Origin: Gracilaria domingensis
Taxonomy: Eukaryota; Rhodophyta; Florideophyceae; Gracilariales; Gracilariaceae
DNA length: 64,000 nucleotides
Direction: 5' to 3'
Assembly: GCA_022539475.1 (NCBI GenBank)
Contig: VCMS01000168.1
Span: 1 to 64,000, forward strand
A program made the position numbers and the translations under genes. Below the pieces are notes generated by a model that made no database searches, had not been told where the DNA came from, and was given only the letters and a program-made list of their open reading frames with translations. Positions 1 through 64,000 of this stretch are shown here, piece after piece (within the stretch, counting starts at the first letter, position 1; each line of letters begins with the position of its first letter).

Positions 1-281
1 GGGGGGGGGTCGGTTGTGTTAGGGTGGCTACCCTAACACAACCGGACCCCCCGTCCGCGGGCACGTTTTGGCCGGTTTTCTAAAAAATGTGCTTTTTATG
101 CCTGCGGGCGGGGGGGGTCGGTCGTGTTAGGGTAGGTACCCTAACACGACCGGACCCCCCCGCCCGCGGGCACGTTTGGCCGATTTTTTGAAAAATGTGC
201 GATTTTATGCCCGCGGGCGGGGGGGTCCGGTCGTGTTAGGGTACCTACCCTAACACGACCGACCCCCCCCACCCGCGGGCA
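1..281. repeat. Tandem array of three GC-rich palindromes
   Basis: Three near-identical units repeat with a period of about 109 bp. Each has a long inverted repeat (about 1-53, 99-172 and 208-281). The arms run from a G-rich block through GTCGTGTTAGGGTA to the mirror-image ACCCTAACACGAC and a C-rich block. The units are separated by an AT-rich spacer containing AAAAATGTGC. Each could form a strong cruciform. The array is cut by the window start, so the copy number is a minimum. No coding function is visible. Confidence 0.85.
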
Positions 282-734
282 CGTTTTCGCCTCATTCTGG
301 TAGCGTCCACAGACCTCCTGAAACACACACTGCACGCAACGCCAGCCAAAACGTAGCGCATGCTGTTCGAGCTGAAGCGCCTCGCTGACGCGCGCGAGGG
401 CGCGCATTCCCGTGCGCGGCGCACTCCGCGCGCGGCTGTCTCGCGTCGCAGAGCTGTGCGTCGTCGATGTGACGTGGCGCGCGACGCCTTCCAATGTGCG
501 CATGTTGCGCGCTTCAGTCATTTTATGCGCGCTGTACGTGCAGTACAATTGCGCTAGGCTCCTTCGCGCTCCACCCCCGCGTGCACTTACGCGTGGGATC
601 GCTGCCGTTGCCCGTCATCACTGGCACCCTGCCATACCGCCCGTAAACCACGCCCTCCGTTCGCTCACGGACCTCGCTTCCAGCCTCCCGAACTTTCGCG
701 CGCGCCACTCGTTCACCGTCGCCGCCATCCCGCC

Positions 735-2327
735 GTGAGTCGTCGTCGACGCCGCGTCTCGCGCCGATTTGCGTGCTGCTACTGCTGGCTGCCAGAGCCC
801 TCGCGTTGCCGTCGCTGCTGTGGTGACAGCAGCAAAACCCGCAGCTATTCTAGTTTCTCTACCTGGGCGCGGGAGGCCCGGACCTCTCCTTTCGGCACCC
901 GAACGAGGCCCATCGCCGCCGGTGACCCCGTCTCCGACGGGTTTCAGCTGGGCACGACCATGATCACGCGCAGCCGCACCGGCCGCGACGTGGTCCTCCT
1001 CATGTCGGCGAGCCAGTCAAATTAAGCGCTGTTCTACAACGACATTGCCACCGATACGCAAAACTTCAACGGCTACTTCGACGTGGAGTTGGATACCGTG
1101 CGCGATTCGCATGACCCTGCCAATGGTATGGACTTCTTCTTTTTGTGGGACTGCCCGAGGTTAGGCTATGCCATGGGTATTGCGCATACATTTGTGGGGC
1201 TTGGCATCATTATCGACACCTTTTCCAACTCTCGAACGCGAAATGTGGCCCATATGTACGTTTATGTGCCGGACGGAACCAAGCAATGGAAGCCTGACAC
1301 CGATGGCGCGGATACCGAGCTTTTCGAGGGCTGCTCGCTTGAGATGAACCACCCGATTCGCGTGTACGTCCAGCTGCTCGGTGGCAATCTTCACGTGGGC
1401 GTCGCTTTGAACCCACGCGCCCCACAACGCTGGCATACGTGCTTCAAGGTTTGGGGTGTGCAGCTGCCATTCTCTGGTGGTGGCTACCTCGCACTCCCTG
1501 CTGAGACCGGCCCTTTCTTTGCCAATCATGAGGTCCACGACGCCGTCTTCATTCATGAATTCGCTCAGGTTGCCCACACTTATCGATCCGACTACTATTC
1601 GCAGCAGTATGGCGCCGGTTCTGCTTCCGGAACTACGGACCGACCACCGTGGTCTGTGACAGCAACAACAGCGGAAACAGCATCAACAACAGCAGCAGAG
1701 CGATAATTCGCGCGGCTACGTGCCGCCGGCTTTCAATGGTAGCTCCAGTGGTGTAGCACTGACAGCACCGCCCCTGCTCCGCCTCCCTCATCGCACCGAT
1801 CTGAACCCTGCCGCGCGCATGCACCGCAGAGAGGACGCCACCTCGTCGATCTCAGGCTCTTCGGACCTGCAGGTGTACGAGGTGTACAACTCTATGACGT
1901 CCATTTTCAAGGGCCTCGGCGACGAGAATGCGCAAGAAAGAAAGCTTGGAGGGTGTGCGCCAAATCATTGCGCAACTCATTCGCGAGATGGAGAACAAAA
2001 GGGCGACATGTGGCAGTTGGTGGCCGTTTTGAAACCTCTTAAGGCTACTGCAGGCGACTTGTCGTATGCTTCGGGCAGGTTTTCTAGCCAGTTGCAAGGC
2101 CTTCATAACTCGCGGCGTGCGCTTAAGTAGAAGACGCATAACATTTCTGATTCGCATGATGATCTGAACGAGGAGTTGGTGGATCATCACGAGAGCATCA
2201 CCGAGCAGTCTCCTGGCGGAAGTGGTACCCTTATCATGTTCGTACTCATTCAAGCGCTTTTGAGAGTTGGCGTATACCATGTCAATAAGATGTCGTTGGC
2301 CGTGCGGAAAGTGCATCGAATGGTCTA
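735..2327 (+). pseudogene. Broken L-type lectin (ERGIC-53/VIP36-like cargo receptor)
   Basis: The frame at 1026-1706 encodes the core of an L-type lectin domain. It contains NGYFDVELDT, VGLGIIIDTFSN, a W-x-x-D-x-D-G stretch, a Cys pair (EGCSLE, TCFKVWGV) and ANHEVHD, in the order known for ER-Golgi mannose-binding cargo receptors. The same frame upstream (about 900-1022) reads like the start of the domain but is cut by TAA at 1023-1025. A signal-peptide-like Leu run lies in another frame near 785-815. Downstream, pieces in shifting frames (about 1720-2330) give a Gln/Ser linker, a coiled-coil remnant (around 1925-1995) and a hydrophobic segment near 2230-2290, matching the stalk and membrane anchor of the family. 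At least one stop and several frameshifts argue for a decayed gene rather than introns. Confidence is high for the family and moderate for pseudogene status. Confidence 0.7.
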
Positions 2328-2857
2328 ACACCACGAGAAAATCTTACTGCCAGCCTTTGGGCGACATCATTGGCACGTCGAGGGAAAGAAGATTATCCTG
2401 AAAAGCCGTCACTGATGCACTCTATCGTCGTCATCAGAATGTGGTCGCCGGTTCCGAGTTCAGACCATTAGCTTTCTGTTCTTCTTTTATACACATGCAC
2501 CCCGGGTGATGATGCAGAGTTAACGCGCTTTCATTCGGCATGAACAGATGGAACACATGCGTCTGGTGCTCACCCAAGGTCTCAAGCACAGCATCCCCCA
2601 ACGAGTAACTACCGACGCGTACACCGCACGCATGTAAAGGCGATTACAACTAGCTTCAGTTGCGTTCAAAGCTTACTTGGATTACCTAGAATGAGCTAAA
2701 AGGGACCGCGCTTCCAAGTGAGTGGCGCGCGATTGAGTTATTCATAGTCGTTGGACGGTCACCAGGTAGATACGTAAACACACAGATTAGCTGAACCTCT
2801 TTGCCTAACTGCCTAAGCTCTACTTTTCAACCTCAAAAGCCCCAGCCTAAACTATGA
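2328..2857. other. Gene-free stretch
   Basis: About 530 bp between the lectin remnant and the 3' end of the ECM29 remnant. No convincing coding signal or repeat was seen. Confidence 0.5.
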
Positions 2858-5800
2858 TCACGAAATGCCAAACGCCGTGCATAGTTTAATTGCAACGGAT
2901 CGTACCCCAGGCTCGGAATCTTCGTTCCGAGACCTCTGGATCGCAATTAGCGTGTCTTCTACAATCACATCCTTCATTGCCGTAAAATCCTTGGAAACGT
3001 TGACCAAGTGATCAAGAATTGTTAACCCACTATTTCTTAGCAGTTTATACTTGGGTTCGTGAATGCCGTTTTTGCTGAGGTTTACTAATCGTTTAATCAA
3101 TGTCTCAGTGCGCTCCAGGGAGTTTCTAAATTGCAGTTCATGTTTGGATAAACGTTCGGACAACTTCTCAATGGCTTGAAGTACAGTTAGTCGAATGTCC
3201 CAATCGTTCTGCATCAGTTCTTCAAACACACACAGCAAATTAAGTACGTGTTCTTCTAGCTTCTCAACGCCCGCCACCCCTGTGATTGAAGATTGCAGGC
3301 ACTGAATCGCTGCTTTGCACAATAGCTTTTGCGACTTTCGCGCTTTGTTCCAAGCATCAACAGCATCTGCATCAGACCCAGTTTCCCACACCATCTGTGA
3401 CACATTTGGTACGCTAGCGTTTACATCCGACGAATTTGGAGACACGAGCTCTGACAAGTGGTCCCTGACTTTCTCGTACATGCAAACGGTTTCTCGGGTG
3501 TTAACCAGCACCTTCCTCGCCGCATCAATTGCTGCAATTCGATAATCCTTCTTCCCTCGATCAGATTCGGACAGCAGGGGCTGCACAACAGCTACGCTCC
3601 CTCCGCACGACTCCCACAAAGATGCGCTTGAACAGAAATCTGCCAAAGACCCAATGGCCTCAATTGCAACATGCTGTCCTTTCCAAATATGACCTGGAAG
3701 CACCGCTAACAACGTTTTTGCGCTTCGCGACATGTACTGTACATCGACAATGTCATTTGAAGCGTTCGTGAGTTCCCCTAGCGTGGCTGAGGCGTTCCTT
3801 TTCACGCGGTACTGAGCAGAAGTAGATAGCCGTTGCTCACATATTTCACCAATCGCCTTTGCGTACAAACGAAGCCCGGCCTGAGTACTTGGCGCACCTT
3901 TATTCCAGGCGGCTTTCCAGTTCTTGCTGTCATCTCCTGCGTCGTCGTCTGTTTCACGGCGCCCCATGTATGCGAAGGGCCGTATAGAGCTTGCGTGCTG
4001 CTGGGTCGTATCGGGCGCCATCCGACACAACCCAGCAGCGAGAGACGAGGCAAGCGCGCGATCCCGAGGATACTCCGATGTGGTCTTCTTGCTAATTTTG
4101 TTTGCAATACTTTGCAACTTCATCGACGCGGCACAACTTTGAACCTCTGCCAGCGGCCTTGCACCATGCCTTTCGAAGCATTGCGTTGCGCTCCATGCCC
4201 GCAGCGCTTGCCGCTGAAAACTGCAGCTTTGCAGCATATGGTTCCATGACCACTGCTCTGGATTGCAGAACGCTCGACATCAACCTTGCCGTCGCTGCAC
4301 GCGTAGGAATTCCCACTCCTACGCGAGCCAATCGTGCCAGATTCGGAACCACCTCCGCCGCGATTGTCTGGTCAACTTGCCCTATGAGCCTTTCAATCGA
4401 CTCGATCAAAGAGGACGAGGACATACTCGATGCAGTGACCAGAGCGTTTTGCAGCTCCTCCGGTGAGGCTACATGATACTCCGCGTAGTTTAAGATTTGC
4501 GGCTCGAGCTCTGTCGCAACGTCCAACAGATTCGCGATCAAATCCGGCACAGACGACCGCAAGGCCGTTCCTCCATGTCGCGTGATCTCGGACAGAGTCT
4601 TTGACACGAGCGCTCTCACCTCCTCGGCGCTGTGTGTGAAGGACGTCATAAGCACAGACAGTACAACGTCAACGGCTTGAGCCGATTCCTCTTCACCCAA
4701 ATAGTTTGGATTACGTAGATGTATCGAAAGTTCCGAGAGTGCCCTTCGAGTCCCTTGAGCACTCTTTCGCACACTTTTCTTCATATCATCCATAGCCCTC
4801 AGTGTGTAGTACCAGAAATCCTTTAAAGAGTCCTTCACCTCCTCCCATGTGCGGGAGGCAAGAACGTCGCGAAGCGCGGCGCACCCCGCTTCTCGCGAAC
4901 GCCATTGCCGGGAAACGATTGACTTGATGCAGTGGTCCGTCACTGCAAGCAAGTTCGCCTTGATCGCCTCGGCCACTGAGCCGTGACCAGAAGCCTTGAC
5001 CACCGCGGATATAATTGGGCGCATAGCAATGCGAACGCTCTCTATCGGGTGATGGCAGTACACATACAAGCGCAGCAAAAGACTCTTCACGTGCAGTCGA
5101 AGCTGTTCGGCGGCGATATCATTATTCAAGAGGGAACTGCCAATGCTGCGCGCTTGCGACTGTTCCAGGTTGACCCATGTCTTGAGCCGGACTACAGAGC
5201 TCCTCGTTGGTACCAGAGCGCGCGCCAGCCGTGTTTGATTCCACTTCCACGCCGCTGAACTCGAGAAACACTCCTTGATTGCCCGGGACGATCACCGCAG
5301 CCCGCTTGCCGGCGGTCAGAGACCGGACGAGGTTTCCAACAAGATCTTGCTGACCCTTGGGGGGAAGTATACGATATTGGAGAGCGCGTCGCAGCAGACG
5401 GCGACGAGAAGCGCACAAATACATCTCCCAAGGCAGACTGGGGGGCAACGAGCGAGAACAAGTCTTGCAGCTCATGCCGTAAGGCGCTGGCCACCTGCTC
5501 GCCCAGCGGGGGCGCGTTCGAAGCCAGCAGCACCACCGCCAGCGTGGCTGCAGCAGCCGCTGCTGCGCGGTGCTCAGCGCGGCTCGCAGCGCGTGCAACG
5601 CGTCCGCGTTGGCGCGCAACAGCACGTGCAGATTGGCGGCGGGCAGCAGCTGTAACCGGCGCGCCGGCGCGAGCTGCTGCACTAGGCAGCGCAGCGCAAA
5701 CAGCAGATATGCCGCCACGGAGCAGCTACACGGCTAGTGGAGCTCGCAATGCGCTCCGTACACTGCGATAATGGGCGCAAGCGGCGGGGGTGACTCCCGC

Positions 5801-6330
5801 GCGCTAGCGCGGCGTGGCGCGCGAGTTTGCGCCGGCGCATCCCGGCAGCGGCGAGTTGCATGACGCGTGGGCTGGCGTTGGAGGCGCCGAGGACTTCGAT
5901 AAGGCGCGCGTGCGTGTCAGCTAAGGAGAAGATGTCTTCAGCCCAGTGCACGGCGGTGGCGCACGCCCGCTCTCACAGCGGGCGCGCGTAGAGCATGGCG
6001 GGCATGAGCGCGCCCAGCGCGGCGGCGCGAAATGGCGACGAGTCGCGCGTGCTCAGCGACACGAAAACCGACAGCGCGACGAGCGCCTACTCGGTGGCGG
6101 TGCGCACGGGCGGCGGGGGCGCCAGCGCGCTCGCGCTGGAGGAGAAGCGCGGGGCGGCTGTGGGGTCAGCCAGCAGCAGCGACGGGATGCGCAGCGCTAG
6201 GTAGAACAGCGCGGTGTAGCCGATGGCGCGTAGCGCGTCGCGGAAGAGCGGCGCGCCTTTGGTGCAGGCACCCACCGCACGCGGCAGCGGACGGCGTAGA
6301 GAGAGTTGTGACCAGCGCCGGTAGCGGGCG
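2858..6330 (-). pseudogene. Degenerate ECM29-like proteasome scaffold (HEAT repeats)
   Basis: ECM29 is a large HEAT-repeat protein that tethers the 26S proteasome to its regulators and to membranes. Two long minus-strand frames, 5129-4092 and 4237-2858, join into its C-terminal half. Family-like segments include a W-x-x-REA-x-C-x-ALRDVL block, the DDMKKSVRKSA block, EVRALVSKTLSEITRHGG, LEPQILNY, GVGIPTRAATA and RLYAKAIGEI. Further N-terminal pieces lie in other frames: PPKGQQDLVGNLV with TNEELCSPAQDMGQP (about 5400-5140), EDIFSLADTHARLIEVLGAS (about 5940-5870) and AIGYTALFYLALRIPSLL (about 6240-6180). Frame changes near 4150 and 5125 and others upstream break the gene. The residues expected around 5125 appear partly deleted. 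Similarity stops near 6330, where base composition turns AT-rich, so the N-terminus is missing. No splice pattern restores the frame. Confidence 0.75.
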
Positions 6331-6660
6331 CGCCAGGACGTGAGCTGAGAAGAGTAGCGGAATAGAAATAAATGACGTGGAACTGGTCCAAATCATAATT
6401 GCGTCGTATGATCTGGGTCCAATGGAGACCATATTTCGTCATCATTATCTCTGCTGCTACATTTTGTACCAATAACGATCCATAGAATACAATACGGCAA
6501 GGCATCCAAATGGCCACTGTACTGTACACGCCCATTATACGGCCAATTAAATCTATTTTGGAAATAATTACGGCCACTAATCGGCCATGTATAGCCCGAA
6601 ATTGATGTTCATAGGGGCGAAGTCTTGAAGAGAGCTAAGGAGCGCGCATGATGCCCCGTT
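6331..6660. other. AT-rich gene-free stretch at the ECM29 breakpoint
   Basis: Composition changes abruptly from GC-rich ECM29 remnant to AT-rich DNA with scattered GGCCA motifs. No gene or clear terminal repeat was identified. It may be a decayed insertion that removed the 5' end of the ECM29 copy. Confidence 0.4.
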
Positions 6661-6666
6661 GGTTGG

Positions 6667-7560
6667 TTGGTTCATCCAGCGTACACGCCCATTCAGGCCG
6701 ATGTCACTCCCGCGGCCGAGCATTCTTCCATGCCTCCGGACCCTACTGCCAGGGTTACGAGGTTTCGTAACTTGGGCAGGTGCAATTACCTGGGGTATGC
6801 TGAGGTTCTTGAAAGTGTTCACTCGTCCGTCACCGATGTCTTAGATCAGTGTGGTGTCGCTTCGTGCAATGCGTCTGTGTCTACGGGGCGCTCTGAGCTT
6901 GTACGCAAGCTGGAGCGCACGGTCGCCAAAGATTTTGGTAAGAAAGATGCCATCGTGGTTGGCACCATCCTTACCACCAACTGGCAGATCATCCCAGCTA
7001 TTGTGGGTAGGGGCGATCTCGTCATCTCCGGCGCGATGAATGACGCGTCTGTCGTGGTCGACGGTCGCTCATTCGGCGCCAGGATTCGCGTGTTTGAACA
7101 TAATTTGGCAGAATCGTAGGAAAGTAATATTCTTGTTGGTATTGCTACGAGATACCCTGACACGAGCCCTCTGTGGAAACGAATCATGACGGTTGTCGAG
7201 AGTATGTACTCAGTGGAAGGTCAGATGTGCAATCTTTGCCAGGTTGTCGCAGTCAAAAATAAGAATGATGCCTGCTTGTACGTGGATGAGGCGCATTCCA
7301 TTGGCGCCCTTGGACCGACCAAACGAGGTGTTTCGGGGCATCATCACTATGATAGTGTAGATACGCGTACTACGCGTATCTACACTATCATAATACTAGT
7401 AGTATTGATATTATGATACGTACCTTCACTAAATCGTTCAGGACCGTTGGAGGTTACTTCTCTTCCGAATCTGCTCTAATTGAACGTATTTTCGCGCTTT
7501 CTCCAGCTTCTATCTATGCGTCGGCATCGAGTCCTCCGAAATCGTGGCAGCAGGTGCATT
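6667..7560 (+). pseudogene. Broken serine palmitoyltransferase, LCB2-type subunit
   Basis: Serine palmitoyltransferase condenses serine with palmitoyl-CoA in the ER, the first step of sphingolipid synthesis. Fragments follow the LCB2 order: CNYLGYAE (about 6780), a KDFGKKDAIVVGT block, GDLVISGAMNDASVVV, IRVFEHN, then a stop at 7117-7119. Next come VESMYSVEGQMCNL (about 7200) and the PLP-fold signature LYVDEAHSIGALGPTKRG (about 7280-7330). A palindrome at 7348-7406 then interrupts the gene. It resumes in another frame at about 7412 with the Schiff-base lysine segment RTFTKSF, GGYFSSESALIERI and SPASIYASASSPP (to about 7540). The C-terminal part is not recognisable. The catalytic lysine region survives, but the stop, the palindrome and the missing C-terminus make it a pseudogene. 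Confidence 0.75.
7348..7406. repeat. Hairpin pair inserted in the SPT pseudogene
   Basis: A perfect palindrome with 22-bp arms and a 1-nt loop (7348-7369 / 7371-7392) is followed at once by a smaller one (AATACT-AGT-AGTATT, about 7392-7406). It replaces the segment between GALGPTKRG and TFTKSF of the LCB2-like protein, so it arrived after that gene copy existed. Confidence 0.9.
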
Positions 7561-9820
7561 CGAAGAGGCTAGGACTGAAATAAAGGACGAAAGTGGATCT
7601 GTATCATTCGGGAAGATGAAGGAAGCGTTCCCAAGCTTCTGTGGTGGATGCCGTGCGGATGTTTACGGGGTAACCGACACGGGAGTGATGACTGCGTACA
7701 TCGCGCGATGGAGCAACTGCGAGTTGGTGGCAATGAAGCCGAGCCTGACGCTGCTGCGGGAACAGTACCGACACGAAAGGCATCATCTCCAACAGGGCTA
7801 GTTTGGCGAGAGGATGAAACTGTTCTGGGGTGTGATGAGCGCGCTGCCAATGGTTGTGGCGTCCAAAGCGCGGGAGGCGGAGGGCGCGAAGACGGCACCG
7901 GCGATGTGCCGTGAGTACATGGTCGGGCTCTACCTGGAAGCGGCGGGACGCACGACGAAATCGGTAGGTGACAGCGAGTGATAGGTGCAGTCGGCGGGGC
8001 TCTTCTCGCGGCAAAGAGCGCAAAGTAAGTAAAATTTGCGTCTAGAATTCTAAGGTGGGGAGCCATGATGGATGAGAATGAATAGCAGGGTGGTTGACAT
8101 GAGATGAGTTGCGACTTGCATCGCCACTTGGGAGAAAATGGAAACGCAAACTAGCACGAGCGCAGATTTGAGAGAGGGTCACGGAAAAGAGTGGATGGGG
8201 TGGTGCGGCGAAGTAGAACCTCTACAAAAACTAGGAGACCCAAGAATTAAACTGCGCGAGATGGAATTCAATATTCCAAAATTTCTTAATTTTTTGAGTG
8301 CCACCCTCTGCCACCCCCTCGTGCGCCCCAAATAGCCCAAAAACTAGCTTAGTTTCCAAAGCGAACAGACTATATTCCACTTTGCAGAACACAGACGTAT
8401 GCTACCTGCGCTGGTCGACGCTTAACGCCTCACGCAGCAAGTCGCCACCACCAGCAACACACGGAGAAAGCCACAAGGCCGGCCACCGCCGCAGTTCTTT
8501 TGCAGCCAGCTCCTGCCACCCTCACTATATACGCCGTGCAGCAGGGCGCTCCACACGCGGTGCCCAAGGCTGAACGCCTTCCGCACCAAGCCGTTGACGC
8601 TAACACCACGGAGAGATATCCAAAAGGCCGGCGGTTACCGCCGTTCTCTCGCCGCAAGCTGCCATTGTCGCCCCCAAGACTGGCTGGAGGCACGGGATAC
8701 CACATGCGCTCCATATTGCGAAGCGCCTCCCGCGCCCAGCGGCTGTCAGCACAATCACTGCTTTCTGGTGTCTTATATCATTTAGCTTGTTAGTGGCGTT
8801 GATTAACCTTTGCTGAAAATGAATATCCTGTTGCGTTCAGGCCGCAGCGCAGCTTTGTTACGTTACATTAACGTCGCTGTCGCGGGAGGGCAACGCGCAG
8901 ATGGTCTGACTTGTAGAGGTGCTGAATATTCAGGCTTGAGCGGTACAATGTTCTCGGTAGCGATATTGACGTTTGTAGAAGGTTTGGAGGGGCCTTCAAG
9001 ACAGACGGAGTTGTATTGGCAAGGCCTATAAATGTTCCATAAACAGTGAGGCCACACGCAGGTCGGAAACGCTCACGGCGTCCACGCGCACCCAGAAGGC
9101 GCCCACGGCGTTCATCTAAGGCCAACAAAAGCATACAGGAAGGCACGCCGTGATTCACTGAAGCCGCGCGTCTGTGTCCAGCGCGCTTGACATGGAGCAC
9201 GAAATAAGAAGCTGCGTTGACTCCGTAGGTATCATGGCAGGTGACGACGACGGTATATCTTGTAGTCGTTTGTCGTCGTTGTCAATAGCCTCACAGCTTA
9301 CAAGGTTGTCAGATTTCTTTATTCTTTCCATCCATCAAGAGGCCTATTTACCGCTACGTGTTTCAAACGTATTTTAACGGTTCGTGAAACAAGTTTTGAA
9401 AACCTTTTAAACTGGGGTGGTTCGAAACCTGGCTATTTGAAACGGTTTTATGCCCTGAGTCAGCTTGTAGACTCTCAAATAGGGAACCGAAATAGTAAAT
9501 GTTTCCTAAAATCGTAGTTAATTGCATTTAAGACCCAAAAGTGTACCATAAGAACATTGTAAATGTAAGAACTGGATACCATTCAATAATGAAACCCACA
9601 GTCTATTCGTTTTCAAACTTTGGCGCGGAACCTTTTTCAAGGTTCACAAGTTCGCAAAACTGGTTGAAACTACCTACTTTCTACCACAAAACATGACAAA
9701 CTTTACAAAAAATTGAAAAACGCAAAACGTTTTCTACTATCAAACGACCGGTCTGCGGTTTGATCGTAACAATGTCTCAAACTTCTCTTTTTCTTCCTCA
9801 TATGTTGCCGTTCTCTTCAA
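7561..9820. other. Gene-free region with a weak tandem duplication
   Basis: No gene is recognised. Two diverged copies of a segment lie at about 8458-8523 and 8606-8665; both start with CACGGAGA and carry AAGGCCGGC and a CCGCAAGCT/AGCCAGCT stretch. From about 9250 the DNA becomes AT-rich with many short runs of A and T. Confidence 0.4.
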
Positions 9821-9927
9821 TCACGATTCACTATGCCATTCTGACCAACAATTACCACAAATTGTTTGACTGCAAATCTTGCACCATCGCTTCGTCTTTA
9901 CACCAGCATGCTCAAATTTTGATTTAC
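9821..9927 (-). pseudogene. Cys/His-rich C-terminal remnant, possibly a piggyBac-like transposase
   Basis: The minus strand reads HAGVKTKRWCKICSQTICGN followed by CWSEWHSES and a stop. The spacing (C-x2-C, then C-x2-C and a final H) resembles the cross-brace zinc-binding tail at the end of many piggyBac transposases, used for binding terminal repeats. No catalytic DDD core could be followed upstream, so the family call is tentative. Confidence 0.3.
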
Positions 9928-10959
9928 CATGTGGTAAGTCTCCTCGAAACGACCAAATGCACACTGAACATTACCCGGACTGAGCCGAGACAACCCTGTG
10001 ATCAAGACTTGAGTCAAGTCTTTTCGATTTTTACACTGCAATATTGAAGAAATCTACAGCTTTCGATGCAAAGGTTGTACTTATCCTTATAGTTAAAGTG
10101 TTTTGTGACAAACTTTGTGCCTTACTCGTTGCATTTTTTTTCCTTCATTCTTTTGCCAACATGCGTACCATTCTCCCAAATGTCTCACAGCCCATAAAAG
10201 ATGCCTTGCACGTGAATTACCATATCGTCACCAGTAGCAAGAAGAAGACCCGAGCATCTCGCCTTCCGCAATCTGTACAGCACTGCTGCCTTTCCTACTT
10301 GCACTGTGATCAATCTTGCAATGATGCTCAGCACAGGATTTTCCGAAACATTAGTCCTTACCATACGATGTATTTCATATATCGTGAAATGACATCTAAA
10401 CCTCTTTTTCTGGAGTTCCAGTCCACTTTCGCTGTAAGGCGAATGATTTTGCTCGGCGATATCGGCGCGTTGCTCTCACGGACTTTAGTTTTCGTCACGC
10501 TCTGTTTAGGGAGTAATGCGATGCACACCTGAAAAGACCAAATGCATGAGAGGTCTTTTGCATTTCGGCGTACTTTTTCAGAATCTGCACCGCTTCGTTC
10601 CCAATCCACTCAAAACATCGGCCATAATTGTGTCCAAAACATATCTGTACTTGTTCAGAAGAGATTTGGAGATCTATATCAAGCAATTGTACAGTATTCG
10701 GCCCTCAGTAATTGAATCTTCGCTTGAAATCACAGATAATACGTGATTGAGCTTAAGAGTTGCGCTATGGTGAAACATTTGAGTTTTGTATGCAGTCGAT
10801 AGCTCATGTTCCTGGAGTAATTTTCTCTCCTCTTCATTTGATCCATTTTCTTTAGTGACCGCAATTGGTCCATATATGTTAGACAAAGTGAACGCAATCT
10901 CGACAGTGTTATGTGAGCTCATCGTTTTCATTTCCACTGGGCATTGTAGCCAACCCTCT

Positions 10960-13420
10960 TTCTAAAATCTGGCAAGCATACTTGCGTCCGAGCGGTCTAA
11001 AATCATTTCAAAACCCTTATTCTGCACAAGACCAACGGTCCGTATGTAGTCTACATCAACGTCCTTCGTAATATCAAATATGTGAGAAGCACCATTTTTC
11101 TCTCTTTTGCAAGCCCTTTTGTTGTTTTGGAAGAACTCTTGCAAAGCTTTAAGAACCTCAATCTCATTGCGTGATCCTTCTTTCAGGCGGCTGGAGCACA
11201 CTACGGCATCCATAACCCAAGCATGTAATGAGGCATTCTGCAATTCCTTCATCGTGGCCTTTGCGTAAGACTCCCGCGGCTCCCTACGGAACCATCCTCC
11301 GCGTGAAGAGCTTCTGGTAATACTCTACCTTCTTTAATATCTGTTTGGAGCAATTTTACTGCCTCAATCAAACCATGCTTTGTCGGTCCTTCTGAGAGTG
11401 ATCTTGAGAAAGTCGATAGAATTTGTGGAAGTTTTTTTTTGTTGCAAGACGTGATTGCACTTGTCGAATAGCCACATAGCTCTTCTGCGACATCCTGTTG
11501 ATTTGATCTCTCCAGCTCACCTAACTTTCGAATTCCGAGAAGCCTTATCACCTCTTCCCACTTGGACAATATGTGAGCTTCAACCTCAACGACTGACTCA
11601 GGCAGCGGATCGCTGCCGATAGCAAGCACTTTTGTTCTTGTCAACCAGGCCAACCCTTTCATTCTTTTCTTGAAATCTGATGCCATTGCAGTGAGGAACC
11701 CATGAGTTGTGTGTGATGTGAATTTCAACGCAGGCAGGAAAAACCATGCAGGATCCTCTGATTGAAAGTATGCAAGCAGTGTCACGTTTTTCACTACTTC
11801 ACTAACTATATGCCTTGGTTCAGGGATCGAAATGCTTCTTACTGCTTTTTAGACCTGCTCGATTTTCTCGAAGACTTTTTGCATCTCAAGAATGTCTGGA
11901 AGGGCCGTAGAGCTCCGAAAACGCTCCTGCATTACCACAGTGAATGCCCGAGAAGGAAACAAACGGTGGTTATTGTGGATCAGCGCAGAAATCCTACCGG
12001 AACAGCTTTCCCTAGAGAGACAGGCTTCTATTCTTCGTGAAGCGTTTCGCAAAGTGTCAGAGGTTTTCACCCTGGCTGTGTAAACAGCTCTTTAACCCCT
12101 CTCGGAGACTATCATGACTTTGTGTCGCTGCGTGATTGCACCATCGCTGAATACAAATGGGTACGTCAGATCTCGTTTATGTGTACCTAGAAAGGCTTGC
12201 ACCCAATTCTTTGGACGCAAAAGCTGTGATTTCCTTGGAGTTGTACCCCCGGCCAGCTGCGAATATTGCATCACTCATCATACGCAGCTCGTCTTTTGTC
12301 GTTCCTCCTTGAAGAAGTCGAGCGAGCCCCTTCCAAATATCGATTGTTTTTCTCCCTTTCGGGACAAATGGCATGGGATGAACACCGGATTCAAAGCAAA
12401 GCACACGGCGTTACCTAGAAAGCCAAGTCCTCCCTTCGGGTTGTCTTGCTGTGGCGGGTAAGTCAGCTTCAGCACAGACCTCGAAGCCAATCGTAAGTGG
12501 TCATCATCGAGGGAGAGAGTCGTGTAGGGTTTGGGGCATAGAGAATCTCTCGGTTCACTGCCGCGAGTTCAGATTCAATTCGAGAGATGAGTGCTATGTG
12601 ACGACCGACTGTTCTGCTCCATCCCCTGGTGGAGTAGTCCATATCAAATCGTTTACGATATCCATCCTCTAACGATCCGCATATTTCATGGTATCTCTCA
12701 CTAGCAATAGATATTTGAAAAAAAGCTTTCAGATTTGGTCGCGTCTCACAGAAGGGTTGGAGACTCATCATAGGAGGCACAAAGTATATGAATCACAATA
12801 AGGTCTAGAAGTTCTTTTTTGTTAGTCGGAACTTTTTTCCGTGCGCCAAGAATACGGTTTGCTATTTCGGAAAGCCTCTGCACCACAGAATCTGGTAAAA
12901 CACGGGAAGAAGTGTCAAGGGAGAGATTTTTGCAGAACTGGATGAATGGCCCAAGTCGGTAGCCACTTGACTCCACACTGCATGAAGAGTATTAAGATCA
13001 GCATTCACGTTGTCCAGAAGAGGTTTTGCTTCAATTAGAAAGCGTCGACCTAACCATTAGTCTACATCGTCGACATTTAAGTCAATATTATCAAATGGAT
13101 TGTCGTACGTCTAGTTTGGAAGTCCTCCAGTCCTGCTCTGTTCTGCTCTTGGTTCCAATTCCTGCCTTGCATCCGAATTCATTTCCAAACTGTAGCTTTG
13201 CTATTTGTAGACTGCGACGGTCCTGATTTCAGAGGATCCTCGTCGAAATCGAGAAACAGGCTGCTCTTTCTGTCATCAAAAACCAATCCATGACATTGCT
13301 CTTCGTGTGAGCGTAAGAATTTTGAAGCGCTTTCTCGTAAATCCATGAGCTCCAAATCCTAGGCAATGTTACTTTCCATGGACATGGCTTGCTGCGAAGA
13401 TCAATCGGAAAGTTCATTCA
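10960..13420 (-). pseudogene. Unrecognised, frame-broken coding remnant
   Basis: A series of minus-strand segments has protein-like composition in shifting frames: about 13330-13200, 12976-12469, 12404-12177, 12070-11849, 11794-11249 and 11252-10962. They look like one long, helical protein rich in Leu, Lys and Glu that has picked up stops and frameshifts. No known motif was recognised. It could be a host gene remnant or the body of an old transposon. The adjacent 9928-10960 stretch shows only weaker fragments of the same kind. Confidence 0.35.
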
Positions 13421-13946
13421 AAAGGTTTTGGGAACATGGAGTGTCATCAGGTTCCATTGATTCATTTTCTGAATTGTTTTAAGCAGCGTTATACTGACTA
13501 CGGTTGTGAAAAGCATTAACACAGAGATCAAGGCGTTGATCGTTAAAATGCAGTGCTGTTGATTCCGTACCAACAAACATATTGCCCTGAGTTTTCGTAG
13601 TGATCATGATATTCAAAGCTGTGCTCGGGGTTATGAATACTATGAAAACGAGTATACACGGGTTGTTCAATTACGTTGTCTGATTGCACAACAATGTTGT
13701 CTGGATCACAAGTTTTTGGATTTTAAACGTTCGCTACGCACGGTGCATCATTCGCGGCGTGGCTTTGAGATTCAGCGTAGTGCCGAGAAGCAATATATTC
13801 CGAGCATGTCGTTTCAGGGTCACAGATGACTGCGCGGTTTGGCAGAGTAGATGCTGTGGACATCTTGTCGTGCTCCGTAGAAGGCCGTGCAGTCTCGTGT
13901 CGACAATGAGAAGCGAGTCGTAGATACTTCGGGGACTTACGGCGAG
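13421..13946. other. Gene-free stretch
   Basis: No coding region or repeat recognised between the unidentified remnant and the first copy of dispersed repeat A. Confidence 0.4.
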
Positions 13947-14590
13947 AGTCTTGTAGTGCAAAACTCGGGAACAGGAGAAACACTCAAGGCGTTCGAGACC
14001 TTTCTCCCTGTGTGAGGTAGACTCAGCGAATGAGCTCTCCGTACACGGAAGATGGCTGGTGTAAGACTGCCCGGGCTTCAGGATATACCTCGGAGGTCGA
14101 TGAGCAACAGGCTCGGTGAAGATCCGGAAACGGAGACGACAGTGGTGGGCGGCACTAGTGAGCAGTGAAAACCCTAGGACAAAAGGGGAGAAAGGGAAAT
14201 AACGAAAAGGAAACCCCCGGCGGGGTCTGCGGAAAGCGGCAACAGACCCAGCGGCGGGTGTCGATAACGTATAGTGAGCCCACGTTGCAAAGATCTCTAT
14301 GCAGAGTTGGTAGATCTACCACTTGTGGGTAAGCAGGTATCTGCAAGTAGATAGATGTCCGAAGACGGAATAAGCACGAGGGCAATAGCGACAATTAGTC
14401 AGATATGCCTGAATGATCCCGAGGGATGACGCTAGTCCGTACCGCACGCGGTAACCCTCCTGAAGAAGTTGTGCACCTCGCACAGTCGAACGCAGTTCAG
14501 AGCCGAACTTGGTTACCCTTTACTGAAGGTGGAGGTGGCCGGGAGGTCACCTCCTGTATCGTAAGCGATAAATTAGTTAAACTAAATTAA
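13947..14590 (+). repeat. Dispersed repeat A, copy 1 (LTR-like)
   Basis: About 640 bp that aligns, with many differences, to 21264-21950 in the same orientation. Shared landmarks in the same order are GTCTTRTAGTGCAAA, GAGCTCTCCGTA, CGGAGGTC, GAAAGCGGCAACAGACC, GTCCGAAGACG, GGGATGA, ACCCTCCT, GAGTTGTGCA-like and a final TTAAACTAAAT tract. Size and structure fit an LTR or another transposon end. No TG...CA ends or target duplication were found, so LTR identity is not shown. Confidence 0.65.
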
Positions 14591-15232
14591 ATAATCTAAT
14601 GCCCACCTGAGCAGGTCCATACACGTGGCGTACGTGACGACTCGCGGCAGCGGCCTGTAAAATATCCCACAATCATTCCAAAACATGTGTGAACAAACCC
14701 ATTCCTACAGACGCGTACACGCGACCAGCACTCACCCAGGCCACGTCATGGCCGACCCCGTGAGGGTGGCATACCTCAATACTGCGAAAACATTCCCTCC
14801 ATGGGCCAATATTCATATATTTCGAGTACCCGGAATCGCTCCTACCAAGGAGGTTATGAGTACAAACCCCGCGTATCGGGCTAGCACGTTTTGTTCTACA
14901 AGTCTATGGTTGACGAACTACCCTGCCAAGTTGAGAGCTACGAATTGGGAGAAATTCAGGAGTGCGTACTCAGTTCTGCAGAAAAAATTCGGATTTCATC
15001 TACTTCTGATTATGATGCAAAATTGGCTGCAATCGTATCACGGTGTTATATCACTGCTTTTCACTCAGTGTTCTACGACCTCAATAAATGTTCTCCGTGA
15101 TCTCCACGTAACACCTTTCAATGCAAAGACGTTTTCTGTCACAGACGACTGCCCCCTTTTTCTCTCTTTCTGGAAGAACACAGAAACCGATAACGTTCTT
15201 TTCCTTCGCATGCATGTAGAGAGAGACCTCTG
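14591..15232. other. Ambiguous stretch between repeat A and the gypsy relic
   Basis: A 233-codon plus-strand reading frame spans 14685-15386, but its last part overlaps the gypsy relic on the other strand and its composition is unconvincing. A shorter acidic frame at 14891-15100 could be a fragment of a retroelement protein. Nothing was identified. Confidence 0.3.
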
Positions 15233-16714
15233 TTACGTTTTACCCATTTTTGCACCAATTGCAATAAACCAGCATGTAAGGCGTGCTAAAGAAACTTTGG
15301 CGTGGCATCCTCTCCTTTCCAGCAGCGCGGGAGGTATGTTTTCCTTGTTCATTATTAGTCGAGACAGTCTTGTAAGTGGGTTGTGAAACCAAACGCGTAT
15401 AGGTAACAAATCGATAAGGTGATTCGTTGCATTAATCTCTCCCAGAGAGCACTCCCACGTTGGGGTAAACTCCCGTAATATGTCTCTTAGACCTTCACGG
15501 TGCGATTCCGGTACCTGACCGAGATCAAGTTCCTCGAGCGCTTCCAAGGAGTCAACCTGTTCGTAGCTCGTGGGCTTACGATCTTCTGTCCCCGACCCTT
15601 GCGAAAACTCGTGCAACAAAATGTAATTTGGAGCTCATCTGATTTTCAATCCTCCTTCTGCTTTTGGTCATTGCGACAGATCGCGCGTCATTAAATTGTC
15701 ATTGAATCAAAATCTAACGAAGATCTGTTGAAGTTATTTTTTCTAAAAACTTCAATCCATTGATGATGCCTTGAACATTTAAGAAAAAGAGCCCAGCTAA
15801 TGAGAGGTGAATGAATATTAAAGGGCGGAAAGTTCTGCCTGGGGACACAGGGTGTGGTTACGAACCATTCGGTTTCTTCTCCGTCGCGACGGTACTGGTA
15901 CTCGTGGAAGCGGAATGAACTGAAACTCCCTTTCCCTCCCTAGATGAGGCAACGTCCTCTTCGGAGGTAACTATTCCGAGGAAATCGGCGGCTGTCATCT
16001 TCGTCGGAGGCATCGCGAGTGGGTGCCGTGTCAAGAATCTAATGACTTGGTTCTTTAACAGATACTGGGGGATGCTATTACGGTTGGCAACCAGTATCCG
16101 AAACGAAGTATCCGCTGTGACTTGCACAAAGCCATTTGCAACAGCGAGTTAGCACTTCTCGTACCACGGGTTAAGTGGTTGAATAACCCGAAGACTGTGT
16201 TGACTGGAATTAAGTGAAACCATAACTTGGGACTCAGGCGGGATGCGAATCGATGAAGCGATGCGGAGCTTGGTGGACTCGCGCGACGCCAGTGCCACGA
16301 CCTGCGCAGGAGGGAGTGGAACCTGCTTCTGCGATGAGCGCTTCAGCGGACGCTGACGATCGGTACCGACGAACCATCGTCGAGCTCTACAAGTCTAAGG
16401 CAGCACCTGATTGCATCGACAAACCTGTCGCAGTAATCGCAACCCGAAAGGACTGGGGCAGCAAATGACCGACGAACGATGAATTCGGCCCTCACCACGG
16501 AAGTTCTGAAACGTAGGACTAAGTCGGTTGTTCCCACCGTTGTCAATAGGTTGTTGTTCGTGTCAGCGACATCAAAGAGCGCGCTGCTGCGGACACGTTC
16601 CCGCAATTGAGGCGTGAGAAGGGACTCCACGATGAAATGAGGACCTGCACTTGTGTCTAGTACAGTCAGATAACGCACCATAAACTGCGGGCTGAGGGCA
16701 AGGTCAGCGTACAC
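15233..16714 (-). pseudogene. Ty3/gypsy-like pol relic (protease to start of RT)
   Basis: Three minus-strand frames run in gypsy pol order. The frame 16714-16343 is a retroviral-type aspartic protease: VLDTSAGPHFI is the flap-side D-T/S-A-G active-site motif, followed by a D-x-N-x-x-L-x-x-x-G stretch and a final DGSSVPI. The frame 16127-15858 gives the TSFRILVANRNSIPQYL linker typical of the protease-RT junction. The frame 15619-15233 gives LREFTPTWECSLGEINATNH, the conserved entry to reverse transcriptase. The RT palm itself is not found. Frameshifts separate the pieces, so the element is dead. Confidence 0.7.
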
Positions 16715-16730
16715 CTTATAGTTTTAAAGA

Positions 16731-16989
16731 TAAACTCCGGTTATGGCCGAAATATGGCCCATATGTGGCCGAAATGTTGGCGTATGAGTTGAAAGTTTGT
16801 GAGAGCGCTTATCTCTCCAAGATATGTATTTTTTTCTTTCAATGCGACCACATTTGGGCCATATTTCGGCCATATTTGGACCACATGCATGAAAACGAAT
16901 CCTCTTTATCTTAACGAGATATATGCTCTCACGAGTTTTCGACTTATACGCCCTCATATCGGCCATATTTCGGCCAAAACCGGGGTTTA
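16731..16989. mobile_element. MITE with about 90-bp terminal inverted repeats
   Basis: The left arm (16731-about 16825) and the reverse complement of the right arm (about 16895-16989) align over about 90 bp: TAAACYCCGGTT, TGGCCGAAATATGGCC, GGCGTATRAGT, GTGAGAGC and a shared AAGATA. The centre is short and has no coding capacity. A target duplication was not clear. This fits a non-autonomous DNA transposon. Confidence 0.7.
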
Positions 16990-17158
16990 AAAGGAGCAAA
17001 ATTGCTTGGACATCACCATGATTCGCTCCGGGACCCGGTTATTCCTTGCCCGTATCCACCGTTGACGCAGAACACCAAGGTGCTCCGAATCCTCATCTGC
17101 GGAGTCTTTCCTGAGGAGGAGGTTCCGCGGGGAGCGAGGCAACTACGCCTCGGCTCTA

Positions 17159-17568
17159 GAAGAAAATTTTTCATTTCTGTGAGCGCGTCTGGAGTGCAAA
17201 TTTCTCTCTGCTAAGCCTCCAAGTGCATTTCCTGTGTATGCCATCCGCGTTCTATTTGGACACCCCTGCAAGGGCAAATAAATTCTTTTAATAGTTTATT
17301 TCATTATTCGGAGTGCGCTTGGAGTGCAACTTGACAACGCGGAGTGCAACATGAAAACAATGTGGGCGCAGATGGAGTGCAAAATGTATCGCTTGCACTC
17401 ATAATGCCCTCCACCGGCATGGTGGATGTCCTCCATTTGGACATCCCGAAATTGAGCTGCAAAGAGACATCGCGTGCGCTCCAAATGAGGTCCATCCGGC
17501 ATCCAAGCACCATCCATGAGTGCCGGGCAACCTCAAATTGCACTCCCTTTCTTCCAAAAATTTCTTGC
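17159..17568 (+). repeat. Dispersed repeat B, copy 1 (GAGTGCAA-rich MITE-like unit)
   Basis: About 410 bp homologous to the reverse complement of 23528-23943. It carries seven or eight copies of a GGAGTGCAA / TTGCACTC motif. Both copies start near AAGAAARTTTTCATTT and end near CAAAAATTT followed by TTGCAG or CATAG, giving short imperfect inverted termini (AAGAAA-TTTTT). Shared internal blocks include AATAGTTTATTTCA and GGGCGCAGATGGAGTGCAA. There is no protein-coding signal. Confidence 0.75.
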
Positions 17569-17849
17569 AGGGCCGGCGTCAACAGCCTCAACTCTGAAGA
17601 CGGCTCTCCCGAAAGAGAGAATGCCTCGTTCAGTTTCCCCGAACTTAGGCCTGCGGCCGCTCCTCAGGTTTCTCAACAACGAGTGCTTGGGCTCACTGGC
17701 GGTGGGGTCCCGCCTTAGCGGTATGGGGTTCGGCAATAGGGGGAGGGTTTGGATGAACAGTTGGTGCTTGGACATTCTGCTGCGGTGGTGGCACTGCGAT
17801 AGCGTGAAAGAAGTCCGTCTTCGCAAGCAAGTTTGCCGTCATTGGGGCG

Positions 17850-18300
17850 GCTTTCTTCCTCTCCAGAGTCAATGCTTAGTACCTCGCCCTACCCATGGGC
17901 ATATTCTTCATCGAGAGGAGACACTGCGTCGAAATGTGACCATGCTTATAGCACAGGTGACAGATCGGCGTTACAGTTCCTGGAGCGGGTTCCCAGTCCG
18001 AGCATCGGTAAACCCTACACTCGGCCGGGTTTCTTTCCATCCAGGCGGTTAAAGACGGGTGGCTACGTTCGCAGACCGAGTTCGCGATCCGTTCATATGG
18101 CTAAAATCTGTCCAAAGCAGCGTACCGTCCCGAGCGGTGTCGAAAAAAGCGTCCGTCGTCGACTATACTTCCGTAGTTGGAATAAAACTCCGGCCTTCTT
18201 GGGCCAGCTGGGCGTCATCAACTTTTTTTGGGGAGGCCTCGCTGGCTAGCAGCGACAAAGATGGGGAGTTAGTCTCCATCACCAACCCTACAGTCACAGC
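17850..18300 (-). pseudogene. Retroelement gag fragment with CCHC zinc knuckle
   Basis: The minus strand at 17962-17921 encodes CHLCYKHGHISTQC, an exact C-x2-C-x4-H-x4-C zinc knuckle, preceded by a Cys/Trp-containing stretch (ECRVYRCSDWEP). Zinc knuckles of this type bind RNA in Gag and LINE ORF1 proteins. More upstream coding (to about 18300) contains a stop. The plus-strand frames over the same interval are shadows. The parent element type is not clear. Confidence 0.55.
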
Positions 18301-18444
18301 ACATTTCATTTTGGAACCCTAAATGAGGTCATAGGATGCGATTTTAATTCTCCATTCCACCACGTAGTGCGCTCCTATTTTTGAAAAACCATCCAATTTA
18401 CATCCGCGCGTGATCCGCAAGCCGCAAAAATTTCTTATAGGGTT

Positions 18445-19542
18445 ATGGGAATTACAGGAGCTTATGTTGACGACACTATTAGCACCGGAAACAAGAACTT
18501 TGAAGAAAAGTCTCGCCTGACTGAGGCACGTTTTGAGTCAAGGGCTCGTGAGTATAACAACTTCAAGTTTGCTGGAATCGAGGTACAAAGGTTAAAGAAC
18601 GGTTACAGACTCCATCAAACTCCTTATGCACAGCGGATGAAACTACTGCGATACGAAGCTACTTACTCAGAGTTCCAATACAAGCGACAAGAACTTGTCT
18701 GGTTGACACATACCCGTCCCGAAACCTCAGGTCCCGTCAATTTGCTCGCCCAAGTAACTAAACCACAGTTCAATTTAGCAGCTATCAAGAAAATCAATGG
18801 TCTTCGCATATGTGCTACCGCTCATCGCGGTCTGTTACAGCATCGTTTGAACAAAGAAAAACTTCATATACGTGTGGACAGTGACAGTTCGTTTTGCAAC
18901 ACGCCGTCGTTGCATTCTCAACTTGGGTATTTAGTATGCCTCGTTGACGATAGTGGTTCGCACAACGTGATACTGTATAGCAGCTATAAGAGTCGTCGGC
19001 GTGTTCGGTCAACCATTAGGGCGGAGCTCTACTCTGTCTGTGATGCATTTGATTGTGCTTTCCTTGTAAAGCCTGAACTGCAGTCGATGCTTGGCCAACA
19101 CATTCCGTTGGATATGTTGACGGATAATGATTCTGTTTTTAGGTCTATCATCAAAAGCACTACTGGGACGGAAAGGCGTCTGATGGTAGCTATTCAGGCT
19201 GCTTGTGAGGCACATCATAACATGGAGATTAGCAATATAGGATGGATACTTGGAACCGATAATCCGTTAGATGGATTTACGAAGCAATGCATCTGCCCTC
19301 GACTAGAACACTTGCTTGATACTAATTATTGCAACATACCTGTGCAGCAATGGATGATTCGCAGCGTAGACAACAGAAAAAGAGCGAGTGTTAGTAATGT
19401 TATCGATTATTTGCGCGGGACTATTACCGATGTCGTCTACGCCGCTCCTTTGAATTTAACTACCACAGAAGAACGCACTATGGCGTCTCTCCTTCGAGCG
19501 AGGATTTGCTTCATCGCAACAGTAAACTGTTTACGCTGCTGA
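18445..19542 (+). pseudogene. Ty1/copia pol fragment: RT C-terminus and RNase H
   Basis: The frame opens two residues before the AYVDD catalytic box of copia reverse transcriptase, so most of RT is missing. It then runs through the connection region (FAGIEVQRLKNGYRLHQTPY) to RNase H. Visible are HIRVDSDSSF (first Asp), SSYKSRRRVRSTIRAELYSV (Glu), DMLTDNDSVF (Asp) and the closing LGTDNPLDGFTK typical of copia polyproteins. The junction at about 18440 follows an AAAATTTCTTATAG end like those of repeat B, suggesting that an insertion cut the RT. Two frame oddities in the RT-RNase H linker suggest decay. The reading frame ends at 19542. Confidence 0.85.
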
Positions 19543-19984
19543 CCAGTGTCAGTACGCTAGCGCTCTGTCCTCTTCGCTGGTCCCTGTGGACAGCCCAAGA
19601 ACCCGTGTTCTTCGGTCGGCAACATCAACCAACACCCCCCTCCCCCGAGTTTGTTGACAAGTAGTCCGTCAGTTGAGGCAGCAAATATAAAATCAATGAA
19701 GGGAGGGTAGCAGTCACACAGGGAGTACTTGTTAAAAATATGCCGATGAGCTAGAGGCAGTGAAGGTTCTTTTCAATGAAGAGGGCGATGAGAGCAGGCA
19801 GTGTAGGACGGCTTTACAATGGAAGAGGCTTCGCAAGCTTTTAGAAGAGGAAGGCATGGAAAGAGAGTCTAGCTAAGGTAAAAGAGAACCAGCAACCTAC
19901 GAAGAGATATGTAGATCAATTAAATCTTGAGAATCCAAGTACCCATAGAAGTATACAGATGCTCGAATGATACCCCTTAGATTT
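19543..19984. other. Non-coding 3' flank of the copia fragment
   Basis: Contains a purine-rich GAAGGGAGGG near 19698 that could be a polypurine tract. No intact LTR was identified. Confidence 0.35.
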
Positions 19985-20362
19985 CAAATCCGAATGTCTT
20001 TCGGATATCATCTGGATATTTTACGTATATCCATGATATCCCTGTGACATCTACTAGATATGACAGATGATGTACGAAATGATACTCTTTCGATGTCCTT
20101 GAGATATGCATCAACTACTTTGAAGGATATAACAGTAGATATGACGAATGATTTCGAAAAGCAAATTTGCTTCTCTTGGAATTGCTCGGACATCATTCGG
20201 ACATCCAGAAATCAAACGAATATCATTGGTATGGATATTATGAGCATTGTCGTGTATTCTATGTACATCGGCCGTGTATCCAACGTCGAAAATCAGATGG
20301 GTATCCCAGATATCACTCGGATATCTAAAGCATATCTAAGGAATATCAAGCGGATATCAAAG
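19985..20362. repeat. GATATC-rich degenerate repeat tract
   Basis: About 380 bp with dense, irregularly spaced GGATATC/GATATCC and ATATC words. Both strands appear open only because of this simple composition. It is probably a decayed satellite or a transposon terminal region. Confidence 0.6.
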
Positions 20363-21263
20363 TGTTTGACTACGTAGTCATGGAGGTCGCCCCTGCCATT
20401 TCCTTCCCATATTGCGTCAGCGAGTGCATGTTTAGGCATAGAGTGGTCATTCTGGTCGTAAAAGCAGTCAACGCGCGAACGGTAAAAATCAGCTCTTGCA
20501 TACCTGACGGTGGGAGCAGTAGAGGATCTGATTGAGACAATGGCAGCATCAGGGTCGATACTGAAAATGTTATCAGTACTCATATCTCCATCTCCGTCAC
20601 GTGCTTCAGTCATGATGTTTTGAAGTGTTGCAAAAGTTCTGACAATAAGGTCCATGTCTTCGGTGTACCAAACCCGAGATGGGTGACCTAAAATGTGCTA
20701 CCTACTAAACAAAACAGCGTACAAACGCTCGACACTCTTCCCGAAAGCTTCTCATCAACTAGAGAAAGCCTTTTCTATCTTAGTTCTTGGGTTCGATGTA
20801 GTCTTCAACAATATTCGGAACGGGGGATAAATACCGTCGACACCCCAAAAAGCTAGCCCACAACTCGAGTGGCAGTATTAAATTCGTGCTTAAATGAAAG
20901 CTGTACGCTTGCGTGAGCCTCCAAAAACCGCCGGAAGCAGTCCAGGTTATTAGGATCATATTTTGCAATGAGAAAGCCGAAGTTGAGGTGCCATATCCAC
21001 AGTAGATCATCACACACATTCTTTAGCCCCAAATCAGATTTTTTCAATTTTCCGATATTTATACGTAGCTCGGAGATTACACCAAGGCAAAACGGCCAAC
21101 GAGAACAGTCTAAGGATCCTGGAGCACCAGTGTAACGTATCGTTGCATGTCTGTCTATAATCAGCTTCATATTCCCTCCTGTGGATCTTCTGAGATTTAT
21201 ATCGCCTACTTTGATGCATATAGCACGCATAAAATGTCTTCGACTTTCATGAAGAGTGGATTC
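20363..21263. other. Unidentified stretch with a minus-strand ORF
   Basis: A minus-strand frame from 20655 to about 20370 (with DGDGDMSTDNIFSIDPDAA) has protein-like composition. Another at about 21200-20853 does too. Neither was recognised. They may be transposon cargo linked to repeat A copy 2. Confidence 0.3.
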
Positions 21264-21950
21264 AGGAAGTCTTATAGTGCAAATCCAACTTGGAGAAATG
21301 ACACTCGAGGTTCTTGAATCCTTGCTCCCTTGGGAGGCAGATTCAGCAGAAGAGCTCTCCGTAAACGGATAACACGGGTGTAAAACCACCCGTACTTCGA
21401 AAACACCACGGAGGTCACGACGAGAATTGCCAAGAAAGGATCTGTAAGCAAGCGTCTGAGAGTCGGAGATATGTGATCGAAGGCGGAAGGGAAGGAACCC
21501 AGGTCAACGAGGTGCCTCGAAAAAGAGGGAAAAGATAGGGAAAAGGATGGGAAAAAGGGGAATCGGAAGAAAAAGAAAAGGGACAAACCCGAGGGCGGGG
21601 ACGTGTGGAAAGCGGCAACAGACCTGAGCCGAGGGTGAAAATGTGTATTGAACCCGCGTGGCAGACCTCTATACATATTCGATACAATATCTGAACACCA
21701 GAGTAGTAGATACCTGCAAGTAAATGTGTGAACACAGTCCGAAGACGAACGGAGTGTCAAATCAGGGTACCTGAGTGATCTCTTGGGGATGAAATAAGCA
21801 AAACTGTACGCAGTGACCCTCCTCGCGGAGTTGTGCAGTACGCGCAGGCGCTCAAGTCAGAGCAGGGACGAGGTTGAGTTTCCTTTGTGGTGACGACGGC
21901 GCGCCATCACATAAGTAGGTTTCCACAAATTAAACTAAATACTTAAACTA
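21264..21950 (+). repeat. Dispersed repeat A, copy 2
   Basis: The partner of 13947-14590, in the same orientation and slightly longer because of a purine-rich insertion (about 21520-21590). A minus-strand ORF with a CNKC motif (22166-21948) abuts it. It is too short to assign. Confidence 0.65.
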
Positions 21951-22179
21951 AGTAGTGCCAAATACGGCAGAGCCAGCCACACACTTGTTGCACTTGTGCA
22001 GACCACCCTTGGCGGCCACCAATTCTAGCAACCAATCCAATTCCCTCTGTAATATAGCCAATTCATACCCGCGTACACCCGATCCACTGCCACAACCAGT
22101 TATTAATCCACCAAACCCTTCTGGTGCCACCATGCCATCTGGTGTCAGAATGCCACCTAAATTCATAACCTTGCTATAG

Positions 22180-23109
22180 AGGCAACTCAGAAAGCCGAAG
22201 TGTTATGATACGGGACACGTCACAAAGGCGAAACCACGATTGTTCTACAAGTCTTGTAAAGCGCTTCATGAATTAGGGAACATGCTGACATGTAGTTTTT
22301 GAGATTCTACAACCTTTTTCTGAGTGCTTGTGGATCTTATCTAGACGTAATCTTTACTTGTTTAAAACCTTTGGTCTAAATTTTTAATCTTACTATATAT
22401 AGTATTGTAGACATACTTTGCATTCTGAAACGTTGTTTAAATTTCTTTTTGGGGAAACCGGGAATGGTCGTTAAAATGGTTGACGGAATCAGAAGACAAA
22501 AAGTATTTATCATAAATACCTTGAGCACCTCGTTGTTGTTCAATATCTCTGTTTCGTTGCTTACCGGACAAGGAGATGCTTTCGTTTTTGGACTCGTTTT
22601 GCTTTTTTTTGATGTAGTAGCGTTTCAAGAACTACAAATGTTGTGAAAGAAGCAGCTGTTTCAGCGCAAGACAAACAGTCGCTTTCATAATGAATGTCCA
22701 TCACGAGGTCCCGGCTGGTCTTCTGAAGTTTGGGTGCTAGGCCTATGGAGGCGATCAACGGTGGAGATGATCTGGTATAGAGCTATACCGTGTTGACGAC
22801 GGCGAATTAAATCAATACACGTATCTATTATTTTTAGCGTTATACGGTTTTACAGTCCACAAGTAAAGATTCCCTTAATCAATCTCTGGTTGGCACCTTT
22901 TTGTGACCTCTCGACAACCTGTAACACATAATATGTTTGTACACGCTGTGTTAGAGCATGTCTATCAGAAAAGCTAGATATGAGAGCTAAATCTTGCAAA
23001 ACCCAACTTATTATTTGGCTTTCATTGGAGCGCCTCTATCAGTCACTGCTAAAAGTTGGGAGTAAGAGCTTTTCATTGTGTCCCAACATCAGCCAGAGAG
23101 GGTTCGGAA
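22180..23109. other. AT-rich gene-free stretch
   Basis: Only short reading frames on both strands and no recognisable domain. Possibly old transposon DNA. Confidence 0.4.
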
Positions 23110-23307
23110 ATGAGCGAATCGTCTTCAAGCGAAGACTTCAACGTCTTCAGCAAGGACGAGCAGGGCGCAGGCCAGAGCGCTGCTGCTTTCGTTCAACTGC
23201 TCCGGCAAGCATGGGATTCACTTTCCAAAAGCGGTGACCGCCTGCCAGCAAATGCAACGCGCACTCTATGCCAAAACGTTTTAGCGTTCTGTTCAAGAAC
23301 AGATTGA
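23110..23307 (+). CDS. Small acidic ORF, unknown
   Basis: A 65-residue frame starting with a Ser/Glu-rich segment (MSESSSSEDFNVFSKDEQ). The frame continues past its stop with similar composition to about 23410, so this may be the broken N-terminus of a gag-like or DNA-binding protein next to repeat B copy 2. No homology recognised. Confidence 0.25.
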   Translation: MSESSSSEDFNVFSKDEQGAGQSAAAFVQLLRQAWDSLSKSGDRLPANATRTLCQNVLAFCSRTD

Positions 23308-23527
23308 GTAGCTGCAGCTCACGACCTTGCCAAAGCAAGGTATTCATCAGGGCTGAAATTTGGGTCTCTCGGTGCGGTTTCGTTGGCGGTGTTCACCATT
23401 GCAAGAGGCAGGAAAAGTTGGTGGAGGCCCTGACTGGTCCAAAATCCGAACTTCTTCCTTGAAAAGATGATGTCATGCGGTGATGCTAAGAATGTTTTGC
23501 AATCGGGCTTGACGCCAAAAACACTCC

Positions 23528-23943
23528 CTATGAAAAATTTTTGGAAAAAGAGGAGTGCAATTTGAGATTGGATCGCACCAATGGATGATACTTGGATGCC
23601 AAACGGATGGTGCATTGATTGCGATCAATGTGCGATTGCAGCCTAATTTCGCGTTGTCACATTCGAGGACGCCCACTAAGCACATGGAGCGCACTTGGAG
23701 TGCACCCGACACATGTTGCACTCCATCTGCGCCCGCATGTCGGCACTTCGCCCGCCACGATCTCAGTTTGCACTCCACGCGCACTCAAAACAGTGAAATA
23801 AACTATTAAGAAATTATAATGCCCTGCCAGGGTGTCACATTGGAACGCGGATGACCTACAGGCAGAGCGCAGTTGGAGGCTGAACACTCCGAAAGATGCA
23901 CTCCATTTGCACTCACAAAAATGAAAACTTTCTTGTAAGAACT
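23528..23943 (-). repeat. Dispersed repeat B, copy 2 (inverted)
   Basis: Reverse-complement homologue of 17159-17568 with the same GAGTGCAA motifs, AT-rich centre (AATAGTTTATTTCA) and short AAGAAA-TTTTT termini. The two copies are well diverged, so neither insertion is recent. Confidence 0.75.
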
Positions 23944-24284
23944 GCCAGTGTTGCGACGTGGCCGTTTCTGATTCGGTTTTGTGGATGGCTTGGAAACGAA
24001 TCGTTCTGCCAAATCTCGTCCGATTCGGCATTCGTTTGAGCTCCCGATCCAAATATTTTAGGTTTAACTCATCTGCTAGAGATGCCAAAAGACATGGCAC
24101 AGCAAGAATGGCAATTGGAGGTACGTCGATGTAATTTTTGAGAAAGAATGAAAGCAGGTTGAGGTCGCAACTGTCTCCTCTGTCTCTCATTGTGGTCCCG
24201 GCACCAGGATGATCTTAGAGATCAGAGGATTAGTGAGAGATTGAGTCTCAAACTCAGTATCTCGGTGCAGCCTTCGTTGTCGGC

Positions 24285-24600
24285 GAGTGTTGCAGAACGT
24301 CTGGAACAGCGACGCAACCAGCCTCTTCTGCATCGTGCGATTTACCCATCACTCTCGCCATGTGTATTGTCAACAACGTGGAACTTGTTTTCAAGAGAGG
24401 GGACCAAAAGTCTTGGGTCAGCGCGAGAAGTCTTTCGCTGCTACCTGAGGTCGTCGGCGAGTGCTGCAGAACGTCTGGTACAGCAACGCAACCAGCCTCT
24501 TCTGCATCTTGCAATTTAGACTGCAGAACGTCTGAAACAGAGACGCGACCACCCTCTTCTGCAGGGAACAGCGAAGCAACCAGCCTCTTCCGCATCGACA
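24285..24600. repeat. Irregular direct repeats, CAGAACGTCTGGAACAG unit
   Basis: Four copies of a 45-60 bp unit (about 24285-24335, 24460-24510, 24521-24565 and a partial one at 24567-24600) with the core CAGAACGTCTG...CAACCAGCCTCTTCTGCA. Copies 1 and 2 are separated by dispersed repeat D. Confidence 0.75.
24366..24445 (+). repeat. Dispersed repeat D, copy 1
   Basis: About 80 bp nearly identical to 31536-31619, starting ATTGTCAACAACGTGGAACT. The second copy is the site into which the hAT element inserted. Confidence 0.85.
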
Positions 24601-24689
24601 GTTTACGACTCGGACAGCGACACAACCTGTCCCCTTTCGGCCTCGCACCATTGCAATATCTTCGTCACTCTGAAACGGCTTGCCTAACA

Positions 24690-25929
24690 AGCACTGAAAA
24701 TGGCGGACCAAGCAACGTTGCTCCCACCTTTTATGAGACCCTTGATCAGGTTTTATGGGAGCAGCTCACAGCCTTGTCTGTGACCCAAGTAAACGAGCTG
24801 ATACAAACGTTTCCGGCCCCATCTCGTGCAATGATTAGCACAACCAGTACACATCGTCAAAAGATGCTCTTTGTCTTGAACACCCTCGAGGCCCGACTGG
24901 CTGAAGTACATCAGCACCCGTCTAAAGCACTGCAAGAGATATTGAAAACGCCCGCAACGCAACTCAAGGCGATGTCTGAGACAGATCCAGACAAGCTGGA
25001 TGGCTTGCTAAAGCAGGCCGCAGCCGTTGATGATAGTCTACCCCCCATCTCATCCCGTCTAAGCCTATTGCCGTAGAGCAATACATGACGGCAATTGAGT
25101 GGAAGCTTTTTCTAAGCGTTCAGCATAACACGACACAAACTGTAACCCCTGTACCGGACCAAGCTTCCCCTCTACCAGACAATCTGCCTCAAGCTACGCC
25201 CAACTTCACAAGCGTTGGACTTACTGCTCCACCGCACCACATGCAGAATCTACTGGATGTACCGCAAAACAATACCACTTCTCCAGGACGTGTCAACAAA
25301 ACGGTCACCATAGGGGCCTGGTAATAATTGACGACCACGGAAAGAATACCCAGAACCGTTGCCTAAATCTCCAAGCATACCAGGGAAAAGGCACTTCCTT
25401 CCCAACGCTCAACGTGACCGAGCTGAAGGGAGGGGAAATTATCCAATTCTTTATGCTAAAAGGGGAGACACTCGAGAGACCAGTGTCCAGGATCGCCTGG
25501 GAAAAGGGTCAAAACCGCGATGTAATGTCATGGGAGTCAGAAACAGCAATCTGGGGGCGAGCTGTGCATATATATCTTCTCGATTACAACACAATGAGAG
25601 ACGACCTGGAAAGCAGAGGCGGTGCATGGCTGCAGATAGCACTACGACGCCTCATTTCCCTTCAATTCGTCCAGCGACTGAATGGCTCCCTGCAAACAAC
25701 TCGCATGCAAGCATGGGAGATTGTAACCCCATTTCTCGAAGTTTATCCAACAGCAGTGACTTATCTCCCCGACATAGAAAACAAGCTCATGCGCCAGTTT
25801 GCGCTCAATGTCAAAACAGAAACGTCCCTTCAAACAGCCAGGTCAAGAGGGAAAGAAGCGAATTGGAGGAAGCGAAGGCGATTTCCACCGGCAAATCAAG
25901 CCAACCCAGACGAAGAGAAGAAGCAGTAG
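24690..25929 (+). pseudogene. Probable gag region of the DIRS-like element
   Basis: Plus-strand frames at about 24690-25076 and 25414-25929 have protein-like composition. The first is helical and Gln/Leu-rich. The second has Trp-containing helices (ETAIWGRAVHIYLLDY, AWEIVTPFLEVYPTA) and a Lys/Arg-rich tail, a common layout for a capsid followed by a nucleic-acid-binding end. They sit directly upstream of the RT-RNase H relic on the same strand. Stops and frame changes separate them. The gag call rests on position and composition only. Confidence 0.4.
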
Positions 25930-26230
25930 TTCAAAGAAAACGTACATTCCCACTACGCACCGAGCAGTCACAAAACTCTCTTCTTGCTGGAGCTATGGAA
26001 GCCATAAACACACTGTACCTAGGACCAATGGCCACAAGCGCGGATCAATCGAACGAGTTCTCGTCTGTTTCAGAGCGCGGAATGGGCAAGCTTTAGGAGA
26101 ACGTCCTTTTCTGGGAAAAATTTGAGCGAGGAACTGGGGACACTACGTCTCTTTTTAAAGACGAACCGAACTCCACCTCACATATTTTTCAACCTCACAG
26201 CTGTTATTGGTACCATATTTTCCATGAGCT

Positions 26231-27984
26231 GTGCGAAGAGAAGCTCATAATCTAGCTCCTAAAGGCTCGGTTACACCGATGGTTCCTATTCGAGTTGACA
26301 TGCCAGAACCCAGAAAACGAACACATCGAGTGCAATGGGAATTAATGTTCCCACGCGGCCAAGCAGCAGTTCTCACCCCAGCCGACCTAAGCAATGACGA
26401 AGTTCGACTCCGGCTGACGCAGCTCCCACGAGGCACAGCGGGCTTTCAATCACGCGCAGGTAAGGTGCTAGGAACCAGAGAAGAATATATCAAGGTCTTT
26501 GAAAAGGCTCATGAAGCAGGTGTGATTCTCTGCTCTGTGAAGGAACGGGAAGACTAACGCTATGCTGAACTCGCAGATCTCATCACGATGAAAACCTTCA
26601 CGATCTCTAAGTCGGAAACGAGGGATCACCTTATCAGTTGGCCACTGCGGCAGAACGAGCTATTATCACACCCGCCGCACACTGAACTCCCTTCTTCCGA
26701 TGCGTTTCGTAGCTTCAATCCCCAGATGAGCCGTTAAGGGCTTTTTTCCTCGACATCTCGAACATGTTCCATAATATTGTGTTGCTAGAAATAATGGCAA
26801 GGCTCTTTCCTGTGCAGGAAGTTGAACTCAAAGACCTACGAACGGCTCTCCAAAAATCAGCCGAGGATCAGACCTCCCACCACCTCAGTCCTTCCACGAG
26901 ATTACTTCCACTGCAACGCACAATGCCCATGGGCTGCAAATGTGCCGTGTTTGTTGCGCACTCCTGGGTCACACAAAATATCCATACCACCTTCGGTACC
27001 TTCACAAAGCACCCACTTTGCCTCAATCCGCCTCCTGTACTCCACACATTACGGAGGAGTGCAGCTCTGCCTCAGTCCGTCGGCATCGAAACAGTACTTC
27101 TGCATATCATTGATGACCTCAACTTTATCTTCATGGGATGGTCAGATACGCAAATCACGGCCTTCCAAAAGGTCCTGTACGGTAAGCTCGATTCCTTGGA
27201 CTCCCTGTGGAACAGCAGAAATCTTCTGGGATTGGAGAGATTGCTCTTAGGCGTATACCCTTCATAGGCTCGATAATTGATCTCAAAAGAATAGTTGCTT
27301 TCCCCAATCCTTCCAAGGTTGCTCTGCTGGCTAAAAATGTGCTTCATACGGCAGAGCAGAAACAGCTAGACGCTGAAGACATAGGTAAGATGACGGGCAA
27401 ATTAGTTTGAAACGCCATCGTTTCGACGCCTGCTTTTGTCAATGCTGCTGAGCACTTACCTATACATCGCGAGAGCTACCAACTGCAAGACGTCGCGGCG
27501 CTTGGGAACGAAGGCAAAGCGAGAAATGAAAACGCTAGCCGCGCTTCTTTCTCTTCGCATGATACGCTTCTCACCTCCGCTGTCGCGCACAGTTGTTGCC
27601 TTTGATGGTTCACACACTGCGAGAGCAGTGGTGTACACAGAAATGACTGTAGATCACAGCAGCTCGGTCTCGGCATGCATCAAAGCCAGCAAAGACAGAC
27701 ATGGAAATACCAAAACCCGACAGTCTTCCTGCAGAACCGTTACAGCCATCACGTCAAGCAACAAATGGAAAACGGCGTTTGTACACCGCTGGAAAAATCC
27801 GGAACACATCAATGTTCTTGAGGCTACGACGGCCTACCTTGCCATCGAGTGGGCAGCATCCAATGGAATACAAGACGCTATTGTAATTCTGCTCTCTGAT
27901 TCTCTTGTCACAATTGGTGCTTTGAAAAACGATTCGTCCTCTAGCAGCAACTTGCGCTACCTTGCCGCAGGTTTGCCGTCGTAA
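26231..27984 (+). pseudogene. DIRS-like reverse transcriptase and RNase H relic
   Basis: RT pieces occur in order but in several frames: ISWPLRQNELLSHPP and ELPSSDAFRSFNPQM (about 26630-26730), motif A FFLDISNMFHNI (about 26745-26780), PMGCKCAVFVAHSW (about 26925) and motif C HIIDDLNFIFMGW (about 27105). RNase H follows in one clean frame at about 27590-27960: VVAFDGSHTARAVVYTE (Asp), HINVLEATTAYLAIEWA (Glu), LLSDSLVTIGAL (Asp) and a Ser-rich end. The linker and the Ser-rich motif after the last Asp resemble DIRS-type elements more than gypsy. No tyrosine recombinase was identified downstream. The RT frame breaks make it inactive. Confidence 0.6.
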
Positions 27985-29250
27985 GAAAAGTCCATAGCCT
28001 CCGGGCGGTGTTTGGGCATATTAAAAGTGAGATCAACGCTGCAGATGGCCCCTCGCGCGGAACGGATAACAAAATTTCCACTGCGAGCCACCACGGCCAA
28101 AGCCTGTAATCAAACGACAGGAATAGCGGTGTATGCACTTCTGCGTGCACACAACCAGATACCAGCGGAAAAGGATCATGGACAACCCAACTCGCGACAC
28201 ACGGCATGCAGCCACACTTTGAATCTTGATAAAGGCGTTAGAACAAATACACCAATGAACGCCTTCAAAATGAAACCCGAGGCATTCCTTCGATGCTGTA
28301 AGATTTCTTCTAGGACCATATTTGCAACCAATGCACATCGATATTGCAGAACGATGCGCTTAGTTTAAGAGGCAATATCACACTTTCCGAAAACTGTACT
28401 CGAGCTCGACGTCATTACGCATTCCCACATTCAAAAGGCTGTCGATACCAATCGTCGAGCAAGTAATCTACAGCAAATGAACAATCTTTTGTGTATGTTG
28501 CACATAGTGATATTCGCAGCATGGCAGAATCTAGAGTACACACATAGGGCTTTGAAAAACTGGGAAAAGTCTCTCAAGAAAGAAACAGATTTTAAAATCA
28601 CCAAGAGGTCACGTATGGATTTTCGAAGGATTTTGCTGAAAGATGGAGAGTCGCAATCCAGTGTTGCATTTCTGGATCCATGGAGGCCGTATCTCAGGGC
28701 ACATGAGGTGCTGGCGTTGGCTTTGAAACTAGTAGCAACCCCAAAAGAAACACGCCTCTCTGGTTAGCTGCCTAGTCGCTTTGGGATCTGTATCCGGGAC
28801 ACAAAAAACGGGGTTGGTTTAGTTCCTTTCATTACCGAAGGAGATGTTGTCCGATTGCCTTTACTGTATATGGAAAGCCTTTCAACATCAAATGCGTCCA
28901 AGCTTTCTCAATGTCGTACAAATGGTACGAAGCGGATGTCAAAGAAGCTGCAGAAGTTTGTGGGCTATAAAGCTACAAATTTACGAAGCATTCAGCACGT
29001 ATCGGCGGTGCACTGCATGAGTATCTCCAAGAAACTTTATTAGAGACAATTGCAATAACTGAGCGACAAAAGGCTTTGGGATCCTTAAAAAAGTATCTGA
29101 CAAACCGACGTTTTGACATAATAACGCTAAAACGTTCTAAGAAGTCAAAAATTGCAGTCTCAAATTATGCGGAATGGATTTGTCAGCAGCTTGACGATAG
29201 ACGTTGGAACAGAACATACATAATATTCTTATGGAATTATACGGAATTGG
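27985..29250. other. Downstream flank of the DIRS-like relic
   Basis: Small plus-strand frames (28012-28368, 28477-28767, 28855-29043) could be remains of the element's 3' end. No recombinase active site or other motif was found. Confidence 0.35.
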
Positions 29251-29270
29251 GATTGTCACAGGGCTAGGGA

Positions 29271-29397
29271 AAATATTATTGCGGCTCATTGCAAGTGGGA
29301 TGTGCAATTACCAATATCATTGCAATACATCTCCTTCTCGCAATATGTATTGCAATAATGGATGCCGACGCAATTAGTTATTGCAATAACGACACCA
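29271..29397. repeat. hAT left subterminal TTGCAATA repeats
   Basis: Several direct and inverted copies of ATTGCAATA/TATTGCAAT, likely transposase binding sites. The same words recur at the opposite end. Confidence 0.7.
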
Positions 29398-29476
29398 AGA
29401 ACAAACCTACAGCAATAAAAGAAAACTTCTTAAGTCCATGGTCCCTTTATATCATTTCCAAATGTAAACACAGAAT

Positions 29477-31424
29477 CTAGCTGCTTTCGGCACCTCTGCA
29501 AATGTGCAAAGCTTCGCGAACAAGATGGACATCCCACAACCGAGCATTAACGCGTAGAAATATGATTGCCTCGAACAACAAAGGAGTAAGACTCATTCGC
29601 TGGTTTCGTAATATGTTATCTGCTACTGACCATAGCCGTTCCATTTCTGCGACAGAACCAAGAATAAAACTGCAGTCTCTGTAGCGTGCGTCAGAGATCT
29701 TTTGTTTCTTTCTGCGGTGGAGTCGCTCGGAGTATGACGCAGGTCCATCAACTTGAGACAATGATGTGTGAACAGGCTCCGATGTTAAGAGAAGTCTGTT
29801 GCAAGCTGTCACTTCCACTTCGGTCAGCTGATGCGCACGATTGTTCTCAATCTTACATACGCCACTTTCAAAGAAAGGGTCCGCCAAGATCTCCGCATCA
29901 TCGGCAATGTACTTATCCTGCAAAGAACAGTGAAAAAACGGTGAATCACTGCTTTCAATCCCCCCATTGACATCATCGGTTAGCATGTCCAATGCCTCTC
30001 TACAGTTCGCCAAGCTTAGTTTACGCACCTGCAAATATTTCGTCGTGTGGTCAATTTCTTGCAACTGACGAACATACCGGGCCACTTTGTTTCTAAAAGC
30101 AACAGAATCATTAACATCCAAATTGGAGCGTTCATCCTGGCTCACCTCAATGAGGTTATCGCAAAAACGTAGAAAACGTTCAAGCATATAAAACTTTCCA
30201 GACCACCTTGTCTTATTGTGAACAATTGGCTTTAAGTTAACGATGTTCCGGAGCAACGCGGCATTACAAAGCCTTTGCTTACATTGGGTCATTGTCTCAT
30301 GAACTGAGGTTAGAGTGCTTTCTAAATCAGCGGTAATGTTGACCATGTGATTAACTTCCAGATTCAGCAAGTGGCTTTTGCATGCAACATGAGGTATTCC
30401 AAGTAGCTTTGCAACCTTCTTGTTAACTGCACAGTTATCTGCAGTTTGGCATAACATCCATTCATAAACGTCGACTTCGTAAAACAAAAACATCTCCCTT
30501 AAATGATCAAGGTGTGTTGATGCCGAAAAGTCAACAGCTTCTGGAATATTTATCGCATCATATGCGGATGTGTGTTCTAATGTCGCATCACATTGTGCCA
30601 TAGGAGAGCACGATAACAATGAAAGACATACCTCGCTGTTGGAAGTGTTACAAACCTCAGTGCTTTCTGCTGGCAAAACATAAGATGCAAATAAACCAAT
30701 GTAATGGACACCCCCACAAGTTTAGCCGTCATGAAGTATTGCTCCACCATCTGCTGCTTTGAGTTCCTTTGATATCCTTTTCTCGACGAGTTCGACCGTC
30801 TTAAGAAGCACCTTTTTGAAGAACTTAATTGAGAACAAGTCCTTGTGCTTGGAAAAGTTAGGGAACTTGGAGTCCTCGACGTAGGGAAAGCCGCAGATTT
30901 TTGAATGTAATCATACGCATGTAGTCATAAAGAGCGTGTTCTCGAAAGGTTATTCGTGTGATAATTGGCTTGAAGAAAGAATGATATTGTTGTTGCTGGT
31001 TTGCTCTGGAATTTTCTTCGTACAGTTCGTGAAGTTTCTGCAAGTCTCCGCCCGCGATGCATGATCGGAGGTGATGTAAAGGGTTCATGTACCCTGTGTT
31101 TTTGAGAAAGAAGATCTCTCTCTTTCTTTCTTTACAGTGTTCGTTAGGGCATTGAAAGACGAGATATGTTTTTGACCGAGAGTCTTGAGTTTTGTCAACC
31201 TGTTTTGCTTCCTCTCGGAGCTGTCTGCAGAGCATTGTTACCACTGACTTTGACCTTGGTGTGGCGTTAGGTTTCATGGGTGCAATCCGTATTTGGCAAT
31301 ATGTATCTGAAGCCTGAGTTGAACGATTGAAGAGGAGGATCGCAGTTGAGATCGTTGGATTGAGATCAAACTGGAAGTCAAGTTCAACTGGGCCATCGAG
31401 AAGATTTTGCAATAAGAATTGCAA
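29477..31424 (-). pseudogene. hAT-family transposase, recently inactivated
   Basis: The N-terminal frame (31424-about 30900) has a BED-like zinc finger (C-x4-C ... HHLRSC). A frame change near 30900 leads to the segment with CGFPYVEDSKF and ILHDG, then a TAA where the family normally has a Trp, then HYIGLFASY. The main frame (30676-29477) holds the catalytic RNase-H-like region: ADNCAVNKKVAKLLGIPHVA then CKSHLLNLEVNH, the conserved TRWSGKFYMLERFLRF segment, and the C-terminal dimerisation motif EMERLWSVADNILRNQRMSL then FLRVNARLWD. About 650 residues would be expected, within the usual hAT range. One frame change and one stop are the only lesions seen, so inactivation looks recent. Confidence 0.88.
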
Positions 31425-31520
31425 TAATCCAACCGCTTTGCAATTGTTATTGCAATTAACAGAGTTGTTGCAATTCTATATTGCAATAAGATATTGCAAT
31501 ATATTGGCAATGCAATGAAT
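31408..31520. repeat. hAT right subterminal TTGCAATA repeats
   Basis: About seven copies of TTGCAATA/ATTGCAAT-like words in both orientations, mirroring the left end. They overlap the first codons of the transposase region. Confidence 0.7.
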
Positions 31521-31535
31521 TGCGTCCGACCCCTG

Positions 31536-31619
31536 GATTGTCAACAACGTGGAACTTGTTTTCAAAAGAGGGGACCAAAGTCTTTGGTCAGCGCGAAACG
31601 TCTTTCGCTGCTACTTCAG
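31536..31619 (+). repeat. Dispersed repeat D, copy 2, carrying the hAT insertion
   Basis: Matches 24366-24445 with a few substitutions. Its first bases double as the right copy of the hAT target duplication. Confidence 0.85.
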
Positions 31620-33504
31620 TAAAGCTAAACAGCTCACTTGTGAGCGTGCTGGCAACCATAGTGTTCGAAAAGCAAAAATATGGGTATTTGGCTATTTACC
31701 TGTCCTGATAGACATGTTGTTAATTGAGTCTATTCTTTGATGTTAGTCAGATTTGCTCTTCGTCATGGGTTCGGGCGTACCTTCTTTTGCTTCGAAAGAG
31801 GCGATATGCTTTGGTCTTTATCTCTCTCTGTGTTTATGAGTATTCCAGCCTATTTCCAGCAAAGAATAGAGCGTTTCTCGCGAAAGAAACATTCTCTCAC
31901 TACAAAGGCCAGATGTTTTTGTCTTCTTGTGGGCAAAGGATGATTATTCGATAATGGCGGAAGAAGTTCTTGGATTTCCTGTACGGTCCAGTGACTTCGA
32001 GGTTCAGGTAAACGCTTTTGTGCGAGGTACCAACTCGTTGTCTAATATGATCATATGTATTAGAAACTAGATGCTTCAATACTATTGAAGCCTTGCGCGT
32101 GCGGAAAGTGGTACAAGCGTGCACCGATTCGTTGCGATGCTCCTCTTCAATTCGCGACAACTGATTGTACGAACAAGTCGTTTGGAAGACAAGCAGCCCC
32201 AATCTTAAATTGCATCGTCGCCAAACCAACACACTAGCGCGCAATGTCTTCTGTTTCACCGAATTGGATAGACAAGGGGTCATGTTCTAAATGGGATCAA
32301 ACGTCGTACACGTAGAGAATAGAAAGGTTGATGTTCTTAAAAGCACCACTGTGTTTGTCGTTGCTCTTTACAAGCAGCTCATTTGCCGAGGAAAACTTGA
32401 TGTAGTCTCCTGAGAACTCATTAAAGTCCGCCCCCATAAATAATGAACTTGAGTAAGTACCCTGCATCACAACTGCTTCATGGGAGAAAACAGCTTCCGC
32501 TTTTTCCTTCATGGGATTACAACTGCGGTTAAAGGTTTAGTAGCATGGTCGCGACAGACATTTGCAATCGACAGCGTAGCATATCATATCGGGATAGTGC
32601 TCATTTTCGTAGCCTTATGATCAGGTTGTGCCCCGCCCTGTCGTGCCATCCACGCCCACAATCCGCACTCCCTTCCAAAAGAAAGTATACCCCGCAAGTT
32701 TTTCAAAAGGTCGTTTCAGCATTTGAAACGACATGACAGCGCCGCGGTTTCTAAAGACTTTGCCACGCTTGGGCGAACGAATGACAATGTCATGGACCCC
32801 CATCTTGCCCACGGGATTATGATGTCTGATTTTCTCGCTCTTCTCGACCAGATCCCATCTCACACTCTCAGCGGGGAAGAAGAATCGTCCATCCATGAAC
32901 TATGTTTGTCAGCGAAAGCGTGCGTGCGACTCGGGTCAGTGCTGGCGTCATACTGGATTTAAGCGACGTACTTGATACTGATTACATTCAGCGATTACAT
33001 GTCCGCTCCAGATGGCCTGGAGAGTGCGTGCTGGCTTGTTGGTGTGGTCGTGCACGCGTCGACGGGGCTTCCTCCGCGGGTTTCCATTGCTGTTTCTGGA
33101 GTAGTTTTCTGCAGTTCGTTTTCGGGCACAGCGCAGCGGTAGGGTGCGCGGGGGCGTTGAAGTAGTATGAAGTTCGGAAATGCGAGGTGCAAAGACGTTG
33201 CTCGCGAACGCACAGCATACCCTGTCCATGATACACGTCTGGATGTGTGCCGTGGCGGGGATGCTCTCACGCGCAGACTAAAGAGCTCGATTGCGGAGCA
33301 GCGGCAGCTCTTAACGGCAAGTGTCCATACAGGACGCAGAGGCGTCAAAACAGTGCTGGATGTTTTTTGAATTATAGCTTGTTTCTAGAGGGTCGGCTCT
33401 GTGTTCATGTATGTGCGCTGGCTTAATTGATCTCCGCCTCCACGACGGAGACAGCGGAGCGTTACGGAGGTTTAGGGACGAGCGGAGGAGAATTGTGAAG
33501 AAGA
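31620..33504. other. Gene-free boundary between repeat zone and gene island
   Basis: Only weak fragments are seen, for example minus-strand frames at 32512-32297 and 32896-32621 without recognisable domains. From about 33000 GC rises, as expected for the 5' flank of the next gene. Confidence 0.4.
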
Positions 33505-34554
33505 ATGAGGATGATGCAAATAGCAGAAGCGCTACTTGAGCGCAACGCAGCCCCAGACTGGATAACACGCATTGGAATCCGAAAGCTGCTGGCAGAACGG
33601 CTGGCTGAAGAAAGCAGTTCAACAATTGAAGAAGAAATGCGACACAAGATGGAGATGATTCAATCGCTAGGTTCCTCTGAAGTGGCGATAAAACAGGAAA
33701 AGGCCAACGAGCAACACTACGAACTGCCAACTGACTTCTTTGTGCATACACTTGGAAAACGGATGAAGTACTCTTCGTGCTACTACGAATCATGCGACGC
33801 AAGTTTGAATGCGGCTGAAGAAAGCATGCTGCGGCTGTATTGCCAACGTGCAGGGCTGAAGGACGGGATGAGCGTGCTGGACCTGGGGTGCGGGTGGGGC
33901 AGTTTGACGCTGTACATTGGCGAAAACTACCCAAACTGCCGGGTTCGCGGCGTGTCGAACAGCTGGACGCAACGCAAGTTCATCGAGGAAGAAGCGCGCA
34001 AGAAAGGGTACAAGAACGTGACGATAAGCACGGCGGACATCTCCAAGGTGGAGCGGATCGAAGGGTGCAACACGTTCGACATGGTGTTCTCCATCGAGAT
34101 GTTCGAGCACATGAAAAACTACGGCGCGCTGCTGAAGAAGATCTCCAAGTGGATGCACAGGGACAGCAAGCTGTTCATCCACATTTTCTGCCACATCAAG
34201 TACATCTACAACTTCGAGACGGACGGCGCCAGCAACTGGATGGGGCGGCACTTCTTCACGGGCGGCACGATGGCCAGCGACGACGTGCTGCACTTCTTCC
34301 AGGACGACGTGAGGGTGGTGGAGCGCTGGCGCGTGGACGGGCGCCACTACGCGCAGACGTCGGAGCACTGGCTGCAGAACTTTGACCGCAACATCGCCCA
34401 CATCCGCCCCATCCTGCGCAGCACGTACGGCGCCGACGCCACCAAGTGGGAGGCGTACTGGCGCACCTTCTACCTGGCCGTCGCCGAGCTGTTCGGCTTC
34501 CACGCCGGCCAGCAGTGGCACGTGGCGCACTACCTGCTGGCGCGGCGCGCGTGA
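33505..34554 (+). CDS. CFA-synthase / coclaurine N-methyltransferase-like enzyme
   Basis: 349 residues. The protein belongs to the SAM-dependent methyltransferases related to cyclopropane-fatty-acid synthase and plant coclaurine N-methyltransferase. A helical N-terminal part is followed by the family entry motif EQHYELPTDFF (69-79), KYSSCYY (88-94), the SAM-binding glycine motif VLDLGCGWGSL (124-134), SNSWTQRKFI (151-160), FSIEMFEHMKNYG (about 195-207) and the CFAS-type FFTGGTM. The C-terminal helices end WHVAHYLLARRA. All core motifs are intact and the ORF has no intron. Homologues methylate either lipid double bonds or small amines. The close match to the coclaurine-type motifs favours an amine or small-molecule substrate, but the sequence does not settle it. 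The GC content of the second half is strikingly higher than that of the first. Confidence 0.88.
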   Translation: MRMMQIAEALLERNAAPDWITRIGIRKLLAERLAEESSSTIEEEMRHKMEMIQSLGSSEVAIKQEKANEQHYELPTDFFVHTLGKRMKYSSCYYESCDASLNAAEESMLRLYCQRAGLKDGMSVLDLGCGWGSLTLYIGENYPNCRVRGVSNSWTQRKFIEEEARKKGYKNVTISTADISKVERIEGCNTFDMVFSIEMFEHMKNYGALLKKISKWMHRDSKLFIHIFCHIKYIYNFETDGASNWMGRHFFTGGTMASDDVLHFFQDDVRVVERWRVDGRHYAQTSEHWLQNFDRNIAHIRPILRSTYGADATKWEAYWRTFYLAVAELFGFHAGQQWHVAHYLLARRA

Positions 34555-34822
34555 GCGTGTCCACGCGTCGCGCCGCCGCGCGTCAGCCGCGCGCTGACGC
34601 GCGCTTCTCGATCCGCGCCGTCACGCCGCGCGCCGCCGCCGCCGCCGCTTACATGGCGCGCGCGCCCCACGCGCACGGCGAACGAAGCGGGCCGCGCCAG
34701 GGTTTGTGCGATTTGCACAACCCGCGCCGTGATTCAGCGCCGCGCGCGCGGCCCGCCGGCGCGCCGCGCTGCGCCGCCATATCCTAAGCATACCGCTTTG
34801 GATACCCGCTGTGGCTGTCTCC

Positions 34823-34828
34823 TATAAA
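34823..34828 (+). promoter_or_regulatory. TATA box of the aquaporin gene
   Basis: TATAAA about 155 bp before the start codon, leaving room for a leader that contains the poly-C tract. Confidence 0.5.
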
Positions 34829-34898
34829 GCGCTGTGGAACTTGGTCGCCCGTCTCCAACCGCGCACCGCCCTTGCGTCTTCTTCTTCGCCCGTTTCCT

Positions 34899-34955
34899 CC
34901 CCCCCCCCCCAACCCCACCCGACACCCCCCGACACCACCCCCCCCCCCCCCCCCC
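34899..34955 (+). repeat. Poly-C leader tract before the aquaporin start
   Basis: Runs of 12 C (34899-34910) and 18 C (34938-34955) lie in the presumed 5' UTR, the second ending 25 nt before the ATG. Similar tracts precede two other genes in the window. Confidence 0.85.
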
Positions 34956-34980
34956 GTCTGCACTGTGCTTCTCGTTCGCC

Positions 34981-35484
34981 ATGGCTTTGGAGGACTTTCG
35001 TGCCAAGTTCGGCAAGGTCATGATGGAGCTGGTGGCCACCGCCATGCTCGTCATGACCATCCAGATCTCCGTGTCCGTCTCGCCCGCGCTCGCGCCGGTG
35101 GCGATCGGGCTCGTGCTGGTGCTGCTCGTGTACGTCGCCGCGCCCGTTTCCGGCGGACACGTCAACCCCGCCGTCACCTTCTCCGTGTTTCTGCGCGGCA
35201 AGATTTCGTTGGATGAGATGTTGCTGTATTGGCTCTTCCAGGTCGCAGGCGGCTTGCTGGGCGCCTTGTTGGGCGGCATTATTGCTGGCTCGCTCATTGC
35301 CGTGCAGATTGGAGACGGCTTCCATTTTCTGCAGGCGTTCGTGGCCGAGTTCACTTTCACCGCTTTGCTGTGCTTCACCGTCCTGGCTACTGCTACCAAC
35401 AGCAAGGTTGAGAACAACCAGTACTTTGGAAGTACGTTTTCGCAACTCTTTTTCTCCGCCATGCCATAATCCAATTTCTCACAG

Positions 35485-35516
<32 letters not shown>

Positions 35517-35830
35517 TTCTCCACTGCTTCACGTTGTAAACAACAGCCGCCATCGGCCTCGTCGTTCTGGTCGGTGCCGTTGCCGTCGGCCCCATCAGCG
35601 GCGGTGCGTTCAACCCGGCGGTCGTCATCGGTCTCAACCTGATCAAGCACTTCTGGAAGATCCCCTACATGCTGTGGGTATCGCTTGCGAACATGCTCGG
35701 CGCTATTGCCGGAACGTTTGTGTTCTATGTTGTTGCGCCCGATGAGTTTGAACATTTCTCTGCGGAAGCTCATCAGCTCAGGGATCAGATCACCACTGAG
35801 GCCTCTTCTCTTCTTCCCACTCGCTCCTAA
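34981..35830 (+). CDS. Aquaporin / MIP-family channel
   Basis: Two exons, 34981-35431 and 35547-35830, give 244 residues with six membrane segments and two half-helix loops. The first pore motif is SGGHVNPAVTFS (NPA at 62-64), the second ISGGAFNPAVVIG (NPA at 173-175). The intron splits the codon of residue 151 (phase 1), and joining gives the family-like YFGTAIGLVVLVG. The start is the first ATG after the poly-C tract, giving MALEDF; the open frame further upstream has no ATG. MIPs conduct water or small neutral solutes. The selectivity-filter arginine that normally follows the second NPA is valine here (NPAV), and the helix-5 histidine of water-specific channels is alanine. The pore is therefore probably wider than that of orthodox aquaporins. 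The subcellular site is unknown. Confidence 0.93.
35432..35546 (+). other. Intron of the aquaporin gene
   Basis: 115 nt, GTACGT donor and CAACAG acceptor, with a (CT)n tract in the second half acting as an extended polypyrimidine stretch. An in-frame TAA near its start confirms it must be removed. Confidence 0.9.
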
Positions 35831-37788
35831 GCATACTCACGTTTCGCCTTTCAGCTCGCGTGCCAGTCGTTTCGGTCGCAGTCAACTCGTAACGTTAGCT
35901 TGTTTTTCGTTGCTTTGTGGCACTTGTGTGTGATAAACTGTATTCACCGTAGTGCGCCAGCTCACCCACTACTCTATAGTGCAGGCATTACATCGACGCG
36001 TTCGTCATGGAGCTCCAACGTACTGACTGTTCAAAATGCAGCGCCCACCATATGAGGTGTTCAGCACTAAACACATACATTTGTTGTGCGCACGGTATGA
36101 AATAGCACGATCCGTCTCCAGACTAGGTGCAAGCTAATGCAGCCGCGCTACCAGGTGTGAGTGGAGTCTGGAAAATCTCATTTGCAACTCAACTCATTTA
36201 CGAAATGGAAGACTCGTCCTTACATCCATTGGAGCGCAAGGAGTGGCAGAAATGCGTTACTGGCTTACTGCCGAATTGATTGGGGCGTTTGTCTGTTGTC
36301 GAGAAATAGATACTACTGCAGCTCATTTCTAGGCGACGGTGCGTCTCATACATATACTGTACTACAATAGTTCATGGAGAACACGGACGCGCCGGCGGCG
36401 GGCTCCCGCCGTCTCTGGCCGAGCAGGCGTGAAGCATCTCAGATCTCGAATGCGCTTCGCTACATATGCAACCGGCAGACTATAACGGTACCTTTGGTAA
36501 GGTTATAGATACGGCTCACCGTCAAAGCGAGATTTGGTTTCCCATGTCAGCGTGACAGCTGCGTGCGTCGCGTATCGCGCCACGTAGGAGCCACTTTCGC
36601 TTGCTTCTTGGTGATAAGCCATCACGCTGCTGGCATCCGCAGCCAATGAATAGCTTGAGTTCACCTCCCTCATTCGTAAAGAGCGACTATGCATTTGAAT
36701 TTGCAAGCGGCTGCGATCGCATGCCCGTTTGGAAAAAGAGGAAAATGTTCTCCCCGCAGTGGACTCTCCAAAGTTGCACTGCCCCAAGCGTCTCTCTACC
36801 CCTGGTTCTAGCCTTCAGAAACATGCCGATCATGAGGAGGAAGCAAATAGAAACGTTTGCGCCCCCGCGGCTCTGGACAGCGCTCTCCTGATTCGTTGAT
36901 TCCCGAAAAATGGCGCGAATATCTGTGGTTGAGCATATTCGCACATGTTACAGCAGCCTTGTGTGGTTATTAGCGGTAAAAAAAAAAAAAAGCTGGGAGT
37001 GTACGTGTCCTCTGGATGTGTTGAATGAGCTGAACTCAAGTTGGGCACTGCGCAGCGATCTTTCGCAATGTACAGTAGCATTGCTGAGGTCGAACTAGCA
37101 ATGCACGCGCACAATCTTAAGCGCCAAGTGACGCTGTCAGCTGCAAACAAGCATGTGATCACGTTGTGCAAAACGCGCAGATCGTGGAGAGATGGGAAAC
37201 TCAACAGTCCGGGGGACAAGTATCAACGAGAACGAAGAAGAGGTGGTGACGCATTCGACGTCCATACATGGAAGACGATGAATGATAGAATGCCACACGT
37301 GAAGCGCGCCGCGACCATGACGATATCCTGTCAAGGCCCTCTCAGGTGGCGAGCATAAGGGGGCGCGCAGCGCGCATCATGGCGTGGAGCCGAATATCGG
37401 GACTGAATAAATAAACAGCGCACTTGTGCCCGTTGAGTCAAGCGCTGACACACGTGCGCGGCGGGCGCGCCTGTCAGTGCGGCCAGCAAGGTGAACGCCG
37501 AGGTAAATATCAGAAGGGGGGGTTGCTGTAAGCCGTTGCTTCCGTCCGCCAGCATAGCTCTCTCTCTCTCAATAAGTTACGTTATAAAACTGCGTGTGGA
37601 GTGCGGCCGATCGCACGCCGTGCGTTCAAGTCAAATGTTGGAAGTGGGCAATTAACACGGGTCTTTGTTCCCTTCAACACCGCCAGCTACACCATTCATC
37701 AATGAATGGTTGCTTTTATACCAAAGCTAAAAAAAATGTCCAAGCTCAGAAAACAGCCAGTGCGGATCCAAGGGCACACAAGCAGATT
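35831..37788. other. Gene-free intergenic region
   Basis: Nearly 2 kb without a supported gene. It contains a poly-A run near 36977 and a (CT)n tract near 37558. It lies between the 3' ends of the aquaporin and C2-domain genes. Confidence 0.45.
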
Positions 37789-38618
37789 TTAATCGCCGCC
37801 CTTGTGGAGCATTGATCCAAACAGCTGGAACACATTGACTGCGATCGGAAACAATGCAGCGTTACAAGAGAAGGGTGAGTATATGAAACAAGTACGTGTA
37901 GAGGGCGATGTGACGCGCGTTGTGAAACGGTTGTAAAGCACTTACCGTCTCCGGCCTCGAAGTTGATGTTGACGCCAATGGTTCCGACCGATTCGCCGTC
38001 TGCGTTATACAGCGGCACTTCGTCGTCGTTGATGCCATCGTCCAGCAAATCGCAGATGGTGAACTCGGCGGTTCCGATCACGTCATCACGGCTGGCGGTC
38101 GATCGCGCAGGAGACGAGCGGATGGGGCGGGTCAGACATACAGTGAGCGGGCGATGACTTTTGCGCGCTGGAGGGGCGAAAAACTTACGAAACTGGCAGG
38201 ATCGAAGGCGGGCGAGGGCGGAGTGATTGGGGTGAAAGCAAAAAGGTTGGGGTCAGAAAGGAATGCTTGGGTCGGGGTTTTTGATGGTGACAGCGAGGCG
38301 GTACAAGCGTGTGACGTACATGTATCCTCGTCCATGAGCTTGAGAATGATCTTCTCGTAATCGCCCTTGATGTGCTTGACGACGGTGGAGTCGAAATCCG
38401 GCGTGAAGCCGTCCTTCTCTTCGGTCTTCCAAATCTGCTCGGCACGGACATTGAAGTGTGCATTGGACGGTCAGCAGCGCGAAAAAGGCAAGCTCAGAGA
38501 CGGGGGGGGTGGAACGCACCTCGTTGTCATCGATCAGCACGCTGATGTACAAATCACTGGCATGACTAAAGCTGCCAGACTTGATCCAGATGCTAATCTT
38601 TCCCTCGACCTCAGCCAT
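37789..38618 (-). CDS. Small C2-domain protein, five exons
   Basis: The exons on the minus strand are 38618-38520, 38434-38320, 38192-38189 (4 nt), 38091-37946 and 37838-37789, giving 137 residues. The introns are 85, 127, 97 and 107 nt, all GT-AG. The product is a single C2-like beta-sandwich. It starts MAEVEGKISIWIKSG, then LYISVLIDDNE (23-33), IILKLMDEDTFSRDDVIGTA (62-81, with the Asp cluster that in C2 domains binds calcium), CDLLDDGINDDEVPL and a closing GTIGVNINFEAGD. C2 domains bind phospholipid membranes or proteins, often in a calcium-dependent way. The C2 motif DEDTFSRDD is only obtained if the 4-nt exon is used. The start is the only in-frame ATG of exon 1. Exon boundaries are predictions from splice motifs and frame. 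Confidence 0.8.
38189..38192 (-). other. Apparent 4-nt microexon (TTTC)
   Basis: Flanked by CTGCCAG and GTAAGT on the minus strand. With the last T of exon 2 and the first C of exon 4 it encodes Phe-Ser, completing the C2 motif D-x-D-T-F-S-x-D-D. Skipping it puts the downstream exon out of frame. Confidence 0.7.
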
Positions 38619-39886
38619 ACTGTGAGCGGTGAACGACGACGAAACAGCGGGTTGCGCGCGGCACGGAGTCGAAGCGACGGGGGCGATGGGATGCGGGGGC
38701 GGGCGGCGCGGTGCGGGTGCGGCGGGTCGGGCGCTCGGGGGCGGACTCTTTTAAGCGCGAATGAGCTTGCACACGCTGCCAGCACGACGTGTGCTGTGCA
38801 GCAGGCAGGCGGGCTTGATTTGGGCCCTTGCGGGCGCGCGCGGTCAGCGTGACTGCGCGTTGTCGCCGCCGTATGGCCAGGCTGCGTATGGCGCCGCTTG
38901 TGCGCAGCTCGCGGACGGCCGCGTAACGCGCGCGCTGACAAAGCACGTGGCGCCCCGCGCGGTTTTGTAAGTGCGCAAAAGTTCGGTAACTGCAGCGGTA
39001 CGTCGGCGTGAGCGCGTGGCGCTCAGCCACCAACCCATTTTGCCACCACAATATCTGTGCCGCGCGCGATTCCGCGCGCCACGCGTCCAGCGCGCCGCGC
39101 TGTGCACGGCCGCCGCCGTGTCCACGCGGCCGCGTGTGCACGCGCGCCCGCCGCGCGCAAACTGGCGCACGCGTCGAGCGCGCACGCGCGGCCGCGCACG
39201 CGCGGCGCGCGCGCGCGGCCGCGGCGCGCCGCACGTGGCGCTGATTTGCTGTTCAATTCAAGCGCCGGCCGCGCGCGCCGCACGCGCGCGCCAAAAAGGC
39301 GCGCCACGCGCCGCCGCGCGGCGCCACTGTAACGCGCGGCGCGCGGAGCCTCTCCGCGCGGCGCGCGCGCGCGCGCCGCGCGCTCCAGAAAAAGGCACGC
39401 GTGCGCGCGCCGACGCGTCGCGCGTGCATCTTGGCGCTCGCGCGCGCCGCTCGTGCTCGCGGCGCGCGCCTGTTTTGCGCGCCGCCTAACCGCAGCTGCG
39501 CCGCGCGCCCCCTCCCCCAACACCGCCTTCCGCACCTCGTCGTCGCGCCCGCCGCTCCGCGCTGCCCGTTGTTGTTGCCCGCCTCCCGTCGCCGCTGCCG
39601 CCGCTTCCCCGCCGCCCGCCCGTGCTCCCTCGCGCTTGTTGCCCCGCTTTCCGCCCTTCACCCCCCCCGCCCTCCCCGCGACCGCAACGCCGACGCCGAC
39701 ACCGTTCTTCGAGGCTTCCTCCCGCAGCACGCCCCGGCCACCGCCTCCCGTTTTCCCGCCCGCCCGCCGCCCGCCGCCCGACTCATCGCCGCGCGACGAG
39801 CGTCGCGCCGCCGCCGTATGTGCTTTCCGAGCTCGTCGTGCGCTCGCTGTCACGTCGATTAAGCGCGCGTCGGGCGCGATCGAACG
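38619..39886. other. Extremely GC/CpG-rich intergenic region
   Basis: The core at about 39050-39480 consists almost entirely of GCGC and CGCG words with runs such as GGCGCGCGCGCGCGCGCCG. These create long open frames on every strand that are not genes. It lies between divergent genes (C2 protein and RING protein) and probably carries both promoters. Confidence 0.6.
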
Positions 39887-40459
39887 ATGCCCACGTGGAG
39901 CGTGGCGTTCATTTCCGTGTGCGGGCTCCTGTTCATCGTCGTCTTCAGCTTCACCGCGCGCGCCATCTACCGCCACCTCTCCGTGGGGCTGTACGCGCCG
40001 CCGCCGCCGCCGCGCTCCTCGCCGCTCGCCGCCGCGCGCGCGCCGTCGGCGCCGCCGCGCCCGCTGCTCCGCGCCGGCGCGCCGCACGCGCCGCACGCGC
40101 CGCCGCTGCCCGAGCACAAGATCGCGCTGGCGGCGCCGCGCTGCGCCAAGCTGGGCGACGACTGCGTGTGCACGATTTGCCTGGACGTGATTGAGCGCGC
40201 GCAGTCGGCGCGGCGCATGGCGGCGTGCGGGCACGTGTTCCACTCGTCGTGCGTCAAGAGCTGGCTGCGCCGCAGCGCGCGCTGCCCCAACTGCCAGCGC
40301 GCGGCCGCGCTGGAGGAGACGGTGCGGCACCTGGTGGAGCTGCACGCCAAGGGCGCGGCGGCGCCGCCGCCGCCGGGCGCGCGCATCGGCGACCGGCTGC
40401 ACCGCAGCGGGTCGTTCGCGGCGGCGGCGGCGGCCGCCGCCGCGGCGGCCGCGTCGTGA
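39887..40459 (+). CDS. Membrane-anchored RING-H2 E3 ubiquitin ligase
   Basis: 190 residues. An N-terminal membrane helix (about 6-26, VAFISVCGLLFIVVFSF) is followed by a Pro/Ala-rich linker. A complete RING-H2 domain has C95, C98, C114, H116, H119, C122, C133 and C136 (CTICLD ... CGHVFHSSCVKSW ... CPNC). The end is an alanine run. This is the layout of plant ATL-type ligases, in which the RING recruits an E2 enzyme at a membrane. The substrate is unknown. The very high GC content drives the Ala, Pro and Arg richness, and the C-terminal poly-Ala is probably non-functional. Confidence 0.85.
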   Translation: MPTWSVAFISVCGLLFIVVFSFTARAIYRHLSVGLYAPPPPPRSSPLAAARAPSAPPRPLLRAGAPHAPHAPPLPEHKIALAAPRCAKLGDDCVCTICLDVIERAQSARRMAACGHVFHSSCVKSWLRRSARCPNCQRAAALEETVRHLVELHAKGAAAPPPPGARIGDRLHRSGSFAAAAAAAAAAAAS

Positions 40460-41059
40460 GCGCGGCGCTTTTGTCGAGCGCGCACTGTAACCGCCGCACG
40501 AGCCGCGGCTGTAAGGCGCGCTGTAAGGAGGAGGCTGCGCGCTGTCCCACGCGCCATGGCGCAATTACACCGCGCGCGCGCGCGCGGCTTGGCGCGCCGA
40601 AACGCGCGCCGCGCGGCCGCTCGCGCGACGCGCCCAACTTGTGCGCCGCCGACGATCACGCGGCCGCGCGCGCCGCGCGCGGCGGACAAACTGCGCCCCG
40701 CGCTGCGCCCGCCGTTGGCACATACAGCGCGCCTGCGCGCGCCGCCGCCGTAAAGAGTTACAGACTGCAACGCCGTCGGCTGTAACCGCGCCGCCATCTC
40801 GCGAGTCGCGCCTAGTACTTTGCAGCAGCCCCACGCCTTTTTTGCATCATATGATACACGCCCCCATTCCCATGCATACGCTCGCCCGTGCGTGGCCCCA
40901 AACTGCCCGCCGCAAGCGCGCTCATACGCGCCTTCTTTTGCGGCACTCAATTCAACGCTGTCGAGCCACACCGCCCCGCTATCCGCCACCCGCCCGCTTC
41001 CTTCTCCATCGCGACAGAAATCCCCCCCCCCCCCCCCCCCTTCAGCCACCAGCAGCGCC
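40460..41059. other. GC-rich intergenic region and leader of the glycosyltransferase
   Basis: The first part continues the GCGC-rich composition. It then becomes more balanced. No gene is supported, and long antisense frames here are composition artefacts. Confidence 0.45.
41022..41040 (+). repeat. Poly-C leader tract before the glycosyltransferase start
   Basis: A run of 19 C ending 19 nt upstream of the start codon, the same placement as in the aquaporin gene. Confidence 0.9.
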
Positions 41060-42317
41060 ATGGCGTCCAGACATCTCGTCTATATCACCCTCGAGTATTG
41101 TGCTTCCGATCTCTTCTCCGGGAACGGCGTCTGCGCCCGCTCGCACGTACGCGCTCTTGCATCCCTCAACGTCGCCCTCACCGTGCTTTGCGCCACCCCA
41201 TACAAGCCGTCCCCAGCGCCAACGCCGTCCGACCCGGAGCCGCTGATACCCAATGTCACCTTACACGCTGTCCCGCTCGACAAGTGGTTCACAACCGATC
41301 GAAACAGCTCTCATCGGCAGTTTGCCCGTTGCGCAGCCGCCGTCCTTCAAACGCTTGATTTCAATCAAATCCACGCCATTCTCGCCGTAGATTGGACCGC
41401 CATGAATGTCATCCACGCCCTTCCACACAGCGCTCGCTCCCGAATCGCGCATGTGCCCATCATATATTTGAACTTCCGCGTTTACTCACGCATGGTCGGC
41501 ATATCCGACGAGGACCGCCGCTTTTATCTTTCCAACGAGAAATACGCCGTGAGAACTGCGCTGCAGTCAGCAGGTGGTGTAATGTCGTTGGGTAATGCCG
41601 ACAACGACCTTCTTCGCCGCCATTCGCCGAATACATCCTCAAAACCGTTTCGCGTCATTCTACCAATGCTGCGACAAGAGTTCATAGACATCGCCGCAGT
41701 GGAACGGGGCACCATTCTCGACTTTGCCAGGCCGCGCAACTTTCTCGTATCGCTCGTCCGCCTCAGCGAAGACAAGGGCCCGCACCGATTCGTTTCGTTG
41801 CTAGCCAAAATACAAAAGGAAGACCCTCACTTCTGGAGTCGCACTGGTATAACCCCAGTGCTGTGCGGCGCGCCCTCACAACCCGAATATGCGCAAAAGT
41901 TGAAACAAACTCTCAAGTCCACCGTGCCAGAGGCTGTGATCGTGGACGAGTTTCTCGGGCCGAGCGCGTTTGCAATGCTGCTGCAGTCGAGCGCGCTCAA
42001 CATTCATCCCGCATTGTACGAGGCTTATGGAATGACCATCGTAGAAGCAGCAGCCATGGGTTGTCCTTCCGTTGTTCACTCGCAGGATATCGGAGCCGAA
42101 CAACTGCTAAGAAGCAGCGATGACGAAATTGTTACGGTACCTCACCGACGAGAACAAACTTGTCAAGTTGGTTATGGGCCTACTAGAAGACCATGACAGA
42201 CGCCAATCGATCGCCATGAATGCGTTTCGAAAAGCTGTCAGCTGGGGTGAACTACAGCATGCACAGTGTTTGTTAGATTTCCTTGAAGATTGTAAACGTA
42301 TTCATCCAATACTTTGA
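41060..42317 (+). CDS. GT4-family glycosyltransferase, one frame break
   Basis: The first frame runs from ATG 41060. It begins RHLVYITLEYCASDLFSGNG, has the nucleotide-sugar region VSLVRLSEDKGPHRFVSLLA, and the GT4 donor-binding signature ALYEAYGMTIVEAAAMGCPS with the E-x7-E glutamates, then DIGAEQLL. It goes off frame near 42135-42145 and stops at 42196. The homologous C-terminus continues in the next frame (LTDENKLVKLVMGLLEDHDR to 42317). Loss of one base in GTTACGGTACCTCACC explains this. It is either a real mutation or a sequence error. Intact, the protein would be about 418 residues, normal for a GT-B retaining enzyme. The acceptor is unknown. A poly-C tract lies just before the start. 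Confidence 0.8.
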
Positions 42318-43515
42318 ACCTAATTCTGGCGGATCAAATCTTAGAACGCAGATTGGGTACACCCTGGTGAGGTAACGCTCCGAGAGGGGAGACTAGCTAC
42401 AGTCTCCTTATCGGATTGTTGTGGACAATGGATCTATCCCCACCAATCTTCAACATTATCGTGTACGACGCGAGTTCTAACAGCCCCACTTGTCTTGGAG
42501 GCAACCCGATGTGCTATGCGCCGAGCTCAAGGGCACCTACGGCTGAAGTACAGTAGTTGCACAGGTAGGCGTAACTTGACATGGCTGCGAAAGAGACGGC
42601 TTGGAGGGGTATCATCGACACGATAGAAGAGGGTTCTGATGTGGAGCTCATCGCTAGTGTGGAGGGCATGTCGGTTTCGGGGAGCAGACCTTGAGCATGA
42701 ACAGGGGCTTCGGAATATCTGTTGCGAATGGTACAATGATTTTTGCGCTGCCTACATCTAGTGTCTCGTCCCGAGCCGTGCCAACGGTAGATACCCTTGT
42801 ACAACTAGGGTACCATCTTGAATCATGGTAAAAAGTCTATCATCATCGTGATTCATGTTGATGATAAACTTTTTACCTTCGGCGGTAAAACCCGTGACTT
42901 GCTCCCACAGTGGGAGCAAGTCGTGGGTTTTACCGCCGAGTCCCACTCCGTTCAGAGGCCCCCAGTCCTAAGTTTTTTGAAACGGAGGCGTCGTCATGCA
43001 TGACGGCGTCGTGGTATGGCGTCATGGTGACGCCATACCTCGAGCCAGCAATGCAAGCAAGCTTGAAAAGCAAAACGTGGACAAGAGTGCAACTTGCTGC
43101 TACGACTTCACGAAAGTGCTTTCAAGGTCAAGAGGTATCTAAAGAGATAAAGAGAAACATTAACCTTCTTAACCTTTGCATCCCTTCCATGAGATTCTAA
43201 CACAAGGGGCAGAGAGTTTGAAGAATACATATGAAGAACATCCCGAAGCCCGCGAGACAATCGTAGCACAAAAAGGTGGAACTGGAAAGGAGACAGGAAT
43301 CCTCAACTGAGCCATGAGTCAGGGCTAAACTTGGTCCACGTTTACCTTCTTGCTTGGAATTCTTTGCGTCTGCGCACAGGTGCGTAGCGTACCGGGGTAG
43401 ACACTATCAATTCACAAAACGAGTGTTTTCCAGGGTTTCACGGGTATTTCATCTCTGGGCTCTCTCAGAGCATTCGAGGGCATTTCCTTTGTGTTCATTA
43501 AGCGAAGAAGCAAAG
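42318..43515. other. Intergenic region with hairpins
   Basis: About 1.2 kb without a supported gene. A possible copia polyprotein scrap lies around 42500-42650. The region is dominated by the hairpin cluster at 42827-43038. Confidence 0.4.
42827..42937. repeat. Two adjacent hairpins
   Basis: Hairpin 1 (42827-42877) has arms GGTAAAAAGT.TATCATC and its mirror. Hairpin 2 (42881-42937) is a nearly perfect 27-bp-arm palindrome, GGCGGTAAAACCCGTGACTT onward, with a 2-3 nt loop. Only 3 bp separate them. A third palindrome (GTATGGCGTCATGGTGACGC onward) follows at 43014-43038. Confidence 0.9.
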
Positions 43516-44025
43516 ATGGAAACTGATCTGACCGCCCTGGAGCTCCGTCTTCATCGTTTGGAGACTGTAGTGGGAGAATCATCGTGTCAAAGGAATTTAC
43601 TGAAAGAACTGAAAGCGGTGCAGAAGGCTCTGCGGGAAACAGTGCCCGATGAAATGGCAGCTGCGTATAAGACCGTCGCCCTTCTCTCGTCCGTCGGCAC
43701 ACTGCCAGCTACAAGAGCAGCACGGGTGGAAAAGCTGAGTCTTCTTGAAACGACTCTGGATCAGGCTGAAACCTACGTCACGGAATTTGATGCCTTGCAG
43801 CACGTCCTGGACAAGCCTCTTGATCTAGGCCAGTTGGATCGAGGAGCACTCGCAACACTAGAAAGTAGCGTGTGTGACGTCTCGAATGATATCGCTGAGG
43901 AAGAACGTAACGTTGACGCGCTTCTTATGGAGTTCAATAGTGTTACAGAAAAACTGAACGATGCCATGCTGCACATGGCACATCATCTTCAATCCCGGAC
44001 GTCACCGGAAAAGGAACCAACATGA
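43516..44025 (+). CDS. Coiled-coil protein resembling dynactin subunit p24 (DCTN3)
   Basis: 169 residues, almost all helical. The layout matches the p22/p24 dynactin shoulder subunit: an N-terminal LELRLHRLETVVG, a KELKAVQKALRE helix, a middle Y-x-x-V-A-L-L segment, then a long heptad region with LQHVLDKPLD and IAEEERNVDALLMEFNSVTE near the end. Length agrees with the family (about 170-190). The similarity is structural and low in identity, so another small coiled-coil complex subunit is possible. The start is the ATG at 43516; the open frame extends further upstream without a better start. Confidence 0.45.
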   Translation: METDLTALELRLHRLETVVGESSCQRNLLKELKAVQKALRETVPDEMAAAYKTVALLSSVGTLPATRAARVEKLSLLETTLDQAETYVTEFDALQHVLDKPLDLGQLDRGALATLESSVCDVSNDIAEEERNVDALLMEFNSVTEKLNDAMLHMAHHLQSRTSPEKEPT

Positions 44026-44122
44026 GGCAACATCGGGTGCGGCCGATGGAATGGTCCTAAAGCAGTTGTTGTCGTAGCGATACAACAAAAATGTGTGAAT
44101 CCAGTAGCAATACGAGAGCAAG

Positions 44123-44785
44123 TTATTCATCTAGTTTTGACGGAGTGACAGCGTCGACGTTTCGATCCTGGCGGAGCTCCTTGTTAAGTTCAGTGCCAAC
44201 TTTTGTTCTAAAGACATCCTTTGTACTATCGAAAAACTCTTGTAGTTGAACGCCCTGTTCACGTTCGTATTCATCTGCTTGCAGAATCATTTCAAACTTG
44301 TCAATGTCCTTCATGAGTTTGGCCTCCTCTGTAGTACCGTCTTCATACTCTTTCCACAATTCGTACATGTCTTTCCCAGCCGGACTGCCTTTTAGAATGT
44401 CATCGCGGATATGACGCATTGCGTCCTCTTCCATCTGGCGTTTCTGTTCTTTTGAGACATTATCATGAGGCGTTATATCCCCTACGATACACTCGGCCAG
44501 ATCGTGCACCAGAGCCATGCGGATCAAGTGGTCACGGTTTTTGTGCGGTATTGCAAAGGCTATGAGGGCCATACGATACATGTGATCTGAAATGGATTCT
44601 GGTAGATTAACGTTGCTGCGCACCCAACCTGTCCTTTTGGTTGTCTTCAAACGACCGATGAGACGAAAGAAGTCTAGCATATTCTGTGAAGGCTGCGGGG
44701 TGCTCATCCTTGCAGAGCTGGAGTGGTGTCGAAGTGATCTTCGATATATCGGTAGATTCGGGTAGGGGCAGAAGACGGGTTGCAT
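44123..44785 (-). CDS. HDDC2: HD-domain 5'-deoxynucleotidase, HDDC2/YGK1-like
   Basis: 220 residues. The HD metal-binding set is present: H68 (SISDHMYRM), H94-D95 (LVHDLAECIVGD, with E98) and D162 (KDIDKFEM). The family removes phosphate from deoxynucleoside 5'-monophosphates using a divalent metal. The start at 44785 adds about 26 residues that are Arg/Ser-rich and could be an organelle presequence. A second Met at residue 27 (MSTPQPS) gives the usual cytosolic length, so initiation is undecided. It is divergent from the J-domain gene. Confidence 0.88.
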   Translation of the reverse strand: MQPVFCPYPNLPIYRRSLRHHSSSARMSTPQPSQNMLDFFRLIGRLKTTKRTGWVRSNVNLPESISDHMYRMALIAFAIPHKNRDHLIRMALVHDLAECIVGDITPHDNVSKEQKRQMEEDAMRHIRDDILKGSPAGKDMYELWKEYEDGTTEEAKLMKDIDKFEMILQADEYEREQGVQLQEFFDSTKDVFRTKVGTELNKELRQDRNVDAVTPSKLDE

Positions 44786-45756
44786 AAGCAGCGACGGATA
44801 TGGGGGCTCCCAAAGCTGCTTCCTAGTGTGTACAATGCGAACGATTCGGGTCGGCGACGGTGTGAGAGTAAAATCGAGTAGAGCGTGGTACCTCAGCTCT
44901 TTGATTCAATTTACGATCTTTAGTATCAGCTACATATATGTATACCTTGCGTAGCACGCAGGATGCGTAGCCATGGAGTCTGGATGCAGACAAGCTTCAT
45001 GTTCGCACTCTTCTACGTCTTAAGTGTCTTCTCTTAACCGTGCACCGGATATCACAATGTTGGTTGTACTCCATGCAGTGGATGTGGTGCGGTTTAAGGA
45101 GAATGCCAGAGAAACGCGTCAAAGCGGTGCCTGGAGTTTGTAAACAGTTTATGAAGTGTGAATGTCGTGCTACCGGCGACGCTGGCGTTGCAGATTTGTT
45201 CTACTACAGAAATTAGTGTCTGACACATGTGTGTGCAAAAGGCTTGTTACTGATACAGAATCCCGCTCGGCTATCTTTCCGAAAGAGTGACGCATTGGCC
45301 AACAACCAAAAGGTCGTCTTCCATGCAGCTCAAGCACCAAGGCGAAGCCGGAGTCAACCCATGCAAGACGAGGACTCCACAGCAACACCAAGGCGCGAGC
45401 CGCTGAAACAAGGGCCCGCGACAAACCATGGACTGCTCTTCATTACGGGAAAACGTATAACAAGTCTTTGCAGTTGAAGGTTAGAAAAAAGACTTTGTTA
45501 GCGGAGAAGAGGGGGAGGGACAGCTGCGGGGAAGACGCTCAGCTTTTATAGGATGGCGGGTCGACGACGGGGACGGCGGTTGGCTTGTACACGAGATACA
45601 CGTGTGCACAGTGGCTGCTGCGCTGGATGGTCATCCGTGTCCGCCGCATCTCAACGTGCGCTTGAGCTGCCGGAGTTGAACTCCACCTCGGCTAGACGCT
45701 CCAGCTCCCGCGTCGCGCCTCGCTTCTGTCACGCTCCCTTCACATTCGGAACAGAA
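44786..45756. other. Divergent intergenic region (HDDC2 / J-protein)
   Basis: Holds the promoters of both genes. A TATA-like TTTTATA at 45544-45550 sits about 200 bp before the preferred J-protein start. It would place transcription start after the first upstream ATG (45553), which supports the internal start at 45757. Confidence 0.5.
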
Positions 45757-46839
45757 ATGCCCCCGACCAATACTGCCTTCATCTCGCCGCTTCCACTCGC
45801 CAACCGGCCGCCAAACGCCTCGCCATGCACTTCTCGTCAACCTCCCCGTCGACCGCGTGCGAGCGTATCTCGTCGCTGCACAATCGTCGCAACAATCGAC
45901 CCGTACGACGTACTTGGCGTTCCAAGAGATGCGGATGCTTCCACAATCAAACGTGCGTACCGACGGGCGGCTCTTAAGAATCATCCCGACGTCAGCAAAC
46001 AGCCTGATGCGCGCGATCGATTCATGAGAATCCAGGAAGCATATGCTGTGCTTTCCGACGCTAACAAGCGCGCGTCATATGATAGACAGCGTGCTTCTTC
46101 CTCTGGCTTCAATTCGTTTGCAAAGGGATTTGGATTTGACTTTGATGCTGCCCAATACGCCAAGAAATGGCGCGAATCTAACCCCATGCCCGATGATATT
46201 AACGACAGTCTTGGCAGCATTTTCTCTGATATATTCTCTGGTGTTGCTGGTGCGGTCGGTTCCAATGGAGTCGTGGAGGATTTCGTCGAGTTTTTAGAGA
46301 AGCGAGTTGATGGTTTTGGGAGTGGCACCGATGATGGTCTCAATGAGGTGCTCAAAAGCTCCGACGTCGATGTGCTTGAGACTGAAATTGAAGATGCCAA
46401 ATTTGTACTCAGACAGCTTCGCTCGAGAAAAAGCAGAGTCGAGGACGAGGAGGAAAACCTACGACAACGAGCGAGGGATTGGAGAAGACGTGCCGACCGT
46501 GCGAATGACCAGAAAGATTACGATGTCCGTGACGCTGCGCGCGAACGAGAGCAAGAATTACTTAAGGATGCAGACAGATTTTCGAAACGAGCTGCAAAGG
46601 CTGCGTCGCTGGTAAGTGACCAGGAGCAGCGCTTGCAGAAGATTGAAGACAGATTGCACTTTGTGCGAACCAAACAGAAGGAAGACGCAGCTTCGCGTCA
46701 AAGACGAACCTCGAGCACATCCACATCTGATGGTGGCGCTAACCGTGGCAGAACGCCTGTTTCGGAGGTTCGCAGCAAGTCGCAACAAGCCGCTATTGAT
46801 GACGAGCTACAGAAGATGAAACGAGAGCTTGGGTTGTGA
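45757..46839 (+). CDS. Plastid-type J-domain protein
   Basis: 360 residues from ATG 45757. Residues 1-45 look like a chloroplast transit peptide (few acids, rich in Ser, Pro and Arg, ending RRCTIVA). The J domain follows at about 48-110 with YDVLGV, the HPD motif at 76-78 that stimulates Hsp70 ATPase, and the AYAVLSDANKRASYD helix IV. A middle Gly/Phe-containing region and a long charged coiled coil (about 205-335, EIEDAKFVLRQLRSRKSRVE onward) come next. There is no Cys-rich zinc domain, so it is a type III J protein. An open frame extends to 45553, but the added residues lie where the TATA box predicts the transcript start. The partner Hsp70 and client are unknown. Confidence 0.88.
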   Translation: MPPTNTAFISPLPLANRPPNASPCTSRQPPRRPRASVSRRCTIVATIDPYDVLGVPRDADASTIKRAYRRAALKNHPDVSKQPDARDRFMRIQEAYAVLSDANKRASYDRQRASSSGFNSFAKGFGFDFDAAQYAKKWRESNPMPDDINDSLGSIFSDIFSGVAGAVGSNGVVEDFVEFLEKRVDGFGSGTDDGLNEVLKSSDVDVLETEIEDAKFVLRQLRSRKSRVEDEEENLRQRARDWRRRADRANDQKDYDVRDAAREREQELLKDADRFSKRAAKAASLVSDQEQRLQKIEDRLHFVRTKQKEDAASRQRRTSSTSTSDGGANRGRTPVSEVRSKSQQAAIDDELQKMKRELGL

Positions 46840-47001
46840 GTTGCGACATTTTGCGGTGCATCAGTGTGTCGTCTGGTTTGTAATTTTTGAATACCTTGCC
46901 CTGTATCTTCCCAACGAAGAGCCAGATGATTCGCTCGCCCCAAGGGAAACAAAGCACTCTGATGATTAAGACACCTGTGGTGTCTGCGACTTGCATTTGC
47001 G

Positions 47002-48159
47002 TTAGGTTTCCATCTCAAACATGAGTAGGTACAGATGGCTGGTGTCGCATGCACTTTGCACAGAAGAGCGCGTAATATGATCGTCATCCACATGCCACCA
47101 TCTACTACTTGAGTCTGCGCAATCGATCCCTTTCACGCTGCTTTCGGGCGCTCTGAGAATACAGTCATAATGACTCCTGTACCCACTTGCACTGCCGGCA
47201 TGTCGAACGACACTTCTCAGAGCATAACAGACTTCGCCACGGTTTTCTTGTCGGTATGGACGTGTAATGTTTATGTACTTGTAAAACCACACTTGCGACC
47301 TCGTTATCGACACTCCTCGCGACCCGTACGAAGCACGTTGTAACAGTATGATCAGAGCTCGCGGTAGCCGCCATACTTCAGAACAATGGAGGTGTGTGCA
47401 GCATTCTCCACACCCATCGCAGCACATTTCCACCCGCGTTCTGGAATACATGGCGTTCGTCACAAGTGAAGCCAAAGGCTTGGAACGCTCTGTGACGGGC
47501 ACCAGAATCATAGGGCTCTCTGTAAGAGAAATCGGCGAAGTGTATCCGCAACTGAAGCAATGATTCCACGAAGCTGTGGTTGAAATGTACGGTGGTACCT
47601 CTCGTCGCTTCCAGTCCATCGCCAATTCTGTCCTGCCGATGCACAACGGTGGTGTTTGCACACTCTTCCCCATGCGAAACGTAGAGCGTTGGCGACCTTC
47701 CCGCGGAAAGGCACTTATCGAGTCCTCTACAAGCTCCAAAACACGCAGCATACTCTCATGTGCGTCCTGAGCGTATCGCGATTTCCACCCTGACTTCTCC
47801 AAGAGAGCCAGCACAGGGCGTGGGTCCAATCCGCCACAATTGTCTTTGGAGCTCGCTGCTTGCAACAGATAGTCTGCTAGGGTGGAAATGGGTGGTCGCC
47901 ACAGTGCAGGCTGGTTCATTATCCACGCCCTGATGCAGGACAGAGCAGATAGCGCTGAAATAATGGCGCCAAGATGACATGATTGACCGCTGTTCCAGAG
48001 TCCTCGCGGTTGCTTGAAAGAGCTTTTTCTCCGTTTGCGTCGATTTGGTGAACGTTTACATGGGGATTGGGAGTCCAAGGGCATATCGTCCAGGTAGCTG
48101 CCGGCAAAACGCGGTGCAACGATGAGCAGCGAACGGTCAAGAAGCATTGGGAAACTCAT
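47002..48159 (-). CDS. Small USP-family deubiquitinase
   Basis: 385 residues. The Cys box is GLWNSGQSCHLGAIISAL with nucleophile C61. The second USP motif QDAHESML is at 131-138. Two zinc-ribbon Cys pairs of the fingers region are at C201/C204 and C247/C250. The His box is GYRSHYDC with H330, followed by WWHVDDDHI (Asp side chain) and a YLLMFE end. All three catalytic positions are present, so activity is plausible. The usual N-x-G-N-T-C-(Y/F) Cys box is altered to N-S-G-Q-S-C-H, which is uncommon. There are no extra domains. The substrate is unknown; compact USPs of this kind include the organelle-linked USP30 type. It is convergent with the J-protein gene, with stops 163 bp apart. Confidence 0.82.
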   Translation of the reverse strand: MSFPMLLDRSLLIVAPRFAGSYLDDMPLDSQSPCKRSPNRRKRRKSSFKQPRGLWNSGQSCHLGAIISALSALSCIRAWIMNQPALWRPPISTLADYLLQAASSKDNCGGLDPRPVLALLEKSGWKSRYAQDAHESMLRVLELVEDSISAFPREGRQRSTFRMGKSVQTPPLCIGRTELAMDWKRREVPPYISTTASWNHCFSCGYTSPISLTESPMILVPVTERSKPLASLVTNAMYSRTRVEMCCDGCGECCTHLHCSEVWRLPRALIILLQRASYGSRGVSITRSQVWFYKYINITRPYRQENRGEVCYALRSVVRHAGSASGYRSHYDCILRAPESSVKGIDCADSSSRWWHVDDDHITRSSVQSACDTSHLYLLMFEMET

Positions 48160-48638
48160 TGTCGCCGAGAGCAGCGAGTTGGGTGTACCTTTGTACTCTG
48201 TACCAGCCAGACAGAAGTTTCTGAAGCGCCTTTGTGCTCTACTCTAATCATTTGTTTTGCACAAGTTACAATAGTAGTATTGAAACTGTTTGACAAAAGT
48301 TTTGTGTGTGAGCACAAACGGGGTGCAATCTCGAGTGCAAATGAAAAATGAAGAGGTATTCTGTACGAGCGAAAAAGGGATGTACAAGGGTATGGCTCAT
48401 TTATCTGGTATCACGTTAGATATCGCTATTGCCTCGGCTCTATCGCAGGCCGTCGGCGTCGCCGACTCGGCGGTAACTGCGGCTCTTGCGGGGCTTGCTC
48501 AGTGCGGCCGAAACCGGTGACGATACCCTTGTACCAAAAACGCAGGGCACTGATCGCATTGCAAAACATTCGAAACTACGTGTAGCTAGTTTTACCAAAG
48601 TGAGCTTGATTTCATGCAGCTGCTATCTACAACCCGAA
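48160..48638. other. Gene-free stretch
   Basis: Between the USP start and the triosephosphate isomerase stop. It contains two GTGCAA motifs near 48320 reminiscent of repeat B, but not a full copy. The 76-codon plus frame here has no recognisable features. Confidence 0.4.
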
Positions 48639-49406
48639 TCACGCCGATGATGAGTAAGAATCAATCACGGTGACGAAATCAGGTTTCAGAGAAGCGCCGC
48701 CTACAAGAAATCCGTCAATATCAGGCTGTGCGGCAAGCTCGTTCGCATTCGCCGGCTTGACAGATCCGCCGTAAATGATGCGGGTGGACGCGGCAACATC
48801 AGAGCTGACATTGGACGCCAGCCACTCGCGCAAGAATTTGTGCACCTCCTGAGCTTGTTCGGGCGTGGCGACCTTACCAGTGCCAATCGCCCAGACCGGC
48901 TCGTACGCAATGACGACCTTACTCCAGTCCGTGACCTTGCTTGCAATGGCGGCCAATTGTCTTTCGTTCACCTCCATGGTTTTGCCACTCTCCCGTTCCT
49001 CCAGTAACTCGCCGATGCATGCAATGACACTGACGCCCTTGGAGATTGAGTAGGCCGTCTTGTCGGCGACGAGTCCATCACACTCCTTGAAGATTGTGCG
49101 CCTTTCAGAGTGGCCGATGATAACCCAGGGGATGGAAGTGTCGGCGATCATGTCGGCGGCTATCTCACCCGTGAAGGCGCCAGTTTTGATGTAAGCGTTC
49201 TGCAACGAGACCTGGAAGTTTGTCGGGAGCAGATCGCGCGTGGTGAGCGCGTAGATAGCAGGCGGTGCAATGACGATTTCCACAGGCTGACCTGAGTACT
49301 TGGTGCCGTTGTCAGTGGATTCCTTCCATGACGCACAGAGATCGGTTATACTCTTGACCGAACCATTACATTTCCAGTTCCCTCCGACGAAAAAAGTGCG
49401 AGCCAT
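48639..49406 (-). CDS. TPI: Triosephosphate isomerase
   Basis: 255 residues, full length for the family. It interconverts dihydroxyacetone phosphate and glyceraldehyde 3-phosphate in glycolysis. The catalytic set is intact: K12 in GGNWKCNG, H99 in IIGHSERR, E169 in the AYEPVWAIGTG active-site loop, and the phosphate-binding IYGGSVKP (211-218) and FLVGGASL (233-240). There is no N-terminal extension, so a cytosolic enzyme is expected. It has no intron and lies in tandem with the UVR-ApaG gene upstream, 322 bp from its stop. Confidence 0.97.
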   Translation of the reverse strand: MARTFFVGGNWKCNGSVKSITDLCASWKESTDNGTKYSGQPVEIVIAPPAIYALTTRDLLPTNFQVSLQNAYIKTGAFTGEIAADMIADTSIPWVIIGHSERRTIFKECDGLVADKTAYSISKGVSVIACIGELLEERESGKTMEVNERQLAAIASKVTDWSKVVIAYEPVWAIGTGKVATPEQAQEVHKFLREWLASNVSSDVAASTRIIYGGSVKPANANELAAQPDIDGFLVGGASLKPDFVTVIDSYSSSA

Positions 49407-49728
49407 GGTTTGAGAGAGCGATGAAGACGGACGCAGACCAAGTGCGAGAAGGCGGGGCTGGCGGACGAAGACGAGCGTGTGGAGCGAGAAAAAGGCGGCG
49501 CCTCGATGTGTAGGAGGGGCGATATCGATAGCGTGTGCGGGCGGCGCGAATCCACGGTGACCAATGGAATGCGGCGATGCGATTTGGCCAATTTGGCACG
49601 ATGCACGCGCATACGCAGCACTGATTGGCCGCGCCGGCGCAACGGAGCGCGTCGCGCGCGCCGCAGGCGGCGAAACCCTACAGTCTACCTTCGCACAGTA
49701 CCTGAAAACGCCTCAAGTGAATCTTCGT

Positions 49729-50598
49729 TTACGACGGTGCGAAGTGACGAAACGGCAGCTCAAAGTGGAAGGGATCCACGTTCACCATGAAGCGGATGTT
49801 TCCCGTATCCCCCCTGCAAAAGATGTAGTGCCCCCTCAGGCTCCCCACAACGCTCTGCCCCGGCCGCAGCGGCACGCTGATCGGGCACGCAGACGTGTAC
49901 TCAAAGCTCTCGCCAGGCATCAGCACGGGCTGTCGCCCCACCACGCCGGCGCCCTTCACATGACTGTCCGCGTTGCCGTCGCTGCTGATGATCCAATGTC
50001 GCGACACCAGCTGGCAGACATGCTCGCTCTCATTCGTAATCACAATCTTGTACCCAAACAGGAACCGATTGTGTTCCGGCACGCTCTGCTCCGGGATGTA
50101 GTACCCCTCCGCGCGCACGCAGATGCGGTGAGAGTTGGTCACAGACACGTTAGAAAGCACCTCCCCTCCCCGCTCCTTCTCACCCGCCCGCACCACCTTC
50201 TCGTACTCCCGTTGCAGCGACGGCGGCGGCTCCAAATCCTTCAAAGCGTCCCTCAATCTGGCAGCATCCGCAAAGCGCTCCTCCTTCACAGCGCTCATTA
50301 GCGCCATCTCTGTACGACAATACTCATCAGAAAGCCGCAACGACGCAATCTCATCCCTTAACCGAGCCGCATCTGCAAACCGCTCTCGTTTTACGGCTGC
50401 GTTCAAACTGTGTTGCAGCTCATCCAACTGTCGGAACAGCCGAACACGCGCCAGTCGACGAGCGGCCACATCCGGCCGAGCGCTGTTGTCGGAGCCCTCG
50501 CTGGCGCTGTTGGGCACACCTGCCGCCGCACAGCGCAGCGGGCACGGTCTCCTTCTCGAAATGCGTGAGGAGACGTCGAATGGCGACAAGAACGCCAT
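49729..50598 (-). CDS. Plastid-type UVR and ApaG domain protein
   Basis: 289 residues. An N-terminal Arg/Ser-rich stretch (1-35) looks like a transit peptide. Two UVR motifs follow (AAVKRERFADAARLRDEIAS, about 67-86; SAVKEERFADAARLRDALKD, about 101-120), the helical hairpin used for protein contacts in UvrB/UvrC, Clp adaptors and EXECUTER proteins. The C-terminal half is an ApaG/DUF525 beta-sandwich with QSVPEHNRFLFGYKI, RHWIISSDGN and the glycine-rich VKGAGVVGRQPVL, ending in FHFELP. The pairing suggests a chloroplast adaptor or binding protein. No enzymatic residues are visible. It has no intron. The stop is at 49729. Confidence 0.87.
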   Translation of the reverse strand: MAFLSPFDVSSRISRRRPCPLRCAAAGVPNSASEGSDNSARPDVAARRLARVRLFRQLDELQHSLNAAVKRERFADAARLRDEIASLRLSDEYCRTEMALMSAVKEERFADAARLRDALKDLEPPPSLQREYEKVVRAGEKERGGEVLSNVSVTNSHRICVRAEGYYIPEQSVPEHNRFLFGYKIVITNESEHVCQLVSRHWIISSDGNADSHVKGAGVVGRQPVLMPGESFEYTSACPISVPLRPGQSVVGSLRGHYIFCRGDTGNIRFMVNVDPFHFELPFRHFAPS

Positions 50599-51138
50599 CA
50601 GCTAAAGCCAGATACACGCCGTGTAACACTCCGCCCTCACCTCGTGTGCGGTGATGATCTTTGTACGAGGACCAAATCTATAGCCGCAGATAATCGAGGC
50701 TGTTAACGATGCCGGAGCATCCATCGGCAATATCTTTGGGATATGCCGCGCCGCTGAGAGGTCACAAAGCACCCACGCTCCCACTCGTCCACGCTGCCAC
50801 ATAAGCCATCTGTATCCTACGTCAACTGTCAGGCCCTGGACATACAGCTACACGTACACTACGCGTCCTTCGTTTCTCAATAGATCTTACATTGGGTGAA
50901 TGCAGGAATTCGTCCAAACCAAATCGCCAAAAAACTGGCGCTGTTCCGGAAATAGGCATTCAACCAGGCCGCCAGTAGGCCTGGAAATTGGCGGCAATGC
51001 AGATAATGCGCCAAGAACGGAAACGCCGTGAATGGCGTCGAAGCAACGAAAACCGGAACACCATGTTCCTACAGAAAGTACTGTTGCCCTCCCTATTTCT
51101 TTGTCCACAACTCAGAACCGTCTCAAAGCAGCGTAAAC
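50599..51138. other. Gene-free stretch
   Basis: 5' flank of the UVR-ApaG gene and the start of the next repeat-like zone. Nothing recognised. Confidence 0.4.
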
Positions 51139-51593
51139 ATGTCTGCCTCTACTCCAAACCATATAGCACAGCCCACCTCGGGCACAGAGAACGCTAACAA
51201 CACTCCCACTCCAGCGATTGCACGTTATCTAAGCACAACATTGAAAAAATTTTTATCCAGTAAAAAGGGCCAATCTGTCTCCCCAAACTACAATACGGAT
51301 GATTTGACTCCTCTTCTTGACATTATAAGGCAAGTCGAGCCAATTAGAGCGAAAATGTAGACTCTTAAAGCACCAAAGTACCACAAATGCAGTGTCTTTA
51401 ACAATTGTCCCAAACGAAAACTAAGCTCTTTCAAAAACAAGTTTGATAGGTTTTTTTATGCGACGAGGACAACGGTAAGCCCTTCATGTCTATCCGACGT
51501 TCGCAGAGCGAGATACTTAGCGCGAGATATACAGACCAAAATCATGGCAATGGTTCTCACTGACGAAAAAAGTAACGAAGATGAGAAGGGAAA
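51139..51593 (+). CDS. Unknown ORF interrupted by one in-frame TAG
   Basis: The frame from ATG 51139 reads a Ser/Thr/Asn-rich N-terminus and a DLTPLLDIIRQVEPIRAKM segment. It hits TAG at 51358-51360, then stays open to 51593 with a Lys/Arg-rich stretch containing HKCSVFNNCPKRK and an acidic end. A further related-looking frame (51741-51950, LVQNDFNRELHKLKNKATEG) follows. No homology recognised. It is possibly a decayed retroelement or host gene. Confidence 0.25.
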
Positions 51594-53485
51594 TGATTTA
51601 CCTTGGTAATTAAGAAGAGTGTGTAGAACAGCTGAGAAAAGATCGCAACATCGGAGCAAAAAGTAGGACATGTAAGAAACAGAAAAAAGATGACGTGTTA
51701 CTAGATCATTTTTGCGAAATGAAAAGCTTTTTTGGGATGATTGCAAAATTCTTTGAGCTCTTTTACGTCATACAACTCCCACAACGTCGCTCTAGTACAG
51801 AACGACTTTAATCGAGAGCTTCACAAGTTAAAGAACAAAGCGACAGAAGGCCTAAAAGAGACAAAGGCGCTTATGAATAGCATGAAGAGGTTCTTGATGA
51901 ATCTATCGCAGAAAGTCGCTGATCCAGCCCCAACGCGCGATTATGACTAACAGATCATTGCAACGTTGCTGGGTGGGTTTCGAGCTTCCACTCGGACTGG
52001 CCTTGCCCTACGAGGTTAGCTAGGCGTTAATGCTCGCACGCTGAAATTCGCTGACTTTACTCTTTGAGCAATGGTCCCGCGCTCACGGTGGTGATTCATT
52101 GCGATAAACGGTTTGTATCTGAATCTGCCCAATTGCGCATGTTCTTAAGTTGAATTAACGAACACAGTTCTCTATTATTATCCCTTCTCTCTTCGTATTC
52201 TTAGGTAGGATCGCTTTAAGCCTCTGGGATAGTGCCGGTATCCCGCGAATACCTCACTCTGCGCTCTGTCGCTCAATGGGCATAACACGTTGCATGATTA
52301 GATCAGTTTCCGCAAACTTCGAAGACTCCGGTATATCTTTCTTTTCGTTCGATTTACGGGCTCTGATGACTTTCGCATTCGTCATGTTATTGTTGTTAAC
52401 TAAGGCCGAATCATCGAGTATTGCCATTCCCGGGGGGTGCGTTCATCCGAAAGCTTAGGATACTATAGACAAGAGAGCCCTGCGAGGCAGGTATCGTACC
52501 AGCTTCCCGAGAACTTTATAGCAGCATGAACTATCTTTCCCTTGAAGTTAAAGACAAACAAATTCGTTACCTCTTCTTGTTGCGTATATTCCTTATAGTA
52601 GGCGTTCTGCAAGTTGACTTCTCCATAATTCTGATAACAAAATCTTTCCCCGTCCGTCACTTGAAAAACTCCGTTCAGGAGTGGGCCAAGTTTGCGATTG
52701 TTCTGCAGCAGGGAGGCAGATTCTTTCTTTTCATCGACAGTAGGTCACCGAATAGAAAACCTTATTTCTTTCTTGCTTGTTGCTACTCTGTTCAGAACAA
52801 GAAGACTGTATTCAAGCCACACACTCATATGTAGTATAGTTAAGTCAGCGCTGTGGTATTGTTGACCCGATCGGTATGGCAGGTAAAAAGGGGTGCGTCA
52901 GAGGCTGGCTGGACATGGGAAGTGTCCCACGTGTGAGGAGATTGCACGCCGTGCGGACTTGCACGACAGGAACTACAGGTAGCATAGTTGTAGATAGATG
53001 GCACCGGCCTCACCTCTGGATATTTTCGCCACGTGGGCAGCGTGCCGATTCGGACTGTACGCCGTGAGTTGCAGCGTCGAGGTGCTACTTATGCACCTCC
53101 ACTCCTCCCGTACGCACAACTAGTAAAGGGTAAGCACCATCGTCCTAAACTACTAGTTCGCTAAAACAGACCTTCGATACTATACCGTGCGGGACAATTA
53201 CTAGGTTTACAAGCCATTCGGACTCAATGCGCGTATCTCGACCGCGCCTGACGCTCCCAAACGCTCAGTCTCCCTACGACCGCCCGGTGCTGGCTTTCGT
53301 TTCCACGCGTTACACTTATACCCGACCGGATCACGGGACTACACGCCCAGCTTACGAACTTACTCGGATCGCGCCTCTAGGACTCTTTCGCATGACGGCG
53401 CTATCTCACATTGGTCTCCAGACCTAGAAGTGGGATTCATGTTTTCCGTAGGGAGTACCAACAGATCTGACGAAGATATCTCGTG
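51594..53485. other. Gene-free region, possibly LTR-like near its end
   Basis: Small frames only, such as 52276-52458 with one hydrophobic segment. Around 53080-53101 is a short palindrome (GAGGTGCT...AGCACCTC-like). The stretch just before 53486 could be the leader of the gag-like gene. Confidence 0.35.
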
Positions 53486-54789
53486 ATGAATGCACGTGAC
53501 GCAGATGTGGAACCGACCGTAAGGGTTGATGTCGAAAAAGAACTGCCTCAGTCCGTCGACCCTCCACCGCCGACCGCTTTGGATACTGCTTCGGTTGGCC
53601 GCCGAAGTGCCCGTGGCACTGCACTTGCCCCCAACTTCCGCCTGGAGAACCCCGAGGTACTTTTGCCTAAGTTCTCGAGGCCCTCCTGGGCCGCCGCTGC
53701 TTCTTCCGACCGGAATAATGAAGCTCCAGTGAGTCTGGATGGAGCAGAGTCGCTTCTGCAAGTGTCTGCTTCGACCGGACAGAACACCTCGGAACGTACG
53801 CCGAAGACTCTCCCAGAACTGTGGAAACAGCTTGAGCCTTACTGGCATTACAAGCTGAAGAACGAGATTGAAGCTCTTGTTCCCGTTCGGGTTGAGCTTT
53901 ATCTTCATGAACACCTTCCGGAGTTGTTGACCGAAGTAATCACCTCGACAGTCCGCGAGACTGCCAATGCGATTATACAACAGTTGATACCGATCGGATT
54001 TGGTGAAGGTGAACAGAAAGGCCGACCGGCAGTGTACACCGCAACGGCAACGTTGCCACCCCTTTCCAAGTCTCTACCTGGCCGACCGGACTTAGCCGCT
54101 GGTTACTTACCCGCCGAGCGGAACGGAACAATGAGCCGCACCCAGAACGGGGCCAGCAAATTGTCCCCATGGCTCCTGTCCTCCCGGTGGTTCCTCATCG
54201 AGATGACCCGAACGGAGATTCAGACGACTCTTCTGAAGACGAGAGAAGAGGCCGCCGCAAGAAGGGAGGTAGAGCTGATGATTACTCCGGTTCGGATCAA
54301 CCCCGTGCTAGGAAGAACCGACGTCTTCGTAGACAGAAACGACGCTCTTCTGATTCAGATACTGATTCTGAAAGCTCGGATAGTTCTGATGCCGTTTCCA
54401 GATCTGACAGTGACCAGGACTCAGACCGTTCTGAACGCAAACGCCGCTCCGATCGGCATCGTTCCCGTTCGAAGAAGGCAGCACCCAGGCGCATCAGACC
54501 GCTGAACGAACTGTTCACCAAGGTGGTGGACTACGTCTGTCTCTTGCGGATGCTAGTTTTTGGCGAGGATCGTCCAGAAAGTGGCAAGGGTCGTCCAGTA
54601 AATTTTTTGAAAAAATATCAAGATCAATTATTTCAAAATTTGGAGATAATTGCTTGGGTCGTCCAGAATCGCTGTGCAGTAAATACTGGTGGGTTTTCCA
54701 CTCGTGCTAGTTCTTTAGTCGAGGGCTACCTCAACGGTATTTCGCGAAGTCTAGGTTCAGGTTACATCAAGGTGCACATTACACGATAA
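53486..54789 (+). pseudogene. Retrotransposon gag-like gene with frameshift
   Basis: The first frame, from ATG 53486, encodes a Pro/Ser-rich N-terminus, then a capsid-like helical region (TLPELWKQLEPYWHYKLKNE and LYLHEHLPELLTEVITSTVR) and a linker. Near 54130-54170 the coding signal moves to another frame, which gives a long charged domain of Ser-Asp and Arg-Lys repeats (GDSDDSSEDERRGRRKKGG; SSDSDTDSESSDSSDAVSRS), then LNELFTKVVDY and a short end at 54789. The pattern of structured region plus highly charged tail fits a Gag protein binding RNA. No zinc knuckle or pol was found. A host nuclear SR-like protein cannot be ruled out. Confidence 0.45.
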
Positions 54790-55019
54790 TCTCTGCGGAA
54801 TGATACCCTGCAACGCATGGAATACTGGTGCTAGTACAGATGATGCCCATTCTGAAATCATACCCTTTCATTCCTATCTATTCTTCTATCGACCGCTTTT
54901 GCTAACCACTACTTCGCTATGTTACATGTACCATTTCCCCATGATGGAGCGGGTGTAGGCGCAATCTGCGGCAGCACCTGCACCAAAGTGCGGTATCGGT
55001 AGAACACATACGCACTCCG
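54790..55019. other. Short gene-free stretch
   Basis: No features recognised before the hairpin pair. Confidence 0.4.
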
Positions 55020-55099
55020 AGAGGATGAAGCGCGAAGCGCCTCATCCTCTCTGTTCCTCAAGTAGGGAACCGTGCCCAGATGCATGGTTCCCTACTTGA
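55020..55099. repeat. Two adjacent hairpins
   Basis: Hairpin 1 (55020-55050): 14-bp arms AGAGGATGAAGCGC / GCGCCTCATCCTCT with one mismatch. Hairpin 2 (55058-55099): perfect 14-bp arms TCAAGTAGGGAACC / GGTTCCCTACTTGA. The two are 7 bp apart, the same architecture as at 42827-42937 but with different sequence. Confidence 0.9.
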
Positions 55100-55927
55100 T
55101 GAACCTGCACCAGCAACTCGTGAGCTACGTCGGCATCAAAAATCATTTACCTGTATACGCAAGCAGAAAGTGTCCATAAGTTGGTCAATGCTCCGTTGGA
55201 TACATTTGAAATGCGAAGGAACGTACCATTGATAAAGCAAAACAGAAACGTTGCGCTAGAAAAGTCGAGGGACCGAGTAACTCGCAAAAGTAACCCAAAG
55301 CTTAGTTCCTGCCGTCTACATGTCGCAGAGCGCGAAGAGACGTGGTGAGGATTGGTTAGTTTAGAACAGAGATACGTAGAAGGATATGGAAGAACGTACG
55401 AAGAGACTGCACGGAAAGACTCCACGGAATACATCCGTGAGATACGGATGATGTCCGCTTTCTGGAGGCGTTCATTAGGCGGACATGAAGCGTACCTCAT
55501 TCTCTTCCCCGCCCTCTACTTCGTAGCCAGTGCGAGAGCGGAGAAAGGTACTACGGAGCGGAGTAGAACGCGAGGATGTGGATGGCACGGATCACGACGG
55601 TAACGGTAGGTTGGACGTCGGAGGCGCGGCGGCGGCGGCGGATGGAAGAGATTTATTATTCTGTGCCAGATTGGACAAGTGTACAGCGTACAACGTTGCG
55701 AAACCACAGGTTTATAACCAGTGGTAGATAGTACGAGACGTACACCCTTGTGTTAAGGTCGACGTGTACCTACGTTCCTTTTTGAACGAAAGCACGTGAT
55801 TTAAACTCAAAATATATTCTCCGCTCTCAGCTTGACGTCAAACCTGACTGTCGCACGACCTCTTTCTCCCCTCGCACGACCTTCTTTCGCCGTCTTTGTC
55901 GTCGTTTCTCCTTCATTTCTTCTTCCC
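55100..55927. other. Left flank of the KDZ-transposase block
   Basis: No gene supported. If the block is one transposon, its left terminal repeat should lie here, perhaps near 55740-55830, but none could be paired because the right end is outside the window. Confidence 0.4.
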
Positions 55928-58359
55928 ATGGTCTACTACTGTACACATAAGAAGCGTGGGTGCCCGTTCGTTACTCGCCGAGGAGTGTTATCTCTTCAAC
56001 AGCATGTCAATTATTTCCCGTTTCGTCTGCAAGCCGCGCTGGAAGACGACTATAGGCGGCCCATTCGAAGAAGCAAGCGTCTCAAGCTTTCTGCGGCCGC
56101 GCCCGCATCTTCCAAAACAGTCACTGCCCCTTGTCGCCTTCCTGAGCCTCAGGTGTCCGAAGACATCGTTGACCCCACTCCGTGCGCCCCTCCCATTCCG
56201 GACACTTCGCATTGTGTTTCTTCTTCCCCGGGTCCCGCGGCATTAGAGCGAGAACACGGAAGCAGTTCCCGCCCAGTGCCTTCTGAGGAGGCCCTCGGTG
56301 ATTTGCATATGGATTATCTCACGGTTTGTCTGGCTTCAGTAGCTTCCAACCTTGGTCATCGTGAGGCAGACGAGCTAATTGGGCTACTTTGGGACCCGCG
56401 ATTCTCGCGAAAGCGATTCAAAGAGACCATAACAAGTTCCAAGCGCTGCACAGAACTGAAGAACGCCATTTTCGAACGATACGCCTCAAAAGACGGTTTC
56501 AATCGAAGAACTGTCTCGCCCGAAGGATGCAAGTTCAGCGCCACCCTCTACACGAGAGACCCCGTTCACACACTTGTTAAACAGCTCCAGTTGGCTAACA
56601 ACGAAAACATATTCTTCCACCCTATACCTCAGACCCACTTCACGAAAATATCTCACCCTATGTCCGGCTCTCTCGCAAGAGACGCCACCTCAAAACTTAA
56701 GGAAATGGTCATGGGCTCTTTGGATAGTAGAATAGTGTGGTACTCCCAAGAAATACGTTACAGTGAATCTTTCGTAGGTCTTATGCAGGTATACACCGAT
56801 AAGTCTTCAACCACTCTAAAGCAAACAACGGTTACCGCCTATCCTCTTCACCTCATATTTCTCAACTTCTCCGACGATCTACGCCGTAAGTGCATCCGTG
56901 ATGACCTCACAGTAGTGGCATACTTCCCTACCACACTGATCGAGGTTTCCGCATCTGAAGCAGACGCAATGCCATTCGTTTCTAGCAAGTCTCTACGCGA
57001 GTCCAGGATGCAAATCCTTCAAGAATCTCTTCGTCAAGTCCTGGAGCCCATTCTAAATCTCACGCAGAAAGGTTTTCAGTTCATCGGCGAAGACAAACTA
57101 AGTCGAGTGTGCCATCCTCTGCTTGCAAGTTATTGTGCGGATATTCCTGAGGCTAAGGACATTCTGTCCATTCTTCATGGGACCAAAACAGAAAGCCCGT
57201 GTCATAGATGCAAAGCCCCTCGCTCATCTTTATGCAGTCCTGTTCCCACCTCATTCAACGAACGTTCTCAAAAGCACACGAAAAGCATCCGAAAGACATA
57301 CACAGCTATCTTGCAACATGCACAAAAGACGAGGGGGAAAGACGTCCACGTCGTGCGAGGGAGAGGAGATCTCAGGCGGATATTCTGATGCGTTCAAATT
57401 CCATATCTCTCATTCCTTCGTTCCTCGAAACTCCCGTAAGCCTTGGAATGAACCCGGAATTGTCTCCATACAGTCGGTTCTCATTCGAACCGTTACACAA
57501 CTTGCATCTCGGCATCTCGAAGCTGATAAAAACGGCCACAATCGAGAGAACGCAGTCAGACACCCTGTGCACCACAATAGGAACATCTGCATCGCGTTCA
57601 TTTCGAACGATACGCACCCAACTCCTCAACCATGCAAACGCAATTCTAGCTGCCATAGAACGCGAATCTCCTGCCAAAGGTTTACATATCGATTTCTCCA
57701 CGCAGGAAAAAGGCAAATCTTTGAATGGTATCTTCACGAAAGACGGTCTCCGTGGAATGCTGGAGGCCAAAAACTACAAAGCACTTGACATGGTCTTCCC
57801 CTTCATAAGAGCATTCTTTGACATATGCTGTGGAGAACAGGACGTTGCCCCAATCACAACCGTCTTCTCTCAGTACTCGGACTTGCTTTCGACCTTATTC
57901 AGATACAATCGTGACCCGTATTGGACTGAAAGCTCTCTCCTGTGTCTTAGCCTGGAGATTGAAGCCTTCAAGCGTTCCGCAACAGAGACTCTGGCGGATT
58001 TTCATCCCTCTAGACTGGGAACTCTGAAGTTTCATCTTCTCGATCATCTCATGGACGAAATTCGCCGTCTGGGAAGTATCAAGTACTACGACGCAGCCAT
58101 ATACGAACATGCACACCTGCGTTTTAAGAGACACTACAAAAAGACGTCCAGAAGAACAGCAACGGCTGTGGAGGTGACTATTCGCTTCATTGAGCACGGA
58201 CATGTTAGAAAGCAATGGAATGGCAATACTCCTTACCAGAGTAATCCAGGTTTACCAGGAACTTCCCCTTCCTCGCATTCACCAACGAAACAATCCCTAA
58301 TAGACCCCAATCTTCGGCTCACACTGTCAATAAAAAATTGTTCTTTCACAGTGAGGTAA
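55928..58359 (+). CDS. KDZ-superfamily (Plavaka/Zisupton-like) transposase
   Basis: The first frame (55928-57388) starts MVYYCTHKKRGCPF, a zinc-finger-like Cys/His cluster, then a basic linker. The core has LYTRDPVHTL, MQVYTDKSSTTL with a conserved Asp at 291, TAYPLHLIFLNFSDDLRRK, VVAYFPT, SYCADIPEAKD (Asp 405) and PCHRCKAP (C425, C428), matching the order of the Plavaka-type KDZ catalytic region with its zinc-binding insert. The protein continues in another frame (to 58359) with FSFEPLHNLHLGISKLI, LLDHLMDEIRRLGSIKYYDA and YEHAHLRFKRHYKKTS. The frames meet at about 57340-57376, through either a frameshift or removal of a 32-nt GT...AG segment (57344-57375). Together about 800 residues, normal for KDZ. 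The rest is open, so the copy is young or under selection. Confidence 0.72.
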
Positions 58360-58541
58360 AGTTTTCCGTTCGACGGCGTTCGATATCCAAATGTAGCCTC
58401 TCTCACGTCATTACCAAGAACCTTAGTCCAATCTTCCGTTGTCGTTCTATAATTACGAAACTCGCTGGAATTGGTCCTCAAGACATGTTGCCTGACATCC
58501 CCCAGAACATTCTTTAAACACAGAGGTAGTTGGGCAAACTT

Positions 58542-59036
58542 CTATGTAAACAGTTTCTGTCGCTGGCCACCCCTTGACACATCCGTACTTAGAAGGCTCA
58601 CAACCGTCAACACCCAAGCGTCCAAACGTGCGAGCAATAGTATTGTGCCATCTAAAAAGGTGCCCGTATCCTTGTCTTCCACATCACACCCAATAAACTC
58701 CTTTAGTACTTGTACCCCGACACGGTTTCCGAAGAACAAGTCTTGATCTTCCGTCGGCACATCCTCGACATTATCCGCATTGGAGTACTTTAGACGAACA
58801 AATGGGGCTTTTCTCCACCATGAAGTGTTCGGTACACCGTTTTCGTCGAGACGCAGTATGTTCTCCTGCGCTTCCTTCAACTGCATTGTGAGTTCGTCAG
58901 CATTCTCTTCTACCAGCTTTGTTTTTCTCCAAATCAGATCGTAACCCAGGAGCAGAAATAGTTTATCCGTCTTATTTCTCTTCAGAACGCCCACGACGTC
59001 ACTCATGGTTTGCGGCATTCTCTGCCTGAGGCACAT
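58542..59036 (-). CDS. Unknown ORF, in frame behind the coiled-coil gene
   Basis: 164 residues with a helical coiled-coil-like segment (KTKLVEENADELTMQLKEAQ), a SWWRKAPFVRLKY stretch and a folded-looking end (FFGNRVGVQVLKEFIGCDVE). It lies in the same frame as the 59049-60551 gene and follows its TAA after only 12 nt. Removing a predicted 51-nt GT-AG intron (59089-59039) would join the two into one protein of about 650 residues without a stop. No known domain. Its stop is 183 bp from the transposase stop, convergent. Confidence 0.45.
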   Translation of the reverse strand: MCLRQRMPQTMSDVVGVLKRNKTDKLFLLLGYDLIWRKTKLVEENADELTMQLKEAQENILRLDENGVPNTSWWRKAPFVRLKYSNADNVEDVPTEDQDLFFGNRVGVQVLKEFIGCDVEDKDTGTFLDGTILLLARLDAWVLTVVSLLSTDVSRGGQRQKLFT

Positions 59037-59048
59037 ATCTGCACAAAG

Positions 59049-60551
59049 TTACGGTTTACACTTGTCGGTAAGAGATGCTTTTCTAATACCTTCCCAGCTC
59101 AACTCCTTCAACTCGCTTTCAACCATTTTCTTCAGCAAAGCATCTGGCCCCCCCTCTACCGATGGTGTGAACATGCCAAAACTGCCTAAGAGCTCCACGG
59201 GGTTTTTAGGAACCATGTATGAACCACTTTCCTCCGGCTCAATAAGCCCTTTCCCACTCTCAGCTGCGTCTTCCACCTTCTCGGCACGGTTACCCCAATT
59301 TCGGGTGAGCGACTCACCTTCGAGCCATATCTCACTTCTTTCTCTCCTTGCCCACGTCAGCATGTTGTGATACACTGCTTGAGCAACCACTCGAAACTCG
59401 TCGCACACCTCAATTTTATGCTTCTTTCGACCTGTCTGCCCAGGTTCACCAGCACGTGTACTCCTATCTCCCTCCTGTTTCAGTGCCCCTCTTAGCCCTT
59501 CAATGACTAGATCCTTCTCTTCAAGCCTCTTTTTCAAAGCCGTACTCTGCTCTTGGGCGACCTTCACTAGAATTCCCCGAACCATCAAGTCCTCTTGTAG
59601 CGTCTTAACCTTTTCTTTCAAGCAATTCAGTTCATTTAAAAGATCAGGTCTGTTCATAGAGCTTGAATTCACACCAGTTTGGATATCTTCCGTTATTTCC
59701 CTAGCTTCTTCGGCGACAGGCCCCGGTAATGCCGCAGGATTCGGTGTTATTTCGTTATCGGAACTATCCTCATGTGCCATAGCCTTAGCCACGAGAGGCT
59801 GCAGGCGTTCTGTGTCCACCCTTGGCACGGCTCCGAGCTCCAACTCCCGTGTATGTCCTCCTCCATGGCATGGTATATCAGATGAATTGGGCCTCGTACG
59901 AGCTGCAACGGCCCCCGTTCTGGAAAGAGGGGAAGGTCGAAAAGTAACTCGTCTATCAGTTGTCTCTCGATTTCTTATTGTGTTTCTCCCTTGTCCGGAC
60001 CCATTGCGAGGCATGATACGATTCATAGCGGCCCCAGTTCTAGAAGAGAGGGATGGACGTGACGATCTTAATATACTAGGACTCTCACGACTTCTCGTCA
60101 TTGTCCCTTGTTGTCCAGATCCACTGGGCGGCGTAACCCGCGCCCCAGTAGCTCCGGTCTTCGATATCGGCCGGGGACATGAAGGTTTTGGTGTCATACG
60201 AACCTCTTCGGTTCCAGTTGTCATGCCCTCCTGTCCTGATCCGCTGGGCCGAGTTACCTCATCTTCTTGAGGAGCAGAGACAGATGCACGATTTGCATTA
60301 TCGGCAGTTGACGGCACGACATCGTTCGCTGATCCACGAATTCTTGACGCAATCCCGGAAGACGCTCCGCTGCGAGATGGGCGAGAGAGTCCTGTAGAAG
60401 GACGCCCACTGACTCTCTCCTTCGTCGAGGACGACTTCCGTTTAGGAAGTGCGGTGCTTGTAGCCTGATTCGTATCATCCGATGCTCTTCTCTTCTTCTG
60501 TCCACTCTTGTTCCGCTGCGTACTATTTCGCTTTCTCGGCGTTATACCCAT
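59049..60551 (-). CDS. Basic, repeat-containing coiled-coil protein of the KDZ block
   Basis: 500 residues. The N-terminal half is basic and disordered (MGITPRKRNSTQRNK, KKRRAS) and includes three imperfect repeats of about 40 residues built on SGSGQ-x-G/R ... SRTGA (about 100-220). A coiled coil follows at about 300-365 (LLNELNCLKEKVKTLQEDLM; LKKRLEEKDLVIEGLRGALK), then a folded C-terminus with AVYHNMLTWARRERSEIW and LGSFGMFTPSVEGGPDALLK. Nuclear location and DNA or protein binding are plausible from composition. No known domain was recognised. A poly-C tract precedes the ATG by about 40-70 nt, and CTCCACAG directly before the ATG could be a 3' splice site. It may continue into 59036-58542 (see that entry). 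Confidence 0.6.
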   Translation of the reverse strand: MGITPRKRNSTQRNKSGQKKRRASDDTNQATSTALPKRKSSSTKERVSGRPSTGLSRPSRSGASSGIASRIRGSANDVVPSTADNANRASVSAPQEDEVTRPSGSGQEGMTTGTEEVRMTPKPSCPRPISKTGATGARVTPPSGSGQQGTMTRSRESPSILRSSRPSLSSRTGAAMNRIMPRNGSGQGRNTIRNRETTDRRVTFRPSPLSRTGAVAARTRPNSSDIPCHGGGHTRELELGAVPRVDTERLQPLVAKAMAHEDSSDNEITPNPAALPGPVAEEAREITEDIQTGVNSSSMNRPDLLNELNCLKEKVKTLQEDLMVRGILVKVAQEQSTALKKRLEEKDLVIEGLRGALKQEGDRSTRAGEPGQTGRKKHKIEVCDEFRVVAQAVYHNMLTWARRERSEIWLEGESLTRNWGNRAEKVEDAAESGKGLIEPEESGSYMVPKNPVELLGSFGMFTPSVEGGPDALLKKMVESELKELSWEGIRKASLTDKCKP

Positions 60552-60588
60552 GCTGTGGAGATAAACAGGGTAATGAAACGAAATTGTT

Positions 60589-60619
60589 GGGGAGGGGGGG
60601 AGGGGGTGGGGGGGGGGGG
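60589..60619 (-). repeat. Poly-C leader tract before the coiled-coil gene
   Basis: On the minus strand, C runs of 12, 5 and 7 separated by single A or T, ending about 40 nt before the ATG at 60551. Confidence 0.85.
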
Positions 60620-60802
60620 TGCATGGTTCAGATATTCCGGGAGACTCCGCAGTTCCTGCTTTTTAGGAATTTGAGGTGCCCAATGGGTCGCAAATATCGC
60701 CGTTACAGATGAAGAGCTCCAGTGTACATGTACAACAACGCGTATTGCAGGCAGCTGCAACACTCACAAGCATATTTACTTTCTATTCGCTACTGAACTC
60801 AT

Positions 60803-61528
60803 CTATTGCTCCAATGTCAGAGCCCAGTCCCAGGCGTACTGCTCTCCGTAGTCGAAATACAACTCTTCGCCCTTCTCAATATCTCTTACTGCTCTACAAC
60901 GAAGTAGAGCATAGTTAGAAAGGTCTGACTTGAACTGTATCACGGACTTCGCTTCCACCACCTGCACATTGGCAGTTCGAGTCCTGTTTGACCGGGGCTC
61001 CGATAAATCGGGATCCCCGGCATGATATCCGGCGTCGTTAATTTGGCCCCCGATACAAAACGGCGCCGGGAAAATGTAGACTTCGCTCTCCTTTTTATCC
61101 TGAGTCTGTCCTGGTCTGTTCCTCAGGTGCAGAAACTCCGAACGAGTCACAGTGACCATCATAGAAAACAACTTGTACCGCACAGGAGTTGCTCCGAGAA
61201 ATCCACTTCCATACGTTAAGTGTCTCTCCTTCCGGTTCGTCAGATCCATGTATACCAAAGTTCCATAAAAATGACAAATAGTTTCCCCAGCCAATATCTT
61301 ATGTTCCGTGAACACCCCCATACAAGCACGCGAATGTCGAATCTTAGAAGATGCTACATGTAAGCGATAGCGATTGGCTTCAACAGTCAACAACATATGC
61401 ATATCCATTAGATTCAGAGCTCCTCGGTACTTCTCGTCCCAAAGATCTACAGTATGCTGTCCACACTTGTCGACAAACTCCCAGTCCTTCCAGTTTCTTC
61501 CTAGGAACTGAGTAATATGTGCAGGCAT
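60803..61528 (-). CDS. SET-domain protein (putative lysine methyltransferase)
   Basis: 241 residues. The SET fold is indicated by ACMGVFTEHKILAGETICHF (68-87) for the first strand pair, the Asn-containing IND...SNRTRTANVQVVEAK segment in place of the usual N-H-S-C motif, LLRCRAVRDIEKGEELYFDY (about 208-227) and an EQYAW tail. SET proteins transfer methyl groups from SAM to lysines, often on histones. There is no pre-SET or post-SET Cys cluster. The frame is continuous with the upstream methyltransferase gene: only TAA-GTG separates the two. It could therefore be the C-terminal domain of one fusion, either split by a nonsense mutation or joined by splicing. Confidence 0.72.
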   Translation of the reverse strand: MPAHITQFLGRNWKDWEFVDKCGQHTVDLWDEKYRGALNLMDMHMLLTVEANRYRLHVASSKIRHSRACMGVFTEHKILAGETICHFYGTLVYMDLTNRKERHLTYGSGFLGATPVRYKLFSMMVTVTRSEFLHLRNRPGQTQDKKESEVYIFPAPFCIGGQINDAGYHAGDPDLSEPRSNRTRTANVQVVEAKSVIQFKSDLSNYALLRCRAVRDIEKGEELYFDYGEQYAWDWALTLEQ

Positions 61529-61531
61529 CAC

Positions 61532-63940
61532 TTAGTACTGAGGGTATCCAAATGGAGCCTCCCATTCTAGCCGACCTCGGTCCCGATGTGGAACCCGTTC
61601 ATAAGTCGTTGAAGCAGCATCCACCACCTCCTGTTCAACCACGATGTCATCCTTCCCCGCGCGACGAACTTCGGCCATAAGAGTCGTTATATTATGCTTT
61701 GCATGGCTGAAGCATGGCCTATTCTTCTCGCCCCCTAAGAACTTCCTATGCGTTGTCAGCGATAGGCACGCCATACCCGTAGAAAAAGTTCCCGCAAACA
61801 TGTCCATGACAAGATCACCCGGTCTTTTGAACCGACATATCAACTCTTTCATCAACTCCCTGGACTTCTGCTCCGGTCTTATGTGCTGCACACTTGGTAC
61901 TGAACTACCTGGCTCATTTACCTTCCATGTCAACCACTCCCCCGCTCTCGGTTTCGGCACCCGGTCAATTACATTCCTGTTAGCCGGGAAAGTAGAAGGA
62001 ATGAAATTGTTCTCCTCAAATGGAGTAAGACTGGGGTCCTCCGATGGTCGCAATCCATGCTTCACCCCATGAACGGCGTACTCCGTTACGGGCTGTATCC
62101 CAAACTTCCGTGGATTCCCTCCAACATTACTTCGATCCCGGATGAACACCAGTGGATTCCCATCCACTTTAAACGAAGGCATGAGTTCTGGCTTACCTTC
62201 GCTTCCAGCTTCATCTTTCGTACTCGCCGTTTCCGAAAGTATCCTGTGCCTAACATGAAACTGTGCCATGGCACAGAATATAATGAAATGCTCACCTGAC
62301 CGAAGCGCGGAACTTATTAAGTCAGCCGTACTGATCATGTCATCCTCACTGAAGACATCGTGAGCACTATTCCGTTTGTTCCTCTTCCTTCGAGTGTTAA
62401 AGGGAGGGTCTGTTTGGACAAGCTGTGCCTCACCCCATAAAATCTCACTCTGATTCAGAAATATTTCATGTGTGTGCCTCAGGTCCTTCATGTCACAGTT
62501 GTACGCTACAAAGTGCGACTTTCTCATCCCCTTCCACACCTTGTCCATATTCATTCGAAGAAGACTGGATATCCCCTTCATGGGCGCCTCAATACCAGTC
62601 TTTTGGATGTTGTAACCGGCAACCCAAGATTCATGCTCCGCAAGATTCACCGGCTTCTCGAAGTCGTCGCTATCGGAGCTCACGAGGTTCATATACTCTC
62701 GACGAGGTGGGGATGGGGCAGACTTTGTCGAAGAAGGTTCGGCATTACCGGAAGTTTTAGGAGTTTTCGTCAGTTCAATATCGGGTTTCGCGTGATTGCC
62801 GACATGGAACCCTGCCGCATGACGCATATTCTGTATCGGTTTCCATAGCAACTCCGAAAACTTCTGAAATCGAGCGGGGAACTCACCGGAGTCAGAACCA
62901 GATACGGTATCCATCCGTATCTCCGAAAACTCTATCCAGTTCCTCATCTGATCAGCCCGTAAGCTATAGAGGCTATCGTGGGTGCATATGGTTTCGAGGT
63001 CTGTCAAAAATTCCTTAGCCAGTATTCGGAGGTTTGTATCGCATTCATCACTCAAGGTCTCCACCGATCCAGTAGTACTGCTCTGTGGCACACCCTGTGT
63101 GTTGAATCGAGTACTCTGGCTCGGCGGGGCATAACCAGACTCCCGTGTCTCTAGCGCTGTATACTTCAACTTCTGCATATTCATGTAAATGTATGGTTTC
63201 ACCATGTGCTGAACGTTCGTGTATCCAAGATGAGCCGCAAAACAACTCCATGCCCATACGACCTCACTGATAGCGAATCCCAGTCGATCACAGTTGTCTT
63301 TGGAGAACGACGTAAAAGTGGGTATGTACACAGATGGTGCATAGTTCACTTTTCGTTTCTTTTTCGGTTGTTTCTTCTTCATCATTCTGATGTTGTCCTT
63401 CTCTCCCATTATGTGGCCGAGGTATGATAAGTATATAACGACCTCAAATGGGTTCACAGCTGTTGGTTGGATGAACACTGTCGTCTTCAGAACCTGTTTT
63501 CTCCTGGTCATGAAATAACCAACCAGGCATCGCACCGGTAGGTATATACCCATATCCATAGAGAGAAGGAAAAAATCGCGCAGTCTCTGGTCCTCATCCC
63601 CGTCCTTCTTGTCAAGAAGCTTCGTTACAAGATATCGTTGCTCAACAGGTTTGTTATTCACAACACTGTTTTGCAGCTGTTGCAGTGTCAAGTTCTGCAG
63701 GTTCTTGGAGTTAGTGGCCTCCTCAAACATCTTCCTTGCCTCCGGAATATCCTTATAGTTCTCCGCGGAGAACTCTATTAGCCCTCTAAACCCCACGTCC
63801 CGTGGCCGATCAGGGCCTCCATCGCTGTTTGCCAAAGCATCGCGAAGAACCAAGAAAAGTCTGACATATGCATGGAACGCCGGAGGCGGAGCACTCATGT
63901 CGATAGGATGTATCTCCTCTCCATCATCGGTGGAATCCAT
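61532..63940 (-). CDS. DPPF-type DNA amino-methyltransferase with nuclear localisation signal
   Basis: 802 residues from ATG 63940. The N-terminal 480 residues are of unknown fold and contain a classic nuclear localisation signal, QPKKKRKVNY (PKKKRKV at 192-198). The C-terminal third has the catalytic motif QTDPPF (DPPF at 511-514). Well downstream come RPEQKSRELMKELICRFKRP and the SAM-binding DMFAGTFSTGMACL (713-726) with LGGEKNRPCFSHAKHNI. The order DPPF before the SAM motif is that of the beta-class N6-adenine/N4-cytosine methyltransferases of bacteria and phages, not the DPPW MT-A70 family. Methylation of DNA amino groups in the nucleus is therefore likely. A Ser/Asp-rich linker (about 440-460) separates the halves. 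TAA at 61534-61532 is followed in the same frame by the SET protein. Confidence 0.75.
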   Translation of the reverse strand: MDSTDDGEEIHPIDMSAPPPAFHAYVRLFLVLRDALANSDGGPDRPRDVGFRGLIEFSAENYKDIPEARKMFEEATNSKNLQNLTLQQLQNSVVNNKPVEQRYLVTKLLDKKDGDEDQRLRDFFLLSMDMGIYLPVRCLVGYFMTRRKQVLKTTVFIQPTAVNPFEVVIYLSYLGHIMGEKDNIRMMKKKQPKKKRKVNYAPSVYIPTFTSFSKDNCDRLGFAISEVVWAWSCFAAHLGYTNVQHMVKPYIYMNMQKLKYTALETRESGYAPPSQSTRFNTQGVPQSSTTGSVETLSDECDTNLRILAKEFLTDLETICTHDSLYSLRADQMRNWIEFSEIRMDTVSGSDSGEFPARFQKFSELLWKPIQNMRHAAGFHVGNHAKPDIELTKTPKTSGNAEPSSTKSAPSPPRREYMNLVSSDSDDFEKPVNLAEHESWVAGYNIQKTGIEAPMKGISSLLRMNMDKVWKGMRKSHFVAYNCDMKDLRHTHEIFLNQSEILWGEAQLVQTDPPFNTRRKRNKRNSAHDVFSEDDMISTADLISSALRSGEHFIIFCAMAQFHVRHRILSETASTKDEAGSEGKPELMPSFKVDGNPLVFIRDRSNVGGNPRKFGIQPVTEYAVHGVKHGLRPSEDPSLTPFEENNFIPSTFPANRNVIDRVPKPRAGEWLTWKVNEPGSSVPSVQHIRPEQKSRELMKELICRFKRPGDLVMDMFAGTFSTGMACLSLTTHRKFLGGEKNRPCFSHAKHNITTLMAEVRRAGKDDIVVEQEVVDAASTTYERVPHRDRGRLEWEAPFGYPQY

Positions 63941-64000
63941 CGCTTCAGCGCACACAACGGAGGCGAGCCTTTAAATGGCGACTTACGCTGGGAACCCCCG
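63941..64000. other. Upstream flank of the methyltransferase gene, window end
   Basis: 60 bp, containing TTTAAA near 63972. No terminal repeat could be tested because the window ends here. Confidence 0.4.

What the first reader, a model, noticed from the sequence alone, without database searches (positions are those of the whole stretch)
55928..63940. A KDZ-type transposase next to a DNA amino-methyltransferase and a SET-domain protein: a possible epigenetically armed transposon
Seen: long open frames of a Plavaka/Zisupton-like transposase converge on a compact minus-strand series (coiled-coil protein, SET protein, DPPF methyltransferase with PKKKRKV) with small gaps, in a region otherwise full of decayed elements. 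Known: KDZ transposons in fungi are linked with TET/JBP DNA-modifying genes, and bacterial-type amino-methyltransferases are rare in eukaryotes. Inference: this is one mobile element that writes its own DNA and histone marks, perhaps for silencing escape, self-recognition or dosage control. The 5mC-oxidising partner of fungal elements would be replaced here by 6mA/4mC writing plus SET.
Basis: partly seen in the sequence, partly recalled or inferred. Interest (0 to 1): 0.92.

Follow-up and report, generated by a model that had tools for sequence, protein, structure and literature searches.

The report
Seaweed transposon carrying a fused methyltransferase
A many-copy jumping gene in a red seaweed genome carries, besides its own mobility enzyme, a single protein that joins a bacterial-type DNA methylase to a histone-type methylase, so a genomic parasite may write two kinds of chemical marks on chromosomes at once.

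Summary
The window lies in a 78 Mb genome of a red seaweed (Gracilaria domingensis or a near relative, inferred), not a fungus. The transposase, coiled-coil, SET and DPPF-methyltransferase genes are all high-copy and recur in one order, orientation and spacing: one mobile element. Its left end is at window 54534; it runs past the window's right edge, and its right end was not found. (1) The transposase is Plavaka, which Kojima 2025 places with CACTA/EnSpm, not KDZ. (2) Methyltransferase and SET are one 1055-codon frame; the stop between them is private to the window copy (sense codon in all 29 other copies held), and a relative from an unnamed source, 44% identical, shows the same fusion. (3) Just outside the window a divergent gene encodes a ParB-like plus putative 2OG-dioxygenase protein, so an oxidase may be present rather than replaced. 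Variants shared between copies of the fusion show fewer amino-acid changes than expected, so the protein was probably selected while the element spread. Most likely it marks the element's own DNA and chromatin to escape silencing; no activity has been shown. New variant of a known kind, high interest.

The parts
54534..54670 (+). left terminus of the element (begins CGTCTGTCTCTTGC) with three TCGTCCAG motifs close to the end
   Evidence: of 23 listed other copies on this side, 22 begin at window 54527-54534, 14 of them exactly at 54534, and one (C324) starts further in; an unrelated flanking repeat ends at 54534 in 15 of 16 places and at 54540 in one; the same terminus lies at a second site, inside another copy's promoter region in L023; motif positions (6 in the window against 2.0 expected)
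55928..58356 (+). Plavaka transposase; broken into two frames in the window copy (55805-57385 and 57208-58356), open for at least 1010 codons in 4 of the 7 other copies held
   Evidence: PF18759 E 2e-19; open copy PF18759 E 2e-18; frame lengths
58545..60662 (-). coiled-coil protein of unknown function, split by in-frame stops here (537 + 168 aa, continuing to about 58233); 834-835 aa in one frame in 5 of 7 other copies held
   Evidence: ORFs; copies; full frames; no Pfam or NCBIfam match
60806..61531 (-). SET domain, C-terminal part of the MTase-SET fusion
   Evidence: PF00856 E 2e-8; sense codon at the junction in 29 of 29 other copies held
61535..63940 (-). DNA amino-methyltransferase (motif IV DPPF before motif I FAGTFSTG: beta-class order, recalled), N-terminal part of the fusion
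   Evidence: PF01555 E 3e-12; phrog_67 E 2e-23 for the fusion of another copy; nearest solved chains DpnA and CcrM
61532..61534 (-). stop codon of the window copy between MTase and SET
   Evidence: sense codon in 29 of 29 other copies held
63956..64000 (-). part of a 97-bp leader that recurs as an inverted repeat before the divergent ParB/dioxygenase-like gene (contig C168 63956-64052 and 64764-64859)
   Evidence: 93.8% identity over 97 bp, opposite orientation

Best explanation
This is one copy of a large, high-copy DNA transposon with a Plavaka transposase in a red seaweed. Shown by sequence: transposase, coiled-coil protein, a 1055-codon DNA-amino-methyltransferase-SET fusion and a divergent ParB-like plus dioxygenase-like gene, which shares a leader with the fusion gene, lie in fixed order in many copies, with HAD-type genes beyond; the fusion bears signs of selection. 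Inferred: the fusion enters the nucleus, binds element DNA (perhaps helped by its long N-terminal part or the coiled-coil partner), methylates adenine in it and methylates a histone or other protein lysine on the nucleosomes there. The divergent dioxygenase-like protein may oxidise host-made methyl marks. Together they would keep the element's chromatin open to its own transcription and transposase. None of these inferred steps is shown. I put about 0.95 on the element and fusion, about 0.4 on anti-silencing as the purpose.
For: Copies (lower bounds, window included): MTase 58 match rows, 56 places after joining pieces, with 56 of 1036 candidates scored; SET 150 rows, 150 of 563 scored; transposase 82, 82 of 1720; coiled coil 81, 81 of 826; divergent gene region 28 long matches, 28 of 707. 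Fixed layout: MTase followed by SET in 37 of 56, 28 of them at exactly 2439 bases; SET then coiled coil in 62 of 150; SET facing transposase in 21 of 150; coiled coil facing transposase in 15 of 81; divergent gene upstream of MTase in 12 of 56; wrong-orientation controls 0 of 150, 0 of 81, 0 of 150. Fusion: junction codon is sense in 29 of 29 other copies held; P0008, the only hit to the MTase domain among 1276 candidates, aligns across MTase and SET at 44% over 379 columns. Selection: in 24 in-register copies, variants shared by 3 or more copies are 29 synonymous, 34 nonsynonymous, 0 stops against 14.9, 46.7, 1.4 expected from the same mutation types (omega-like 0.37), against 0.59 for variants in two copies and 0.72 for singletons; one-sided p 0.0001 and 0.0002 for shared and singleton classes, copies taken as independent. 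Motifs: DPPF in 23 of 24 copies, NDAGYH in 23 of 24, GEELYF in 23 of 24. Divergent gene: 7 relatives of its second frame, HTDF in 7 of 7; its first frame matches the N-terminal parts of P0002 (E 1e-17) and P0005 (E 2e-17), which carry both parts in one chain.
Against: No biochemical or methylome data. The SET motif reads N-D-A where canonical enzymes have N-H-S (recalled), and the late NYG/DYG site varies (N-Y-G in 19 of 24, D-Y-G in 4, a stop in 1), so SET activity is uncertain; selection on SET alone is not shown (shared variants only 5 synonymous, 9 nonsynonymous). Motif I departs from the commonest form in 6 of 24 copies. The dioxygenase reading rests on motifs only: no Pfam match for 7 of 7 members, no PDB match for the profile and only a chance-level one for the single frame, both AlphaFold models poor (mean pLDDT 35 and 39); the final arginine is present in 4 of 7 relatives. 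The right terminus was not found, so element limits are one-sided. The left terminus does not match the termini published for PlavakaA or PlavakaB. The window copy is broken in the transposase, coiled-coil and fusion genes. Selection shows that the protein mattered, not for what.
Confidence: 0.55

Rival explanations
1. Self-restraint: the fusion writes repressive DNA and histone marks on element copies, limiting transposition and host damage, like a transposon-coded copy-number control.
For: Many element copies persist; in bdelloid rotifers a captured amino-methyltransferase and SET-domain enzymes are linked to silencing of transposons (passages read of PMC8885841).
Against: A self-silencing protein is harder to keep by selection between competing copies (general reasoning); the divergent gene beside it looks more like an eraser than a writer, if it is a dioxygenase at all.
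Confidence: 0.2
2. Transposition control: methylation of element ends, as with Dam and IS10/Tn10 (recalled), couples excision to replication or protects ends from the transposase; SET acts on the transposase or a chromatin partner.
For: Transposase and fusion travel together; three TCGTCCAG motifs sit within 100 bases at the left end as candidate binding sites.
Against: No methylation target is known; three motifs are few.
Confidence: 0.15
3. The genes are passenger cargo caught by the transposon without use to it.
For: HAD-type, metabolic-looking genes are also aboard, and 20 of 30 copies held carry a stop in the fusion frame, some of them through frameshifts.
Against: Shared variants are depleted of amino-acid changes; the fusion is conserved at 44% identity in another source.
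Confidence: 0.1

Closest known systems
TET+ transposons of fungi, including Plavaka and KDZ (Kojima 2025, PMC12730594; abstract, sections 21 and 26 and passages read)
   Same: Plavaka-type transposase in a DNA transposon that carries a DNA-modifying gene; silencing escape proposed there too
   Different: Those carry a TET/JBP dioxygenase; no DNA amino-methyltransferase-SET fusion appears in the parts read; hosts are fungi; published Plavaka termini differ from the left end here
Plavaka giant repeats of Amoebidium (PMC11244446, section 7 and passages read)
   Different: tyrosine recombinases are the genes named there; no MTase-SET fusion is mentioned in that section
HarbingerS and MuDR elements with SET genes in Phytophthora (named in a passage of PMC12730594)
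   Same: a SET histone methyltransferase gene carried by a DNA transposon
   Different: other transposase superfamilies; no DNA methyltransferase fusion stated in that passage
Bdelloid rotifer N4CMT with SETDB1 variants (PMC8885841, passages read)
   Same: bacterial-type amino-methyltransferase working with SET-domain enzymes on transposons
   Different: host-encoded and on separate proteins; N4CMT has SPPY and a chromodomain; here DPPF is fused to SET inside the transposon
CcrM / DpnA bacterial N6-adenine methyltransferases
   Same: PF01555-type methyltransferase; nearest solved chains by sequence
   Different: long N-terminal extension, C-terminal SET, eukaryotic transposon context

Membership tests
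Plavaka (CMCT) DNA transposon | Plavaka transposase domain | tested here: met
   PF18759 E 2e-19 in the window, 2e-18 in an open copy
Plavaka (CMCT) DNA transposon | termini 5'-TGT..ACA (PlavakaA) or 5'-CATCA..TGATG (PlavakaB) | tested here: not met
   left end begins CGTCTGTCTCTTGC; right end not reached. So: an element with a Plavaka-type transposase, not filed as PlavakaA or B
Plavaka (CMCT) DNA transposon | 2-3 bp target-site duplication | not testable with these tools
   right end lies beyond the letters that could be fetched
KDZ transposon | Kyakuja/Dileera/Zisupton transposase | tested here: not met
   only Plavaka passed the curated cut-off; Kojima 2025 separates Plavaka from KDZ
N6/N4 DNA amino-methyltransferase, beta class | PF01555 with motif IV DPPY/F before motif I | tested here: met
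   the class order is recalled; the DPPY/F versus SPPY contrast is in PMC8885841 (passage)
N6/N4 DNA amino-methyltransferase, beta class | methylates adenine (or cytosine N4) in DNA | not testable with these tools
   no methylome or assay
SET lysine methyltransferase | PF00856 over cut-off | tested here: met
   35.0 bits against 22.4
SET lysine methyltransferase | canonical NHS-type catalytic motif (recalled) | tested here: not met
   NDAGYH in 23 of 24 copies; GEELYF kept in 23 of 24. So: a SET-domain protein; an active enzyme of this family is not claimed
TET/JBP dioxygenase (divergent gene) | TET/JBP or other 2OG domain by profile or fold | tested here: inconclusive
   HTDF in 7 of 7 and GRGDxxH in 6 of 7 relatives, but no Pfam or PDB profile match and poor models
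ParB/Srx superfamily (divergent gene, N-terminal part) | ParB-like domain | tested here: inconclusive
   phrog_3264 ParB-like E 4e-4; relative P0002 phrog_1033 E 0.018, P0005 no ParB match; GmrSD_N E 0.05, under its cut-off

The most novel reading that the evidence does not exclude
A eukaryotic transposon encodes its own full marking kit: one polypeptide that writes both 6mA (or 4mC) on DNA and methyl-lysine on histones, transcribed from a shared two-way leader with a ParB-like DNA-binding dioxygenase that erases or hypermodifies bases. It would be, as far as I know, the first physically fused DNA-and-histone writer, and adenine methylation in this alga would be a transposon's self-mark rather than a host mark.
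Probability: 0.35. Interest if true: 0.92.

Novelty: new variant of a known kind. Interest (0 to 1): 0.77.

Why it matters
DNA and histone marks are usually set by separate host enzymes that recruit each other. Here a parasite carries both catalytic-type domains in one chain, with signs of selection, in many copies. That makes a long-standing question testable: can a genomic parasite impose its own epigenetic state, and is adenine methylation in eukaryotes sometimes a mobile-element trait? The element gives a natural set of intact and broken copies for comparison.

Tried and rejected
Rejected: KDZ assignment; fungal host; SET and MTase as separate genes; chance neighbourhood. The right boundary first seemed to be contig position 70190, because 26 of 40 scored places end there (24 at query 1690, 2 at 1694) and 13 others begin there. 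I dropped it because two of those 13 contigs, C203 and C296, carry the element and about 1.45 kb more at that point before the match resumes (first 601 bases of it seen in C203). So the window copy is probably shorter there and the element probably goes on past 72500; this rests on two contigs.

Led nowhere: protein search with the whole fusion, none of 6992 candidates at E 0.001; IMG/VR scan, no relative; phage records gave 4 weak methylase matches; PDB searches of the divergent protein and of a HAD-type gene; two AlphaFold models too poor for a fold search, so none was run. Ten paper searches, of which I saw listings, showed no title or abstract start on an MTase-SET fusion in a transposon; none asked for the fusion by name, and most subscription journals are not held. 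Two Iyer-group papers I wanted were not held. From memory only: a Bostrychia genome paper may discuss large Plavaka elements in red algae; I did not find it. In one search the first SET-region ratios (0.79-0.85) included copies out of register; the later counts drop 6 of 30 copies for that reason. No correction for phylogeny was made, and the identical copies L034/L035 were both kept. Only the 30 best-scoring MTase copies were held as letters, so the fusion counts lean to good copies.

Full report
What was checked. The window is positions 1-64000 of contig C168 of a 77.9 Mb genome. The best protein match to a gene of the element is annotated in Gracilaria domingensis (91% over 91%), with another, 32% identical, in Chondrus crispus; G. 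domingensis is a red alga. Ordinary nuclear-type genes (DnaJ, ubiquitin hydrolase, triosephosphate isomerase, ApaG) lie at 45-51 kb of the window. The species is inferred, not given.

One element. Searches of the same genome returned, window included, MTase 58 rows (56 of 1036 candidates scored), SET 150 (150 of 563), transposase 82 (82 of 1720) and coiled coil 81 (81 of 826), all lower bounds. Placing the listed hits against each other, SET follows MTase in 37 of 56 (28 at exactly 2439 bases), the coiled coil follows SET in 62 of 150, the transposase faces SET in 21 of 150 and the coiled coil in 15 of 81, and the divergent gene lies upstream of MTase in 12 of 56, at narrowly clustered distances. 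Three wrong-orientation controls gave 0 of 150, 0 of 81 and 0 of 150. The misses are at least partly list truncation, but SET or MTase copies without the transposase are not excluded.

Ends. On the left, of 23 other listed copies 22 begin at window 54527-54534 and one (C324) starts further in; an unrelated repeat ends at 54534 in 15 of 16 places and at 54540 in one. In L023 the same end sits inside another copy's promoter region. The sequence begins CGTCTGTCTCTTGC. On the right the element passes the window edge: 28 places match the next 4.5 kb, window included, and 26 others match on to contig 70190, without a break in C282. It probably runs past 72500: C203 and C296 carry about 1.45 kb more at 70190 and then match again to the end of the query. 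No inverted copy of the left end was found in the held letters. The window copy is therefore at least 15.6 kb and probably about 18 kb or more, with one end unknown.

A fused double methyltransferase. In the window, MTase (812 codons) and SET (242) are split by one stop. In 29 of 29 other copies held that codon is sense; 10 of 30 copies have no stop in 1055 codons, one of them out of register near its end. An open copy scores N6_N4_Mtase at E 4e-15 and SET at 2e-7 in one chain. P0008, a 378-aa fragment from an unnamed source and the only hit to the MTase domain, aligns through MTase into SET at 44% identity, so the fusion is not peculiar to this genome. The catalytic motif is DPPF with motif I downstream, the order of beta-class enzymes (recalled); PMC8885841 contrasts DPPY/F of adenine enzymes with SPPY of N4-cytosine enzymes (passage). 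Adenine is thus the likelier target. The SET part keeps GVFT in 22 of 24 and GEELYF in 23 of 24 copies but has NDA where NHS is usual (usual motif recalled).

Selection. For 24 in-register copies I counted variants against one real copy and compared with expectation from the same trinucleotide changes. Singletons: 194 synonymous, 372 nonsynonymous, 22 stops against 154.5, 411.4, 22.1. In two copies: 30, 53, 1 against 20.4, 61.2, 2.3. Shared by three or more: 29, 34, 0 against 14.9, 46.7, 1.4. One-sided p is 0.0001 for the shared class and 0.0002 for singletons, taking sites as independent. By region the shared class is small: 11/13, 13/12 and 5/9 (synonymous/nonsynonymous) for the N-terminal part, catalytic part and SET, so selection on SET alone is not shown. 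C-to-T is the commonest change (201, plus 62 at CpG) but T-to-C reaches 140, so there is no strong RIP-like pattern.

The neighbour outside the window. Upstream of the fusion gene and divergent from it lie frames of 722 and 584 codons, separated by one stop in this copy. P0002 and P0005 match the first frame in their N-terminal parts (E 1e-17 and 2e-17) and the second in their C-terminal parts, in one chain; so the two frames are probably one gene. The first part matches ParB-like families weakly. The second has an HTDF...SH...GRGDxxH...RYH pattern typical of 2OG dioxygenases (recalled), with HTDF in 7 of 7, GRGDxxH in 6 of 7 and the arginine in 4 of 7 relatives, but no profile or fold support. 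The fusion gene and this gene start beside a 97-bp inverted repeat, 93.8% identical, so they may share regulation. Further on are HAD-IIB-like genes.

How it may work. Shown: multi-copy, fixed gene set, common left end at different sites, signs of selection on the fusion. Inferred: nuclear import (PKKKRKV, in 22 of 24 copies), action on the element's own DNA, adenine methylation, lysine methylation, and benefit by escape from silencing. Rivals are self-restraint, control of transposition, and passive cargo; the last fits the selection result poorly.

Against what is known. Transposons with SET genes, with TET/JBP genes, and large Plavaka repeats are in print, and a host enzyme pair linking amino-methylation with SET proteins is known in rotifers. 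I saw no report of a DNA methyltransferase-SET fusion in the searches named under Tried and rejected; absence from this library is weak evidence. Hence: a new variant of a known kind.

Noticed in passing
L023 (C419:20291-25726), about 1.0 kb upstream of its MTase: A second copy's left end is inserted in the G-rich promoter region of this copy: nested insertion of the element into itself.
   Followed up: yes
L064 553-1380 + and L065 -: HAD-IIB-like sequences on both strands near the right part of the element, the minus one probably joined in frame to a reductase-like stretch (my reading, no profile match for that stretch); metabolic-looking cargo of unknown use.
   Followed up: partly
window 52830-54534: A separate repeat present in 16 other scored places, into which the element seems to be inserted; holds a 344-aa frame without Pfam match.
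   Followed up: partly
window 29480-30721 -: Weak hAT dimerisation match (E 0.002, under its cut-off), perhaps a decayed hAT transposase.
   Followed up: no
L034 and L035 (contigs C458 and C664): Identical over the fusion frame: recent duplication or a duplicated contig in the assembly.
   Followed up: no
window 54997-55288 and the same side of other copies: Copies carry partly duplicated blocks (about 375 bp apart in L050) between the left end and the transposase, varying between copies.
   Followed up: no
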